Of a stretch of DNA of 48,691 bases, positions 1 to 48,691 are shown piece by piece (positions within the stretch are counted from its first letter, which is position 1; each line of letters starts with the position of its first letter). Source of the stretch: Microcystis aeruginosa NIES-4325 (GTDB lineage: Bacteria; Cyanobacteriota; Cyanobacteriia; Cyanobacteriales; Microcystaceae); contig NZ_BJKP01000028.1 of the NCBI RefSeq assembly GCF_008974145.1, positions 1 through 48,691 on the forward strand, given 5' to 3'. The notes under the pieces are model-generated. The model was not told the origin of the DNA and did not search any database. It saw nothing but the letters and a program-made list of their open reading frames with translations. The position numbers and the translations under genes are program-made.

Positions 1-51
1 CTCGTAGGTCTCGATGATCTTTTGTCGCAAGTCTAAAGAATAGGGCTTCAT
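1..51 (-). CDS. IS630-family transposase, N-terminal fragment (runs off left edge)
   Basis: Read on the minus strand, an ATG at 51-49 preceded by a strong GGCAGGAG ribosome site opens a frame that begins MKPYSLDLRQKIIETYE and leaves the window. This N-terminus is typical of the first helix-turn-helix segment of cyanobacterial IS630/Tc1-mariner transposases (recalled family knowledge). Only 17 codons are visible, so it cannot be judged whether the element is intact or whether it uses the usual two-frame organisation. It lies about 480 bp upstream of glyA and points away from it. Confidence 0.7.
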   Translation of the reverse strand, partial: MKPYSLDLRQKIIETYE

Positions 52-529
52 CGGGTCGTGGCTCCTGCCTAGGTCTATAATTTATTGTCCTCTTCTATTG
101 TACCTCATGCAAGTGCATACCGCTATAAATAATCAGTCTTTAATAACCAGATTTAGTATTACTTCCGATTTTATCACTCAATCCCCACCTTGAAGGATTC
201 TATTGGCGGCTCTTCTGGTTTCTGTGTGGAAACGAAATCTATACTAATAGTTTCTTCCGCAAAATAGTCTTAAAAGTCTTGTCCGGTAAGCATTTTGCGT
301 TCTATAAGCAAAAATTATCACACAAAGTCGAGAAGAGCCTATTGGCTAATATTACTATCACTTATTGACTAAAAATGAAGATTTGACCCCTAACAGTTGA
401 CAATCGAAGATCGATCCCGAAGAGAAGCAATTAAGCTCACCGGTGTGTCGGAAGATTAGAGATTGTGCCAAAATGGAGAAAGTGACCCAATGATTACAGG
501 TAAATTGTTAAAAAAAGGATCGAGTAACC
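52..529. other. Intergenic region between IS630-type element and glyA
   Basis: No convincing coding frame is present. The segment is AT-rich and should hold the right end of the IS630-like element and the glyA promoter. No unambiguous inverted repeat or -35/-10 pair was found. A GGAT purine stretch sits just before the GTG start of glyA. Confidence 0.4.
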
Positions 530-1813
530 GTGACTGATACCAACCTAGATATACTATCCCTGACGGATCCAGCGATCGCAGGAATTTTGCAAAAAGAACT
601 GCAACGTCAAAGAGATCACCTAGAATTAATCGCTAGTGAAAACTTTACCTCGGCTGCCGTCATGGCCGCCCAGGGTTCGGTTTTAACCAACAAATACGCG
701 GAAGGACTGCCCAAAAAACGCTACTATGGCGGTTGCGAATACGTTGACGAAGCGGAACAATTAGCGATCGATCGGGTTAAACGACTATTTGGGGCAAACC
801 ACGCTAACGTACAACCCCACTCCGGGGCCCAAGCTAATTTCGCCGTTTTCCTGACCCTCTTGCAGCCAGGCGATACGATTATGGGCATGGATCTCTCCCA
901 CGGTGGTCATCTTACCCACGGTTCCCCCGTTAACGTTTCCGGGAAATGGTTCCGAGTGGTACAGTATGGAGTAAGTCCCGAAAGCGAACTCCTCGACTAC
1001 GATCTCATCCTTGACATCGCCCGCAAAGAAAAACCAAAACTAATTATCTGCGGTTATTCTGCCTACTCGCGCCGGATTGATTTCGAGAAATTCCGCGCCA
1101 TCGCTGACGCAGTGGGGGCCTACCTGATGGCAGATATCGCCCATATTGCCGGTTTAGTGGCCACTGGTCATCATCCTAACCCCCTACCCCACTGTGATGT
1201 GGTCACTACCACCACTCACAAAACTCTGCGCGGTCCTAGGGGGGGGTTAATTATGACCAAAGACGAGGAATTAGGCAAAAAATTCGATAAATCCGTTTTC
1301 CCCGGTACCCAAGGCGGACCCCTAGAACACGTGGTCGCGGCGAAAGCGGTGGCTTTTGGGGAGGCCCTGAAACCAGAGTTTAAAATCTATTCGGGCCAAG
1401 TAATCGCTAATGCCCAAGCTTTAGCTGGTCAGTTGAAGGCTAGAGGGATTAAAATTGTCACCGATGGTACGGATAATCACTTGATGTTACTCGATTTGAG
1501 ATCCGTGGGCATGACCGGGAAAGAAGCCGATCGCTTGGTGAGTACCATCAATATTACCGCTAATAAAAACACCGTTCCCTTCGATCCCGAGTCTCCCTTT
1601 GTCACCAGTGGTCTGCGCTTGGGTTCCCCAGCTATGACCACCAGAGGACTAGGAGAAACGGAATTTATCGAGATTGGCAACATTATCGCCGATATTCTCC
1701 TTAATCCAGGGGATGAAGCCCTGAGAACTACTTGCCGTCAACGGGTAGCGAAACTCTGTGAAAGCTTCCCCCTCTATCCCCATCTCCATATTTCCGTCCC
1801 CGCCTTGGCCTGA
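530..1813 (+). CDS. glyA: Serine hydroxymethyltransferase
   Basis: A PLP enzyme that interconverts serine plus tetrahydrofolate with glycine plus 5,10-methylene-THF, feeding one-carbon metabolism and, in phototrophs, photorespiratory glycine handling. It is full length for the family (427 aa). The N-terminal LIASENFTS motif is clear, as is the PLP-lysine motif [14 protein letters not shown] with Lys231 as the Schiff-base residue. The start is GTG at 530, about 10 nt after AAAGGAT; translation in the next frames gives nothing comparable. It is followed after 80 bp by a membrane glycosyltransferase on the same strand, with no obvious terminator between them, so co-transcription is possible but not shown. 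Confidence 0.97.
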
Positions 1814-1893
1814 AACGAGAGATAATAAAAATTCATAATTGCTGATTGCCTGTCAGTTGCCAATTGTGAATTAAATCGCCCCCCCCAATTCCC

Positions 1894-2958
1894 ATGTCCG
1901 GAGATTTATACTATCTGATTGCTTTTCTGATCGCCCATACCGTGGTGCTTTGGAGTACCCCCCTCGTCAGAACCGTCGGACTGAAAAGCGGTTACGTCGA
2001 TAAACCCAACGAAAGGAAAGTCCATGAAAAGCCCATGGTTCGACTGGGGGGAGTTTCGATCTTTATCGGCGCTTTAACTGCCCTCCTGATCGTTTGGTGG
2101 TTGGGAGGGTTTGCCGGTTTAAACAGCGATCGAGAATGGGAAGTGTGGGGCGTAACCCTAGGCGGTTTGGGCTTTTTTCTCATCGGTCTAGCGGATGATC
2201 TTTTTAATCTTTCCCCCCTCAATCGTCTGGTAATGCAGTTTAGCGTCGCTTTTCTAGCTTGGCAAGCCGGCGTTAGGATCGATTTTCTCTCTATTCCCTT
2301 CGGCGATTTATTACAAATTCATTGGCTAAGTTTACCGGTTACTCTCCTCTGGTTAGTGGGGATGGCTAATGCGATTAACTGGATTGACGGTTTAGATGGA
2401 TTAGCGGCGGGGGGTTCCGGGATATCTGCCGTGGTTATTTTTATTGTAACTTTGGTGATGGGACAACCGGCCGCCGCTATTATCGCCGCCGCTTTAGCGG
2501 GTGGGGCCTTGGGTTTTCTGCGTTACAATTTTAACCCCGCCCAAATTTTTATGGGGGATGGTGGGGCTTATTTTATGGGTTTTACCCTGGCGGGTGTGGC
2601 GGTGATTGGATTGGCTAAAACCACTGCTGTGACTACCGTTGCCGTTACCGCCGTCCTATTACCCTATCTCATCCTCGCGGTTCCTCTCCTCGATATGTCC
2701 ACGGTGATTATTTCCCGTCTCAAACGCGGAAAATCCCCTTTTGTGGCTGATAAACGTCATTTACACCATCGTTTACTCAAAGCGGGTATCTCTCACCGTC
2801 TGACAGTATTATTTATCTACGCCCTAACTCTCTGGGTGGGCAGTTTAGCCCTCGGTTTCTCGAATGTTCCCAGTGGTTGGGGTTTTGCCTTTGGTGCGAC
2901 TCTCCTCCTCGGTTACGTCGGTTGGCAAGTCTGGCGCAATCGTGGCAGTGAACCGTAA
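1894..2958 (+). CDS. UDP-GlcNAc/MurNAc-type undecaprenyl-phosphate glycosyl-1-phosphate transferase (MraY/WecA/TagO family)
   Basis: An integral membrane enzyme of 354 aa that is predicted to move a sugar-1-phosphate from a UDP-sugar onto undecaprenyl phosphate, the first step of lipid-linked glycan assembly. About ten hydrophobic helices are visible. Diagnostic cytoplasmic motifs are present in order: KxxxRKVHEKPMVRLGG near residue 40, GLADDLF near 100, NWIDGLDGLAAG near 160 (metal-binding Asp), FMGDGGAYFMGF near 220, and DKRHLHHRLLKAG near 290. The HLHHR signature and overall form fit WecA/TagO better than MraY. The end product (O-antigen, teichoic-acid-like or S-layer glycan) cannot be told from sequence alone; csaB elsewhere in the window shows that cell-wall glycan modification occurs in this organism. 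Confidence 0.9.
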   Translation: MSGDLYYLIAFLIAHTVVLWSTPLVRTVGLKSGYVDKPNERKVHEKPMVRLGGVSIFIGALTALLIVWWLGGFAGLNSDREWEVWGVTLGGLGFFLIGLADDLFNLSPLNRLVMQFSVAFLAWQAGVRIDFLSIPFGDLLQIHWLSLPVTLLWLVGMANAINWIDGLDGLAAGGSGISAVVIFIVTLVMGQPAAAIIAAALAGGALGFLRYNFNPAQIFMGDGGAYFMGFTLAGVAVIGLAKTTAVTTVAVTAVLLPYLILAVPLLDMSTVIISRLKRGKSPFVADKRHLHHRLLKAGISHRLTVLFIYALTLWVGSLALGFSNVPSGWGFAFGATLLLGYVGWQVWRNRGSEP

Positions 2959-3025
2959 GCCATCTTAAAATAGAAAAAAGATTAATAATTAAGATAGCGG
3001 CAGCATAACTCTGGGAGTTTAGCAA

Positions 3026-3322
3026 ATGTCTAACGAAACCGTAACTTATTCCCTTGAAACGGTCCTGACAAGGATTGAGGGAAAAATCGACTCTTTACAA
3101 AGAGATGTTAATGAGCGTCTAACTAAGCTAGAGATAGGACAATCAGAAATAAGAGGGGATATTAAAGCCCTAGATTCTAAAGTTATGGAAATAGAAAAGC
3201 GTATTGACGACCTGAATGCACGGGTGAATATTACCACTAATGGGTTTCTTGGCATTGTCGGAATTTTGGTGACAGGAATACTAGGCATTCTGGGAAAAAT
3301 CGTCTTTTTCCCTAATCCCTAA
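3026..3322 (+). CDS. Small coiled-coil protein with C-terminal membrane anchor
   Basis: 98 aa. Residues about 10-68 are rich in E, K, L, I and D in heptad-like order (EGKIDSLQRDVNERLTKLE, then EKRIDDLNARVN), which suggests a coiled coil. Residues about 72-97 form one glycine-rich hydrophobic helix (GFLGIVGILVTGILGIL). It thus looks like a tail-anchored coiled-coil protein, and no enzymatic motif is seen. Proteins of this form (haemolysin-XhlA-like or DUF-type) are common in cyanobacteria, but no function is assigned. The first ~50 bp of the gene and its leader are repeated at 3370, where a truncated second copy lies. Confidence 0.7.
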   Translation: MSNETVTYSLETVLTRIEGKIDSLQRDVNERLTKLEIGQSEIRGDIKALDSKVMEIEKRIDDLNARVNITTNGFLGIVGILVTGILGILGKIVFFPNP

Positions 3323-3369
3323 AAGTTATCCTTTAGAGATAAAATAAGCAAAAGTGAAAGTTTACCAAA

Positions 3370-3435
3370 ATGTCTAACGAAACCGTAACTTATTCCCTAG
3401 AAGCAGTCCTGACAGGGATAATAAAGTTCAGCTAA
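3370..3435 (+). pseudogene. Truncated tandem copy of the coiled-coil/membrane protein gene
   Basis: From the ATG at 3370 the first 29 bases match the gene at 3026 exactly. Similarity continues with a few substitutions to about 3417 and then stops abruptly; the frame ends in TAA at 3433-3435 after 21 codons. The short leader AGTTTA(C/G)CAAA before the ATG is also shared. This is a broken 5' end of a duplicated gene, joined directly to an unrelated minus-strand remnant. Confidence 0.75.
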
Positions 3436-3609
3436 TTGCCCAACTTCTGGTTGTCCGATGCTGACAATTGCTGCATAGCTGGGCTGTGACGGAAGTGAGA
3501 TAAATCTAAAATTTTCTTCCTCAATTTCGTTGTCCGATTCTAGTTGATTTTGCCAAAAAATATTCTCAATTATATCGCCAAAATAGAGAGAATAAACCCA
3601 ATCCTTTGG
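3397..3609 (-). pseudogene. Gene remnant of unknown family, minus strand
   Basis: The minus strand is open for 70 codons between an in-frame TAG at 3610-3612 and the stop at 3397-3399. It has no start codon in a usable place. The translation (segments such as DWVYSLYFGDIIENIFWQ and FRFISLPSQPSYAAIVSIGQ) has normal protein-like composition, unlike a random frame. Its last eight codons lie inside the duplicated 5' end of the neighbouring coiled-coil gene, so the stop is a product of the junction. It is most simply the internal part of a gene cut at both ends. The family is not recognised. Confidence 0.45.
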
Positions 3610-3690
3610 CTAGAAAATAAGATTGAGTCAACACAATCAAGTCCTTGGGATAGGTTAAAAACACATCCCAGGGTCTCGATTAAGTCAGAA

Positions 3691-4839
3691 TTACTGACGA
3701 ATTTGTACCGGCATTACCAAATAGGTCATCTTTAAACCTCCCAAGGGAGTAAAAATAACCGGCTGGGTATTAGCATTTAACTGCATTTGTATATCATTAT
3801 TAGGCAAAGCCTTCAAACCATCCATCAAATATTTAACATTAAAGGCAATATCGCCACTTTCTCCCTGAATTTCCGCCGCCATGGACTCTTTGGCGCTACC
3901 TAAATCGGGAGATTCCACAGCTAGGGATAAACGGTCGTTTTCGCTATCGAGACTAAACTTGACTAAATTATTCTTTTGGTCCGATAAAACCGCCACCAAT
4001 TCCAAACAACGGATTAATTGTTTGCGGTCTAAAGTTAAAGAGCGCTCGAAGGATTTAGGAATTAACTGATTATAAGTGGGATAGGCCCCTTCTAACTTAC
4101 GACTGGTTAACCTCTGTTCCCCCATTTCAAAGACGACTTGAGAATCATCCACATGCAGAGTAATAGTCTCGATATTTTGTTTTGTTGCCATCATTCTTTC
4201 CAATTCTCGCAGGGCCCGGGCCGGAATGGTGACATTAAAGCCACCAGAGGCACTTTCCACCTCCTCTAGGGGAGTTTGTACCACCGCTAAACGATGACCG
4301 TCTGTAGCGGCAAATTCTAGACAATCGACGGTTTTAGTTAAATGTACCCCCGTCAACACCTGTTTAGTTTCATCGCCACTAGCGGCAAACAATGCACCTT
4401 TTAGCCCTTCTGTCAAGGCAACCACAGGTAAATTAACAATTTCTCCATCGGCCACCGTGGGCAATTCTGGGAACTCATCGGCCTTCATGCCGCGAATTTG
4501 GAACTGTGCCGAGGCAGTTTTCAGGAAAGCGAGACTATGCTCCCCATCATCCTCGTTTTCTTCCACAGAGATAGTGATTTCCCCTTCTCCCAAACGAGAG
4601 ACAATATCGTTAAGCAATTTTGCCGGCAGGGTAATTTTACCCCCTTCCACCACCTCGGCCCGAAAACTGGTGCGAATCCCTAAACTCAAATCAAAAGCAG
4701 TCAGGCTAATTTCGCCCTTTTCCTCATCGGCGCAAAAGAGAACATTGCCCAAAACCGGATGGGTAGGACGACTGGCAACCGCCCGACTAACTAGGGATAA
4801 ATTGCTGTTGAGTTCGCTTTGACTACTGGTAAATTTCAT
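3691..4839 (-). CDS. dnaN: DNA polymerase III subunit beta (sliding clamp)
   Basis: Ring-forming processivity clamp that tethers DNA polymerase to the template. 382 aa, normal length for cyanobacteria. It shows the three repeated clamp folds, with landmarks MKFTSSQSELNSNLSLVSRAV at the N-terminus, ATDGHRLAVVQ near residue 180, and the C-terminal VMPVQIRQ, equivalent to the VMPMRL tail of the E. coli protein that lies near the hydrophobic client pocket. Transcription runs away from a 405-bp AT-rich spacer that carries three DnaA boxes. dnaN beside the origin is a known arrangement in Synechococcus elongatus. Confidence 0.97.
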   Translation of the reverse strand: MKFTSSQSELNSNLSLVSRAVASRPTHPVLGNVLFCADEEKGEISLTAFDLSLGIRTSFRAEVVEGGKITLPAKLLNDIVSRLGEGEITISVEENEDDGEHSLAFLKTASAQFQIRGMKADEFPELPTVADGEIVNLPVVALTEGLKGALFAASGDETKQVLTGVHLTKTVDCLEFAATDGHRLAVVQTPLEEVESASGGFNVTIPARALRELERMMATKQNIETITLHVDDSQVVFEMGEQRLTSRKLEGAYPTYNQLIPKSFERSLTLDRKQLIRCLELVAVLSDQKNNLVKFSLDSENDRLSLAVESPDLGSAKESMAAEIQGESGDIAFNVKYLMDGLKALPNNDIQMQLNANTQPVIFTPLGGLKMTYLVMPVQIRQ

Positions 4840-5244
4840 AGCAGGAATAGTTTTTTTGTACGCTAAAAAATAATAGCAAGAATTCCCCTGTGGAAAATCT
4901 GTGGAAAACCGGAGCTTTTTTTGAGCGCTCTTTCCGGGCTAAAATCTATCAATAGCAATAACTTCGCCCATTGCTAGGTTTTTTTAAGCAATTCTGAAGA
5001 GATTGTGGAAAAATTGTCAACAGTGAAATTTTTGCCCCTTCTCACCCAATTACATAGGTTGTTAACCATCAAGCTACAAGTCAAGAATAGCGAGACTTTA
5101 GCCGACCATTGCTGTTCTTCGGGAAAAAATTGCGTCAAATGTAGGCCGGCGATCTTTAAAATGGAACAAGCAGCAGGAAGTTAACAAAACAAAACTCCGG
5201 GCATCCCCCGGAAACAATAGACTCAAATAGACAAGGAGACAGGA
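4840..5244. other. Candidate chromosomal origin (DnaA-box cluster upstream of dnaN)
   Basis: The spacer between the divergent dnaN and hemL genes holds three exact copies of TGTGGAAAA (complement TTTTCCACA, the cyanobacterial DnaA-box consensus) at 4889-4897, 4900-4908 and 5004-5012, all in the same orientation. The first two are 11 bp apart start to start, so they lie on the same helix face. Between and after them the DNA is AT-rich, with runs of T at 4915-4920 and 4980-4986. The box cluster and the dnaN neighbour are seen; origin function is inferred. dnaN's promoter must lie here too. Confidence 0.6.
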
Positions 5245-6546
5245 TTGGTTAGCACATCTTCGTATCAAACAACAAAATCGAAAGAAATCTTTACAGCCGC
5301 TCAAAAATTAATGCCGGGGGGTGTAAGTTCCCCCGTGCGGGCTTTTAAATCCGTCGGTGGTCAACCCATCGTTTTTGAAAGCGTCAAAGGGGCCTATATT
5401 CGCGACGTGGACGGTAACGAATACATCGACTATGTGGGAACTTGGGGGCCAGCTATCTGTGGTCATGCCCATCCCGAAGTGATTGCCGCCCTGCACCAGG
5501 CCCTAGACAAAGGGACCAGTTTCGGCGCTCCCTGTGTCCAGGAAAATATTCTCGCTGAAATGGTGATTGATGCCGTTCCCAGCATTGAAATGGTGCGTTT
5601 TGTCAATTCCGGCACCGAAGCCTGTATGTCCGTCCTGCGCTTAATGCGGGCTTTTACCGGCCGGGATAAAATCATCAAATTCGAGGGCTGTTACCACGGT
5701 CACGCCGATATGTTCCTGGTTAAAGCCGGCTCTGGTGTAGCCACCCTGGGCTTACCCGACTCGCCGGGGGTTCCCAAAACCACCACTAACAACACTTTAA
5801 CCGCCCCCTACAATGACCTGGAAGCGGTAAAAGCCCTCTTTGTCGAAAATCCCGACTCGATCGCCGGGGTGATTTTAGAACCAGTGGTGGGTAATGCCGG
5901 CTTTATCGTGCCGGATGCCGGCTTTTTGGAAGGATTGCGGGAATTAACCAAGGAATACGGGGCTCTATTAATGTTTGATGAGGTAATGACCGGATTCCGC
6001 ATCGCCTACGGTGGCGCTCAGGAAAAATTCGGCATCACCCCCGATTTAACCACCCTCGGCAAAGTTATCGGTGGTGGGCTGCCGGTGGGGGCCTACGGCG
6101 GTCGGGCCGATATTATGGCGATGGTGGCTCCGTCCGGCCCGATGTACCAAGCGGGAACCTTATCTGGCAACCCTTTGGCCATGACAGCGGGAATTAAAAC
6201 CCTCGAGTTACTCCAGCGCCCTGGCACCTACGAATATCTCGATAAAGTGACCAAATCCTTAACTGAAGGGCTGCTGAAAGTGGCTAGAGATGCTGGTCAT
6301 AGCGTTTCTGGAGGTTATATTAGTGCCATGTTCGGAATGTTTTTCACTGGCAACCCCGTGCATAACTATGAAGATGCCAAAAAGGCCGATGTGGCTAAAT
6401 TCGGTCGTTTTCACAGAGGAATGTTGGAAAGAGGCGTTTATCTAGCTCCTTCCCAGTTTGAAGCTGGTTTTACCTCTTTAGCTCACACAGAGGCTGATAT
6501 CGAACGGACTCTGGCCGCCGCTAAAGAGGTTTTAGAAGGTTTATAG
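5245..6546 (+). CDS. hemL: Glutamate-1-semialdehyde 2,1-aminomutase
   Basis: PLP-dependent enzyme that converts glutamate-1-semialdehyde to 5-aminolevulinate, the committed precursor of chlorophyll, haem and phycobilins through the C5 pathway. 433 aa, full length. The motifs are clear: the N-terminal [13 protein letters not shown], the [15 protein letters not shown] cofactor region, FDEVMTGFR, and [15 protein letters not shown], in which Lys273 should form the Schiff base. The start is an uncommon TTG at 5245, supported by a near-perfect AAGGAGAC at 5232-5239 and by the N-terminus [15 protein letters not shown] that fits the family; the next in-frame ATG comes only at the conserved LMPGG motif and would remove conserved sequence. 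Confidence 0.97.
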
Positions 6547-6610
6547 TCAATGCTGCCAGGTTTTTAGATTTATTCAGCAAACCCTACTCAGGCGATTTTA
6601 GGGATCAAAC

Positions 6611-6639
6611 AAAAACCCTCGATCGCTCGATCGAGGGTT
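6611..6639 (-). terminator. Rho-independent terminator of pnp
   Basis: An 11-bp perfect stem, AACCCTCGATC (6614-6624) with its complement at 6629-6639, closes a GCTC loop. Read on the minus strand it is followed by TTTTTGTTT. It lies 22 bp beyond the pnp stop codon. hemL converges from the other side, but the plus-strand flank has no T run, so it should act mainly on pnp. Confidence 0.8.
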
Positions 6640-6660
6640 AACCATCAACAAAAAATTTAC

Positions 6661-8814
6661 CTAGACTACAGTAGCAGCTTTACGGGCAGCGGCGGCTTCA
6701 TCGGGATGAATACCGAGACGGGTGAGATTGAGACGACCTTTACTATCGATCTCCCGTACTTTGACTAACACCTCATCCCCCACGGCCACTTCATCCTCCA
6801 CCTTACCGACGCGTCCCTCGGCCAATTGGGAAATATGGATCATTCCCTCTTTCCCCGGCAAAACTTCCACAAAAGCACCGATTTGGATAATGCGAGTCAC
6901 ACGACCGAGATAGACCTCACCCTCATTGAGTTTGCGGGTCATATTGTAGATCAGTCGTTTAGCTTTTTCGGCCTGTTCCCCATCGGTAGAGGAAATGGTG
7001 ACAGTCCCATCGTCATCGATATCGATTTTCGTGCCGGTCTGTTCAGTAATCCCTTTAACCGTCTTACCACCCGGCCCGATTACTAATCCGATCAGATCTG
7101 GATCGATCTTGATCGTCAATAACCGGGGTGCGTGGGGAGATAATTCCGTGCGGGGTTTTTCTAGGGTCGCTAACATCTTCTCGAGGATATGTTTGCGGGC
7201 CGGTAAAGCTTGTTCGATCGCCTTGGCCACCACTTCCATGGTTAAACCGGGGATTTTCATATCCATCTGGAGAGCGGTGATGCCGGAATCAGTGCCAGCC
7301 ACCTTAAAGTCCATATCTCCCAGAAAATCCTCGATACCTTGGATATCGGTCAAAATCCGCACTTCTTCCCCTTCTTTAATTAAACCCATGGCCGCACCGC
7401 TAACGGGTTTTTTCAGGGGAACACCGGCATCCATCAGCGCCAGGGTAGAACCGCACACGGAACCCATGGAGGTGGAACCATTAGAAGAGAGGACTTCTGA
7501 CACTACCCGCAGCACATAGGGAAATTCCTCCTGGGGAGGAAGGACAGGCACGATCGCCCTTTCCGCTAAAGCACCGTGACCGATTTCTCGACGGCCGGGA
7601 GAACGCATGGGACGGGTTTCACCGACGGAAAAGGGTGGGAAATTGTAGTGATGAAGATAGCGTTTTTCGTCTTCGGGATGGAGATCGTCCCCCAAATCCT
7701 GAGCATCCCCGGGGGTGCCTAGGGTGGCGATCGAAAGCACCTGGGTTAAACCGCGATTAAACAAACCGCTACCGTGAACCCGACGGGGTAAAACTCCCAC
7801 CCGGCAAGAAATCGGCCGTACTTCGTCCAGTTTGCGACCATCAACCCGCACCCCATCCTCGATAATTTGGGCGCGCATCAGTTTTTTGGTCAGATCCTTA
7901 AAGAGATTACCGATTAACTTCGGCTCTTCCAGCGTTGGAGATTTTAAGGGATCTTCATCGGGGAGAGCGGTTATAGTTTCCTTAATCCGATTTTCGATCG
8001 CGTCTAATTTCTCATCCCGTTCGGTTTTGCTGAGGGTAAACTGACAGAGAATCTGTTTGATTTCCTCTTTAGCTTGTTCTCTCAGGAAATTCTGCACGGT
8101 TTCGTTTACTGCTGGTGCTTCTCGGGTGACGAGGGGAATACCCAACTGATCGATCAATTCCCGTTGAGCGGTGATCAGGTCGCGGACTGCTTCATAACCA
8201 AAATCGATCGCCTCAATAATATCCCGTTCCGGTAACTGATTGGCTCCCGCTTCGATCATCACCACCCCTTCGGGACTACCAGCCACCACTAGATCCAATT
8301 CTCCGTTATGGATTTCCTTGTAGGTGGGATTGATGATAAATTCATCCCCTAGTAAACCGACGCGCACCGCTGCCATCGGTCCTTGGAAGGGAATCCCTGC
8401 CAACAAAACCGCCACAGAAGCTCCAGTAACGGCCAAAACATCTGGGGGTACTTCCTCGTCCATCGAGAGGGTCGTAGCGACCACTTGGATATCATCCCGC
8501 ATCCAACTGGGGAATAGGGGCCGCAGGGGGCGATCGATCAAACGACCCGTCAGAATTGCTTTTTCCGGGGGACGACCTTCACGACGCAAAAATCCTCCCG
8601 GTATGCGCCCAGCGGCGTATAATCTTTCTTCGTAATCAACGGTTAAGGGCAGGAAATCTACTCCTTCTCTGGCTTTGGCGGTGGTTGCTGTCACTAAAAC
8701 TGCCGTTTCTCCCGATTGGATCAGAACACTACCGCCAGCTTGGGGGGCTAAAAGCCCTATTTTTAGTCGAATATCCCTGCCATCAAAGGATATTGACTTG
8801 TCAAACTCTTCCAT
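6661..8814 (-). CDS. pnp: Polynucleotide phosphorylase (polyribonucleotide nucleotidyltransferase)
   Basis: Phosphorolytic 3'-5' exoribonuclease that also acts as the RNA tailing enzyme in cyanobacteria that lack poly(A) polymerase. 717 aa. Domain order is complete: first RNase PH domain (about 1-220), a helical linker (about 240-320), second RNase PH domain (about 325-545, with the [15 protein letters not shown] and [24 protein letters not shown] motifs), a KH domain (about 560-620, with [14 protein letters not shown]) and an S1 domain (about 630-700, with [20 protein letters not shown]). The start [17 protein letters not shown] matches the family. It is monocistronic as far as can be seen: a terminator follows, and upstream is a long repeat-rich spacer. 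rpsO, its neighbour in many bacteria, is not here. Confidence 0.98.
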
Positions 8815-9476
8815 GTAAAGTTATATTCCTTTCTTTCACTTTTCTCTGTGCTGTGGCAATCCTAGCATTTTTTGTCCCCCTTTCCGAAAGGTTTAGTATT
8901 CAGTGATCAGTGATCAGTTATCAGAGTTGAGTTATCAGAGTTGACTTTTCAGTTCGCTGATTACTCTTTAACGTTTACTGATCACAGCAAAAAAGCTCCC
9001 CCTCTCCCTGCTCCCCCGCAACGGCTCGACTGAGCTTCGCGGAACGTCCGAACGTCGCGCACGAAGTGGTCTCCCCACTACCCCACTACCCCACTGATAA
9101 CTGGTTACTGCTCACTGATAACTGAAAATACTCGCCACTACCCCACTACCCCACTTCCCCACTTTTAAACAGAATTTAAGATTACTTGCTCAAACCAGCC
9201 AAAAAATGATAGTTTCAGATATAGGAATAATCTGTTTAAGAAAAAAAATGTCTTCCCTTGCCGCTTGCTGGCCCAAAAATATTTCTAAGTATTAGCAAAA
9301 CTGACTGACTGTCAGCAGTTGGGCGGGATTTTTCCTAGCTCGAAGAACTCCAGACAAAGAAAACTAAGACAATTAAAAGGATTGCGTCTCTATTATCTGT
9401 CAGACGCTTCCAATCCAGTGAATTTGCGGGTTATCTTCAAATTCACCCCCTTTAACCCTATTGGTGGCTATCGATT
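8815..9476. repeat. Repeat-rich spacer between pnp and prfA
   Basis: This 662-bp gap between divergent genes has no credible coding frame. 8896-8990 holds degenerate copies of CAGTGATCAG/CAGTTATCAG and TTGAGTTATCAG. 9062-9165 holds runs of CCCCACTA-type heptamers (CCACTACCCCACTACCCCAC twice), separated by another TGATAACTG patch. Between them, 9015-9070 is a GC-richer patch (CGGCTCGACTGAGCTTCGC) that looks like a short dispersed palindrome family. The last 250 bp before prfA have no repeats and should carry its promoter. Confidence 0.75.
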
Positions 9477-10577
9477 ATGGCTGAAAGTTATTTATTAAAC
9501 AAACTGCAATCTGTAGAACAGACCTACAAAGAATTAACCCGTCGTCTAGCGGATCCCGATGTTACCAGTAATCCGGGTGAATTGCATCGTCTGGCCAAAT
9601 CCCGCGCTTCCCTAGAGGAAACGGTCAACACCTACGAAATTTGGCAAAAAAGTCAAGAGGATTTAATCGGTGCGAAACAAATCTTCAAAGAATCCGCCGG
9701 CGATCCCGAATTACGGGAAATGGCCGCCCTAGAAGTGGCAGAGTTAGAGGAAAAAATCGCCATATTGGAAGACCAATTAACGATCCTGCTGCTGCCCCGG
9801 GATCCCCTCGATGAAAAGAATATCATGCTAGAAATTCGCGCCGGGACTGGAGGTGATGAGGCCAGTATTTGGGCGGGGGATTTAGTTCGCTTGTACTCAA
9901 AATATGCCGAAACTCAAAACTGGAAAGTTAGCCTTTTGAGTGAATCTCCGGCGGATATGGGGGGATTTAAAGAGGCAATTTTAGAGATTAAAGGCGATAA
10001 CGTCTATAGTAAGCTGAAATTTGAGGCGGGAGTCCATCGGGTGCAGCGGGTTCCTCTGACGGAAGCGAGTGGTCGCGTCCACACTTCCACCGCTACCGTG
10101 GCAATTATGCCAGAAGTGGACGATGTGGAAGTGCATATCGATCCCAAGGACATTGAGTTAACCACGGCTAGATCCGGGGGTGCAGGCGGTCAAAATGTCA
10201 ATAAAGTGGAAACTGCCGTCGATTTAATCCATAAACCCACGGGAATCCGAGTTTTCTGCACCGAAGAGCGATCGCAATTGCAAAACCGGGAACGAGCTAT
10301 GCAGATTCTCCGGGCGAAACTGTACGATATGAAGTTGCAGGAACAACAGGAAGCGGTCAGTTCCATGCGACGCTCTCAGGTGGGAACTGGTTCCCGTTCG
10401 GAAAAAATTCGCACCTATAACTATAAGGATAATCGTCTCACCGATCATCGCTTAAATCAGAATTTTTCCCTCGATCGCATTTTAGACGGCGACATCGAAG
10501 AGGTGATCCAATCCTGTATCGCCAAGGATCAACAGGGAAAACTGGCGGAATTAGCCGCTGCCCAAGAGACAGCTTAA
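9477..10577 (+). CDS. prfA: Peptide chain release factor 1
   Basis: Class I release factor that reads UAA and UAG in the ribosomal A site and triggers peptide hydrolysis. 366 aa. The peptidyl-hydrolysis motif GGQ is at residues 237-239 ([20 protein letters not shown]), followed by the conserved basic region [18 protein letters not shown]. The tRNA-mimic recognition loop reads [20 protein letters not shown] near residue 195, with the short RF1-type P-x-T form rather than the SPF of RF2. Full length with an ATG start at 9477. It is followed by a repeat patch and converges on tal. Confidence 0.97.
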
Positions 10578-10812
10578 TCAGGAGGCAGGAGACAGGAGAC
10601 AGGAGATAGGGTGATAAGGTGATAGGGGTTTAGGGGTTTAGGGAAATTTCAGCCAAATGCTCCACTTCCCCACACCCCACTGATTACTGTTTACTGATTG
10701 CTGGTTACTGTTGACTGTTCACAACAAAAAACTCCCCACTCCCTGCATTTTCCCCACCGGTGGGTGAGTGCGGGTGGGGACTGATGCCGGTTAGTTCAAC
10801 TCACGACTAATT
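10578..10812. repeat. Short tandem repeats between convergent prfA and tal
   Basis: 10580-10612 carries a CAGGAGA heptamer array (GGCAGGAGACAGGAGACAGGAGATAGG), followed by GGTGATAAGGTGATAGGGG and GGGTTTAGGGGTTTAGGG runs to 10643. 10680-10722 has TGATTACTG/TTTACTGATTGCTGGTTACTG units. 10752-10782 (CCCCACCGGTGGGTGAGTGCGGGTGGGG) can fold into a GC-rich hairpin that may end transcripts from either side. No gene is seen. Confidence 0.65.
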
Positions 10813-11988
10813 CTAAGCTTCCACTAAACGAAAAGCCGCACCCAAACCGACAGCGATCTCATCGGGAGAAATTTTCCCATCATGGTTAATATCGATCGCA
10901 TCGAATACCGCATCGGTTCCCGCCCATTCTTCCCGGGTGATGAAACCATCCCCATCATGATCATAGACTCGGAAAATATCTTCGGCGGCGTGTTCTAGGG
11001 TTGACTGACCTTCCAACTGGGTTAAACGTTGAATCAGCAATTGTTCTAATAATTCTAAAGCTTTGGTAAAACCTTGAATACCTTCCGTTAGTTTTTCGGA
11101 AGCCATGGCATCTTCGGCGTGCATTTTCTCAAAAGTGGCTTGATCCACGGCAATTTTGACAATATCAAGGGTTGCGGCCTGTGCCGGATCGAGCTTACGG
11201 GGTAAATCGGCTTCTGTCCCTTGCAATTGTTCCAGAAGTTTCGGAGAAATGGTTAAAAGATCACAACCAGCTAACTCGCAAATTTCACCGATATTGCGGA
11301 AACTTGCCCCCATAACTTCGGTTTTATAACCAAACTTTTTATAGTAGTTATAGATCTGGGTAACGGATTGGACTCCTGGATCTTCAGCGCCAACGTAGTC
11401 TTTACCAGTTTCTTTTTTATACCAATCGAGAATCCGACCGACAAAGGGAGAAATTAAGGTTACTCCCGCTTCTGCACAGGCGATCGCCTGATGAAAACCG
11501 AATAATAGGGTTAAATTACAGTGAATTCCCTCTTTTTCGAGGACTTCTGCGGCTTTAATCCCTTCCCACGTCGAGGCAATTTTAATTAAGACTCTTTCTC
11601 TAGAGATACCTGCTTGTTCATACTGGGAAATGAGATAACGGGCCTTGTGGATGGTAGCTTGGGTATCGTAGGAAAGACGGGCATCTACTTCGGTGGAGAC
11701 GCGGCCGGGGACGATTTGCAGGATTTGTAGGCCAAAACCGATCGCTAGGCGATCGAAAGCTAATTTGGCCACATCTTCTGGGGTGGCCTGTTCTCCTAAT
11801 TCTTTTCTGGCCGCTTGCAGGGTTTGATCGACAATGGGCTGATATTGGGGCATTTGGGCCGCGGCCGTAATCAGGGAGGGGTTAGTGGTGGTATCTTGGG
11901 GGGTAAAAGCTTCGATCGCTTGGATATCGCCGGTATCGGCAACAACCACTGTAAATTCCCGTAATTGTTCTAGTAGGGTTTTAGCCAT
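10813..11988 (-). CDS. tal: Transaldolase with C-terminal EF-hand pair
   Basis: Moves a dihydroxyacetone unit between sugar phosphates in the non-oxidative pentose phosphate pathway. Residues 1 to about 320 are a class-I transaldolase barrel: the N-terminal TTTNPSLI motif, the Schiff-base Lys136 in [17 protein letters not shown], and the [25 protein letters not shown] strand. Residues about 335-391 are extra and form two EF-hands with loops [12 protein letters not shown] (343-354) and [12 protein letters not shown] (366-377). All calcium-ligating positions 1, 3, 5 and 12 are acidic, Asn or Glu. The fusion is known from other cyanobacterial transaldolases and suggests calcium binding, though no effect on catalysis can be read from sequence. 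Single gene, convergent with prfA. Confidence 0.95.
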
Positions 11989-12198
11989 GACTTCTCCAGA
12001 TGCGTGTTAACGCAAGACTTTATCTGGATCTTAGCGATTCGATCGAGAGGAAGGGGAAAAATTCCCGATTGATTTAATTCCCAAGCACAGACCTGGCCAA
12101 AGTCGGGATGAGCCGGGGAATCTTTTGGCCACTCCTTGCCCAAAGTCCTTTATTTGTGATAGTATTAGTGATTGTGTCGATTTAATAAAACGGAGTTT

Positions 12199-12402
12199 AT
12201 GCCCAAGCTAAAAACGCGAAAGGCGGCGGCCAAACGATTCGAGGCCACAGGAAGCGGCAAAAAAATCAAACGTCGCAAAGCCTTCAAAAATCACCTACTC
12301 GATCATAAAAGTGCCGAACGCAAACGCCGCCGTTTGTCCCAGATTACCCTGGTACACGAGAGCGACGAGAAGGAAGTGCGCTTAATGTTGCCCTACTTGT
12401 AA
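12199..12402 (+). CDS. rpmI: 50S ribosomal protein L35
   Basis: Small basic large-subunit protein of 67 aa. The sequence [14 protein letters not shown] and the [16 protein letters not shown]-like core are diagnostic. The ATG at 12199 is chosen over an in-frame TTG at 12172 because it gives the universal MPK N-terminus and has CGGAG 8 nt upstream. It is 31 bp ahead of rplT in the usual rpmI-rplT operon; infC, the third member in many bacteria, is not adjacent here. Confidence 0.96.
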
Positions 12403-12433
12403 GTTTTCCAGAAAAATTGTCTAAAGGATTATC

Positions 12434-12781
12434 ATGTCTAGAGTAAAACGGGGGAATGTCGCCCGCAAGCGACGCAAAAAAATTCTCAAACTAGCCAAAG
12501 GATTTCGCGGTTCCCACTCCCGCTTATTCCGTACCGCTAATCAGCAAGTAATGAAAGCCTTGCGGAATGCCTATAGAGACCGTCGCAAACGCAAACGCGA
12601 TTTTCGCCGTCTTTGGATTACCCGGATTAATGCGGCAGCCCGTCAACAAGGCATTAGTTACAGCCAACTGACAGGACAACTGAAAAAAGCTAATATCTTA
12701 TTAAACCGCAAAATGTTAGCCCAATTGGCCGTCCTCGATCCCGTCGCTTTTGCGAAAGTGGTAGAACTAGCCAAAGGATAA
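12434..12781 (+). CDS. rplT: 50S ribosomal protein L20
   Basis: Early-assembly large-subunit protein that binds 23S rRNA; in other bacteria it also represses its own operon by binding the leader mRNA. 115 aa, full length. [26 protein letters not shown] and the C-terminal [13 protein letters not shown] are typical. AAAGGAT lies upstream of the ATG. The gene ends 14 bp before the PhoH-like gene, so the three genes are probably co-transcribed. A pseudoknot-type L20 operator in the 12003-12198 leader was not recognisable by eye. Confidence 0.97.
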
Positions 12782-12795
12782 ATCTAGCCCACAGC

Positions 12796-13752
12796 ATGAC
12801 GGAAACTTGGCAGACCATTGAATTCCCCAGTTTAGCAAGTGCGATCGCAATGGCTGGTCATCAAGAGGCTAACCTAAAACTGATTGCGCGGCAAACTGGG
12901 GCAACTTTAGTCCTCAGAGGCCTAGAATTACAGATTTCGGGGCAACCCACCCCCAGGGAGCGTGCGACAGCGATTGTACGCTCCTTAAGCACTTTATGGC
13001 AAGAGGCCAAATTAATCGCCGAAGCCGATATTATGACCGCTATCCATGCCCTCGATACGGGTCGTTCTAGCGAGTATAAAGAACTTCAACAGGATATTCT
13101 TGCTCGTACCCGTCGCGGGGAGCTAATTCGGGCGAAAACCTTCCGTCAGCGTCAATATATCCAAGCCATTCAAAGCCACGATATCACCTTTTGTATTGGA
13201 CCGGCTGGCACGGGTAAAACCTTTTTAGCCGCCGTTTTAGCCGTACAAGCTTTATTAGAAGATAAAGTAGAACGGATTATCCTCACCCGTCCGGCCGTGG
13301 AAGCGGGGGAAAAACTCGGCTTTCTACCGGGAGATCTCCAGCAAAAAGTCGATCCTTTTCTGCGTCCTCTCTACGATGCTTTATACGAATTTATCGAAGC
13401 GGCCAAAATTCCCGATTTAATGGAACGGGGTAAAATCGAAATTGCCCCCTTAGCTTATATGCGGGGACGAACCTTAACCAACGCTTTTGTCATCGTTGAT
13501 GAGGCCCAGAATACCACCCCAGCACAGTTAAAAATGGTCTTGACGCGCTTGGGATTCGGTTCGCGCATGGTAGTAACCGGCGATGTCACCCAAACCGATT
13601 TACCGCCACAACAGGAATCGGGGTTAATGGCGGCGCAAAAAATCCTAAAATCAGTAGAAGGGATCGCTTTTTGTTACCTATCGCGAGCGGATGTGGTGCG
13701 TCATCCCTTAGTACAAAAAATCGTTTCAGCTTACGAACAGCACGAAAAATAA
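12796..13752 (+). CDS. PhoH-like ATPase
   Basis: 318 aa protein of the PhoH family, ATPases thought to act in RNA metabolism, often near ybeY in bacteria. An N-terminal region of about 110 aa (KH-like in the family) precedes the P-loop ATPase domain. Walker A is GPAGTGKT at 135-142, Walker B is AFVIVDEAQN near residue 230, followed by the sensor-like VVTGDVTQTDLP. The motif LTRPAVEAGEKLGFLPGD is a PhoH hallmark. It sits 14 bp after rplT and 6 bp before cysK. The position just downstream of ribosomal protein genes agrees with a role in translation or RNA handling, but that is inference. Confidence 0.93.
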   Translation: MTETWQTIEFPSLASAIAMAGHQEANLKLIARQTGATLVLRGLELQISGQPTPRERATAIVRSLSTLWQEAKLIAEADIMTAIHALDTGRSSEYKELQQDILARTRRGELIRAKTFRQRQYIQAIQSHDITFCIGPAGTGKTFLAAVLAVQALLEDKVERIILTRPAVEAGEKLGFLPGDLQQKVDPFLRPLYDALYEFIEAAKIPDLMERGKIEIAPLAYMRGRTLTNAFVIVDEAQNTTPAQLKMVLTRLGFGSRMVVTGDVTQTDLPPQQESGLMAAQKILKSVEGIAFCYLSRADVVRHPLVQKIVSAYEQHEK

Positions 13753-13758
13753 AAGATT

Positions 13759-14727
13759 ATGGATATTAAAAATGGTTTCGTCGATGCGGTGGGTAATACT
13801 CCTCTAATTCGTCTCAATAGTTTTAGTGAGGAGACTGGCTGCGAGATTCTCGGTAAGGCCGAATTTCTTAACCCCGGTGGTTCGGTCAAGGATCGCGCCG
13901 CTTTATATATTATTCAAGAAGCGGAAAAAGCTGGGACTCTCCAACCGGGAGGAACAGTGGTAGAAGGAACTGCTGGCAATACGGGCATCGGTTTAGCCCA
14001 TATCTGCAATGCTAAAGGTTATAAATGCCTGATTATTATCCCAGATACCCAATCCCAAGAGAAAATCGACCTATTGAGAACCCTAGGGGCTGAAGTGCGT
14101 ACTGTTCCCGCCGTTCCCTACCGGGATCCCAATAATTACGTTAAATTATCGGGTCGAGTGGCCAGCGAGATGGAAAATGCCATTTGGGCTAATCAATTTG
14201 ATAATCTGGCTAATCGTTGCGCTCACTACGAAACCACAGGCCGGGAAATCTGGGAACAAACCGACGGTAAAATTGACGCTTGGGTGGCTGCCACGGGAAC
14301 TGGGGGAACCTATGCGGGAGTGGCGATGTTTTTAAAAGACCAAAATCCGAACCTGCGCTGTGTGGTGGCAGATCCGATGGGTAGCGGTTTATATAGTTAT
14401 GTGAAAACTGGGACAATTACCCTCGAAGGTAGTTCAATTACTGAGGGAATTGGTAATAGTCGTATTACGGCTAATATGGAAGGTGTGCCGATTGATGATG
14501 CAATTCAAATTGATGATCCCACAGCGATAAAAGTGGTCTATCAGTTATTACAAAAAGATGGTTTATTTATGGGGGGTTCTGTGGGCATTAATGTCGGTGC
14601 TGCCGTAGCTTTAGCTAAACAAATGGGACCGGGCCACACCATAGTTACTGTTCTTTGTGATGGCGGGGCGCGTTATCAATCCCGTTTATATAATCCTCAA
14701 TGGTTAGCTGAGAAAGGATTAGCCTAA
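13759..14727 (+). CDS. cysK: Cysteine synthase A (O-acetylserine sulfhydrylase)
   Basis: PLP enzyme of fold type II that makes cysteine from O-acetylserine and sulfide. 322 aa. The PLP-lysine motif is NPGGSVKDRAA with Lys44. The substrate loop reads EGTAGNTGIGLAH, and the phosphate-binding loop region GTGGTYAG is present. The C-terminal part (GSVGINVGAAVALAKQMGPG, then VTVLCDGGARY) agrees with CysK rather than cystathionine beta-synthase, as no CBS domain follows. The 'GTAGNTGIG' version instead of 'PTSGNTGIG' marks a subgroup seen in cyanobacteria whose in vivo donor may differ, so exact substrate preference is not proved. It is the last gene before the 1.2 kb spacer in front of the sucrose cluster. 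Confidence 0.93.
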   Translation: MDIKNGFVDAVGNTPLIRLNSFSEETGCEILGKAEFLNPGGSVKDRAALYIIQEAEKAGTLQPGGTVVEGTAGNTGIGLAHICNAKGYKCLIIIPDTQSQEKIDLLRTLGAEVRTVPAVPYRDPNNYVKLSGRVASEMENAIWANQFDNLANRCAHYETTGREIWEQTDGKIDAWVAATGTGGTYAGVAMFLKDQNPNLRCVVADPMGSGLYSYVKTGTITLEGSSITEGIGNSRITANMEGVPIDDAIQIDDPTAIKVVYQLLQKDGLFMGGSVGINVGAAVALAKQMGPGHTIVTVLCDGGARYQSRLYNPQWLAEKGLA

Positions 14728-15957
14728 TCGCTTTTTATCTTTGCTGCTTGGTCTGTTTCACTTCCTCATTAATGGTGACTTGAGAACAAGGCAAACCAAG
14801 AGTTATTAGGACAATTTTTCTTTATTATCGGGCTAAATTACTATTACCTAGACTATAGTTATTTAACCTTAGTTCGGGATAAGAGAATTCTTCAAGTTGT
14901 CAGGGAGTCTCCGAGTCAGGAGTCAAGGGAGGGAGCGGAGTTCTGACTCAAAGAGCGAAAATTATTGATTTCCGCAGCGAGAATCGTCTCTAGTCCCAGT
15001 CGGCGGGGGGAAGTCGCTCCTTTCTCCTGAATTCGGGATTCTGGTTCCCAGACTCCTATGTTCTCGACATTTTCCGCAGGCCTGAACTGACGTTACTTAA
15101 TAATCCCCTTCAGTTAGCTCATCATTAGCAAATCAATCGGGAATCCCTTCACACCCATTTTCTAGGCGATCGAATCCCAGAAAAGAAGCGATCAACTGAA
15201 AAATGTTGTACCTGCTCTATGCAATTCATCGGATTGGGAGACGTGTATTTAATCTGAACTAGATAGTAAAAGTGAATAATAAGTAGTAGATGATAGCTAG
15301 GTAAAGCAATTAAGATTTATCAGCCTATTAAAACTATATAAAGCTTGGTTTTGAGGTAAAATCAATTTATTTTCTTCTCGAAAACCAATTTGATCTATCG
15401 ATCTCAAGCATTCTTCAAGATAATAATAGCTATTATCGAGATAAATTCTTGATTTTAAAGGATTTAAGCCCCGTTATTCAGGAATAATCTTGCTTATTTT
15501 CCCGAAATTACTCTGAGATTAATTGATCAGCGAACTCTGGCAGGAGAAAGAAACTTGACAAAAGCGCTCAATAGATGTTTAAATGGACGCAATCACCACA
15601 AACCTAATCTAATCTCAAGATGTTATATTCCTCCAGAAATTCCTGAAAATACTTAATCTTTTGGAGAATAAGCATACTTGACCGAGAGGGTTCAATAAAG
15701 CAAAGCTTTAGAGCTTAAATAGCTGTCAGGTTAGCCCACTAAAGGGAAATATCACTGGTAGATAGGCGTTTTTACCCAGAAAATAACTTTTCTGAGATTA
15801 GGAAAAAATATCGGTATTATTTTTACCGAAGACACTTAGCTCATTTACTATTAGGGGTCGGAAAAGACCGTCTTCATCCTTCTCGAAACCGACTTTACCT
15901 ATCGGCTCTAGTGGTGTTTACCGTTGGAAAACTTGAAAATCCACGATTAATACACTT
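14728..15957. other. Long non-coding leader upstream of the sucrose cluster
   Basis: 1.23 kb with stops in all frames and no tRNA or familiar ncRNA signature. 14869-14886 (TAGTTCGGGATAAGAGAA) resembles the end repeats of the MITE-like element at 40660-40752 and may be a solo end. 14913-14919 and 14943-14949 form a GAGTCAG/CTGACTC stem. Two segments, about 15373-15407 and 15879-15913, share TTCTCGAAA..CC.A.TT...CTATCG, an imperfect direct repeat 506 bp apart. The second copy lies 45 bp before the spsA start, so the repeats may be regulatory or mark a duplication edge. AT content is higher than in the neighbouring genes. Confidence 0.5.
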
Positions 15958-17418
15958 ATGAAACCTAAATCTTCCAGTCAACCAGAAAGAGAATTGATTA
16001 CAAGGGAAAATTCTTGTTCCCGTCGCTATGCCCTGATATCCGTCCACGGAGATCCCACCGCCGAAATTGGCCAAGAAGGGGCAGGAGGTCAAAATATTTA
16101 TGTGCGCGAATTGGGATTAGGACTTGCCCAAAAGGGATGTCAAGTGGATATGTTCACGCGCAGAGAAGCTCCAAATCAACCTGAAATTGAAGAATTAGCC
16201 CCCGGTTGCCGCACAATCCGCCTAACGGCTGGACCGGCGCAATTCATTGCCAGAACCGAGTTATTTAACCATCTACCAGCCTTCGTGGAGGCTTGGTTGG
16301 ACTTCCAACGTCGTTCTCACCTTTCCTATAGTCTGATCCACAGCAACTACTGGTTATCCGGTTGGGTCGGCTTGCAGCTAAAATTCCGGCTGGGACTACC
16401 GCAAGTTCACACCTATCATTCCCTCGGGGCGATCAAGTATCGGGATATGGAAACTCCCCCTGCCATCGCCACCATCCGCCACGGGGTGGAGTGGGCCTGT
16501 TTAGAACAGTCCGATTGTGTCGTGGCCACCAGTCCCCAAGAAGCAGAAAATCTGCGTCAATTAGTGTCGGCTCAAGGCAGAATCGAGATAGTTCCCTGTG
16601 GAATTAATGCTGCTCATTTCGGTTCGGTAAGTCAAGAAATTGCCCGCCAAAAATTAAACATCGACCCAGAGATGCCAGTCATTCTCTATGTGGGTCGTTT
16701 CGATCCTCGCAAGGGCATCGAAACCTTAGTTAAAGCCTGCGCTCGATTATCTGGCCCCTTCCTATTGTACTTGGTAGGAGGTAGCCGGGACGGGGGCAGT
16801 GATTGCCAAGAACAGCAACGAATCCGTTCCCTAGGGAAAACTCTCGGTTTAGAATCGAAAATTATCTTTACTGGTCGGGTCTCCCAAACCGACTTACCCG
16901 CCTACTACGCCGCCGCCGATGTGTGTGTCGTGCCTAGCTACTATGAGCCTTTCGGGTTAGTGGCCATCGAGGCTATGGCGGCGGGAACGCCAGTGGTTGC
17001 CAGTGATGTGGGCGGTCTCCGACATACGGTCGTCCATAATCGCACAGGCCTGCTCGTCCCCCCTCGGAATGTGGAAGCCCTCGGGAAAGCCCTAGGGGAA
17101 CTACTAGCCCAGCCTGAGAAGCTGCAGTCCTTGGGTCGCTCAGGCCGCGAGTGGGTCGAGTCCCGTTTTAGCAGTGGGGCAGTAGCCAAACAAATCCTCT
17201 CCCTTTATCAATCTCTAAGCCCAGAAAAATCCGCCCTAGAAGGTGTTCTGCCGACTCGAAGTTTAATTACAGCTTTACAAAAGCGAATACAGCAAGAGCT
17301 AGGATTAAAAAAGGGCAACAAAGAGGGTGAATCGGGGCATCTGGCCGCCATGGAAAAGTTAATCTTGGTTCTCCAGGAAGGGGTAAAGGTGTCCAGGGAC
17401 CAACTCTATAATTTTTGA
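15958..17418 (+). CDS. spsA: Sucrose-phosphate synthase (glycosyltransferase family 4)
   Basis: Transfers glucose from a nucleotide sugar to fructose-6-phosphate to give sucrose-6-phosphate. 486 aa, the short 'minimal' form with a glucosyltransferase domain but no C-terminal phosphatase domain. The N-terminal acceptor-site motif is ISVHGDP...EGAGGQNIYVRELG (27-53), followed by VDMFTRRE. The C-terminal half has the GT-B donor site YVGRFDPRKGIETLV and the E-x7-E motif EPFGLVAIE at 330-338, then GTPVVASDVGGLRHTV. The ATG at 15958 gives a normal N-terminus. It is the first gene of spsA-susA-sppA; the 75-bp gap to susA holds TTAAGGAG. The product is the compatible solute sucrose, used for salt acclimation. 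Confidence 0.93.
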   Translation: MKPKSSSQPERELITRENSCSRRYALISVHGDPTAEIGQEGAGGQNIYVRELGLGLAQKGCQVDMFTRREAPNQPEIEELAPGCRTIRLTAGPAQFIARTELFNHLPAFVEAWLDFQRRSHLSYSLIHSNYWLSGWVGLQLKFRLGLPQVHTYHSLGAIKYRDMETPPAIATIRHGVEWACLEQSDCVVATSPQEAENLRQLVSAQGRIEIVPCGINAAHFGSVSQEIARQKLNIDPEMPVILYVGRFDPRKGIETLVKACARLSGPFLLYLVGGSRDGGSDCQEQQRIRSLGKTLGLESKIIFTGRVSQTDLPAYYAAADVCVVPSYYEPFGLVAIEAMAAGTPVVASDVGGLRHTVVHNRTGLLVPPRNVEALGKALGELLAQPEKLQSLGRSGREWVESRFSSGAVAKQILSLYQSLSPEKSALEGVLPTRSLITALQKRIQQELGLKKGNKEGESGHLAAMEKLILVLQEGVKVSRDQLYNF

Positions 17419-17493
17419 ATAAAGGGCATCTGCCAACTAAAATCCCTGTTGGTTCTGCGAACCAGCAAACTAGCGATTTTTTAAGGAGTCACC

Positions 17494-19923
17494 ATGGCTG
17501 AATTAATTGAAGCCGTCGCCAACAGCAATGAAAAAAAAGATCTACAACAATTTCTGCACCAACTCAGACAACAGGAAAAACCTTACCTGCTCAGAAATGA
17601 TCTTCTTACGGCCTTTGCCGACTACTGCCAACGTCTAGATAAACCCGCATCGTTTCGGCAGTCCTCCCTTTTGGCTAAACTGATCTACTATACCCAAGAA
17701 ACGATCCTAGAAAGCGAGAGTTTCTGTCTGGTGGTACGACCCCAGATTGCCCTCTCCCAAGCCTTTCGCCTGACGGATGACCTCACCTGTGAACCGATAA
17801 GCGTACAGGAGCTGCTGGACTTGCGCGATCGCCTAGTCCACCGCTTCCATCCAGAGGAGGGAGACTTGCTAGAGTTGGATTTCCGTCCCTTTTATGACTA
17901 CTCTCCCATCATTCGGGATCCGAAAAATATTGGCAAGGGGGTGCAGTTCTTGAACCGGTTCCTGTCTAGTAAGCTTTTTCAAGCCGAACAAACAGGAGAA
18001 CAGTGGCTCGAATCCGCCTTTCAATTCTTGAGACTGCACCAATACAATAGTATTCCCCTGCTAATTAATGATCGCATCGTTAATCAACGGCAACTATCCC
18101 AACAGGTTAAGACAGCCCTAGACTTGTTGGAAAGCTATTCCAGCGAAGAACCCTATAGTAACTTGCGTTTTGAACTTCAGTACCTGGGGTTCGAGCCGGG
18201 TTGGGGAAATACAGCCAGCAGAATTCGGGAAAGCCTAGAACTGCTCGACGGATTGATCGATGCCCCCGACCACCAATCCCTAGAAGCCTTCCTCTCTCGT
18301 ATTCCTATGCTTTTCCGTATTGTTCTGGTATCCGTCCACGGTTGGTTCGGACAGGAGGGGGTATTAGGACGGCCAGATACTGGCGGTCAGGTGGTTTACG
18401 TCCTCGACCAAGCTCGCAGCTTGGAGCAACAATTGCGAGAAGATATCTTTTTGGCGGGATTGGAGGGCTTAGGCATCGAGCCGAAGATTATTATTCTGAC
18501 CCGATTGCTCCCTAACAGTGAGGGGACTCGCTGCGATCAAAGACTAGAAAAGGTCTACGGGACGGATAATGCCTGGATCCTGCGGGTTCCCTTCCGGGAA
18601 TTTAATCCCAAACTCACCCAACACTGGATTTCTCGCTTTGAAATCTGGCCCTATTTAGAAACCTTTGCCCTTGATGCTGAAAGGGAAATATTAGCGGAAT
18701 TTCAGGGACGACCAGACCTGATCATCGGTAACTATTCCGACGGCAATCTCGTCGCCTTTCTCCTTGCCCGCAAATTGAAGGTGACTCAGTGTAATATCGC
18801 CCACGCCCTGGAAAAGTCGAAATATCTGTTCAGTAACCTCTACTGGCAGGACTTAGAGGAACAATATCACTTTTCCCTGCAATTTACGGCGGATTTAATT
18901 TCCATGAACGCCGCTAACTTTATTGTCAGTAGCACCTATCAGGAGATCGTGGGAACCAGCGATAGCGTCGGTCAGTACGAATCCTATCAGTGTTTTACCA
19001 TGCCTGAACTGTACCATGTGGTCAGTGGCATCGAGCTATTTAGTCCCAAGTTCAATGTCGTCCCCCCAGGGGTGAATGAAAGTTACTTTTTCCCCTATAC
19101 CAACCGGGAAGAACGTCTGCTGGGAGAAGGGGAGCGTCTGGAAGAACTGCTTTTTACCCTAGAAGCTCCCAGACGGGTATTCGGTCATCTGGACAACCCC
19201 GACAAGCGCCCGCTTTTTTCCCTTGCCAGACTCGACCGAATCAAAAACCTGACGGGATTGGCGGAGTGTTTTGGCAAAAGCGAGGCACTTCAGGAACAGT
19301 GCAACCTGATTTTAGTGGCGGGCAAGGTGCGAGCCGAAGATAGTACGGATCGGGAGGAAATTAGTGAGATCAATAAACTGTACCACCTCATCGACCAGTA
19401 CAACCTAGAGGGCAAAATTCGCTGGTTGGGGATAATGTTGCCCAAAGCCGATGCCGGGGAAATCTATCGTATTATTGCCGATCGCCAGGGTATCTTCGTC
19501 CAACCCGCCCTATTTGAAGCCTTCGGTTTAACCGTTTTGGAGGCAATGATCACGGGACTGCCGATCTTCGCCACCGAATTCGGGGGGCCGCGGGAAATCA
19601 TTCAACACGGGGCCAACGGTTTTCTGATTAATCCCACTCATCCGGAAGAAACCGCCACTATGATCCTCGATTTTCTGGCTAAATGCCAGCAATATCCCGA
19701 TTACTGGCAAGAAATTTCTGAACGGGCGATCCAAAGGGTCTACAGCCACTATACTTGGAAAATTCACACCACGCGTCTACTTTCCCTCGCCCGTATCTAC
19801 GGCTTCTGGAATCATACTTCCCAAGAAAATCGCGAGGAACTATTGCGCTATATCGAAACCCTGTTCTATCTCCTCTTTAAACCCAGGGCGCAACATCTCC
19901 TAGAACTCCACGGACAAAGATAA
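17494..19923 (+). CDS. susA: Sucrose synthase
   Basis: Reversibly cleaves sucrose with UDP or ADP into nucleotide-glucose and fructose. 809 aa, matching plant and cyanobacterial enzymes. The N-terminal ~250 aa are the regulatory/membrane-targeting region of the family. The GT-B part starts around residue 278 with VSVHGWFGQEGVLGRPDTGGQ. The donor domain shows the E-x7-E motif EAFGLTVLE at 675-683, followed by GLPIFATEFGGPREIIQHG. The strong AAGGAGTCACC-ATG start is at 17494. Placed between spsA and sppA with gaps of 75 and 6 bp, it should be made together with the synthesis enzymes, which allows sucrose made under salt stress to be recycled into sugar nucleotides or glycogen. Confidence 0.96.
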   Translation: MAELIEAVANSNEKKDLQQFLHQLRQQEKPYLLRNDLLTAFADYCQRLDKPASFRQSSLLAKLIYYTQETILESESFCLVVRPQIALSQAFRLTDDLTCEPISVQELLDLRDRLVHRFHPEEGDLLELDFRPFYDYSPIIRDPKNIGKGVQFLNRFLSSKLFQAEQTGEQWLESAFQFLRLHQYNSIPLLINDRIVNQRQLSQQVKTALDLLESYSSEEPYSNLRFELQYLGFEPGWGNTASRIRESLELLDGLIDAPDHQSLEAFLSRIPMLFRIVLVSVHGWFGQEGVLGRPDTGGQVVYVLDQARSLEQQLREDIFLAGLEGLGIEPKIIILTRLLPNSEGTRCDQRLEKVYGTDNAWILRVPFREFNPKLTQHWISRFEIWPYLETFALDAEREILAEFQGRPDLIIGNYSDGNLVAFLLARKLKVTQCNIAHALEKSKYLFSNLYWQDLEEQYHFSLQFTADLISMNAANFIVSSTYQEIVGTSDSVGQYESYQCFTMPELYHVVSGIELFSPKFNVVPPGVNESYFFPYTNREERLLGEGERLEELLFTLEAPRRVFGHLDNPDKRPLFSLARLDRIKNLTGLAECFGKSEALQEQCNLILVAGKVRAEDSTDREEISEINKLYHLIDQYNLEGKIRWLGIMLPKADAGEIYRIIADRQGIFVQPALFEAFGLTVLEAMITGLPIFATEFGGPREIIQHGANGFLINPTHPEETATMILDFLAKCQQYPDYWQEISERAIQRVYSHYTWKIHTTRLLSLARIYGFWNHTSQENREELLRYIETLFYLLFKPRAQHLLELHGQR

Positions 19924-19929
19924 ACGACC

Positions 19930-20682
19930 ATGAGTAAATTTCTGCTGATTACCGATCTGGATAATACTCTAGTGGGAGACGCTCCGGCGACGGAACGACT
20001 CAATCGATCCTTAATGGCTCAACGGCAGCAATTTTATCTCGTTTATGCCACGGGGCGCTCTTACCTTTCCGCCCGTCGCTTGCAGCAGCAAGCGGGACTT
20101 TTAGAACCGGATTACTGGATTACCTCCGTCGGCAGCGAAATCTATTATCGGGGTGAAGTCGATCCCCAATGGGCTAAACACCTCTCCCAAGATTGGAATC
20201 GGGAGGCGGTTGTAGCGATCGCACAGCAGCTGCCATTCTTGTTGCCCCAGCCCGAGAGCGAACAAAATCCATGGAAAGTCAGCTTTTGGCTGGAGGAAAC
20301 GGCGGATATCAAGGCGATCGAGCGGTTAAAAAGAGAATTCCAGCAAGCTCGACTCAATGCCCAGATTATTTTTAGCAGTGGGCGAGATGTGGATATCCTT
20401 CCCTGTCGCAGTAACAAAGGACAAGCGGCAACCTACCTACGGGAATGGCTGGGGATTCCGCCAGAGAAAACTCTCGTTTGCGGTGACTCTGGCAATGACA
20501 TCAGTTTGTTCCAACAGCCAGCCAGAGGTGTGATCGTCAGAAATGCCCAGTCGGAACTCCTCCAGTGGTATTACAATGGCGATCGTCCTTGGCATTATCT
20601 GGCAAAATCCCCCTGTGCTGGTGGTATTCTCGAAGCCCTCCATCACTTTAATTTTATTGATTTCTCGAAATTTCCCTCTTAA
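19930..20682 (+). CDS. sppA: Sucrose-6-phosphate phosphatase (HAD superfamily)
   Basis: Removes the phosphate from sucrose-6-phosphate and so pulls sucrose synthesis forward. 250 aa. HAD motif I is DLDNTLVGD with nucleophile Asp9 and acid/base Asp11. Motif II is the Thr in YATGRSYLSARRL, motif III the Lys in SNKGQAATYLREWLGI, and motif IV GDSGNDISLF. The cap domain (about 115-170) is of the sucrose-phosphatase type. Six bp separate it from susA, and it closes the operon. It converges on leuS with only 51 bp between them and no clear terminator. Confidence 0.93.
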   Translation: MSKFLLITDLDNTLVGDAPATERLNRSLMAQRQQFYLVYATGRSYLSARRLQQQAGLLEPDYWITSVGSEIYYRGEVDPQWAKHLSQDWNREAVVAIAQQLPFLLPQPESEQNPWKVSFWLEETADIKAIERLKREFQQARLNAQIIFSSGRDVDILPCRSNKGQAATYLREWLGIPPEKTLVCGDSGNDISLFQQPARGVIVRNAQSELLQWYYNGDRPWHYLAKSPCAGGILEALHHFNFIDFSKFPS

Positions 20683-20733
20683 GTTAGATGCCAAGACGCA
20701 CTATCGCTCAAGGATTAGCCGAAACCAAGCCAA

Positions 20734-23286
20734 TTAACCCACGACAAAATTAACTAATTTGCCCGGGACAACAATCACTTTTTTGATTTCCTTACCCTCT
20801 AAATAACGTTGGGCGATTTCCGATTCCAGGGCGAGGGTTTCTAGGGTGCTTTTATCGGCACTAGCGGGAACTTGTATCGTGCCTCTGGTTTTTCCCAAAA
20901 TTTGGATGACAAGGGTAATCTCGTCCACAATCAGGGCAGTAGAATCAACTTTTGGCCAGGGTTGCAGGTGAATTGATTGGCTATGACCTAAAGCTTGCCA
21001 TAATTCTTCGCTAAGATGGGGAGCAAAAAGGGAAAGTAAGATTAATAAGGTTTCGATTCCTTCCCGATAAATGGGGGATGCAAAACACTTATTATCCCCT
21101 AAAGCGTTACTGAGTTTCATCAATTCGGAAATGGCGGTATTAAATTGATAATCTCCTTCTAAATCGTCGGAGATTTCTTTAATAGCGGTGTGAATTGCCC
21201 GTCTTAAATCCTTGTCAGTTTTCGAGAAAGTCTCTATTTTTTTGACTTGCTTGGGTTTATTTTCAATATATTCGCTGACTAAACGCCACACCCGATTAAG
21301 AAAGCGAAATTGTCCTTCTACCCCCGCATCTTCCCACTGTAAATCTTTTTCTGGGGGTGCAGTAAAAAGTATAAACATTCGGGCAGTATCGGCCCCATAT
21401 TTTTCAAGGACTTTCAGAGGATCAACGCCGTTATATTTCGACTTGGACATTTTTTCAAAGAAGAAAGAAAGAACTTCTCCCGTGTCTTTATCCCAATATT
21501 TATCCTCTTTATAGATAACATTTTCTGCGGGGACATATTTGCCAGTTTCGGGATTTTTGTAGGTTAATCCCTGTACCATTCCCTGGGTTAATAGACGGTT
21601 AAAAGGTTCATCGACATTAACTAAACCTCGGTCTCTTAAAACTTTGGTAAAGAAACGAGAATAGAGTAAATGTAGGATAGCGTGTTCGATTCCTCCGACG
21701 TATTGATCCACGGGCATCCAATCATTAACCTTCTCGAATTGAAAGGGTATATCTTCATTTTTAGCATCGGTATAACGGAGGAAATACCAACTAGAATCGA
21801 TGAAAGTATCCATGGTGTCCGTTTCCCGTTTTGCGGGAGTGCCACAGCGAGGACAATCCACATTTACCCAGTCTTCTAATTTAGCTAAAGGAGAAGCACC
21901 TCGACCGCTAAATTCGACATTTTCTGGTAAAGTAACGGGTAAATTATCGATAGGCACTGGCACGGTTCCACAGTGGGGACAGTGGATAACTGGAATCGGA
22001 CAACCCCAATATCTTTGACGGGAAATTAACCAATCCCGGAGGCGATATTGTATTCTAGCTTTGCCGTAACCTTGGGCAGTGGCATAATCAATAATAGCGG
22101 TTTTTCCTGCTGTAGAATTTAGTCCATTAAATTGAGCGGAATTAATCATAATTCCCGCTTCCGTATAGGCCTCTTTTAACTCAATTTCGCCACTTTCTGG
22201 AGTAATAACTATCTTAATTGGCAGGTTATTTTCCCGAGCAAATTTAAAATCGCGACTATCGTGAGCCGGGACTCCCATCACTGCCCCCGTCCCGTATTCG
22301 TAGAGGACATAATCAGCAATTAAAATCGGAATTTCTTCACCAGTAAAAGGATTAATTGCCATTCCTCCGGTTTTAATACCGCGTTTGGGTTTATCTTCGG
22401 CGGTTCTTTCTAATTCGCTTTCGCTGGCTATCTCTTTAATAAAAGTTTCTACGGCCGATTTCTGTTCGGGAGTGGTAACTTGTAAAGTTAAGGGATGTTC
22501 GGGAGCAACTACCACATAAGTGACTCCATAAACCGTATCGGGACGAGTGGTAAAAACGGCAACTTTTTCTGTGGAGTTAACAAGAGGAAATTCTAAATAA
22601 GCACCTACCGATTTACCAATCCAGTTGGCCTGCATGGTTTTAACCCGTTCCGGCCAACCGGTAAGTTTATCTAAATCAGTGAGTAATTGTTCGGCATAAT
22701 CGGTGATTTTTAGGAACCATTGCCGGAGTAATTTTCTTTCTACTTTAGCACCCGATCGCCAAGATTTTCCTTCACTATCCACCTGTTCATTTGCCAACAC
22801 AGTTTGATCGATAGGATCCCAATTCACTGCCGCTTCTTTTTGGTAGGCCAATCCCGATTCAAAAAACTGTAAAAATAGCCATTGGGTCCAACGATAATAT
22901 TCTGGGGAACAGGTGGCAACTTCTCTTTCCCAATCGATAGATAATCCTAACTGTTGTAATTGCCGTTTCATCTGGGCAATATTTTGATCAGTCCATTTTG
23001 CCGGAGGAACTCCCCTTTCAATGGCGGCATTTTCTGCCGGTAATCCGAAAGCATCCCACCCCATGGGATGCAGCACGCGATAACCCTGCATTCTTTTCAG
23101 ACGGGCAATCACATCGGTGATAGTATAGTTGCGAACGTGACCCATGTGCAGGTTGCCCGATGGATAGGGGAACATGGAGAGTGCGTAAAATTTCGGTTTA
23201 TCGGTGTTTTCTGGGGTTTTGTCCAATCCCATTTGCTGCCAAATCTTCTGCCATTTCTGTTCGATTTCTGCGGGGTTGTACGGCAC
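20734..23286 (-). CDS. leuS: Leucyl-tRNA synthetase
   Basis: Class Ia aminoacyl-tRNA synthetase that charges tRNA-Leu. 850 aa. The HIGH-like motif HMGH is at 47-50 ([18 protein letters not shown]), the KMSKS motif at 612-616, and the CP1 editing domain lies between about 225 and 420 ([19 protein letters not shown], then [16 protein letters not shown] with the editing Asp). A zinc-binding stretch with CPHCGTVP and CPRCGTP follows near residues 440-480. The C-terminal anticodon and tail domains are complete. Start [16 protein letters not shown] is standard. Promoter expected in 23287-23378. Confidence 0.98.
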
Positions 23287-23378
23287 TGGGGTCTTTTCTC
23301 CTGAGTTGTATCTATCCCTCCCATTTTACAGCAGCCGGCTGGGGGCGATTGCCAGTCTTGGGGTTATCTACCCTAGCA

Positions 23379-23413
23379 AAAACCCTCTGGGTTTTACTCA
23401 CCCATAGGGTTTT
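23379..23413 (-). terminator. Terminator downstream of the BON-like gene
   Basis: AAAACCCT (23379-23386) pairs with AGGGTTTT (23406-23413), with an inner GGG/CCC extension (23389-23391 with 23401-23403). Read on the minus strand the stem is followed by TTTTTGC, 38 bp past the stop of the gene at 23451. The A/T symmetry would also permit some action on the plus strand. Confidence 0.65.
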
Positions 23414-23450
23414 AGTGGTTAATTTGCACGGGGAATATAGCCGTTCGACT

Positions 23451-23783
23451 TCACCCAATAGTTACTTGACTGGTATCGACGCTGGTTGCCCCATGGACTT
23501 TACCGGCAATGGCCACCATTTTATTTAAAGTCGCCTGATTGGAAACCTTGCCTTTTAGTACAATTTTACTACCAGTTTGAGCGACCCACAATTTGTCTTC
23601 ATCAGCTAAATCCGGTGTCTCGTCAAAAGCTAAAACTACTCGTTTAGCTAGGCCGCTTTCGTCGTATTTTCCATCTAATCCGACTCTTTCGGGGGGAATA
23701 CCGGCAGCAGCGGCCTTCCCTGTGATCGCACTAGCGGCATCTGCCGGTTTATCTAAGCCAAAAATTCTTTTTAACCAATCCAT
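23451..23783 (-). CDS. Small BON-domain-like protein
   Basis: 110 aa. The C-terminal half (about 55-110: DKLWVAQTGSKIVLKGKV, then NQATLNKMVAIAGKVHGATSV) resembles one BON fold (strand, helix, strand order with a conserved 'V..V..V.G.V' pattern), known from OsmY and LysM/BON proteins that bind lipid or envelope surfaces. There is no signal peptide. The N-terminus MDWLKRIFGLDKPADA may be an amphipathic segment. The ATG at 23783 is preferred over the GTG nine bases upstream because AGGAG is then correctly spaced. Its place just after the HdrB-like gene on the same strand (22-bp gap) suggests one transcript. Function unknown. Confidence 0.7.
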   Translation of the reverse strand: MDWLKRIFGLDKPADAASAITGKAAAAGIPPERVGLDGKYDESGLAKRVVLAFDETPDLADEDKLWVAQTGSKIVLKGKVSNQATLNKMVAIAGKVHGATSVDTSQVTIG

Positions 23784-23805
23784 TGCTAACACTCCTGATT
23801 GAGTT

Positions 23806-24735
23806 CTAAAACCCCAATTTCTTTAAAAGGGATTTCGTTGAAACGATGTGTCGATCTAATCCTAAACGATCGGGACTCACTCCCACCGCTAAGGCGACTA
23901 ATTGGGAAAAATGTAATACAGGTAAACCTAAACTTCGATCGATCACTTTTGCCACTTCCGGTTGTCGGGAATCAAGATTAAGATGGCATAAAGGACAAGG
24001 GGTGACTAAACAATCGGCCCCCGCTGCCATGGCCTCTAAAATGTGTTTTCCTGCCATTTGGAACGATTGGGTGGTGGCATAACTGGACAGGGGCCAACCA
24101 CAGCATTGAGTGCGTCCTTGATAATAAATCGGATTGGCCCCCACGGTCCGAAAGACATTTTCTAGGGATTCCGGCTGAAAAGGATTATCGTAGGGGAGAG
24201 TATCCTGGGCCCGAAGGAGATAACAACCATAAAAACCGGCACAATTTAAGCCTGATAAGGGACGAACCACCTTGGCCGCCAGATTATCTAGGCCATAATC
24301 GCCGACAATTGCCCAGAGTAGGTGCTTAACCGTCGTCGTACCTTGGTAGGGGGAACAATGTTCTTTCTGTAAATAATTATTAACTTCCTCGACATAATTG
24401 GGATTATTATGCTTTGCTTCCTTCAAGCGCTCATCCACATGACCGATCACCCCTTGACAGGTGCTACAGTGAGTCAACAGGGGTAAATTGAGGGCTTCCG
24501 CTAGGGCAATATTGCGCGCATTGACGGCATCTTCCAACAGTTGCGAATCTTCCTTATAGGTTCCCGAACCACAACAGGCAGCTTTTTTGAGTTCGACTAA
24601 ATTAATCCCCAAAGCTTCCGTCAGGGCTGCCGTGGATAAATATAGTTCCCGACAGGCACCTTGGGCGACACAACCGGGAAAATAAGCATACTGGAGATTG
24701 TTGACTGTCATGGATTCTAGGAAATTACTACTCAT
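23806..24735 (-). CDS. Heterodisulfide reductase subunit B-like protein (two CCG domains)
   Basis: 309 aa with two cysteine-rich CCG modules. The first has Cys21, CCG at 54-56 and CxxC at 90-93 (HCSTC); the second has Cys165, CCG at 211-213 and CPLC at 247-250. In HdrB these bind non-cubane [4Fe-4S] clusters that split disulfides with electrons from HdrC/HdrA partners. In other organisms related CCG proteins serve as SdhE-type anchors of succinate dehydrogenase or as subunits of lactate- and glycolate-oxidising complexes. No HdrA, HdrC or SdhAB lies nearby, so the partner is unknown. The ATG at 24735 is taken; an internal ATG at 24711 is possible. It precedes the BON-like gene. Confidence 0.85.
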   Translation of the reverse strand: MSSNFLESMTVNNLQYAYFPGCVAQGACRELYLSTAALTEALGINLVELKKAACCGSGTYKEDSQLLEDAVNARNIALAEALNLPLLTHCSTCQGVIGHVDERLKEAKHNNPNYVEEVNNYLQKEHCSPYQGTTTVKHLLWAIVGDYGLDNLAAKVVRPLSGLNCAGFYGCYLLRAQDTLPYDNPFQPESLENVFRTVGANPIYYQGRTQCCGWPLSSYATTQSFQMAGKHILEAMAAGADCLVTPCPLCHLNLDSRQPEVAKVIDRSLGLPVLHFSQLVALAVGVSPDRLGLDRHIVSTKSLLKKLGF

Positions 24736-24861
24736 TGCCTATCTACCATCTTGCCCCCCTTCCCCTCTGTCATCACTAAAGTCATGGAATTTCTTAACAG
24801 ACAGTCTTTTGTTATCTGCTCGGAACAGGTGTATGGTAGTTTGTCCCTAGAAATAATATCC

Positions 24862-24902
24862 AAAAAGGAGGAGAGCCATCTCAACATTATAATAGCTCTC
24901 CT
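24862..24902 (-). terminator. Terminator downstream of the STAS gene
   Basis: An 8-bp stem, AGGAGAGC (24869-24876) with GCTCTCCT (24895-24902), encloses an 18-base loop. On the minus strand it is followed by CCTTTTTGG (T run at 24866-24862). It lies about 125 bp downstream of the STAS stop codon and before the HdrB-like gene, so it probably separates the two transcription units. Confidence 0.6.
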
Positions 24903-25027
24903 TGAGAAAAATTGTTGTCCTGAAGAATCGATCTTGTAAATGGGAATCTTCCCAGTCAAGAGGTGATTTACGGGTAGAATTCAGATTATAGCCAAGAAAT
25001 TAGGGCGAGAAACGCTATTTTGTCGGC

Positions 25028-25378
25028 TTACGCCGCTTGGGGGATGTTGATGACAGTATCAAAGTCAGCACGGCTAGGGAAAATCGAGAGAACCCGGTCG
25101 AGTTGGGTTAATTCAAAGATAATCTTGACTGAAGGTGGAATAGAACAGATATTGAAGGATTTTTCTTGACTTTGAGCCAGACGAAAGGCGGCAACTAAAG
25201 CCATTAATCCAGCGCTGTCGAGGAATTCCACCCTACTCATATCCACGAGAAAAGTGATAGAGCTACTCTGGTTAACCAGATTGGTGAGCTGCTCTTGAAA
25301 TTCTAGGACGTTAGCGGCGGTAATATAGCCGTTTGGCTCAAATAGAGCAATTTCCGGGACTTTTACAGGACTTTTCAT
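25028..25378 (-). CDS. STAS-domain anti-sigma factor antagonist
   Basis: 116 aa single STAS domain, the fold of SpoIIAA/RsbV. In that family a serine in the DSxG motif is phosphorylated by an anti-sigma kinase, and the dephosphorylated form frees a sigma factor. Here the motif is VEFLDSAGLMALVAAF with Ser55. The N-terminal strand GYITAANVLEFQEQLTNLV and central ITFLVDMSRV fit well. No kinase or PP2C phosphatase partner is nearby, which is usual in cyanobacteria, where many STAS proteins act with distant partners, sometimes in motility or carbon control. The specific pathway is unknown. A terminator is seen downstream. Confidence 0.9.
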   Translation of the reverse strand: MKSPVKVPEIALFEPNGYITAANVLEFQEQLTNLVNQSSSITFLVDMSRVEFLDSAGLMALVAAFRLAQSQEKSFNICSIPPSVKIIFELTQLDRVLSIFPSRADFDTVINIPQAA

Positions 25379-25739
25379 GGCTGGGCTTTGAAATTCATAA
25401 AATGTACTTTTTAACTGGAAATCAGATACCGCTATTATGTCCTAACTTTCTGATTTTGTAACCTTGGTCTTGACCAATTTTCTCTCTCCCGAGCAAGATT
25501 AATCTTTTTTAAATCTTTCCCCCTGTAGGAAGGAACCACTTTTAGGTTAACCTTGTAGTCTGGGCAGTAAAGAGGAACAGTCATCAAGGCTTACTAGGGC
25601 GAACACTAGGGAAAAGTCGTTAGGTTTAAGCTCTAATCCCGAATGACTGATGATGACCCAAAATCCTACTGGTATTTTTGCTAGAATAAAGTAAAGCAAG
25701 ATACAGAAAATAGATTTATTGAACTAGAGTAAGAAAATT
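25379..25739. other. Divergent promoter region, STAS gene and small ORF
   Basis: 361 bp with stops in all frames. It should hold promoters for both flanking genes. 25680-25690 (TAGAATAAAGTAA) looks like a loose -10 region for the plus-strand gene at 25740. No repeats or stable hairpins were noted. Confidence 0.35.
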
Positions 25740-25934
25740 GTGGATACCCAGCCGACTATCCGCCAATTAGTGGAACAAGCCCTATATTATCGTCAAATCA
25801 CGCCAGAAATCGAGAACGGAATTAATGAACTACTCGGTCGTCTTGGCTATGTTTCGGATGTGGATTATGAGGCCCTAGAGTTACTCATGGATGAAATGGA
25901 TGAAGGCCGGATAAATCTGGTTCCGCGTCGGTAA
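25740..25934 (+). CDS. Conserved-looking small acidic protein, unknown function
   Basis: 64 aa, start GTG at 25740. The sequence (RQLVEQALYYRQITPEIENG, then LMDEMDEGRINLVPRR) is highly charged, predicted helical, with a compact hydrophobic pattern and no membrane segment. Composition and codon use are like those of true genes, and the end VPRR is followed at once by stop. I recall similar short proteins in many cyanobacteria, but no function is known to me. The ribosome site is weak (GAGTAAG), so the GTG start is the least certain part. Confidence 0.65.
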   Translation: MDTQPTIRQLVEQALYYRQITPEIENGINELLGRLGYVSDVDYEALELLMDEMDEGRINLVPRR

Positions 25935-25989
25935 CTTCAGTTATTAGGGGTCGAGAATGGGTAGTGATTTTATTGTAGTGTTGATAGCT

Positions 25990-26450
25990 CAAACCTTGGC
26001 TAATTGGGCATTAATAGAAGCCAATAATTTCCCCTTGTTCTTCTATCAATTGCCAGCCAAATATACAGCTTTATCGTCTTATAAAAAACCAAAGACCACA
26101 TTTCACCACACTCTATAATTAATTGGCCTTTTGATTTTTCAGCCAACTTTTACTTGATGCGGGACAGCCGCCAATTTATTGTTAACCCTGAGCTACGTCG
26201 AAGGGTTAACGTCTCGACTTCGCTCGACGTTGACGTAATTTTCTAACCATGACCAACCGAGTAAGAGTTGATCAATTAATTGTTTGGTATCGGGAGAGAT
26301 AGTTTTATTAGTGGGATTGATCACAAACGGTTGACCAAATTCTTGACATTGACCTTTGGGTTTACCATTATGAATAGAACCATTCTTGATAGTATGGTGA
26401 GAACCACAACCCCAGACAAGTAAATACAGGCGAGGGGGTGATTTTGTTCT
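25990..26450 (-). pseudogene. IS1-family transposase remnant, frameshifted and interrupted
   Basis: Pieced together on the minus strand, three frames give an IS1-type transposase. Piece one (26440-26235) is a decayed zinc-finger N-terminus with HHTIKNGSIHNGKPKGQCQE, in which the expected Cys residues are partly lost (VWGC for CxxC, CQEF for CxxC), and then INPTNKTISPDTKQLIDQLL. An internal deletion joins this to WSWLENYVN. Piece two (from 26180) reads NNKLAAVPHQVKV, and after a frameshift KLAEKSKGQLIIECGEMWS...YIWLAIDRRTRG, the region around the first catalytic Asp (D replaced by G). Another frameshift gives EIIGFY near 26000, then all similarity ends. It is clearly non-functional. Confidence 0.8.
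26181..26234. repeat. Small palindromic insertion inside the IS1 remnant
   Basis: Three GTTRAC hexamers, at 26181-26186, 26205-26210 and 26229-26234, bracket two 18-bp imperfect palindromes (CCTGAGCTACGTCGAAGG and GTCTCGACTTCGCTCGAC). Removing 48 bp between the first and last hexamer restores the transposase reading YVNNKLAAV exactly, so this is an insertion with a 6-bp target repeat rather than random decay. Confidence 0.7.
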
Positions 26451-26696
26451 GTGCTAGGCTGATATTTGAGTAAGCCAGAATCAAGATATTTATCGAAAAA
26501 GTCATGATCAAGCTAGAGGTTTAAGGACTGATTTGATCCAATTATTTTTATTAATAAATATTTGACTCAATTCATACCACACAAGCAACAAGGCTCACCA
26601 ATACTACCAAATCATTACAGTAAATCCCTACAGATAAGTATTTTAGCTATTGTCAGCTTTCCACACTCAGTATTTTTGCTTTCACTGAGATGCCCC
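26451..26696. other. Non-coding gap between IS remnant and FkbM gene
   Basis: AT-rich, with no credible frame on either strand, no clear repeat, and no T-rich hairpin terminator for the FkbM gene. It may contain further unrecognisable IS debris. Confidence 0.3.
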
Positions 26697-27569
26697 CTAG
26701 ACATCTTTTAGCTCTTCAAACCTCGACAAGAGCCTATTAGGAACCAAGAAAATCATTTTAATATGACAGTTTGTCGGTTTTGTTTCAATCTTCATGAATT
26801 TTGGTCGCAAATTATCTCCCCCCTCATCCTTAGATTTGACGAAAGCAAAACAGGTAAATTCAATAGATTTAATAAATTCAAGAAGCTTATTTGTTGGATA
26901 AATTTCCGACAAGACCAAAGGTTGATCTCGAATTAGAAGATTTTTACCGCCTATTAGTATATCGAAGTCTGCTCCCTCAGCATCTGTTTTGATACAGGAA
27001 ACACTTAGTAATGGATAATCAGACATCAATTGGTCTAAAGTATTTACCTTGACTGTCACCTTGTTCTCTTGGGGACTATGCCTGACCAGGGAATTTAGTT
27101 CAGGCATTGAGTTCAAATTAAGATCCATAGTGCCAGGCTCAGAAAAAAGTGCTTCTTCTAGAACATGACAATTTTGAAACTGGGAAAGATTTCTCTTTAA
27201 GTGTTCAACCATTCTCGGATCGGGTTCAAAGGCATAAACCTGATTAGATAAAGGAGCAGCCAGTAAACTGTAATAACCAATATTAGCTCCAACATCAATA
27301 AAGTCTTTATTAATATCTAAGAAACGATGAAGGATAATTTCAGAGCCCCAATCTAACTTGCTTCCCTTAAGGAAAATTTCTGTTCCGAATCGACTATCGT
27401 AGGGCAGAATCATTTCTACATTATTAAATAGAACCATTTTCTGATTGAGCTTGGTTATTTTATAAAATGCTCGTACTACATAGCGGTATAGGAAATCCCA
27501 GCCACCAATCTCTCGAACCAATCCAAGAAAATAATTGAACTTATGCAAATAAGTAGTTTCTGTAAACAT
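26697..27569 (-). CDS. FkbM-family SAM-dependent methyltransferase
   Basis: 290 aa. The SAM-binding glycine motif is FIDVGANIGYYSLLAA (90-105), followed by the acidic ribose-binding AFEPDPRMVEHLKRNL and the FkbM hallmark CIKTDAEGADFDILIGG near residue 195. FkbM-type enzymes O-methylate sugars or polyketide/peptide products, often in glycan or secondary-metabolite clusters. No such cluster is visible here. It is next to an IS wreck, so it may be an accessory gene carried by rearrangement. The substrate cannot be named. The ATG at 27569 has no strong Shine-Dalgarno sequence. Confidence 0.85.
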   Translation of the reverse strand: MFTETTYLHKFNYFLGLVREIGGWDFLYRYVVRAFYKITKLNQKMVLFNNVEMILPYDSRFGTEIFLKGSKLDWGSEIILHRFLDINKDFIDVGANIGYYSLLAAPLSNQVYAFEPDPRMVEHLKRNLSQFQNCHVLEEALFSEPGTMDLNLNSMPELNSLVRHSPQENKVTVKVNTLDQLMSDYPLLSVSCIKTDAEGADFDILIGGKNLLIRDQPLVLSEIYPTNKLLEFIKSIEFTCFAFVKSKDEGGDNLRPKFMKIETKPTNCHIKMIFLVPNRLLSRFEELKDV

Positions 27570-27906
27570 ATACTCTCACTTCAAGTTAGCCATGGCGGCA
27601 TTTAAATATTAATCATACCCCTCCCCGCAGTCTAGCAGCCGCCTCCATCCTACTATCCCACCTGCATAGGTCTCACACCCCCTTAACTCAGGCGGTTTAA
27701 TCACCTCAATTGGGGCATAATTACCGCAGAGGGTAGTCTAGCGCCCTACCCAAGTGGGTTGTAGCACATTTAAGGTAAAGGGTAAATTAAGAATTGTTGC
27801 CATTGTACGGCCAAACGTCTAGAATGGTCATTAATTTTTGTGCATGGTCGGGTCTTCTAACCGAAGGCATTGACAAAAAACACATTGTATCTGTCCTAGA
27901 GGCACT
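27570..27906. other. Promoter region of the ACAD-ACP pair
   Basis: 337 bp between divergent genes, without a coding frame. 27738-27768 can fold into a hairpin (CTACCCA..AGT..GGGTTGTAG) of the kind seen at IS200/IS605 ends, but no transposase is attached. TTGACA at 27870-27875 is a possible -35 box; no matching -10 at 17 bp was found. GAGG at 27899 is the ribosome site for the next gene. Confidence 0.4.
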
Positions 27907-29706
27907 ATGAAAAAGCTTAAGCAATACTGGACTGCTGAAGCACTGGAAAAAGACTTAGGCGATCCTCTCAATCCCGATAACCCTCTATCCTACAAGCGGG
28001 TGATCGAAATTGATGAGAGCGAAGAATTTCCCCACGAGGAAATTCGCTGGTTATACGACTGGAAACTCCAACACTACTACATTCCCACGGATTGCGGCGG
28101 TGAATTTACCTCTTTTGAGGAATTTGTCGCTTTTGTGCGGGTACTTTCCCGACGGGATCAAACTATCGGCATCGCTTTTACTACCCTATTCTGGTCGTTT
28201 TTAAACTGGATGGCGGGAACCCCAGAACAGAAACAGAAGCTCGCCCGTTTTATCATGGATGACTATGGAGCGATGTGTCTGGGTTACTCGGAAAAGGAAC
28301 ACGGCAGCGATCTGATCAATGGTGATCTGACTGCGACGAAGGTAGAAGGAGGTTATATTCTCAATGGGGAGAAATGGCCGATTAACCGGGCGACTATCTC
28401 TGGAGTTTCCTTTATTTTGGCGAAAACCGATGCTAACGGCGGGCCGAAGTGTTTAACCCTATTTATGGTCGATAAACGGCAATTAGACCCCGAAAAATAC
28501 TATAATTTGCCGAAAATATACACCCATGGCGTGCGCGCCTCGGATATGAGTGGCATTGGTTTTAAGGATTGTTTCGTCCCCGATTCCATGCGTTTACGGG
28601 AGGAGGGAGACGGTTTAGAATTAGCCCTGAAAGGTTTCCAGATTACCCGAATGTTGTGCGCTGCTTTTTCCCACGGGGCAGCCGATACCGCTGTAAGAAC
28701 TACCCTCAGTTTTGCCGTTAATCGGGTAATTTATAACAAAACTGTGATGGATTTGCCCCAACCCCGGCGCACTCTCGTGGATGCTTTCCTTGACATCCTC
28801 ATTTGTGATTGCGAGACGATTCCGGCCGCGAGAGGTTTTCATATTATCCCCGAACAGTTTAGCGTCTGGGCTTCGGTGGTAAAATATTTTGTTACCGTCC
28901 GTCTGGAGGAGATGGTTAATAGTGTTTATGTGGTCTTGGGATCGCGTTTTTATATGCGAGAAGAACACGAATTCGGCATCTTCCAGAAGTTACTGCGGGA
29001 TAATTCGATTATCAGTATGTTTGACGGCAGTTCGATCGTCAATCTTCATGCTTTAATCCTACAATTGCGTCCTTTAACCAAATATCGGGCTAAACGCAAC
29101 TCGCGCACCATGTCGGCGTTAAAAAGCCGTTTAGAGGCGATTTTTAGCCTAGAAAAGTCGGTTCCTCCCTTTGAACCCAATAATTTACAATTATTTGGCC
29201 GGGGAATGGATGATTCGCTGCAAGGTTTAGAGATTGCCCTTGATATGCTGGAGGGATTGAAAGATTCTCAGGAGGTGGACCCGGAAGTATTAGAAAATCT
29301 ATTGATGTTGAGTAATTTAGTTTTAGAGGAACTAAATGCTCACGATGAACAGATTAGTCAATCGAAATTCGAGTATGGTCACGACCAATCACCCGAATTG
29401 TTCGAGATTGCCAAGAAATACTGTACTTTACACGCCGCTTCTGCTTGTTTACACACTTGGCTTTATAATCGTTCCATCTTGGGTGAATTTTTTGCCCGGG
29501 GGGAATGGTTGGTGTTGAGTTTACACCGATTACTGCGAACTCTCCGGCCGCTGCCTTACACTCTGTCTGAGGTATATGTAGAAAATGTTGCCCAAGAATT
29601 GCTGAAATTATATCGAGAAAATCAACATTTTTCGATCGCACCTTTTCAATTAGCCCCTTCACAAACTACCGAGGAAAAAACCCATGAACTCCAGCTCCAA
29701 TCTTAA
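27907..29706 (+). CDS. Acyl-CoA (or acyl-ACP) dehydrogenase-like flavoprotein
   Basis: 599 aa, an acyl-CoA dehydrogenase fold with a long C-terminal helical extension. Visible are the flavin-binding CLGYSEKEHGSDLINGDLTATKVEGGYILNGEKWPINRA (the 'TEPxxGSD' region), then GVRASDMSGIGFKDCFVP and GFQITRMLCAAFSHGAADTAVRTTLSFA. The usual catalytic-base motif YEGT is replaced by MFDGSS with Asp373. Such enzymes oxidise an acyl thioester at C2-C3. It overlaps the downstream ACP gene by 23 bp, which points to an ACP-bound acyl substrate. Cyanobacteria generally lack beta-oxidation, so a biosynthetic desaturation is more likely. No adenylating enzyme (FAAL) or PKS is adjacent. Confidence 0.88.
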   Translation: MKKLKQYWTAEALEKDLGDPLNPDNPLSYKRVIEIDESEEFPHEEIRWLYDWKLQHYYIPTDCGGEFTSFEEFVAFVRVLSRRDQTIGIAFTTLFWSFLNWMAGTPEQKQKLARFIMDDYGAMCLGYSEKEHGSDLINGDLTATKVEGGYILNGEKWPINRATISGVSFILAKTDANGGPKCLTLFMVDKRQLDPEKYYNLPKIYTHGVRASDMSGIGFKDCFVPDSMRLREEGDGLELALKGFQITRMLCAAFSHGAADTAVRTTLSFAVNRVIYNKTVMDLPQPRRTLVDAFLDILICDCETIPAARGFHIIPEQFSVWASVVKYFVTVRLEEMVNSVYVVLGSRFYMREEHEFGIFQKLLRDNSIISMFDGSSIVNLHALILQLRPLTKYRAKRNSRTMSALKSRLEAIFSLEKSVPPFEPNNLQLFGRGMDDSLQGLEIALDMLEGLKDSQEVDPEVLENLLMLSNLVLEELNAHDEQISQSKFEYGHDQSPELFEIAKKYCTLHAASACLHTWLYNRSILGEFFARGEWLVLSLHRLLRTLRPLPYTLSEVYVENVAQELLKLYRENQHFSIAPFQLAPSQTTEEKTHELQLQS

Positions 29707-30046
29707 TAATCTCGTACAAAATTGGTTAGTCAAACAGTTAGCCGATCAGTTGTCTTTAGATGCAAAAACGATTAATGTGACTGAACCTTTAACCCGTTAT
29801 GGTTTAGATTCGATCGATGCGGTAACGATGGTGGGTGATCTAGAAGATTGGGTTGGTCAAGAGTTACCTTCTACCCTTTTCTGGGATCATTCCACTATTG
29901 AAAAAGCGTCTCTTTTCCTAGTAGAAAACTACGATCTTTCTAATCTTTCTTGTGAGGAAACCCCCGCAGAAGTTGCCCCCGTCGCTGAAAAAGCCGAACC
30001 AGCCGTTAGTGGTGGCAAAGGTTGGAGTTTATTCGGTCGTCGTTAA
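29684..30046 (+). CDS. Acyl carrier protein (stand-alone carrier)
   Basis: 120 aa. Residues 1 to about 80 form a carrier domain with the phosphopantetheine site GLDSID, Ser43 being the attachment point, followed by MVGDLEDWVGQELPSTLFWDHSTIEKASLFL, typical of PKS/FAAL-associated carriers rather than of fatty-acid-synthase AcpP. A 35-residue tail rich in E, P, A and V ends in GWSLFGRR. The start codon lies 23 bp inside the dehydrogenase gene with GAGGAAAA upstream, implying translational coupling. It is followed by a strong terminator. A carrier for the substrate of the upstream flavoenzyme is the simplest reading. Confidence 0.92.
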   Translation: MNSSSNLNNLVQNWLVKQLADQLSLDAKTINVTEPLTRYGLDSIDAVTMVGDLEDWVGQELPSTLFWDHSTIEKASLFLVENYDLSNLSCEETPAEVAPVAEKAEPAVSGGKGWSLFGRR

Positions 30047-30117
30047 TTATCGGTTAAAGCTTTTCTCATAAAGATGAAGTATAATCTATGGGATAACTGC
30101 GGTAAATTGAAATATAC

Positions 30118-30147
30118 AAAAAAGGGCGATCAAGCGATCGCCCTTTT
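30118..30147. terminator. Bidirectional terminator between the ACP gene and ctaE
   Basis: AAAAGGGCGATC, loop AAGC and GATCGCCCTTTT give an 8-bp GC-rich core (30124-30131 with 30136-30143) extended by A/T pairs to 12 bp, with runs of T on both strands. It lies between converging transcription units and contains a HIP1 octamer (GCGATCGC). Confidence 0.85.
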
Positions 30148-30167
30148 CTCCTACTAAATAACAAAAA

Positions 30168-30791
30168 TTATCTCAAGAGATACACCAGTAAAAACAGGAT
30201 AATCCAGACCACATCGACGAAATGCCAGTATAATTCTGCTGCTTCCACACCAAAATGAGATTGACTAGAATAGTGGTCTTTTTGACGAGAACGCCAGAGG
30301 ACAGATAGAATTAGCACTAAACCAAAAGTAACGTGGAGACCGTGGAATCCGGTTAAGGCATAAAAAGCGCTGGTGAAAACATTAGTTGTCAGACCGAATT
30401 CAGCGTGATAATATTCGTATCCTTGACCACAAAGGAAGATAATTCCCATCAGGGCAGTAATGCCAAACCACAATTGTAAACCAGCATTATTGTTTTGTTT
30501 AATCGCCTTTTGTCCTATGTGCATAACAAAACTACTGGACACCAGAATAATCGTGTTAATTGTCGGTAGAGTTAACTCTAATTCTGGCGTGCCGGCGGGG
30601 GGCCAAACGGGTAACATGGTACGATAGAACAAGAAAGCGGCAAATAAGCCTAAAAAGATGGAACTTTCCGCCACTAGAAACAAAACCACACCGAATAAGC
30701 GATGATCTGGGTGGCCATGATGTCCGTGTTCCACCGTTTCCTGATGATAATTGACAGAGAGTTGAGAATCTTCGAGCGTTGAACCTTGCAT
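30168..30791 (-). CDS. ctaE: Cytochrome c oxidase subunit III
   Basis: Third core subunit of the aa3-type terminal oxidase, a membrane protein that helps supply protons and stabilise subunit I. 207 aa, the short form common in cyanobacteria. Five hydrophobic helices are seen, with the conserved FLVAESSIFLGLFAAFLFYR early and the C-terminal HFGVEAAELYWHFVDVVWIILFLLVYLL, in which the E..YWHFVD motif is a family hallmark. It is last in ctaC-ctaD-ctaE on the minus strand, 148 bp after ctaD. In cyanobacteria the complex lies in thylakoid and/or cytoplasmic membrane and takes electrons from cytochrome c6 or plastocyanin. Confidence 0.96.
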   Translation of the reverse strand: MQGSTLEDSQLSVNYHQETVEHGHHGHPDHRLFGVVLFLVAESSIFLGLFAAFLFYRTMLPVWPPAGTPELELTLPTINTIILVSSSFVMHIGQKAIKQNNNAGLQLWFGITALMGIIFLCGQGYEYYHAEFGLTTNVFTSAFYALTGFHGLHVTFGLVLILSVLWRSRQKDHYSSQSHFGVEAAELYWHFVDVVWIILFLLVYLLR

Positions 30792-30939
30792 AATTGAATA
30801 TCCTTAGTTTACACGGGAGACGGGGAGTGAGGAGATGGGGGGATAGGGATTTAGGGGGATAGGGTGATAGGGAAATTTCAGCTAAATTCCTCACTACCCC
30901 ACTACCCCAACACCTAACCCCAGGGCTAATCCTCCCTAA
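30792..30939. repeat. Short repeats between ctaD and ctaE
   Basis: 30837-30875 holds GGGGGATAGGGATTTAGGGGGATAGGGTGATAGGG and 30893-30908 CCACTACCCCACTACCCC. These are the same repeat families as at 9.1 and 10.6 kb. They interrupt an operon, so read-through must tolerate them. Confidence 0.7.
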
Positions 30940-32616
30940 TTATTGGGATTCAGCGCCCACTTCAGCGAGGAGATCTTGTACTGATTCCGCTGCTTCTGAT
31001 TCTTCCATATCAATACCGTAATCGTAGGGGCCGGACCAAAGAATCGGCATTTCCTCGAAATTCTCGATAATTGGGGGAGAGGAGGTTTGCCATTCTAGGG
31101 TTAAAGCGCGCCAAGGATTACGGCCGGCGGGTTGACCTTTAAAGGCACTCCAGACCATATTAATAGCGAAGGGAATACTCGATATACCGAGAATATAAGC
31201 CCCTGCGGTACTAAGAACATTTAAATCCTGAAACTGCACATCATACAGGGCAATACGACGGTTCATACCCAATAATCCCAATTCGTGCATCGGCATGAAA
31301 GTTAAATTCAAACCGATAAAAGTGAGAACAAAGTGGATACGACCGAGAGTTTCGTTATACATCCGTCCGGTCATTTTCGGGAACCAATGGTAAACGGCAG
31401 AAAATAGGGCCATTGCCGTACCACCAAATAGTACATAATGGAAGTGACCGACGACAAAATAGGTATCGTGGACATGAATATCGAAGGGAACGGAAGCCAA
31501 CATAATCCCAGTCAAACCACCGATGAGGAAAGAAGACAGGAAACCGATCCCAAATAATAAAGACGTATTGAGACTCAGTTTACCCCCCCAAAGAGTGGCA
31601 CACCAACTAAAGATTTTAATGCCCGTGGGAACGGCGATTAACATAGTTGCCGCCATGAAAAACATCCGTAACCAGCCGGGGGTGCCGCTGGTGAACATAT
31701 GGTGGGCCCAAACGATTAAACCCAAGAAACAGATGGTGAGACTAGAATAGGCGATCGCTCGATAACCAAAAATCGGTTTGCGGGCGTGAACCGGTAATAT
31801 CTCCGAGATCGTGCCGAAAAAGGGCAAAATCATGATATAAACGGCAGGATGGGAGTAAAACCAGAACATATGCTGATAAACCACCGGATCGCCGCCGCCG
31901 GCAGGGTTAAAAAAGCTCGTGCCAGCGATTAAATCAAAGGACAAGAGAACGAGAGCAGAAGCGAGAACGGGGGTGGAAAGCAGTACCAGAGTCGAGGTGG
32001 CCAGCATTGCCCAACAAAATAGCGGCATACTGTACAAATCCATCTCAGGAATCCGCATTTTCAGGATCGTGGTGATGAAATTAATCGAGCCTAAAATCGA
32101 AGAAGTCCCGATCAATAAAAGGCTCAAAATCCACAATTCTTCGCCCCATTTGCCGCTAATTAAGCTCAAAGGTGGATAGGAAGTCCAACCGGACTGGGGT
32201 GCGCCGACAAAGAAACTGGATAATAATAGCAGCCCGCCGGGGGGATTAAGCCAGAAAGCCACAGCGTTAAGACGAGGAAAAGCCATATCTTCGGCCCCAA
32301 TCATCAGGGGAATCAGATAATTGGCAAAACCCGCCCCAACCGGAACGATCCAAAGAAAGATCATGATCGTTCCGTGCATGGTCATGAATTGGTTATATAG
32401 TTCTGGGGAGACGAAATCGGGGTCGGGAGTGGCTAATTCTGTCCGCAGCACTTCCGCGAAAGCACCGCCAATAAAGAAGAAAAGAAAGGCAGTCACCAGA
32501 TATTGAATACCGATGACTTTATGATCGGTGCAGAAAGTAAAGTAATCGGTCCACTTGCGGTGATGGATCACCTCGGGAACGGTTGCTGGGGTGGTTATTT
32601 CCGTTGATGCTGTCAT
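30940..32616 (-). CDS. ctaD: Cytochrome c oxidase subunit I
   Basis: Catalytic subunit with haem a, haem a3 and CuB. 558 aa with twelve membrane helices. The low-spin haem ligand is in the helix II motif MTMHGTIMIFLW, the CuB ligand and cross-linked His-Tyr pair lie in WFYSHPAVYIMILPFFG, the two further CuB His in WAHHMFTSG, and the haem ligands in HDTYFVVGHFHYVLFGG. All proton-pump and haem-binding landmarks look intact, so this is a functional aa3-type oxidase rather than a cbb3 or bd enzyme. It follows ctaC by 38 bp on the minus strand. Confidence 0.98.
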   Translation of the reverse strand: MTASTEITTPATVPEVIHHRKWTDYFTFCTDHKVIGIQYLVTAFLFFFIGGAFAEVLRTELATPDPDFVSPELYNQFMTMHGTIMIFLWIVPVGAGFANYLIPLMIGAEDMAFPRLNAVAFWLNPPGGLLLLSSFFVGAPQSGWTSYPPLSLISGKWGEELWILSLLLIGTSSILGSINFITTILKMRIPEMDLYSMPLFCWAMLATSTLVLLSTPVLASALVLLSFDLIAGTSFFNPAGGGDPVVYQHMFWFYSHPAVYIMILPFFGTISEILPVHARKPIFGYRAIAYSSLTICFLGLIVWAHHMFTSGTPGWLRMFFMAATMLIAVPTGIKIFSWCATLWGGKLSLNTSLLFGIGFLSSFLIGGLTGIMLASVPFDIHVHDTYFVVGHFHYVLFGGTAMALFSAVYHWFPKMTGRMYNETLGRIHFVLTFIGLNLTFMPMHELGLLGMNRRIALYDVQFQDLNVLSTAGAYILGISSIPFAINMVWSAFKGQPAGRNPWRALTLEWQTSSPPIIENFEEMPILWSGPYDYGIDMEESEAAESVQDLLAEVGAESQ

Positions 32617-32654
32617 AATACCAAGATTTTAGATGACAAGAAAAATTACATTTG

Positions 32655-33611
32655 CTACTGATGGGCAACTTGGGCGAGGATTTCAGCGTCGATGCCCATT
32701 TCTTCGGTGTAGGGGGTCAAATATTGACTATCAGAGCGATCTTTAGTGGTCATGGCTACAGTTCGATCGCTGTCAACTTCGGCGATCGTGTTGTCCTGCA
32801 CCCATTGGTCGTAATCGGCTTGGGAGTGAACCACAAAGCTAGATTTCATACCGCCGTGATAGGCCCCGCAAAGTTCCGCACAAATGATCGGATATTGACC
32901 AATTTGGTTGGATGTGAACGATAACACCGTTTCCTGTCCGGGGATAACATCCTGTTTTAGACGCAATTGGGGAACCCAGAAAGCATGGATCACATCTCCC
33001 GCTTCCATATTCAGTTGCACGGGGCGATTGACGGGGGCGTGGAGTTCCCCAGAAACAATGCCAGTTTCGGGATAGGTGAAGATCCAAGCGTATTGAATAC
33101 CTTTAACATTGACCACTAGGGGGGGAACTCCTTCACCATCGTAGGAATTGCCGATACCTAGGGCTACTCTGCGATCGCCGCCTAGGGCCATCATCGTGCC
33201 GTGGTGATGACCGTGGTGGGCGATTTCTCCTTTGCCACCCTTGGAAATCAAGGGATCGAGACCGCCAATATTGTTATAAATCTCGAAGCTATAGACGGCA
33301 AGGATAAAAACGATTACCGTCGGGATGGCTGTCCAGAAGATTTCTAGGGGGACATTGCCCTCCACTGCTGGCCCGTCGGTTTGATCCCCCGGTTTGCGGC
33401 GAAAGCGAATCACTATATAGACAATCACGCCTTCAACTATTAAAAATAGTCCCGTGGCGATGGTCATCATCAGATTAAAGATATTATCTATCTCCTGAGC
33501 ATCTTCGGAAGCGGCCACAGGCATTAAGCCATGATTTTGGCCATACCAGAGACTAATTAAGGTTAAGGTGATCCCGAGTACGAGCGTCAGGATACTGCTG
33601 GGAATTTTCAC
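32655..33611 (-). CDS. ctaC: Cytochrome c oxidase subunit II
   Basis: Takes electrons from soluble cytochrome c or plastocyanin through the dinuclear CuA centre. 318 aa. An N-terminal hydrophobic segment (MKIPSSILTLVLGITLTLISLW) serves as a signal or anchor, followed by two membrane helices around residues 45-70 and 90-115. The periplasmic/lumenal cupredoxin domain carries the CuA site CAELCGAYHGGM and the upstream His in DVIHAFWVPQLRLKQDVIPG. An insert with HHGHHHGTM (about 140) is unusual and may bind metal loosely. First gene of ctaCDE. Confidence 0.96.
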   Translation of the reverse strand: MKIPSSILTLVLGITLTLISLWYGQNHGLMPVAASEDAQEIDNIFNLMMTIATGLFLIVEGVIVYIVIRFRRKPGDQTDGPAVEGNVPLEIFWTAIPTVIVFILAVYSFEIYNNIGGLDPLISKGGKGEIAHHGHHHGTMMALGGDRRVALGIGNSYDGEGVPPLVVNVKGIQYAWIFTYPETGIVSGELHAPVNRPVQLNMEAGDVIHAFWVPQLRLKQDVIPGQETVLSFTSNQIGQYPIICAELCGAYHGGMKSSFVVHSQADYDQWVQDNTIAEVDSDRTVAMTTKDRSDSQYLTPYTEEMGIDAEILAQVAHQ

Positions 33612-33895
33612 GGTCTTTTCAATATTTTTAATAGTGGCTACTTATTCAAGGCTAAAACATGATTCCCCTATAGATGGGAAATTTAACCAGCATCTTCTGA
33701 GAATTTCATCTTTTCTTTGGGATCGTTTTCAGGGAAAGTATTTTAAATAACTAATTTTTATATCTTATTCTGAGTTTATGTAAACAAATGTAACGGAAAT
33801 GGACAGAAATCTAAAGAATATCTAAAAGGTTTTACCTGTCGTAAAAAAACTCATTCACAGTGATAACTAACTGGCAAACAAAGCCATGATCTTTG
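33612..33895. promoter_or_regulatory. Divergent promoter region, ctaCDE versus ctaA
   Basis: 284 bp between the oxidase operon (minus) and the haem A genes (plus), without a coding frame. It is AT-rich, and the promoters for both sets must be here. No convincing -35/-10 pair or regulator box was found by eye. The divergent layout would allow joint control of oxidase and cofactor synthesis. Confidence 0.5.
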
Positions 33896-34837
33896 ATGAC
33901 AGACTCCTTGAGAACAGGCAAACCGATGACCGAATCTGTTTTTAACCCGACACCCCTAAGAGAAACCGGCAATATTCAGGTGTGGATGCGCCGCTTAGTC
34001 TGGAAAATTGTGATCGCAACTTTCGCCCTCATGGTGGTGGGCGCTGCCACCAGAGTTATGAACGCCGGTTTAGCTTGTCCCGATTGGCCTCTCTGTTACG
34101 GTCAATGGATTCCCAGTCAGCAGATGAATCTACAGGTATTTCTGGAGTGGTTTCACCGTCTCGATGCCTCTTTGATCGGGTTTAGTACGATCGCTCTCGT
34201 CGGTCTGTCTTGGTGGTATCGTCGCCATCTTCCTACTTGGCTGTTCCCCTCTGCGATCGCTGCCTTGGCTTTAATTCTCCTGCAAGGAGTACTGGGAGGA
34301 TTAACCGTCACCCAATTACTGCGATTTGACATCGTAACCGCCCATTTAGCCACAGCTTTGCTCTTTTTTGCCACCCTAATCGTCATTGCTATCGGTCTGA
34401 CTCCCTACCGTGGCACAGGTACAGTCGGGAAACTAACCGGGATGGGAATGGTCGCCACTGGTCTAGTTTATCTGCAATGTCTTCTCGGCGGTCTTGTCGG
34501 TTCCCGTTGGGCTGCCCATCAGTGTTTAACGGTTTCGCAACTCTGCACGGTGATGAATAGCCACATTATCGGGGTTTTTCCCGCCACTATCTCGGTTTTC
34601 ACCCTAGTTTTCTTCGCTTGGCGAGCTGCCGCTATCCATCCTCTCCTCAAAAAACTAGCTTTTAGCGCCGGCGGATTAGTCGCCCTACAGGTGTTTTTAG
34701 GCGTTGCCACCCTGAAACTGCATCTCCAGGTGGAACCCTTAACTATTACCCACCACAGCATCGGTGCGCTATTGGTGGGAACCCTCGTCGCTTTTACCAC
34801 TTTCGCCCTTCGCGATCGTTCTTTCGCTCCTAAGTAA
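33896..34837 (+). CDS. ctaA: Heme A synthase (COX15/CtaA family)
   Basis: Oxidises the C8 methyl of heme O to a formyl group to make heme A for the oxidase next door. About 313 aa with eight membrane helices. The family motifs are visible: GAATRVMNAGLACPDWPLCYGQ with the Cys pair on the outer face, the His ligand in FLEWFHRLDASLIG, the second-half His motif near ITAHLATALL (TAHLATALLFF), and the last His in LTITHHSIGALLVG. ATG 33896 is used; a TTG just before it and the ATG at 33926 (MTESVF) are alternatives, as no ribosome site clearly decides. It precedes ctaB by 111 bp. Confidence 0.93.
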   Translation: MTDSLRTGKPMTESVFNPTPLRETGNIQVWMRRLVWKIVIATFALMVVGAATRVMNAGLACPDWPLCYGQWIPSQQMNLQVFLEWFHRLDASLIGFSTIALVGLSWWYRRHLPTWLFPSAIAALALILLQGVLGGLTVTQLLRFDIVTAHLATALLFFATLIVIAIGLTPYRGTGTVGKLTGMGMVATGLVYLQCLLGGLVGSRWAAHQCLTVSQLCTVMNSHIIGVFPATISVFTLVFFAWRAAAIHPLLKKLAFSAGGLVALQVFLGVATLKLHLQVEPLTITHHSIGALLVGTLVAFTTFALRDRSFAPK

Positions 34838-34948
34838 CTAGACACAATTAATTGCACATATCTAACCACCTATTGCCTATTGCCCATCCTAACCAAGAAG
34901 TTAATTTTGTCCCATTACTTATAAGCCATCTCTAAGGATTTAATCACG

Positions 34949-35899
34949 ATGACTGGAACTCAAGCCCTTCGCCACCACGATAATTTTTTACAAGTCGCTA
35001 AAAGTTATTATCAACTCACTAAACCCCGAATTATTCCTCTACTGCTGATTACCACGGCCGCTTCTATGGAAATCGCCTCTAAAGGTCAGGTTTCCCCTCT
35101 CTTACTCTTTCTTACCCTCCTCGGTGGCACTCTCGCCGCCGCCGCCGCTCAAACTTTAAACTGCATCTATGATCGCGACATCGATCACACCATGCTTCGC
35201 ACCCGCGCCCGTCCTATTCCCTCCGGTCGCGTGCAACCCCTCCACGCCCTCATTTTTGCCCTCGTTTTAGCCTCCCTTTCCCTAGCACTTTTTGTCTTTT
35301 TTGTCAATACTTTGAGCGGATTTTTAGCAATGACCGGCATCGCATTTTATATGCTGATTTATACCCATCTGCTCAAGCGTCATAGTATCCAAAATATTGT
35401 TATCGGTGGCGCAGCCGGCTCGATTCCTCCCCTCGTCGGTTGGGCGGCAGTAACGGGTGATCTCGGTTGGATTCCCTGGATTTTATTCGCCATTATTTTC
35501 CTCTGGACTCCTCCTCATTTTTGGGCTTTGGCTTTAATGATCAAGGATGATTATGCGGAAGTGGATATCCCGATGATGCCCGTAGTTAAAGGGGAAGAAG
35601 CCACTAGCGATCAGATTTGGCTCTATACTTTAATCGTCGTTCCTTTCACTTTCCTCCTGATTTATCCCTTGGCTGCCTGTGGTGTGGTTTATGGTGTAGC
35701 GGCTTTATTTTTAGGGTTTGTTTTCCTGAAAAAAGCTTGGCAATTAAAACAGAATCCTTTTGATCGGGACATGGCTCGATCGCTGTTTAAATATTCCATT
35801 CTTTACATGATGTTATTATGTACAGCTATGGTGATCGATAGTTTACCCATGACCTCTCGTATCCTCGCTACAATTGCCAGTTTATTCCCCTGTAGTTAA
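34949..35899 (+). CDS. ctaB: Heme O synthase (protoheme IX farnesyltransferase)
   Basis: UbiA-type prenyltransferase that attaches farnesyl to protoheme to give heme O, the substrate of CtaA. 316 aa, about nine helices. The two Asp-rich prenyl-diphosphate motifs are present: [21 protein letters not shown] near residue 72 (N-x3-D-x2-D) and the second near [18 protein letters not shown]. The start [13 protein letters not shown] has GGATTT upstream. Together with ctaA and the divergent ctaCDE, this makes a complete module for building an aa3-type oxidase. Confidence 0.96.
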
Positions 35900-36060
35900 T
35901 CTCAGTTATCAGTTATCAGTTATCAGTTATCAGATGTGAGTTTTCAGTTATCAGTTATCAGATGTGAGTTATCAGATGTGAGTTTTCAGATGTGAGTTTT
36001 CAGATGTGAGTTTTCAGTTCACTGAAAATACTTCCCGTCTCCCCATCTCCCCTGCTCACC
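35900..36060. repeat. Tandem repeat array downstream of ctaB
   Basis: Four perfect CAGTTATC octamers begin at 35907, followed by about seven units of AGATGTGAGTT(A/T)TC and AGTTATC mixed together to 36020. This is a compound short tandem repeat between the convergent ctaB and dnaA genes. The array carries no ORF; its units match the repeat families seen near 8.9, 39.7 and 40.6 kb. Confidence 0.85.
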
Positions 36061-36100
36061 ACTTCCCAATTCATAATTCATTATTCATCATTCCCCCCGA

Positions 36101-37435
36101 CTACTGATTGCGACTGAGGGAGTTAATTCGCTCGATTAGTTGGGCTAAGATTTCTTGTAATTGTCGGTCTTGATGTTGGGAAAGGTTGATTTTATCACAG
36201 CTATAAATAACGGTGGTGTGATCTTTACCGCCAAATTCTTCGCCAATGCGCGGTAAGCTTAAATCCGTGTGTTGACGCATCAAATACATCCCAATCTGTC
36301 GGGCAAAACTAATTTCTCGTCGGCGGGAATTTCCCTTTAGATCAGCGATCGAGAGTTGAAATTTTTCCGCTACTACCGCCATAATAATCTCAGGAGAAGT
36401 GGCAATTTTGGCCATTGGTGGATTTAAAACCGGCGCAATATTTTCTACCGTCATCGGCAATCCGGAGATAGAAATATAAGTAGTAGCCCGGATTAATGCC
36501 CCCTCTAATTCGCGAATATTAGAAGTATAATTAACGGCAATATATTCGATAACTTCTCTTGGGAGACGCAGATTTTCATACTCGGCCTTTTTTTGTAAAA
36601 TTGCCATGCGAGTTTCGATATCCGGTGCTTGGATATCGGCGACTAATCCCATAGAAAAGCGAGAAATTAAACGATCCTGTAAACTGGGAATCTGTTTAGG
36701 GAGGCGATCGGAGGCTAAAACCACCTGTTTTCCCGCTTCGTGCAGGGTATTAAAGGTATGAAAAAATTCTTCTTGAGTGTATTCTTTTCCTTCAATAAAT
36801 TGCAGATCATCCACTAATAATATATCGGCATGGCGATAATGATTACGAAAACTTTCCATACTATCTTGACGGATAGCGGTGATTAAATCATTCGTAAATT
36901 GTTCCGTCGATACATAAAAAACCCTGGATTGAGGATATAATTCTAGACGATAATGACCGATCGCTTGCATTAAATGGGTTTTACCTAATCCCACCCCACC
37001 ACAGAGAAAAAGCGGGTTAAATTCGCGTCCGGGTAATTCCGCCACCGCTAAAGCAGCCGCGTGGGCCATGCGATTAGTTGGCCCGACAACAAAACGGGAA
37101 AAATTATATTTAGGGTTAAGTTGATTACTGGGTGATAATTCTGATTCTAAGCTAGTGTGAGGCTGGAAAATAGCGATCGAATCGCCCTGTTGTGCCGTTA
37201 GTTGAATCTCGACGGGATAACCGACGATATCCTCCACCACTTCGGCAATTGTTGACAGATAATTTTTCTGAAGATGGTTAAGAATAAAAGGATTGGCAGC
37301 CTGAATTACTAAGCGATCATTGTGCCATTCTTTAACCGTCGCTGTTTGAAACCAAGTCTCAAAAGCGGGACGGGTTAATAGTAATTTTAGACGATCTAGG
37401 AGATTATGCCAAAGTTGTTGGGTGCTGCTATCCAC
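36101..37435 (-). CDS. dnaA: Chromosomal replication initiator protein DnaA
   Basis: AAA+ ATPase that binds DnaA boxes and opens the origin. 444 aa. Domain I is the N-terminal ~90 residues, with a short linker to about 105. The ATPase domain has Walker A GGVGLGKT (146-153), Walker [15 protein letters not shown] near 210, and sensor motifs ending in [13 protein letters not shown]. The C-terminal DNA-binding domain has [15 protein letters not shown], the box-recognition signature. It is 31 kb from dnaN and the TTTTCCACA cluster, and no DnaA box was found in its own 84-bp leader. Some cyanobacteria can lose dnaA, but here it looks intact. Confidence 0.98.
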
Positions 37436-37555
37436 GGTTAATTTTGATTAACAAAGTTGCTCTAGTGCTGCTGCGGGGAAACCTTATCAGTTTAGCGAGA
37501 TTTTTCCCCTGAAGATAAAATGATTTTCAGAGGGAAACAATTAATCTTTAGACAG

Positions 37556-37912
37556 ATGACACAAGTTTTAACAATTACCCAATTAGGAAATCTAATTCTA
37601 CAGCAAAAAGCACCAGCGATCGATAATCTTCTCGATTCTGACCGTCAAAATTTGATCGATTCCCTGATTACCACCGTGCCAGCTGCTCACAAGGTGGGAA
37701 TCGCCGCACCCCAATTTGTCCAGTCTCTGCCTCTGTTTATCCTTGCTTCTCTCCCCAATCCTCGTTATCCCGACGCTCCGATCATGCCACCTACTGCCAT
37801 GATTAATCCGCGTATTTTGCGGGTCAGCGAGGAAATGGTCAAGGGTTGGGAAGGTTGGCTCAGTGTCCCCAATTGGCGCGGTTTTGTCCCCCGTCATCAG
37901 TGGATTTCCTGA
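37556..37912 (+). pseudogene. Truncated peptide deformylase
   Basis: From the ATG at 37556 the frame reads a deformylase N-terminus (LGNLILQQKAPAIDNL, then VGIAAPQFVQSLPLFILASL and INPRILRVSEEMVKGWEG). Motif 1 is GIAAPQ. Motif 2, which should be EGCLS with the metal-binding Cys, is EGWLS: Cys is changed to Trp. The frame stops at 37912, eight residues after GFVPR, so the HExDH metal-binding helix is wholly missing. Length is 118 of about 190 aa. It cannot work as a deformylase; a functional copy must exist elsewhere. The stop codon lies inside a 40-bp palindrome. An upstream in-frame ATG at 37520 adds 12 residues. Confidence 0.85.
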
Positions 37913-37941
37913 CCATTGCGATCGCAATGGTCAGGAAATCC
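37902..37941. repeat. 40-bp perfect palindrome centred on a HIP1 octamer
   Basis: GGATTTCCTGACCATTGCGA (37902-37921) is followed directly by its exact complement (37922-37941), with GCGATCGC in the middle. There is no loop base. It holds the stop codon of the truncated deformylase. Confidence 0.95.
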
Positions 37942-37973
37942 GTCAATTTTTCAGCGATTTTGTTGCGTGCATC

Positions 37974-38069
37974 TATAGCGTTTCCTGTTTGCAAGAGGTA
38001 CATGACCGGTGATTAAAAGCTTAATCAACGAAGGTTTAACTGTGCCACATAGGTGTGAGAAACGCTATA
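37974..38069. mobile_element. MITE-like element with 11-bp terminal inverted repeats
   Basis: TATAGCGTTTC (37974-37984) and its complement GAAACGCTATA (38059-38069) bound a 96-bp non-coding segment with an inner palindrome GATTAAAAGCTTAATC. Ends beginning in TA and starting TATAGCG are of the kind carried by IS630/Tc1 elements, which insert at TA. No coding capacity, so any movement would need a transposase supplied in trans. Confidence 0.65.
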
Positions 38070-38816
38070 TATTGGTGATAGATTAACCCCACTTGCGCTG
38101 ATCGCCCTCTCTGACTGGGAAGGACAAATCAAGGCTTGAGGATACCTTGCTGGTCTCTGGAGCCCGGCTTATGGGGAGATTAGCTAACCAATTGTCTCTA
38201 AACTCAGATAATTTTAAGAACAGGTCATTGTCTATTGGGATAAATAAGCAAAAAATCGATATTTTGGTTAAATAGGCTACATTAACGGGCTGCTTTCTAT
38301 CGTAAGCTCGAAGTTAAGACATAAAGTCAATATCACCCTCCGATTGCAATGAAAAAATGTTTGGATCGCTTAATATTTAAGCCTTTCAGACATTTTTTTT
38401 GTGGATTGATTAGTAAACAACCTGATTTCGCGATCGGACAAGGAAGCTGTGCTTGCACCCACAATGTAACAGGGATGAACATCAACAGACCATGATCTGG
38501 AGAGAGCCTCAAGAAAAGTATCAGAGTGAACTCCTGGAAAAAAATGGGTAAAATATAATTAGTAAGTAGGTAGGTGTTAAAAATTGTCAGAATCCCCCGC
38601 CGATAGGTGGGGGCTCAAAGGCAAAATCTATCTTCTATTTGATTAGAACCACTTACTCAGAGAGAATATTGCTGTTAATGTTTCGCTTTCTAACGGGACA
38701 TTAAGCAAGCCCAAGGGCAAAAAATAGCAGTAATTTGCTAAAAGCTCAAGGCAGATAGCTGACTGCTCTATATATCTCTCGTATTCTTTACTTGTCGAGT
38801 TCAACACGACCCCTTT
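38070..38816. other. Non-coding region with terminator-like hairpins; possible small RNA
   Basis: About 750 bp with no credible ORF. A strong intrinsic-terminator shape lies at 38352-38400: AAAAAATGT pairs with ACATTTTTT, an inner GCTTAA/TTAAGC stem (38368-38382) is nested in it, and eight T follow. No gene ends before it on the plus strand, so 38080-38400 may be a small RNA. A second hairpin, CCCCCGCC-GATA-GGTGGGGG, is at 38593-38612 without a T run. tRNA, SRP RNA and RNase P signatures were looked for and not found. Confidence 0.4.
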
Positions 38817-39011
38817 ATGGAATCAAGCAACCCGTCAGGGAAGACTTCCGAACCTCCTAGTCATAGGTGGGCCAATTTACTCGGAACCATGATCGCAATT
38901 CTGACCCTAACGTTACCCTTGTTAGCGATTGGATACAACTCCACGCCTAACTATACCGAAGAACCCCTTACCGGTAACACATCCTACTCCCTAACGAGGC
39001 AAATGAGGTGA
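38817..39011 (+). CDS. Small single-pass membrane protein, unknown function
   Basis: 64 aa. Polar, Ser/Pro-rich N-terminus, one hydrophobic helix at about 20-42 (ANLLGTMIAILTLTLPLLAI), and a polar Thr/Asn-rich tail. The ATG at 38817 has only a weak purine stretch upstream. No motif of known function. Composition and the hydrophobic profile are protein-like, but the gene could be a chance frame; it lies 160 bp before ppa on the same strand. Confidence 0.5.
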   Translation: MESSNPSGKTSEPPSHRWANLLGTMIAILTLTLPLLAIGYNSTPNYTEEPLTGNTSYSLTRQMR

Positions 39012-39172
39012 CAGAATTGAGATAGGCGATTGCCAAGATAAAATTTTTTTTCTTCGTCCCGATCCCCCTTATGGGTAGAATTTGGATCGGAGTCAATCAA
39101 AGTGTGTTTTAATTTTGCTTGCGCTTTTAGGTGACTCTAAAGGCGCTATTGTCTTGTATTTGGAGAAAGCTT

Positions 39173-39682
39173 GTGGATTTATCGCGCATTCCTGCTCAAC
39201 CGAAACCCGGTTTAATTAACGTTTTAGTGGAAATTCCCGCCGGCAGTAAGAATAAGTACGAGTTTGATAAGGATTTAAACGCCTTTGCTCTCGATCGCGT
39301 TCTCTATTCTTCGGTACAATATCCCTGTGATTATGGTTTTGTTCCCAATACCCTCGCCGATGACGGCGATCCTTTAGATGGTATGGTGATCATGGATCAG
39401 CCTACTTTTCCCGGCTGTGTGATTACGGCGCGTCCCATTGGTATGTTAGAAATGATCGATGGTGGTGATCGCGATGAAAAAATTCTCTGTGTTCCCGCCA
39501 AAGATCCCCGTTATGCAGAGGTAAAATCTCTCAAAGATGTCTCTCCCCATCGCTTGGAGGAAATCGCCGAGTTTTTCAAAACCTATAAAAATCTAGAGAA
39601 AAAAGTCACAGAAATTCTCGGTTGGAAAGATGTGGACGCAGTAAATGCTTTAGTTGAACAGTGTATTGCTGCCTATAAGTAA
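39173..39682 (+). CDS. ppa: Inorganic pyrophosphatase (soluble, family I)
   Basis: Hydrolyses pyrophosphate to phosphate, pulling biosynthetic reactions forward. 169 aa from the GTG at 39173, which is supported by TTGGAGAAAG upstream and by the family N-terminus [21 protein letters not shown]; the frame is open further back to 39131 but without family similarity. Active-site features: [11 protein letters not shown], the [20 protein letters not shown] motif with the metal-binding Asp triad, and [14 protein letters not shown]. Monocistronic in appearance. Confidence 0.96.
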
Positions 39683-39691
39683 TCTAAGTCC

Positions 39692-39780
39692 AAAATCAGT
39701 TATCAGTAATCAGTGATTAGATTTGAGTTTTTTCACTGATTACTGTTTACTATTCACTGTTCACTGACAATACTCCCCAC
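39692..39780. repeat. Short repeats between ppa and nanE
   Basis: CAGTTATCAGTAATCAGTGATTAG at 39696 and GATTACTGTTTACTATTCACTGTTCACTG from 39739. These are degenerate 7-8 bp units of the same family as at 8.9 and 35.9 kb. Confidence 0.7.
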
Positions 39781-39790
39781 ACCCCAATTT

Positions 39791-40474
39791 ATGAGAATAG
39801 AAACCTTAAAATCGGGTTTAATCGTCTCCTGTCAAGCACCAGTAGAGTCATCTCTGCACGATCCTATAATTATTGCTGCCATGGCTCATGCTTGCGTGGA
39901 TAGGGGTGCTTGTGGGGTAAGAATTGATAGTCCCGCTCATCTGAAAGCTACCCGTCAACAATTGCCGGATATACCGATAATTGGACTCTGGAAACGCAAT
40001 TATCGCGATTGTTTGGTATATATTACTCCCAAATATCAAGATGCTCTCGCCATTGCCGATGCGGGTGCCGATATAATTGCCTTGGATGCTACCCCAAGAA
40101 AGCGTCCTAATGATGAAAATTTAGCCACAATTATCGATCACATTCATCGGGAAACTGGTAAATTAGTCATGGCAGATATAGACTCGATCGAAAGTGCTAT
40201 TTATGCCGTGGCAGCTGGTGCTGATATTGTCGGTACAACTCTTTACGGTTACACAGAAGCCACTAAAAATCTGCATCCGCCGAGTTTTTCTTTCCTAGAA
40301 GAATTGGTTAATAAGTTATCAGTTCCTGTTATCTGTGAAGGAGGAATATCGACTCCAAAAGAAGCAAAAAAAGCACTAGAAGTTGGCGCATATTCCGTAG
40401 TTGTTGGCACGGCAATTACAGGGATTGATTTAAAAACTACCGCTTTTTTACAAGGAATTTTATCAAAAGATTAA
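39791..40474 (+). CDS. nanE: Putative N-acetylmannosamine-6-phosphate 2-epimerase
   Basis: TIM-barrel enzyme that interconverts ManNAc-6-P and GlcNAc-6-P, normally in sialic-acid or amino-sugar breakdown. 227 aa, normal length. Family marks are GLIVSCQAPVESSLHD at the start (the QA.P..PL-like loop), GACGVRIDS, PIIGLWKR, IALDATPRKRP, the catalytic-lysine region LVMADIDSIESA, and the phosphate-binding end ICEGGISTPKEAKKALEVGA plus VVVGTAIT. No sialate lyase or kinase lies beside it, so in this organism it may serve amino-sugar recycling; that is inference. Confidence 0.92.
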   Translation: MRIETLKSGLIVSCQAPVESSLHDPIIIAAMAHACVDRGACGVRIDSPAHLKATRQQLPDIPIIGLWKRNYRDCLVYITPKYQDALAIADAGADIIALDATPRKRPNDENLATIIDHIHRETGKLVMADIDSIESAIYAVAAGADIVGTTLYGYTEATKNLHPPSFSFLEELVNKLSVPVICEGGISTPKEAKKALEVGAYSVVVGTAITGIDLKTTAFLQGILSKD

Positions 40475-40764
40475 TAAGAGAGAAAAACCCAAAAAGTTTA
40501 GCCGCACCTCCTAAAAATAGCGACAAACAAAGCGATTATTCAGTTATCAGTTATCAGATTTTATTTTTAATTGTGCAGTATGGATTAAGTGAGCAGTATT
40601 AAATGGCAGTTTTCTGCTGTCTTTGCACTGTTTACTGTTTACTGTTTACTGATTAACGCCAGTTCGGTTTAAGGTAATTTTGCCATAACTTCCACGAAAG
40701 AATAGGAGTTTCAGGCTACGGTAGCATCAGGGTTTTAGCTTATCCCGAACTGAGGTTGATTACT
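40475..40764. repeat. Repeats and MITE-like element upstream of phoX
   Basis: 40540-40557 has CAGTTATCAGTTATCAG, and 40628-40652 three TTTACTG heptamers. From 40660 to 40752 there is an element with imperfect 18-bp terminal inverted repeats: CAGTTCGGTTTAAGGTAA on the left, and on the right the complement of CAGTTCGGGATAAGCTAA (15 of 18 identical). The element is 93 bp, without a frame, and ends 12 bp before the Pho box. Confidence 0.6.
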
Positions 40765-40808
40765 TTTAACTGGCTGTTAACTTAGTCATAACTTGGATAC
40801 TTTATAAT
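40765..40808 (+). promoter_or_regulatory. Pho box and -10 element of phoX
   Basis: Three 8-bp direct repeats with 3-bp spacers, TTTAACTG-gct-GTTAACTT-agt-CATAACTT (40765-40794), match the cyanobacterial PhoB/SphR box, whose consensus is a CTTAACCT-like octamer every 11 bp. TATAAT at 40803-40808 serves as -10, so the box stands in for the -35. Phosphate starvation is the expected signal. Confidence 0.75.
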
Positions 40809-40884
40809 CCCTATGTCAAGTATCCGTAATAAAATTTAACCTAATCAAGGTCAGAACAGCAGTTTTGACTTTATTCCTGAAAAT

Positions 40885-43086
40885 ATGAGTATTTCTCGCC
40901 GTAATTTCCTCACCTTTTTAACTGCCACTGCCGGTGTCTCTTTTTTCAGTCTGCAAGAGAAAAAATATTCCTCTCTGATTAGCAGTCCTGCGATCGCTGC
41001 TAATAGTTTCGGCTTAAACTTTGCCCCAGTCAAACTGCCGATTCCCTTAAAAATTGACGGTATGAGCGATGAAAGCCAAAAAAATGCCTATCAAACCTAT
41101 AAAGTCCTAGATGATCTCGTCCTTCCTCCAGGATTCACCTATGATGTGCTGGCACAGTGGGGGGATAAAGTGGGTGATTCCCGTTTCGGTTATAACAATG
41201 ATTATCTATCTTTTATCGAAACCAGTCCGGGTCAAGGTTATCTAACCGTTAATTTTGAATATATCAGTGGTCGTACTTGGCTACAAACCTTTGAACAAGT
41301 GATTGGTAAAACCCTACCCGTCAAGGAATTACGGGAAAAAACCAACGAAAAGGGTGAAATTGCCGCCTATCGCCTGCAAGATGCCAGCTTAAGGGCAAAA
41401 ATTGAGGAAATATCCCTAGAAGGCTTAATTGATCAGGGAATTGGCGTAATTTCCCTGGGGAAAGATGCAACGGGAAAATGGCAACGTACCCATAGTAAAG
41501 CCGATCGCCGCATTACTGGTATTTCTGGACTAAAGGACGGTCATTACCTGAAAGCGACCGGCCCTGCTGTAGCAATTTTTACCAAAACCGATAAACTTGG
41601 CTACGATGACGGATTAGGGGCAAAAATTATCGGAACGTTTCAAAATTGTGCTGGGGGAACAACGCCTTGGGGGACAGTATTTAGTGCCGAGGAAAACTTT
41701 CAAGACCAAGTGACCGAGGTAGTGTTAAAAGATGGTTCCTCTTTGCATCCAGATACTACTCCCTTTATTCTCAATAGTTGGGAAGTGGATGGCCGGGGTA
41801 ACGTTTTCGGGTTAGCGGGAAATAAATACGGTTGGATGGTGGAGGTGGATCCGGCCAATCCTGACGATTATGGCACAAAACACACTTGGTTAGGGCGTTT
41901 TCGCCATGAAGCGGTCGCTTTTCTCGCTCAAACGGGGCAACCCTTGACGGTTTATTCAGGATGCGATCGCAGAGGCGGTCATGTCTATAAATTCGTTTCC
42001 GAGGGCAAAATTAGCGATATTAAAGACAAAAATAACTCAAAACTCCTAGAAAAAGGAATGCTCTACGGGGCGAAATTCAACCCCGATAAAACCGGTTATT
42101 GGATACCTTTAAATCCCGACACGCAGATAAATCCCGTCCTACCGAGTCAAATTGCCGCTAGTCGCGGGGATGGGGTAGTAGCTTTACCGAATCCCGAAAG
42201 AACGGTCAATGAGACTAAATTACTGCTATTTAAGGACGATGAGGAGATTCTAGCCTACAAAGCTAAATATAAGACCCTCGCAGACCTGTATGAAGGTAAT
42301 GGGACGGAAAAACAGGGGGCAATTCTCATCGATGCTCATTTTGCCGCTAACGCCGTTGGTGTCACTTGTACTGGTCGTCCGGAAGATACGGAAGTGGACG
42401 AGAATGGCACTTTATATATAACCTTTACCTCTGGTAGTCCCAGTGAAACGGAGGGAGGGGCTGATAAAGAGATATTTAATGGACCAAATGGTGAAATCCC
42501 CTACGAATTTGGTTGGATTATCAGCTTAAGGGAAGATAATAACGATGCTGCTTCCTTAAGTTTTCGTTGGGATGTGGTCGCTTACGGAGGGGAACCGACA
42601 GAGAAGGGTGCGGGTTTTTCTAATCCCGATAACCTCGCTTTCGATCAACAGGGAAATCTCTGGATGGTTAGCGATATTTCCACGGGTGGGTTAAATCGAG
42701 AGATGAAAACTCGTTATCCCCAAGGGGTTCCAGTTAGTCAACGGGATTTATTGGGGATTTTTGGCAATAATAGCGCTTGGGTGTTTGCCAAGGGTCAAGA
42801 GCATCCCTATCCTTTTGCTATCGCTCCCATGGATGCGGAATTAACGGGATTGTACTTTACTCCCGACCAAGAGACGTTATTTTTGGCAGTACAACATCCG
42901 GGGGAAGCGGGGGGAATTCGTCGGGATTTGGCCTTTGAAAACCGTAAATTTGCCATTAAAACCACTCATGGGCAGGAATTTGAACAAATACGACAAGTAC
43001 CCCTAGGGTCGAATTGGCCCAGTGGTCAAGTTAATCAACCTCCCCGGCCGGCAGTGGTGGCAATTCGCCGAATTGAGTCAAAATAG
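40885..43086 (+). CDS. phoX: PhoX-family alkaline phosphatase (DUF839), Tat-exported
   Basis: Secreted calcium/iron-dependent phosphatase that frees phosphate from organic phosphoesters. 733 aa. The N-terminus MSISRRNFLTFLTATAGVSFF is a twin-arginine signal with SRRNFL. The mature part begins near FAPVKLPIPLKIDG and carries family marks such as GYLTVNFEYISGRTW, NCAGGTTPWGTVFSAEENF (a beta-propeller metal-site loop), WLGRFRHEAVAF and FSNPDNLAFDQQGNLWMVSD. The Pho box 90 bp upstream shows phosphate control and supports the call. Some DUF839 proteins are not phosphatases, so activity is inferred. Confidence 0.88.
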   Translation: MSISRRNFLTFLTATAGVSFFSLQEKKYSSLISSPAIAANSFGLNFAPVKLPIPLKIDGMSDESQKNAYQTYKVLDDLVLPPGFTYDVLAQWGDKVGDSRFGYNNDYLSFIETSPGQGYLTVNFEYISGRTWLQTFEQVIGKTLPVKELREKTNEKGEIAAYRLQDASLRAKIEEISLEGLIDQGIGVISLGKDATGKWQRTHSKADRRITGISGLKDGHYLKATGPAVAIFTKTDKLGYDDGLGAKIIGTFQNCAGGTTPWGTVFSAEENFQDQVTEVVLKDGSSLHPDTTPFILNSWEVDGRGNVFGLAGNKYGWMVEVDPANPDDYGTKHTWLGRFRHEAVAFLAQTGQPLTVYSGCDRRGGHVYKFVSEGKISDIKDKNNSKLLEKGMLYGAKFNPDKTGYWIPLNPDTQINPVLPSQIAASRGDGVVALPNPERTVNETKLLLFKDDEEILAYKAKYKTLADLYEGNGTEKQGAILIDAHFAANAVGVTCTGRPEDTEVDENGTLYITFTSGSPSETEGGADKEIFNGPNGEIPYEFGWIISLREDNNDAASLSFRWDVVAYGGEPTEKGAGFSNPDNLAFDQQGNLWMVSDISTGGLNREMKTRYPQGVPVSQRDLLGIFGNNSAWVFAKGQEHPYPFAIAPMDAELTGLYFTPDQETLFLAVQHPGEAGGIRRDLAFENRKFAIKTTHGQEFEQIRQVPLGSNWPSGQVNQPPRPAVVAIRRIESK

Positions 43087-43383
43087 GAGAAGGGAAATGG
43101 GAGCGGGAATAAGAAAGAAATAGATTATTTTCTTCAGGTATAAAAGCGATTTTTCCAGAAAAATCGTTAAATTAAGGACTTTAAGAGCGATTTCGCCCTT
43201 AGGCTCTGACTTTTGCAGGAGATAAGCTAAGACGCATTTTAACCACCTATCCTTTTATTGTTACCCCTTGCCCCTTGCCTCATCAAGCAATTTAAGTGCG
43301 CGGGCAGCTTTCCTTGAGTTTTCCAAAGATGGGCTTACTATGAGAGTAGGGGAAAAAAAGATAATTTTAGCGATCGATTAACA
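43087..43383. other. Spacer between phoX and the KaiA3-like gene
   Basis: 297 bp without a gene. CGATTTTT-CCAG-AAAAATCG (43147-43166) and an imperfect TAAGaGCGatttCGCcCTTA palindrome (43182-43202) may end phoX transcripts. A promoter for the next pair is expected near 43340-43380. Confidence 0.45.
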
Positions 43384-44250
43384 ATGACCAGGGATCTCTG
43401 TAGAATTTTATTGATAGAGGATGAGCCGACGACTGTTAAATTAATCCAGAGATTGCTGTTAAAGGCCCCCCAATGTTCCCTGGCTGGGGGGTTGACTTTT
43501 ACCCTCACCCAAGCTCAGGATCTACAGGAAACTGCTGAAAAACTGGCAGGGGAGAAATTCGATCTCATCCTCTTAAGCTTGGAAATCTCTGTCCCCCCCG
43601 GTTTAAATATCCTAGTCAAAACCAGAGAATTAGCCTCTACTATACCGATAGTGGTTCAAACTACTAGCAATGATGAGAAATTAGTCGTTAAAGCCTTTCA
43701 ACTGGGTGCTGACGGTTATATTCAGTTAAATAATATCGATAGTAGTCTTTTAGTCTATCAAATTCGTGTGGCGATCGAGCGTCAGCAATATATTCTCAAT
43801 CTTAAACATCAACAACAGGAAGAGGAATTTCGCGAACTGGAACAGTTAATCAAGGGAGGACAAACTAGCATCACGGCGAAAATGTTCGGTTCTGAGGCAA
43901 TAAGGCAGAGTATTCCCGATATTTTTCAAGAATTAGTCCAAAATTACGGAGATTTATTAGATTTAGCTTTAGAAGAACAAGTATACAAAGTGGAACATAA
44001 TCTATCGGAACGACTGCGAAGCTTGGCCGATAAGTTAGGATTCTTAAAAGCTAGTCCTCGCGATGTGGTGGACATTCATACTACCACCCTACGCCAAAAA
44101 AATCAGGATGTCACCCTGGCCAAAGCGCAGGCCTACGTTAGCGAAGGTCGTCTCATGGTTTTGGAATTGATGGGTTATCTCGTCTCTTTCTATCGTAAAT
44201 ACTATATCGGTCTCAGCAACATTAAACTGTTCAATAACACGCAATCATGA
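43384..44250 (+). CDS. kaiA3: KaiA3-like chimera: degenerate receiver domain plus KaiA-type C-terminal domain
   Basis: 288 aa. Residues 5 to about 130 are a response-regulator receiver (RILLIEDEPTTVKLIQRLL at the start, GADGYIQL near 108). Residues about 165-276 are all-helical and resemble the KaiC-activating domain of KaiA: VVDIH at 228-232 matches KaiA's VVEIH, and EGRLMVLELMGYLVSFYRKYY (254-274) matches the LIDVIAHLCEMYRR helix. A receiver-KaiA chimera next to kaiB3 is the layout of Synechocystis sll0485-sll0486, recently named KaiA3-KaiB3 and shown to work with KaiC3. Odd point: the phospho-acceptor Asp is Ser65 (LILLSLEIS) and the conserved Lys is Gln114, so it should not take phosphate. 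The stop overlaps the kaiB start (ATGA). Confidence 0.8.
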   Translation: MTRDLCRILLIEDEPTTVKLIQRLLLKAPQCSLAGGLTFTLTQAQDLQETAEKLAGEKFDLILLSLEISVPPGLNILVKTRELASTIPIVVQTTSNDEKLVVKAFQLGADGYIQLNNIDSSLLVYQIRVAIERQQYILNLKHQQQEEEFRELEQLIKGGQTSITAKMFGSEAIRQSIPDIFQELVQNYGDLLDLALEEQVYKVEHNLSERLRSLADKLGFLKASPRDVVDIHTTTLRQKNQDVTLAKAQAYVSEGRLMVLELMGYLVSFYRKYYIGLSNIKLFNNTQS

Positions 44251-44537
44251 GTCAATATCTTCTCAAACTCTACATTATGGGTGATTCCAGTAAATCCCAG
44301 AGGGCGATCGCCAATATTTTTCGTATCTGTCGCGAGGAGTTGTCGGATCTTTATACGGTAGAAATAATTGATGTTCTCGAACAGCCCCAATTAGCGGAAC
44401 AGGATAAAATTCTCGTAACTCCTACTTTAGTCAAACAACTTCCCCCACCCCTACAAAGAATTATCGGCGATATGTCCAATACTCAAAAGGTTCTCCTCGG
44501 TTTGGATGTTATTCCCAAAGACTCCCATCTCAATTAG
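44247..44537 (+). CDS. kaiB3: Circadian clock protein KaiB paralogue (KaiB3-like)
   Basis: 96 aa thioredoxin-like KaiB fold. Strong marks: LLKLYIMGDSSKSQRAI (the first strand-helix), VEIIDVLEQPQLAEQDKILVTPTLVKQLPPPLQRIIGDMS, the most conserved KaiB stretch, and VLLGLDVIP at the end. KaiB binds KaiC and sequesters KaiA to close the feedback loop. Its ATG shares four bases with the stop of the KaiA3-like gene, so the two are translationally coupled. It is shorter than KaiB1 (about 102 aa) and lies away from any kaiC. The assignment to the B3 type rests on the neighbour and on memory; whether it also fits KaiB2 needs a tree. Confidence 0.87.
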   Translation: MSQYLLKLYIMGDSSKSQRAIANIFRICREELSDLYTVEIIDVLEQPQLAEQDKILVTPTLVKQLPPPLQRIIGDMSNTQKVLLGLDVIPKDSHLN

Positions 44538-44597
44538 GATTTACCCAAAAATTCTTCTGGTTAGGTTTTTTCTCGCTAATAAGCTCTAATCTTGATT

Positions 44598-45221
44598 TTA
44601 TTTGATCGCCTCAGCGATATGTTTTAAAATCTGCAAAACCCTATATAGTTCTTCTCTGGAAATAAAGGGAGCAAATACCCTAGATAGGGCATAATGATGG
44701 ACATTAGCTCTCAATTTGACCAATAAAATATCATCTCCATTGGTGACAAGGGCAAAGCTAGGTTTTTCCGTCCGGGGATTAGCCATCAAATAGGCTAAAG
44801 TTTGCGGTAAGGCAGTCCAAACCGATAAGGCGGTTTTTTTGGATTCTAGAATTACCACCCAAAACTGATTTAACCAGACTAACACATCAATTCTACCCGA
44901 TAGTATTTCTTCCCCATCATCGATGGTTAAGCTTACCGATTCCTCTGCGCATACTCGAAAAGGCGGATCGTAAAAACCCGCAATCGCTAGTAAGGGAGAA
45001 ACTAACAATAAGGTCACGGTTCCTTCTAATAACTGTCCCGCCGATCTTTGGTATAAATACCTTTGTCTTAGTTCATCTAAACTCTTTTTTTCATGGCTAG
45101 ATAGGGCTAGTAAATCACTTTGCCATTCGGGAAAAAATGCCCTATCTTCTGTTAAGGAGAGATTAAATCTTGTCTCAGCTAGGGCAATAGTCGTGATAGC
45201 ATCAGTAATAGCACTCGACAT
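44598..45221 (-). CDS. PD-(D/E)XK nuclease-fold protein (HsdR-N-like)
   Basis: 207 aa. The core shows the pattern of a restriction-endonuclease-like fold: GRIDVLVWLNQFWVVILESKKT, with Asp112, Glu126 and Lys128 as candidate catalytic residues, preceded by an early helix with Glu66 (QLLEGTVTLLL). It resembles the N-terminal nuclease domain of type I restriction R subunits, but no helicase follows and no methyltransferase or specificity gene is near. Such stand-alone proteins are common in cyanobacteria. It follows csaB by 5 bp on the minus strand, so co-expression is likely. Role unknown; DNA repair or defence are guesses. Confidence 0.75.
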   Translation of the reverse strand: MSSAITDAITTIALAETRFNLSLTEDRAFFPEWQSDLLALSSHEKKSLDELRQRYLYQRSAGQLLEGTVTLLLVSPLLAIAGFYDPPFRVCAEESVSLTIDDGEEILSGRIDVLVWLNQFWVVILESKKTALSVWTALPQTLAYLMANPRTEKPSFALVTNGDDILLVKLRANVHHYALSRVFAPFISREELYRVLQILKHIAEAIK

Positions 45222-45226
45222 AAAAA

Positions 45227-46264
45227 TTAGCTCACCAATCTAGATAAAACTTCTCGATGAATTAAAGCTCGATCGATTAAAAAATGTTTGCGATCGCTGG
45301 TTAATCCATCTCCATTGGCATAAAAATTAATCCAAGTGTTACTAATATCATTAACTGCCTCTGGTAACTGATCTAATTCCCAACCCGGCATCGGGACTTC
45401 GGCAATTAATCGCGACACTTTCGGATCATAACTAAGGGCAAAGCAACGACAATCTTCTGCTGCGGCCATAATCAAACTATGAAAGCGCATTCCGATCACC
45501 ATTTCTACCCCGCGAAATAAGCCTTTTAACTGTCTCGGATCCTCTAAACTAATGATTTGATAATTTTCCCTCAATTGACGTGCTACAGCTTCACAGAGGG
45601 GCAAATCCCGCGACTTTTGAAAAGGGACTAGGAGAATAAACGCCCCCGTACTGGTTTGTAAATCAATTAAAGCTTGGGTTAATTTATCTAATTTTGCCGG
45701 GGTTAATAGGGGATGGGGACGTAAATTGACGGCGATTCTTGGGGCGGGTAAATCCGATAATCCCTTGACTGATTGAGCGTCTAAAGCCCATACTGGATCG
45801 GGGGCAACAATGGGACTAATACCCCAATCAGCAACTAAATGAGCCGATATATCATCGCGCACAGTAACTAAACTACATTGTTGTAAGACTTTTTTGGTTA
45901 ACCAACGGGTAAAAGGTCTATTTAATGGTCCTATTCCTTGCCCCCAAGCAATAGTTTTTAAGCCCAATAATTGAGCAAGAGCCATTAACCCACCGTAGTA
46001 CATTGGACTGGCAAAACTGGTGACATCCTGCATTAAACTGCCACCACCCCAGATAAATATATCGGCTTTTTTAAGAGTTTGAAAAACTTGCCACCAATCC
46101 CGACTAGGACAGGTTTCCACTCCATAACGTTGACTGGTTTCTCTGGGATTATTTGACAAAACAATAGGTTTAATTTCTGACGGCAACATCTGCAATAGAG
46201 ACACTAATAATGCCTCATCTCCTCCGTTTCCTCTCCCATAATATCCACAAATTACTGCACGCAT
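45227..46264 (-). CDS. csaB: Polysaccharide pyruvyl transferase CsaB
   Basis: Transfers pyruvate from PEP onto cell-wall-linked glycan as a ketal, a modification that anchors SLH-domain proteins to the envelope. 345 aa, full length. The N-terminus CGYYGRGNGGDEALLVSLLQML is diagnostic, followed by IFIWGGGSLMQDVTS and the GQGIGPL loop; the C-terminal half has VRDDISAHLV and VIGMRFHSLIMAAAEDCRCFALSYDPKVSRL, the family's nucleotide/PEP-site motif. It is upstream of the nuclease-like gene on the same strand. Cyanobacterial outer-membrane SLH porins are the likely beneficiaries. Confidence 0.94.
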   Translation of the reverse strand: MRAVICGYYGRGNGGDEALLVSLLQMLPSEIKPIVLSNNPRETSQRYGVETCPSRDWWQVFQTLKKADIFIWGGGSLMQDVTSFASPMYYGGLMALAQLLGLKTIAWGQGIGPLNRPFTRWLTKKVLQQCSLVTVRDDISAHLVADWGISPIVAPDPVWALDAQSVKGLSDLPAPRIAVNLRPHPLLTPAKLDKLTQALIDLQTSTGAFILLVPFQKSRDLPLCEAVARQLRENYQIISLEDPRQLKGLFRGVEMVIGMRFHSLIMAAAEDCRCFALSYDPKVSRLIAEVPMPGWELDQLPEAVNDISNTWINFYANGDGLTSDRKHFLIDRALIHREVLSRLVS

Positions 46265-46386
46265 ATATTCAGTTATCAGTTGTCAGTTATTAGCTAGAAA
46301 AAGGCAAAAGGCAAAAGGCAAAAGGCAAAAGTAGGTTGAATTTGTCTCCTGTCTCCTTTGTCCGCTTTCTTACTTTTTACTTGTCC
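46265..46386. repeat. Short repeats between raf1 and csaB
   Basis: CAGTTATCAGTTGTCAGTTAT from 46271, then four AAAAGGC heptamers (46298-46330), then GTCTCCTGTCTCCTTTGTCC. This is part of the same compound repeat families found in the other spacers. Confidence 0.75.
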
Positions 46387-47466
46387 CTAGTCGTCCATTT
46401 GCCAGGGTTCGGTGATGTTTTTTTCATCAAGGATATTTTTGGCTCTTAAAATCAAGATCAATTCACCTAGTATGGTGACATCGGGGGAACTATCAAACCA
46501 TTGTAAAAAGACAGAATTATCTCTCTCCACTAGATAATAATTGTTCACATCCCATTCGGCAAAAACTCGATCGATCACTAATAACACTTCCTCGGATCTG
46601 GTGGCAATCGATCGAGGTAATTGATCACTAGGCCATAAAATAGCTACAGGATCGATCGCCTTGAGAATTGCTTGCCAACCGGGGAGAGGCACAATCGTTT
46701 GTTTATCCCCCACCGTTACCAATCTAAAAGGTTCCTCGACGCTCAAACTTTCTGTGCATTTTATATCAGTTACCGTCACCGGAAATCTTCCTACTAAAGG
46801 AATAATTCTGGCTAATTCGTCCTCATCCTGTAAACGATGGACGGGCAGCAACGGTGCGCTACGGGTGGGAGTAACGGTAAAATCTTGTAGTAAAGACTCG
46901 ATCGCCTGTCTGGCCGAGTCAGAATGGGCAAATCTCAAACCTTTAGCGATTAATTTCGCTCTTTCGGCTAAATCTCGCTTTTGTTTGCCCCGTTTCCAAC
47001 ATTGGTAAGCGATCGCATCTCCAGGATGACGGGTAAATTCACTGGGAATCTGGGATAAACGGGAAAAATCTTGGATAGCTTTGGCGATATCGTGTGCTTC
47101 AGCCACCTCAATCCTTTTTTCTGCCGCTAATTTCGCTGCTCCCAGTCTTTGTTCTTGGTTGAGAATCCGTAATTCGTATAGCACATCACTGCGCGGCCCG
47201 ATGTAGTAACTTAATAAATCTTCATCTGCCCCCGCTTTGATTAAACTCTCAAAAACTTGGGCAGCGACAATAATTAAATTTTGTTGGGCATTTTGAAACC
47301 CGGTTTGTTCAAAAATTAACTGGGAATCGTAGCCAGCTTTTTGCAGTTTTTGACATTTTTGCCCCCAATTCACCCAATTTCCTTCCTTATGAAGCAGCGA
47401 TCGCATTAATTCGGTCGCTTCCGTTTCGCTGATTCGATCATCTGTACTGCGAGGCTGTTCTGTCAT
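46387..47466 (-). CDS. raf1: Rubisco accumulation factor 1
   Basis: Assembly chaperone that clasps the antiparallel Rubisco large-subunit dimer after GroEL and hands it on to RbcX or RbcS. 359 aa from the ATG at 47466; an in-frame TTG lies 15 bases upstream. The N-terminal helical domain (LMRSLLHKEGNWVNWGQKCQKLQKAGY, then PRSDVLYELRIL) and the C-terminal beta-domain (about 195-350, with IIPLVGRFPVTV) agree with the family. Between them is a flexible linker near residue 200. It is divergent from ccmO, so Rubisco assembly and carboxysome shell genes share one 147-bp promoter region. Confidence 0.9.
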   Translation of the reverse strand: MTEQPRSTDDRISETEATELMRSLLHKEGNWVNWGQKCQKLQKAGYDSQLIFEQTGFQNAQQNLIIVAAQVFESLIKAGADEDLLSYYIGPRSDVLYELRILNQEQRLGAAKLAAEKRIEVAEAHDIAKAIQDFSRLSQIPSEFTRHPGDAIAYQCWKRGKQKRDLAERAKLIAKGLRFAHSDSARQAIESLLQDFTVTPTRSAPLLPVHRLQDEDELARIIPLVGRFPVTVTDIKCTESLSVEEPFRLVTVGDKQTIVPLPGWQAILKAIDPVAILWPSDQLPRSIATRSEEVLLVIDRVFAEWDVNNYYLVERDNSVFLQWFDSSPDVTILGELILILRAKNILDEKNITEPWQMDD

Positions 47467-47613
47467 AGACAACTTGGTCAAGCTACAATAACTAAAATTT
47501 ATCTAATCCCTCAAAAATCTTCAATAGCAATTAAGGTTAACAGGATAGACTAGATAGTAACAGGATAGCTGACAATCACCCCCTTCGTACCTGTTAGGGC
47601 AAGTTTATCTTCA

Positions 47614-48480
47614 ATGTCTAGATTAAGAGTTAATGGAAGCATTCCCCCCTCGTCCACAACTAACCCCAGTCAAAGGACGATGAAAACCAAGCGTCACCCC
47701 AAAGATAGCGCCTTGGGTTTAGTCTCTACCCTCAGCTTTCCAGCGATCGTCGGGACGGCGGATATGATGCTAAAATCCGCAGAAGTTACCCTCGTGGGTT
47801 ACGAAAAAATTGGCGGTGGTCACTGTACGGCGATCGTGCGTGGTAATATTGCCGATGTGCGTTTAGCAGTGGAAGAAGGGGCAAAAACCGCCGCACAGTT
47901 CGGACAATTGGTATCTAAATCGGTTATTCCCCGACCGATGCCCAATTTAGAGGTAATTTTCCCAATTGGTAGCCGTTTAGCCGAAATTGCCCAAAGTCAA
48001 CGGGGTTTCAGCAAACTGAGCAATATGTCGATCGGTCTCTTGGAAACCAGGGGTTTTCCTGCTATGGTAGGGGCTGCCGATGCTATGTTAAAATCGGCCG
48101 ATGTGCAGTTAGCTTCCTACGAAACAATTGGGGATGGTTTGTGTACGGCCATTATCCGGGGTTCCGTCGCTAATGTGGCCGTGGCAATTGATGCAGGAAT
48201 GCGGGAAGCAGAGAAAATCGGTGAACTGCACGCGGTGATGATTATTCCCCGTTTATTGGAAGATTTAGAACATACCCTACCGGTGGCCAGCTACTGGTTA
48301 GAAACTCCCGAACCTTTACCGATGTTGTTACCCAATACTGTCCGGGAAAAACAACGGGAATTAGTCGCTTTACCAGAATTGGAAAAAACTAAAATACCAA
48401 TTCGTCGCCAAGAAATGCAGGAAAAAGTGTTAGAAGAAGTGATTCCCGTGGAAGTTATCATCGATGAGGACAGTTATTAA
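47614..48480 (+). CDS. ccmO: Carboxysome shell protein CcmO (tandem BMC domains)
   Basis: 288 aa with two bacterial-microcompartment domains, about 33-117 (ALGLVSTLSFPAIVGTADMMLKSAEV) and 137-224 (SIGLLETRGFPAMVGAADAMLKSADV), joined by a short linker. It forms trimers that fill hexamer places in the beta-carboxysome shell. The C-terminal ~60 residues are charged and Glu/Pro-rich, a known feature of CcmO. The ~30-residue N-terminal extension (SRLRVNGSIPPSSTTNPSQ) is also typical. It stands apart from any ccmKLMN cluster, as happens in several cyanobacteria. Divergent from raf1. Confidence 0.95.
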   Translation: MSRLRVNGSIPPSSTTNPSQRTMKTKRHPKDSALGLVSTLSFPAIVGTADMMLKSAEVTLVGYEKIGGGHCTAIVRGNIADVRLAVEEGAKTAAQFGQLVSKSVIPRPMPNLEVIFPIGSRLAEIAQSQRGFSKLSNMSIGLLETRGFPAMVGAADAMLKSADVQLASYETIGDGLCTAIIRGSVANVAVAIDAGMREAEKIGELHAVMIIPRLLEDLEHTLPVASYWLETPEPLPMLLPNTVREKQRELVALPELEKTKIPIRRQEMQEKVLEEVIPVEVIIDEDSY

Positions 48481-48494
48481 TTTTTATTTTCAGC

Positions 48495-48528
48495 TTTGCT
48501 CCTGTGCTGCTAAAAGTACAGGAGCAAA
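48495..48528. terminator. Terminator-like hairpin after ccmO
   Basis: An 11-bp perfect stem, TTTGCTCCTGT (48495-48505) with ACAGGAGCAAA (48518-48528), closes a 12-base loop just 14 bp after the ccmO stop. There is no T run after it on the plus strand, only AAGG, so its strength is uncertain. Confidence 0.5.
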
Positions 48529-48659
48529 AGGTTGAATTAGAGTTTGCGGCAAAAAGTTTGTTACGGGAGCAAGTCAAAGCTGAAGAACAAATAAACTACT
48601 TGACAAAAGCATCAATTGGGTATGGGATAGAGAAAAGAGTAGGGAAAAGACAAAAATGA
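48504..48659 (+). CDS. Possible small ORF after ccmO
   Basis: A GTG-started frame of 51 codons (VLLKVQEQKVELEFAAKSLL, then KAEEQINYLTKASIGYGIEK) with an amphipathic, protein-like pattern. Its TGA at 48657 overlaps the ATG of the next frame as ATGA, which argues for a coupled gene pair. There is no good ribosome site, and the start lies in a hairpin. Low certainty. Confidence 0.3.
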   Translation: MLLKVQEQKVELEFAAKSLLREQVKAEEQINYLTKASIGYGIEKRVGKRQK

Positions 48660-48691
48660 CTCCAGAGCAACAACAAGAACTTAACCAACAT
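48656..48691 (+). CDS. N-terminus of an unidentified protein (runs off right edge)
   Basis: The last 12 codons read MTPEQQQELNQH and leave the window. I recall this type of N-terminus from ISKra4-like transposase families in Microcystis, but so few residues cannot settle it. Confidence 0.35.
   Translation, partial: MTPEQQQELNQH

Follow-up and report, generated by a model that had tools for sequence, protein, structure and literature searches.

A kaiA3-kaiB3 operon with a predicted aspartate-less pseudo-receiver in Microcystis aeruginosa NIES-4325

Synechocystis KaiA3 stimulates KaiC3 autophosphorylation and supports an in vitro oscillation (PMC11372060). In the same report, D65 of KaiA3 is described as conserved "except Pleurocapsa and Microcystis", and M. 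aeruginosa NIES-843 is named (Koebler et al. 2024, PMC11372060). Drive of this oscillator by a histidine kinase has been suggested on the basis of D65 (PMC11372060, PMC13421787), and a 2026 review calls the Synechocystis KaiA3 domain a genuine receiver (PMC13421787). KaiA3 comes up in a 2025 study of Synechocystis rhythms, from which the word "receiver" is absent (PMC12053491). Canonical KaiA carries a pseudo-receiver that binds quinones (PMC11372060, PMC12632262) and lacks alpha-4 (PMC11372060). Pseudo-receivers are receivers lacking any of five conserved residues, and aspartate-less receivers (ALR) are a subset of them (Bourret et al. 2025, PMC12632262, section 3). Purified Microcystis KaiC3 incorporates phosphate, and Synechococcus KaiA is without effect on it (PMC5520375). 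One of the kaiB paralogs of M. aeruginosa PCC 7806, not named there as kaiB3, shows cycling inverse to that of kaiBC (PMC3023806).

Because loss of the Asp in Microcystis is reported in PMC11372060, the core of our finding is already known; the order of loss, Lys before Asp, is what the present comparison adds. The terms "lysine", "Lys", "K115" and "K116" are absent from the main text of PMC11372060, and a literature search covering mainly open-access main texts returned nothing on the KaiA3 Lys or on the loss in M. wesenbergii described below.

The kaiA3-kaiB3 locus and its clock partners

The window, meaning the whole stretch of DNA analysed, comprises 48,691 nucleotides of contig C28 in a 3.88 Mb genome (G000) that is 99.85% complete. 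kaiA3 lies directly upstream of kaiB3, and the ATGA overlap that the original prediction placed between them is seen at 44247. The features of the locus are as follows.

43384..44250, plus strand: kaiA3, 288 aa, predicted pseudo-receiver and KaiA-like C-terminal bundle
43384..43788, plus strand: receiver domain, residues 1-135, part of kaiA3
43417..43422, plus strand: Glu12-Asp13 codons, acidic pair kept (alignment)
43576..43578, plus strand: Ser65, codon AGC, at the phospho-acceptor Asp position (alignment)
43660..43662, plus strand: Thr93 codon, active-site Ser/Thr kept (alignment and model)
43726..43728, plus strand: Leu115, codon TTA, at the conserved Lys position (NarL alignment, family column, model)
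43741..43854, plus strand: long helix 120-157, linker (model; confidence drops from residue 140 onward)
43861..44217, plus strand: KaiA-like C-terminal helical domain, residues 160-278 (modelled alone)
44247..44537, plus strand: kaiB3, 96 aa, start overlapping the kaiA3 stop (ATGA)

Profile searches matched residues 8-114 of KaiA3 to the receiver family PF00072 (E 3.2e-12) and the KaiB ORF at 44247-44537 to PF07689 (E 7.5e-29). KaiA3 from six named Microcystis genomes (loci L014-L019) is 98-99% identical to the window protein. Elsewhere in the window, at 46387-48480, a gene for Raf1 (Rubisco accumulation factor; minus strand, apparent TTG start) lies beside one for a 288-aa double-BMC shell protein.

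The whole KaiA3 model gave 50 fold matches, through the receiver or the receiver with the adjoining helix; three of them, all to the same dual sensor kinase, reach residue 276 at rmsd 6.7-7.8. Since these matches cover the receiver side and leave the C-terminal part untested, that part was modelled alone, and fold comparison identified it as a KaiA fold. A mismatch here would have told against the original prediction; instead, the receiver and the KaiA-like helix bundle that it described stand together in one ORF. Whole-protein hhalign of KaiA3 against KaiA gave a probability of 3.7%, and global alignment of the C-terminal domain with KaiA likewise failed. PF07688 and PF21714 were not listed for window KaiA3 at E up to 1, a range in which HMMER filters drop most matches above 0.1; KaiA1 of the same genome matches both.

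The genome carries kaiA1B1C1 on contig C4. It also holds an intact kaiC3, unlinked to kaiA3 (G000:C9:33419-34936), which encodes a two-domain KaiC of 506 aa, so the absence of kaiC3 that would have counted against a KaiA3 system can be rejected. KaiC3 of this genome is 99-100% identical in 12/12 Microcystis and 87-91% identical to 24 other KaiC3 of the window's family, versus 50-55% for KaiC1-type matches. A PF06745 match on contig C54 is single-domain. In a KaiB tree of 70 rows, with few columns and many forks unresolved, window KaiB falls among the KaiB3 proteins, and a branch of length 1.68 carries the three KaiB1 rows. Window KaiB also falls below both KaiB equivalog cut-offs, and this together with the tree placement rules out KaiB1. 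A firm grouping with KaiB1, the other outcome at odds with the proposal, was thus not what the tree gave, and the proposed KaiA3-KaiB3-type operon, a receiver-KaiA chimera upstream of kaiB3, is upheld.

Linkage of kaiC3 varies. It lies within about 2 kb of kaiA3 in 18/24 non-Microcystis genomes of the window's family; the two genes are unlinked in the other six (G049 and the five genomes of genus g12), as they are in all 11 Microcystis that have full kaiA3. In G001, G002, G009 and G011, Microcystis with both genes on one contig, the distance exceeds 370 kb; the remaining Microcystis with full kaiA3 have the two genes on different contigs. KaiC3 is present in 36/50 genomes of the family, 35 of them with full-length KaiA3 and one with a fragment. 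None of the 14 without KaiC3 has an intact KaiA3, and two hold remnants with stop codons. These kaiA3 remnants, with several stop codons each and kaiC3 absent, are at G039:C1:2281860-2282318 (L185) and G040:C1:2367111-2367545 (L184), in genomes of 3.0-3.1 Mb. Four smaller genomes of the family (G013, G014, G036, G041) have neither gene. A stop inside kaiC3 of G048, suggested by an entry reading "1 TAA", was rejected: the frame of about 505 codons is open and the stop lies outside it.

Active-site residues and the order of their loss

Alignment with NarL places Ser65 of window KaiA3 (codon AGC) at the acceptor Asp and Leu115, which is flanked by Gln114 and Asn116, at the Lys. A Ser at the phospho-acceptor position had been predicted and is confirmed by this alignment; it is also fixed in the sample, at 11/11 full-length Microcystis copies. 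Loss of the conserved Lys likewise stands, but its coordinate was off by one: the position is Leu115, and residue 114 is ruled out by the NarL alignment, the family column and the model. The acidic pair (Glu12, Asp13) and Thr93 are retained, while Microcystis KaiA3 is without Asp65, Lys115 and Lys116. With Ser65 and Leu115, the N-terminal domain is, judged by its residues, an aspartate-less pseudo-receiver, as had been proposed.

Residues were tabulated for 73 KaiA3 rows, of which 35 belong to the window's family. The remaining 38 represent 37 genomes, since L028 and L201 are one and the same piece of DNA; L164 and L115, from two genomes, have identical protein sequences. The KaiA3-bearing genomes (67 and 3 more) come from two even draws of 388 genomes each, which are not the whole order or class, and the count leaves aside remnant-bearing G039 and G040, plus G204. 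In the window's family the acidic pair is present in 34 rows, Asp65 in 18, Ser/Thr93 in 25, and Lys115 and the complete quintet in 0. The corresponding numbers for the other 38 rows are 28, 31, 32, 35 and 23, with Lys115 held by 34/37 genomes outside the family.

The window's family forms one side of a branch with support of 100/98 on the full tree, built without the trait columns. That tree has 67 rows; L190 and L191 were left out as second copies of L055 and L047, and so was L171 from G204, whose frame is cut at 123 aa. The branch has support of 97/89 on the tree of the C-terminal domain (68 rows, without L190, L191, L171, L201, L115, L031, L030 and L177). Lys115 needs at fewest 3 changes (full tree) or 2 (C-terminal tree), and Asp65 needs 8 on both trees, 5 or 6 of them inside the window's family; such counts are blind to loss versus gain. 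All five non-cyanobacterial KaiA3 rows have Asp and Lys. On the simplest reading, the Lys seems to have been lost first, once, in the family ancestor, and the Asp later and repeatedly, at least five times within the window's family. The original prediction had treated the change as specific to this lineage, and that part did not hold: the Lys is missing in 35/35 family rows including Synechocystis, and D65 has been lost repeatedly elsewhere.

Asp65 is replaced by Ser in Microcystis and independently in Roseofilum, by Asn in g9, 2/3 g10 rows and g13, by Gly in g5, and by Glu in L159 and L177. Row L136 has Gly65 (codon GGT) and is joined to Microcystis at 99/80 on the full tree, not on the C-terminal tree; an AU test on this grouping gave p 0.21. 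L136 is a possible hint of a path from Asp through Gly to Ser.

Roseofilum and its kin (f5; L163, L183, L198, L201) have Ser at the Asp position and have lost the acidic pair while keeping the Lys. From these residues, their active site is eroded independently and in another order than in the window's family. Two KaiA3-like proteins with the full quintet come from MAGs labelled Planctomycetota (L030:6467-7614, kaiB adjoining) and Nitrospirae (L031:477-1283, no kaiB found beside it), labels beyond the non-cyanobacterial genera given in the text of PMC11372060.

Constraint on the receiver and competing explanations

Among 11 Microcystis, dN/dS (Nei-Gojobori, own script) was highest in the receiver, at 0.130, followed by residues 136-165 (0.102), the C-terminal domain (0.052) and kaiB3 (0.031). 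Receiver and C-terminal domain thus differ by a factor of 2.5. Against 24 other family rows, identity of the window protein is 35-54% in the receiver and 55-80% in the C-terminal domain. The receiver thus evolves faster than its partner domain and is nevertheless constrained, under purifying selection. Because of this selection, the Microcystis receiver has probably been kept for a phosphate-independent role.

We consider it likely that the locus belongs to a KaiA3B3C3 second oscillator, as its kaiA3-kaiB3 operon, and that its aspartate-less pseudo-receiver stands at the end of a stepwise loss and still performs phosphate-independent work. From the published Synechocystis work, the C-terminal domain would stimulate KaiC3 autophosphorylation and KaiB3 would counteract it. 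The N-terminal domain retains a receiver fold together with Thr93 and the acidic pair, but Ser65 stands in place of the acceptor Asp and Leu115 in place of the switch Lys; with both lost, no histidine kinase could switch the domain in the usual way. The loss would have been stepwise: the family ancestor lost the Lys, a single event, and several lineages lost the Asp afterwards. The constraint suggests a remaining role, which may for example lie in setting the dimer geometry, in acting allosterically on the C-terminal domain or in binding a ligand.

A special case of this explanation, which we regard as rather unlikely, is that the pseudo-receiver has become a sensor of quinones or another redox ligand, convergent with canonical KaiA. 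The quinone-binding pseudo-receiver of canonical KaiA (PMC11372060, PMC12632262) offers a precedent, and repeated Asp loss suggests an input without phosphate; yet the genome already has a canonical KaiA1 (PF07688 and PF21714), and D65 is kept in 18/35 family rows.

A 6000-base stretch of the G010 genome matches M. wesenbergii FACHB-1317 contig NZ_JACJQV010000205.1 without a difference. In G010, kaiA3 (L186, G010:C119:1-6000) breaks off after 20 codons and is followed by other sequence to the contig end; a 37-residue frame at the break has no Pfam match. The downstream flank is on another contig (L208, G010:C136:5000-7401), after a transposase fragment (PF14706, E 8.9e-19). A DNA search of the G010 assembly did not find kaiA3 codons 21-288 or kaiB3, and KaiB-domain matches number four in G010 and five in each of 11 other Microcystis. 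G010 kaiC3 is open and differs from KaiC3 of the window genome at 1/506 residues. As the draft assembly is split into about 250 contigs, a natural deletion of kaiA3B3 in FACHB-1317 is likely rather than proven, and the strain is perhaps a natural case of KaiC3 without KaiA3 and KaiB3. Upstream of kaiA3 in the window, at 43208-43221, GACTTTTGCAGGAG occurs, and the same sequence is at the kaiA3 break point in G010; it is possibly a mobile-element remnant.

This missing segment would fit a second oscillator that is decaying in Microcystis, its receiver free to drift because the cell can do without KaiA3, or without KaiA3B3C3 altogether. So would the separation of kaiA3B3 from kaiC3 in the 11 Microcystis genomes with both, the elevated receiver dN/dS, and the several reduced genomes of the family without the system. 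Decay is nonetheless improbable: all three dN/dS values (0.130, 0.052, 0.031) are far below 1, KaiC3 is nearly invariant across the 12 Microcystis genomes, and kaiA3B3 is intact in 11/12.

Synechocystis KaiA3 and comparison with known systems

KaiB1 of G046, a genome of genus g12, is identical over 105 residues to PDB 1wwj, which we take to be Synechocystis KaiB. At 299 residues, KaiA3 of G046 is as long as PMC11372060 implies for Sll0485. Asp65 and Leu115 are present in all five g12 rows. Since Synechocystis KaiA3 lacks Lys115, it too is a pseudo-receiver by the rule of Bourret et al. 2025, in contrast to the 2026 review (PMC13421787).

The main caveat to the Lys-loss reading is a one-residue shift to Lys116. 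This residue occurs in 16/35 rows of the window's family versus 6/38 outside, and phmmer, by opening a gap of one residue, set Lys116 of G046 against the NarL Lys. Such a shifted Lys in D65-bearing relatives, or another Ser/Thr, might leave the domain phosphate-regulated, only the canonical acceptor being missing in Microcystis; the retained acidic pair and Thr93, and the atypical regulator GlnR, which is phosphorylated on Ser/Thr (PMC12632262), agree with this. We judge it improbable, because rows inside and outside the family are gap-free in the tabulated columns 108-119, because Tyr112, as the aromatic expected at Lys minus 3 (PMC12632262, section 3), fits a Lys at 115 and not at 116, and because Microcystis has Asn116 and none of the three key residues. 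The Lys in column 115 of 35/38 rows outside the family also speaks for position 115.

The case that KaiA3 of the whole window's family, including Synechocystis PCC 6803, is a pseudo-receiver, with the Lys lost once and then the Asp at least five times, is on these residues somewhat stronger than the case against it. If true, the second oscillator of Synechocystis PCC 6803 takes its input without a phosphorelay, the hunt for a cognate histidine kinase is misdirected, and two clock input domains, that of KaiA and that of KaiA3, have separately become pseudo-receivers. Should switching depend on the Lys, the input must be something other than a histidine kinase. The Lys-before-Asp order extends to the laboratory strain whose second oscillator has been reconstituted, and the input can be tested there.

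Like the Microcystis protein, Sll0485 (KaiA3 of Synechocystis sp. PCC 6803) combines a receiver with a KaiA-like C-terminal domain, and in both organisms kaiA3 is upstream of kaiB3 and kaiC3 is unlinked. G046 and Microcystis KaiA3 share Leu115, whereas G046 has D65, Lys116 and Ser93 where Microcystis has Ser65, Asn116 and Thr93. Canonical KaiA of Synechococcus elongatus resembles KaiA3 in having a pseudo-receiver and the same kind of C-terminal fold. Unlike it, window KaiA3 keeps a recognisable PF00072 sequence and alpha-4 (model residues 98-106), and KaiA1 of the window genome has PF21714 in place of PF00072. The ALR treated in PMC12632262 are, like Microcystis KaiA3, receiver folds without the acceptor Asp; Microcystis KaiA3 differs from those described there in its clock output, which is KaiA-like, and in that an order of loss, Lys before Asp, can be inferred.
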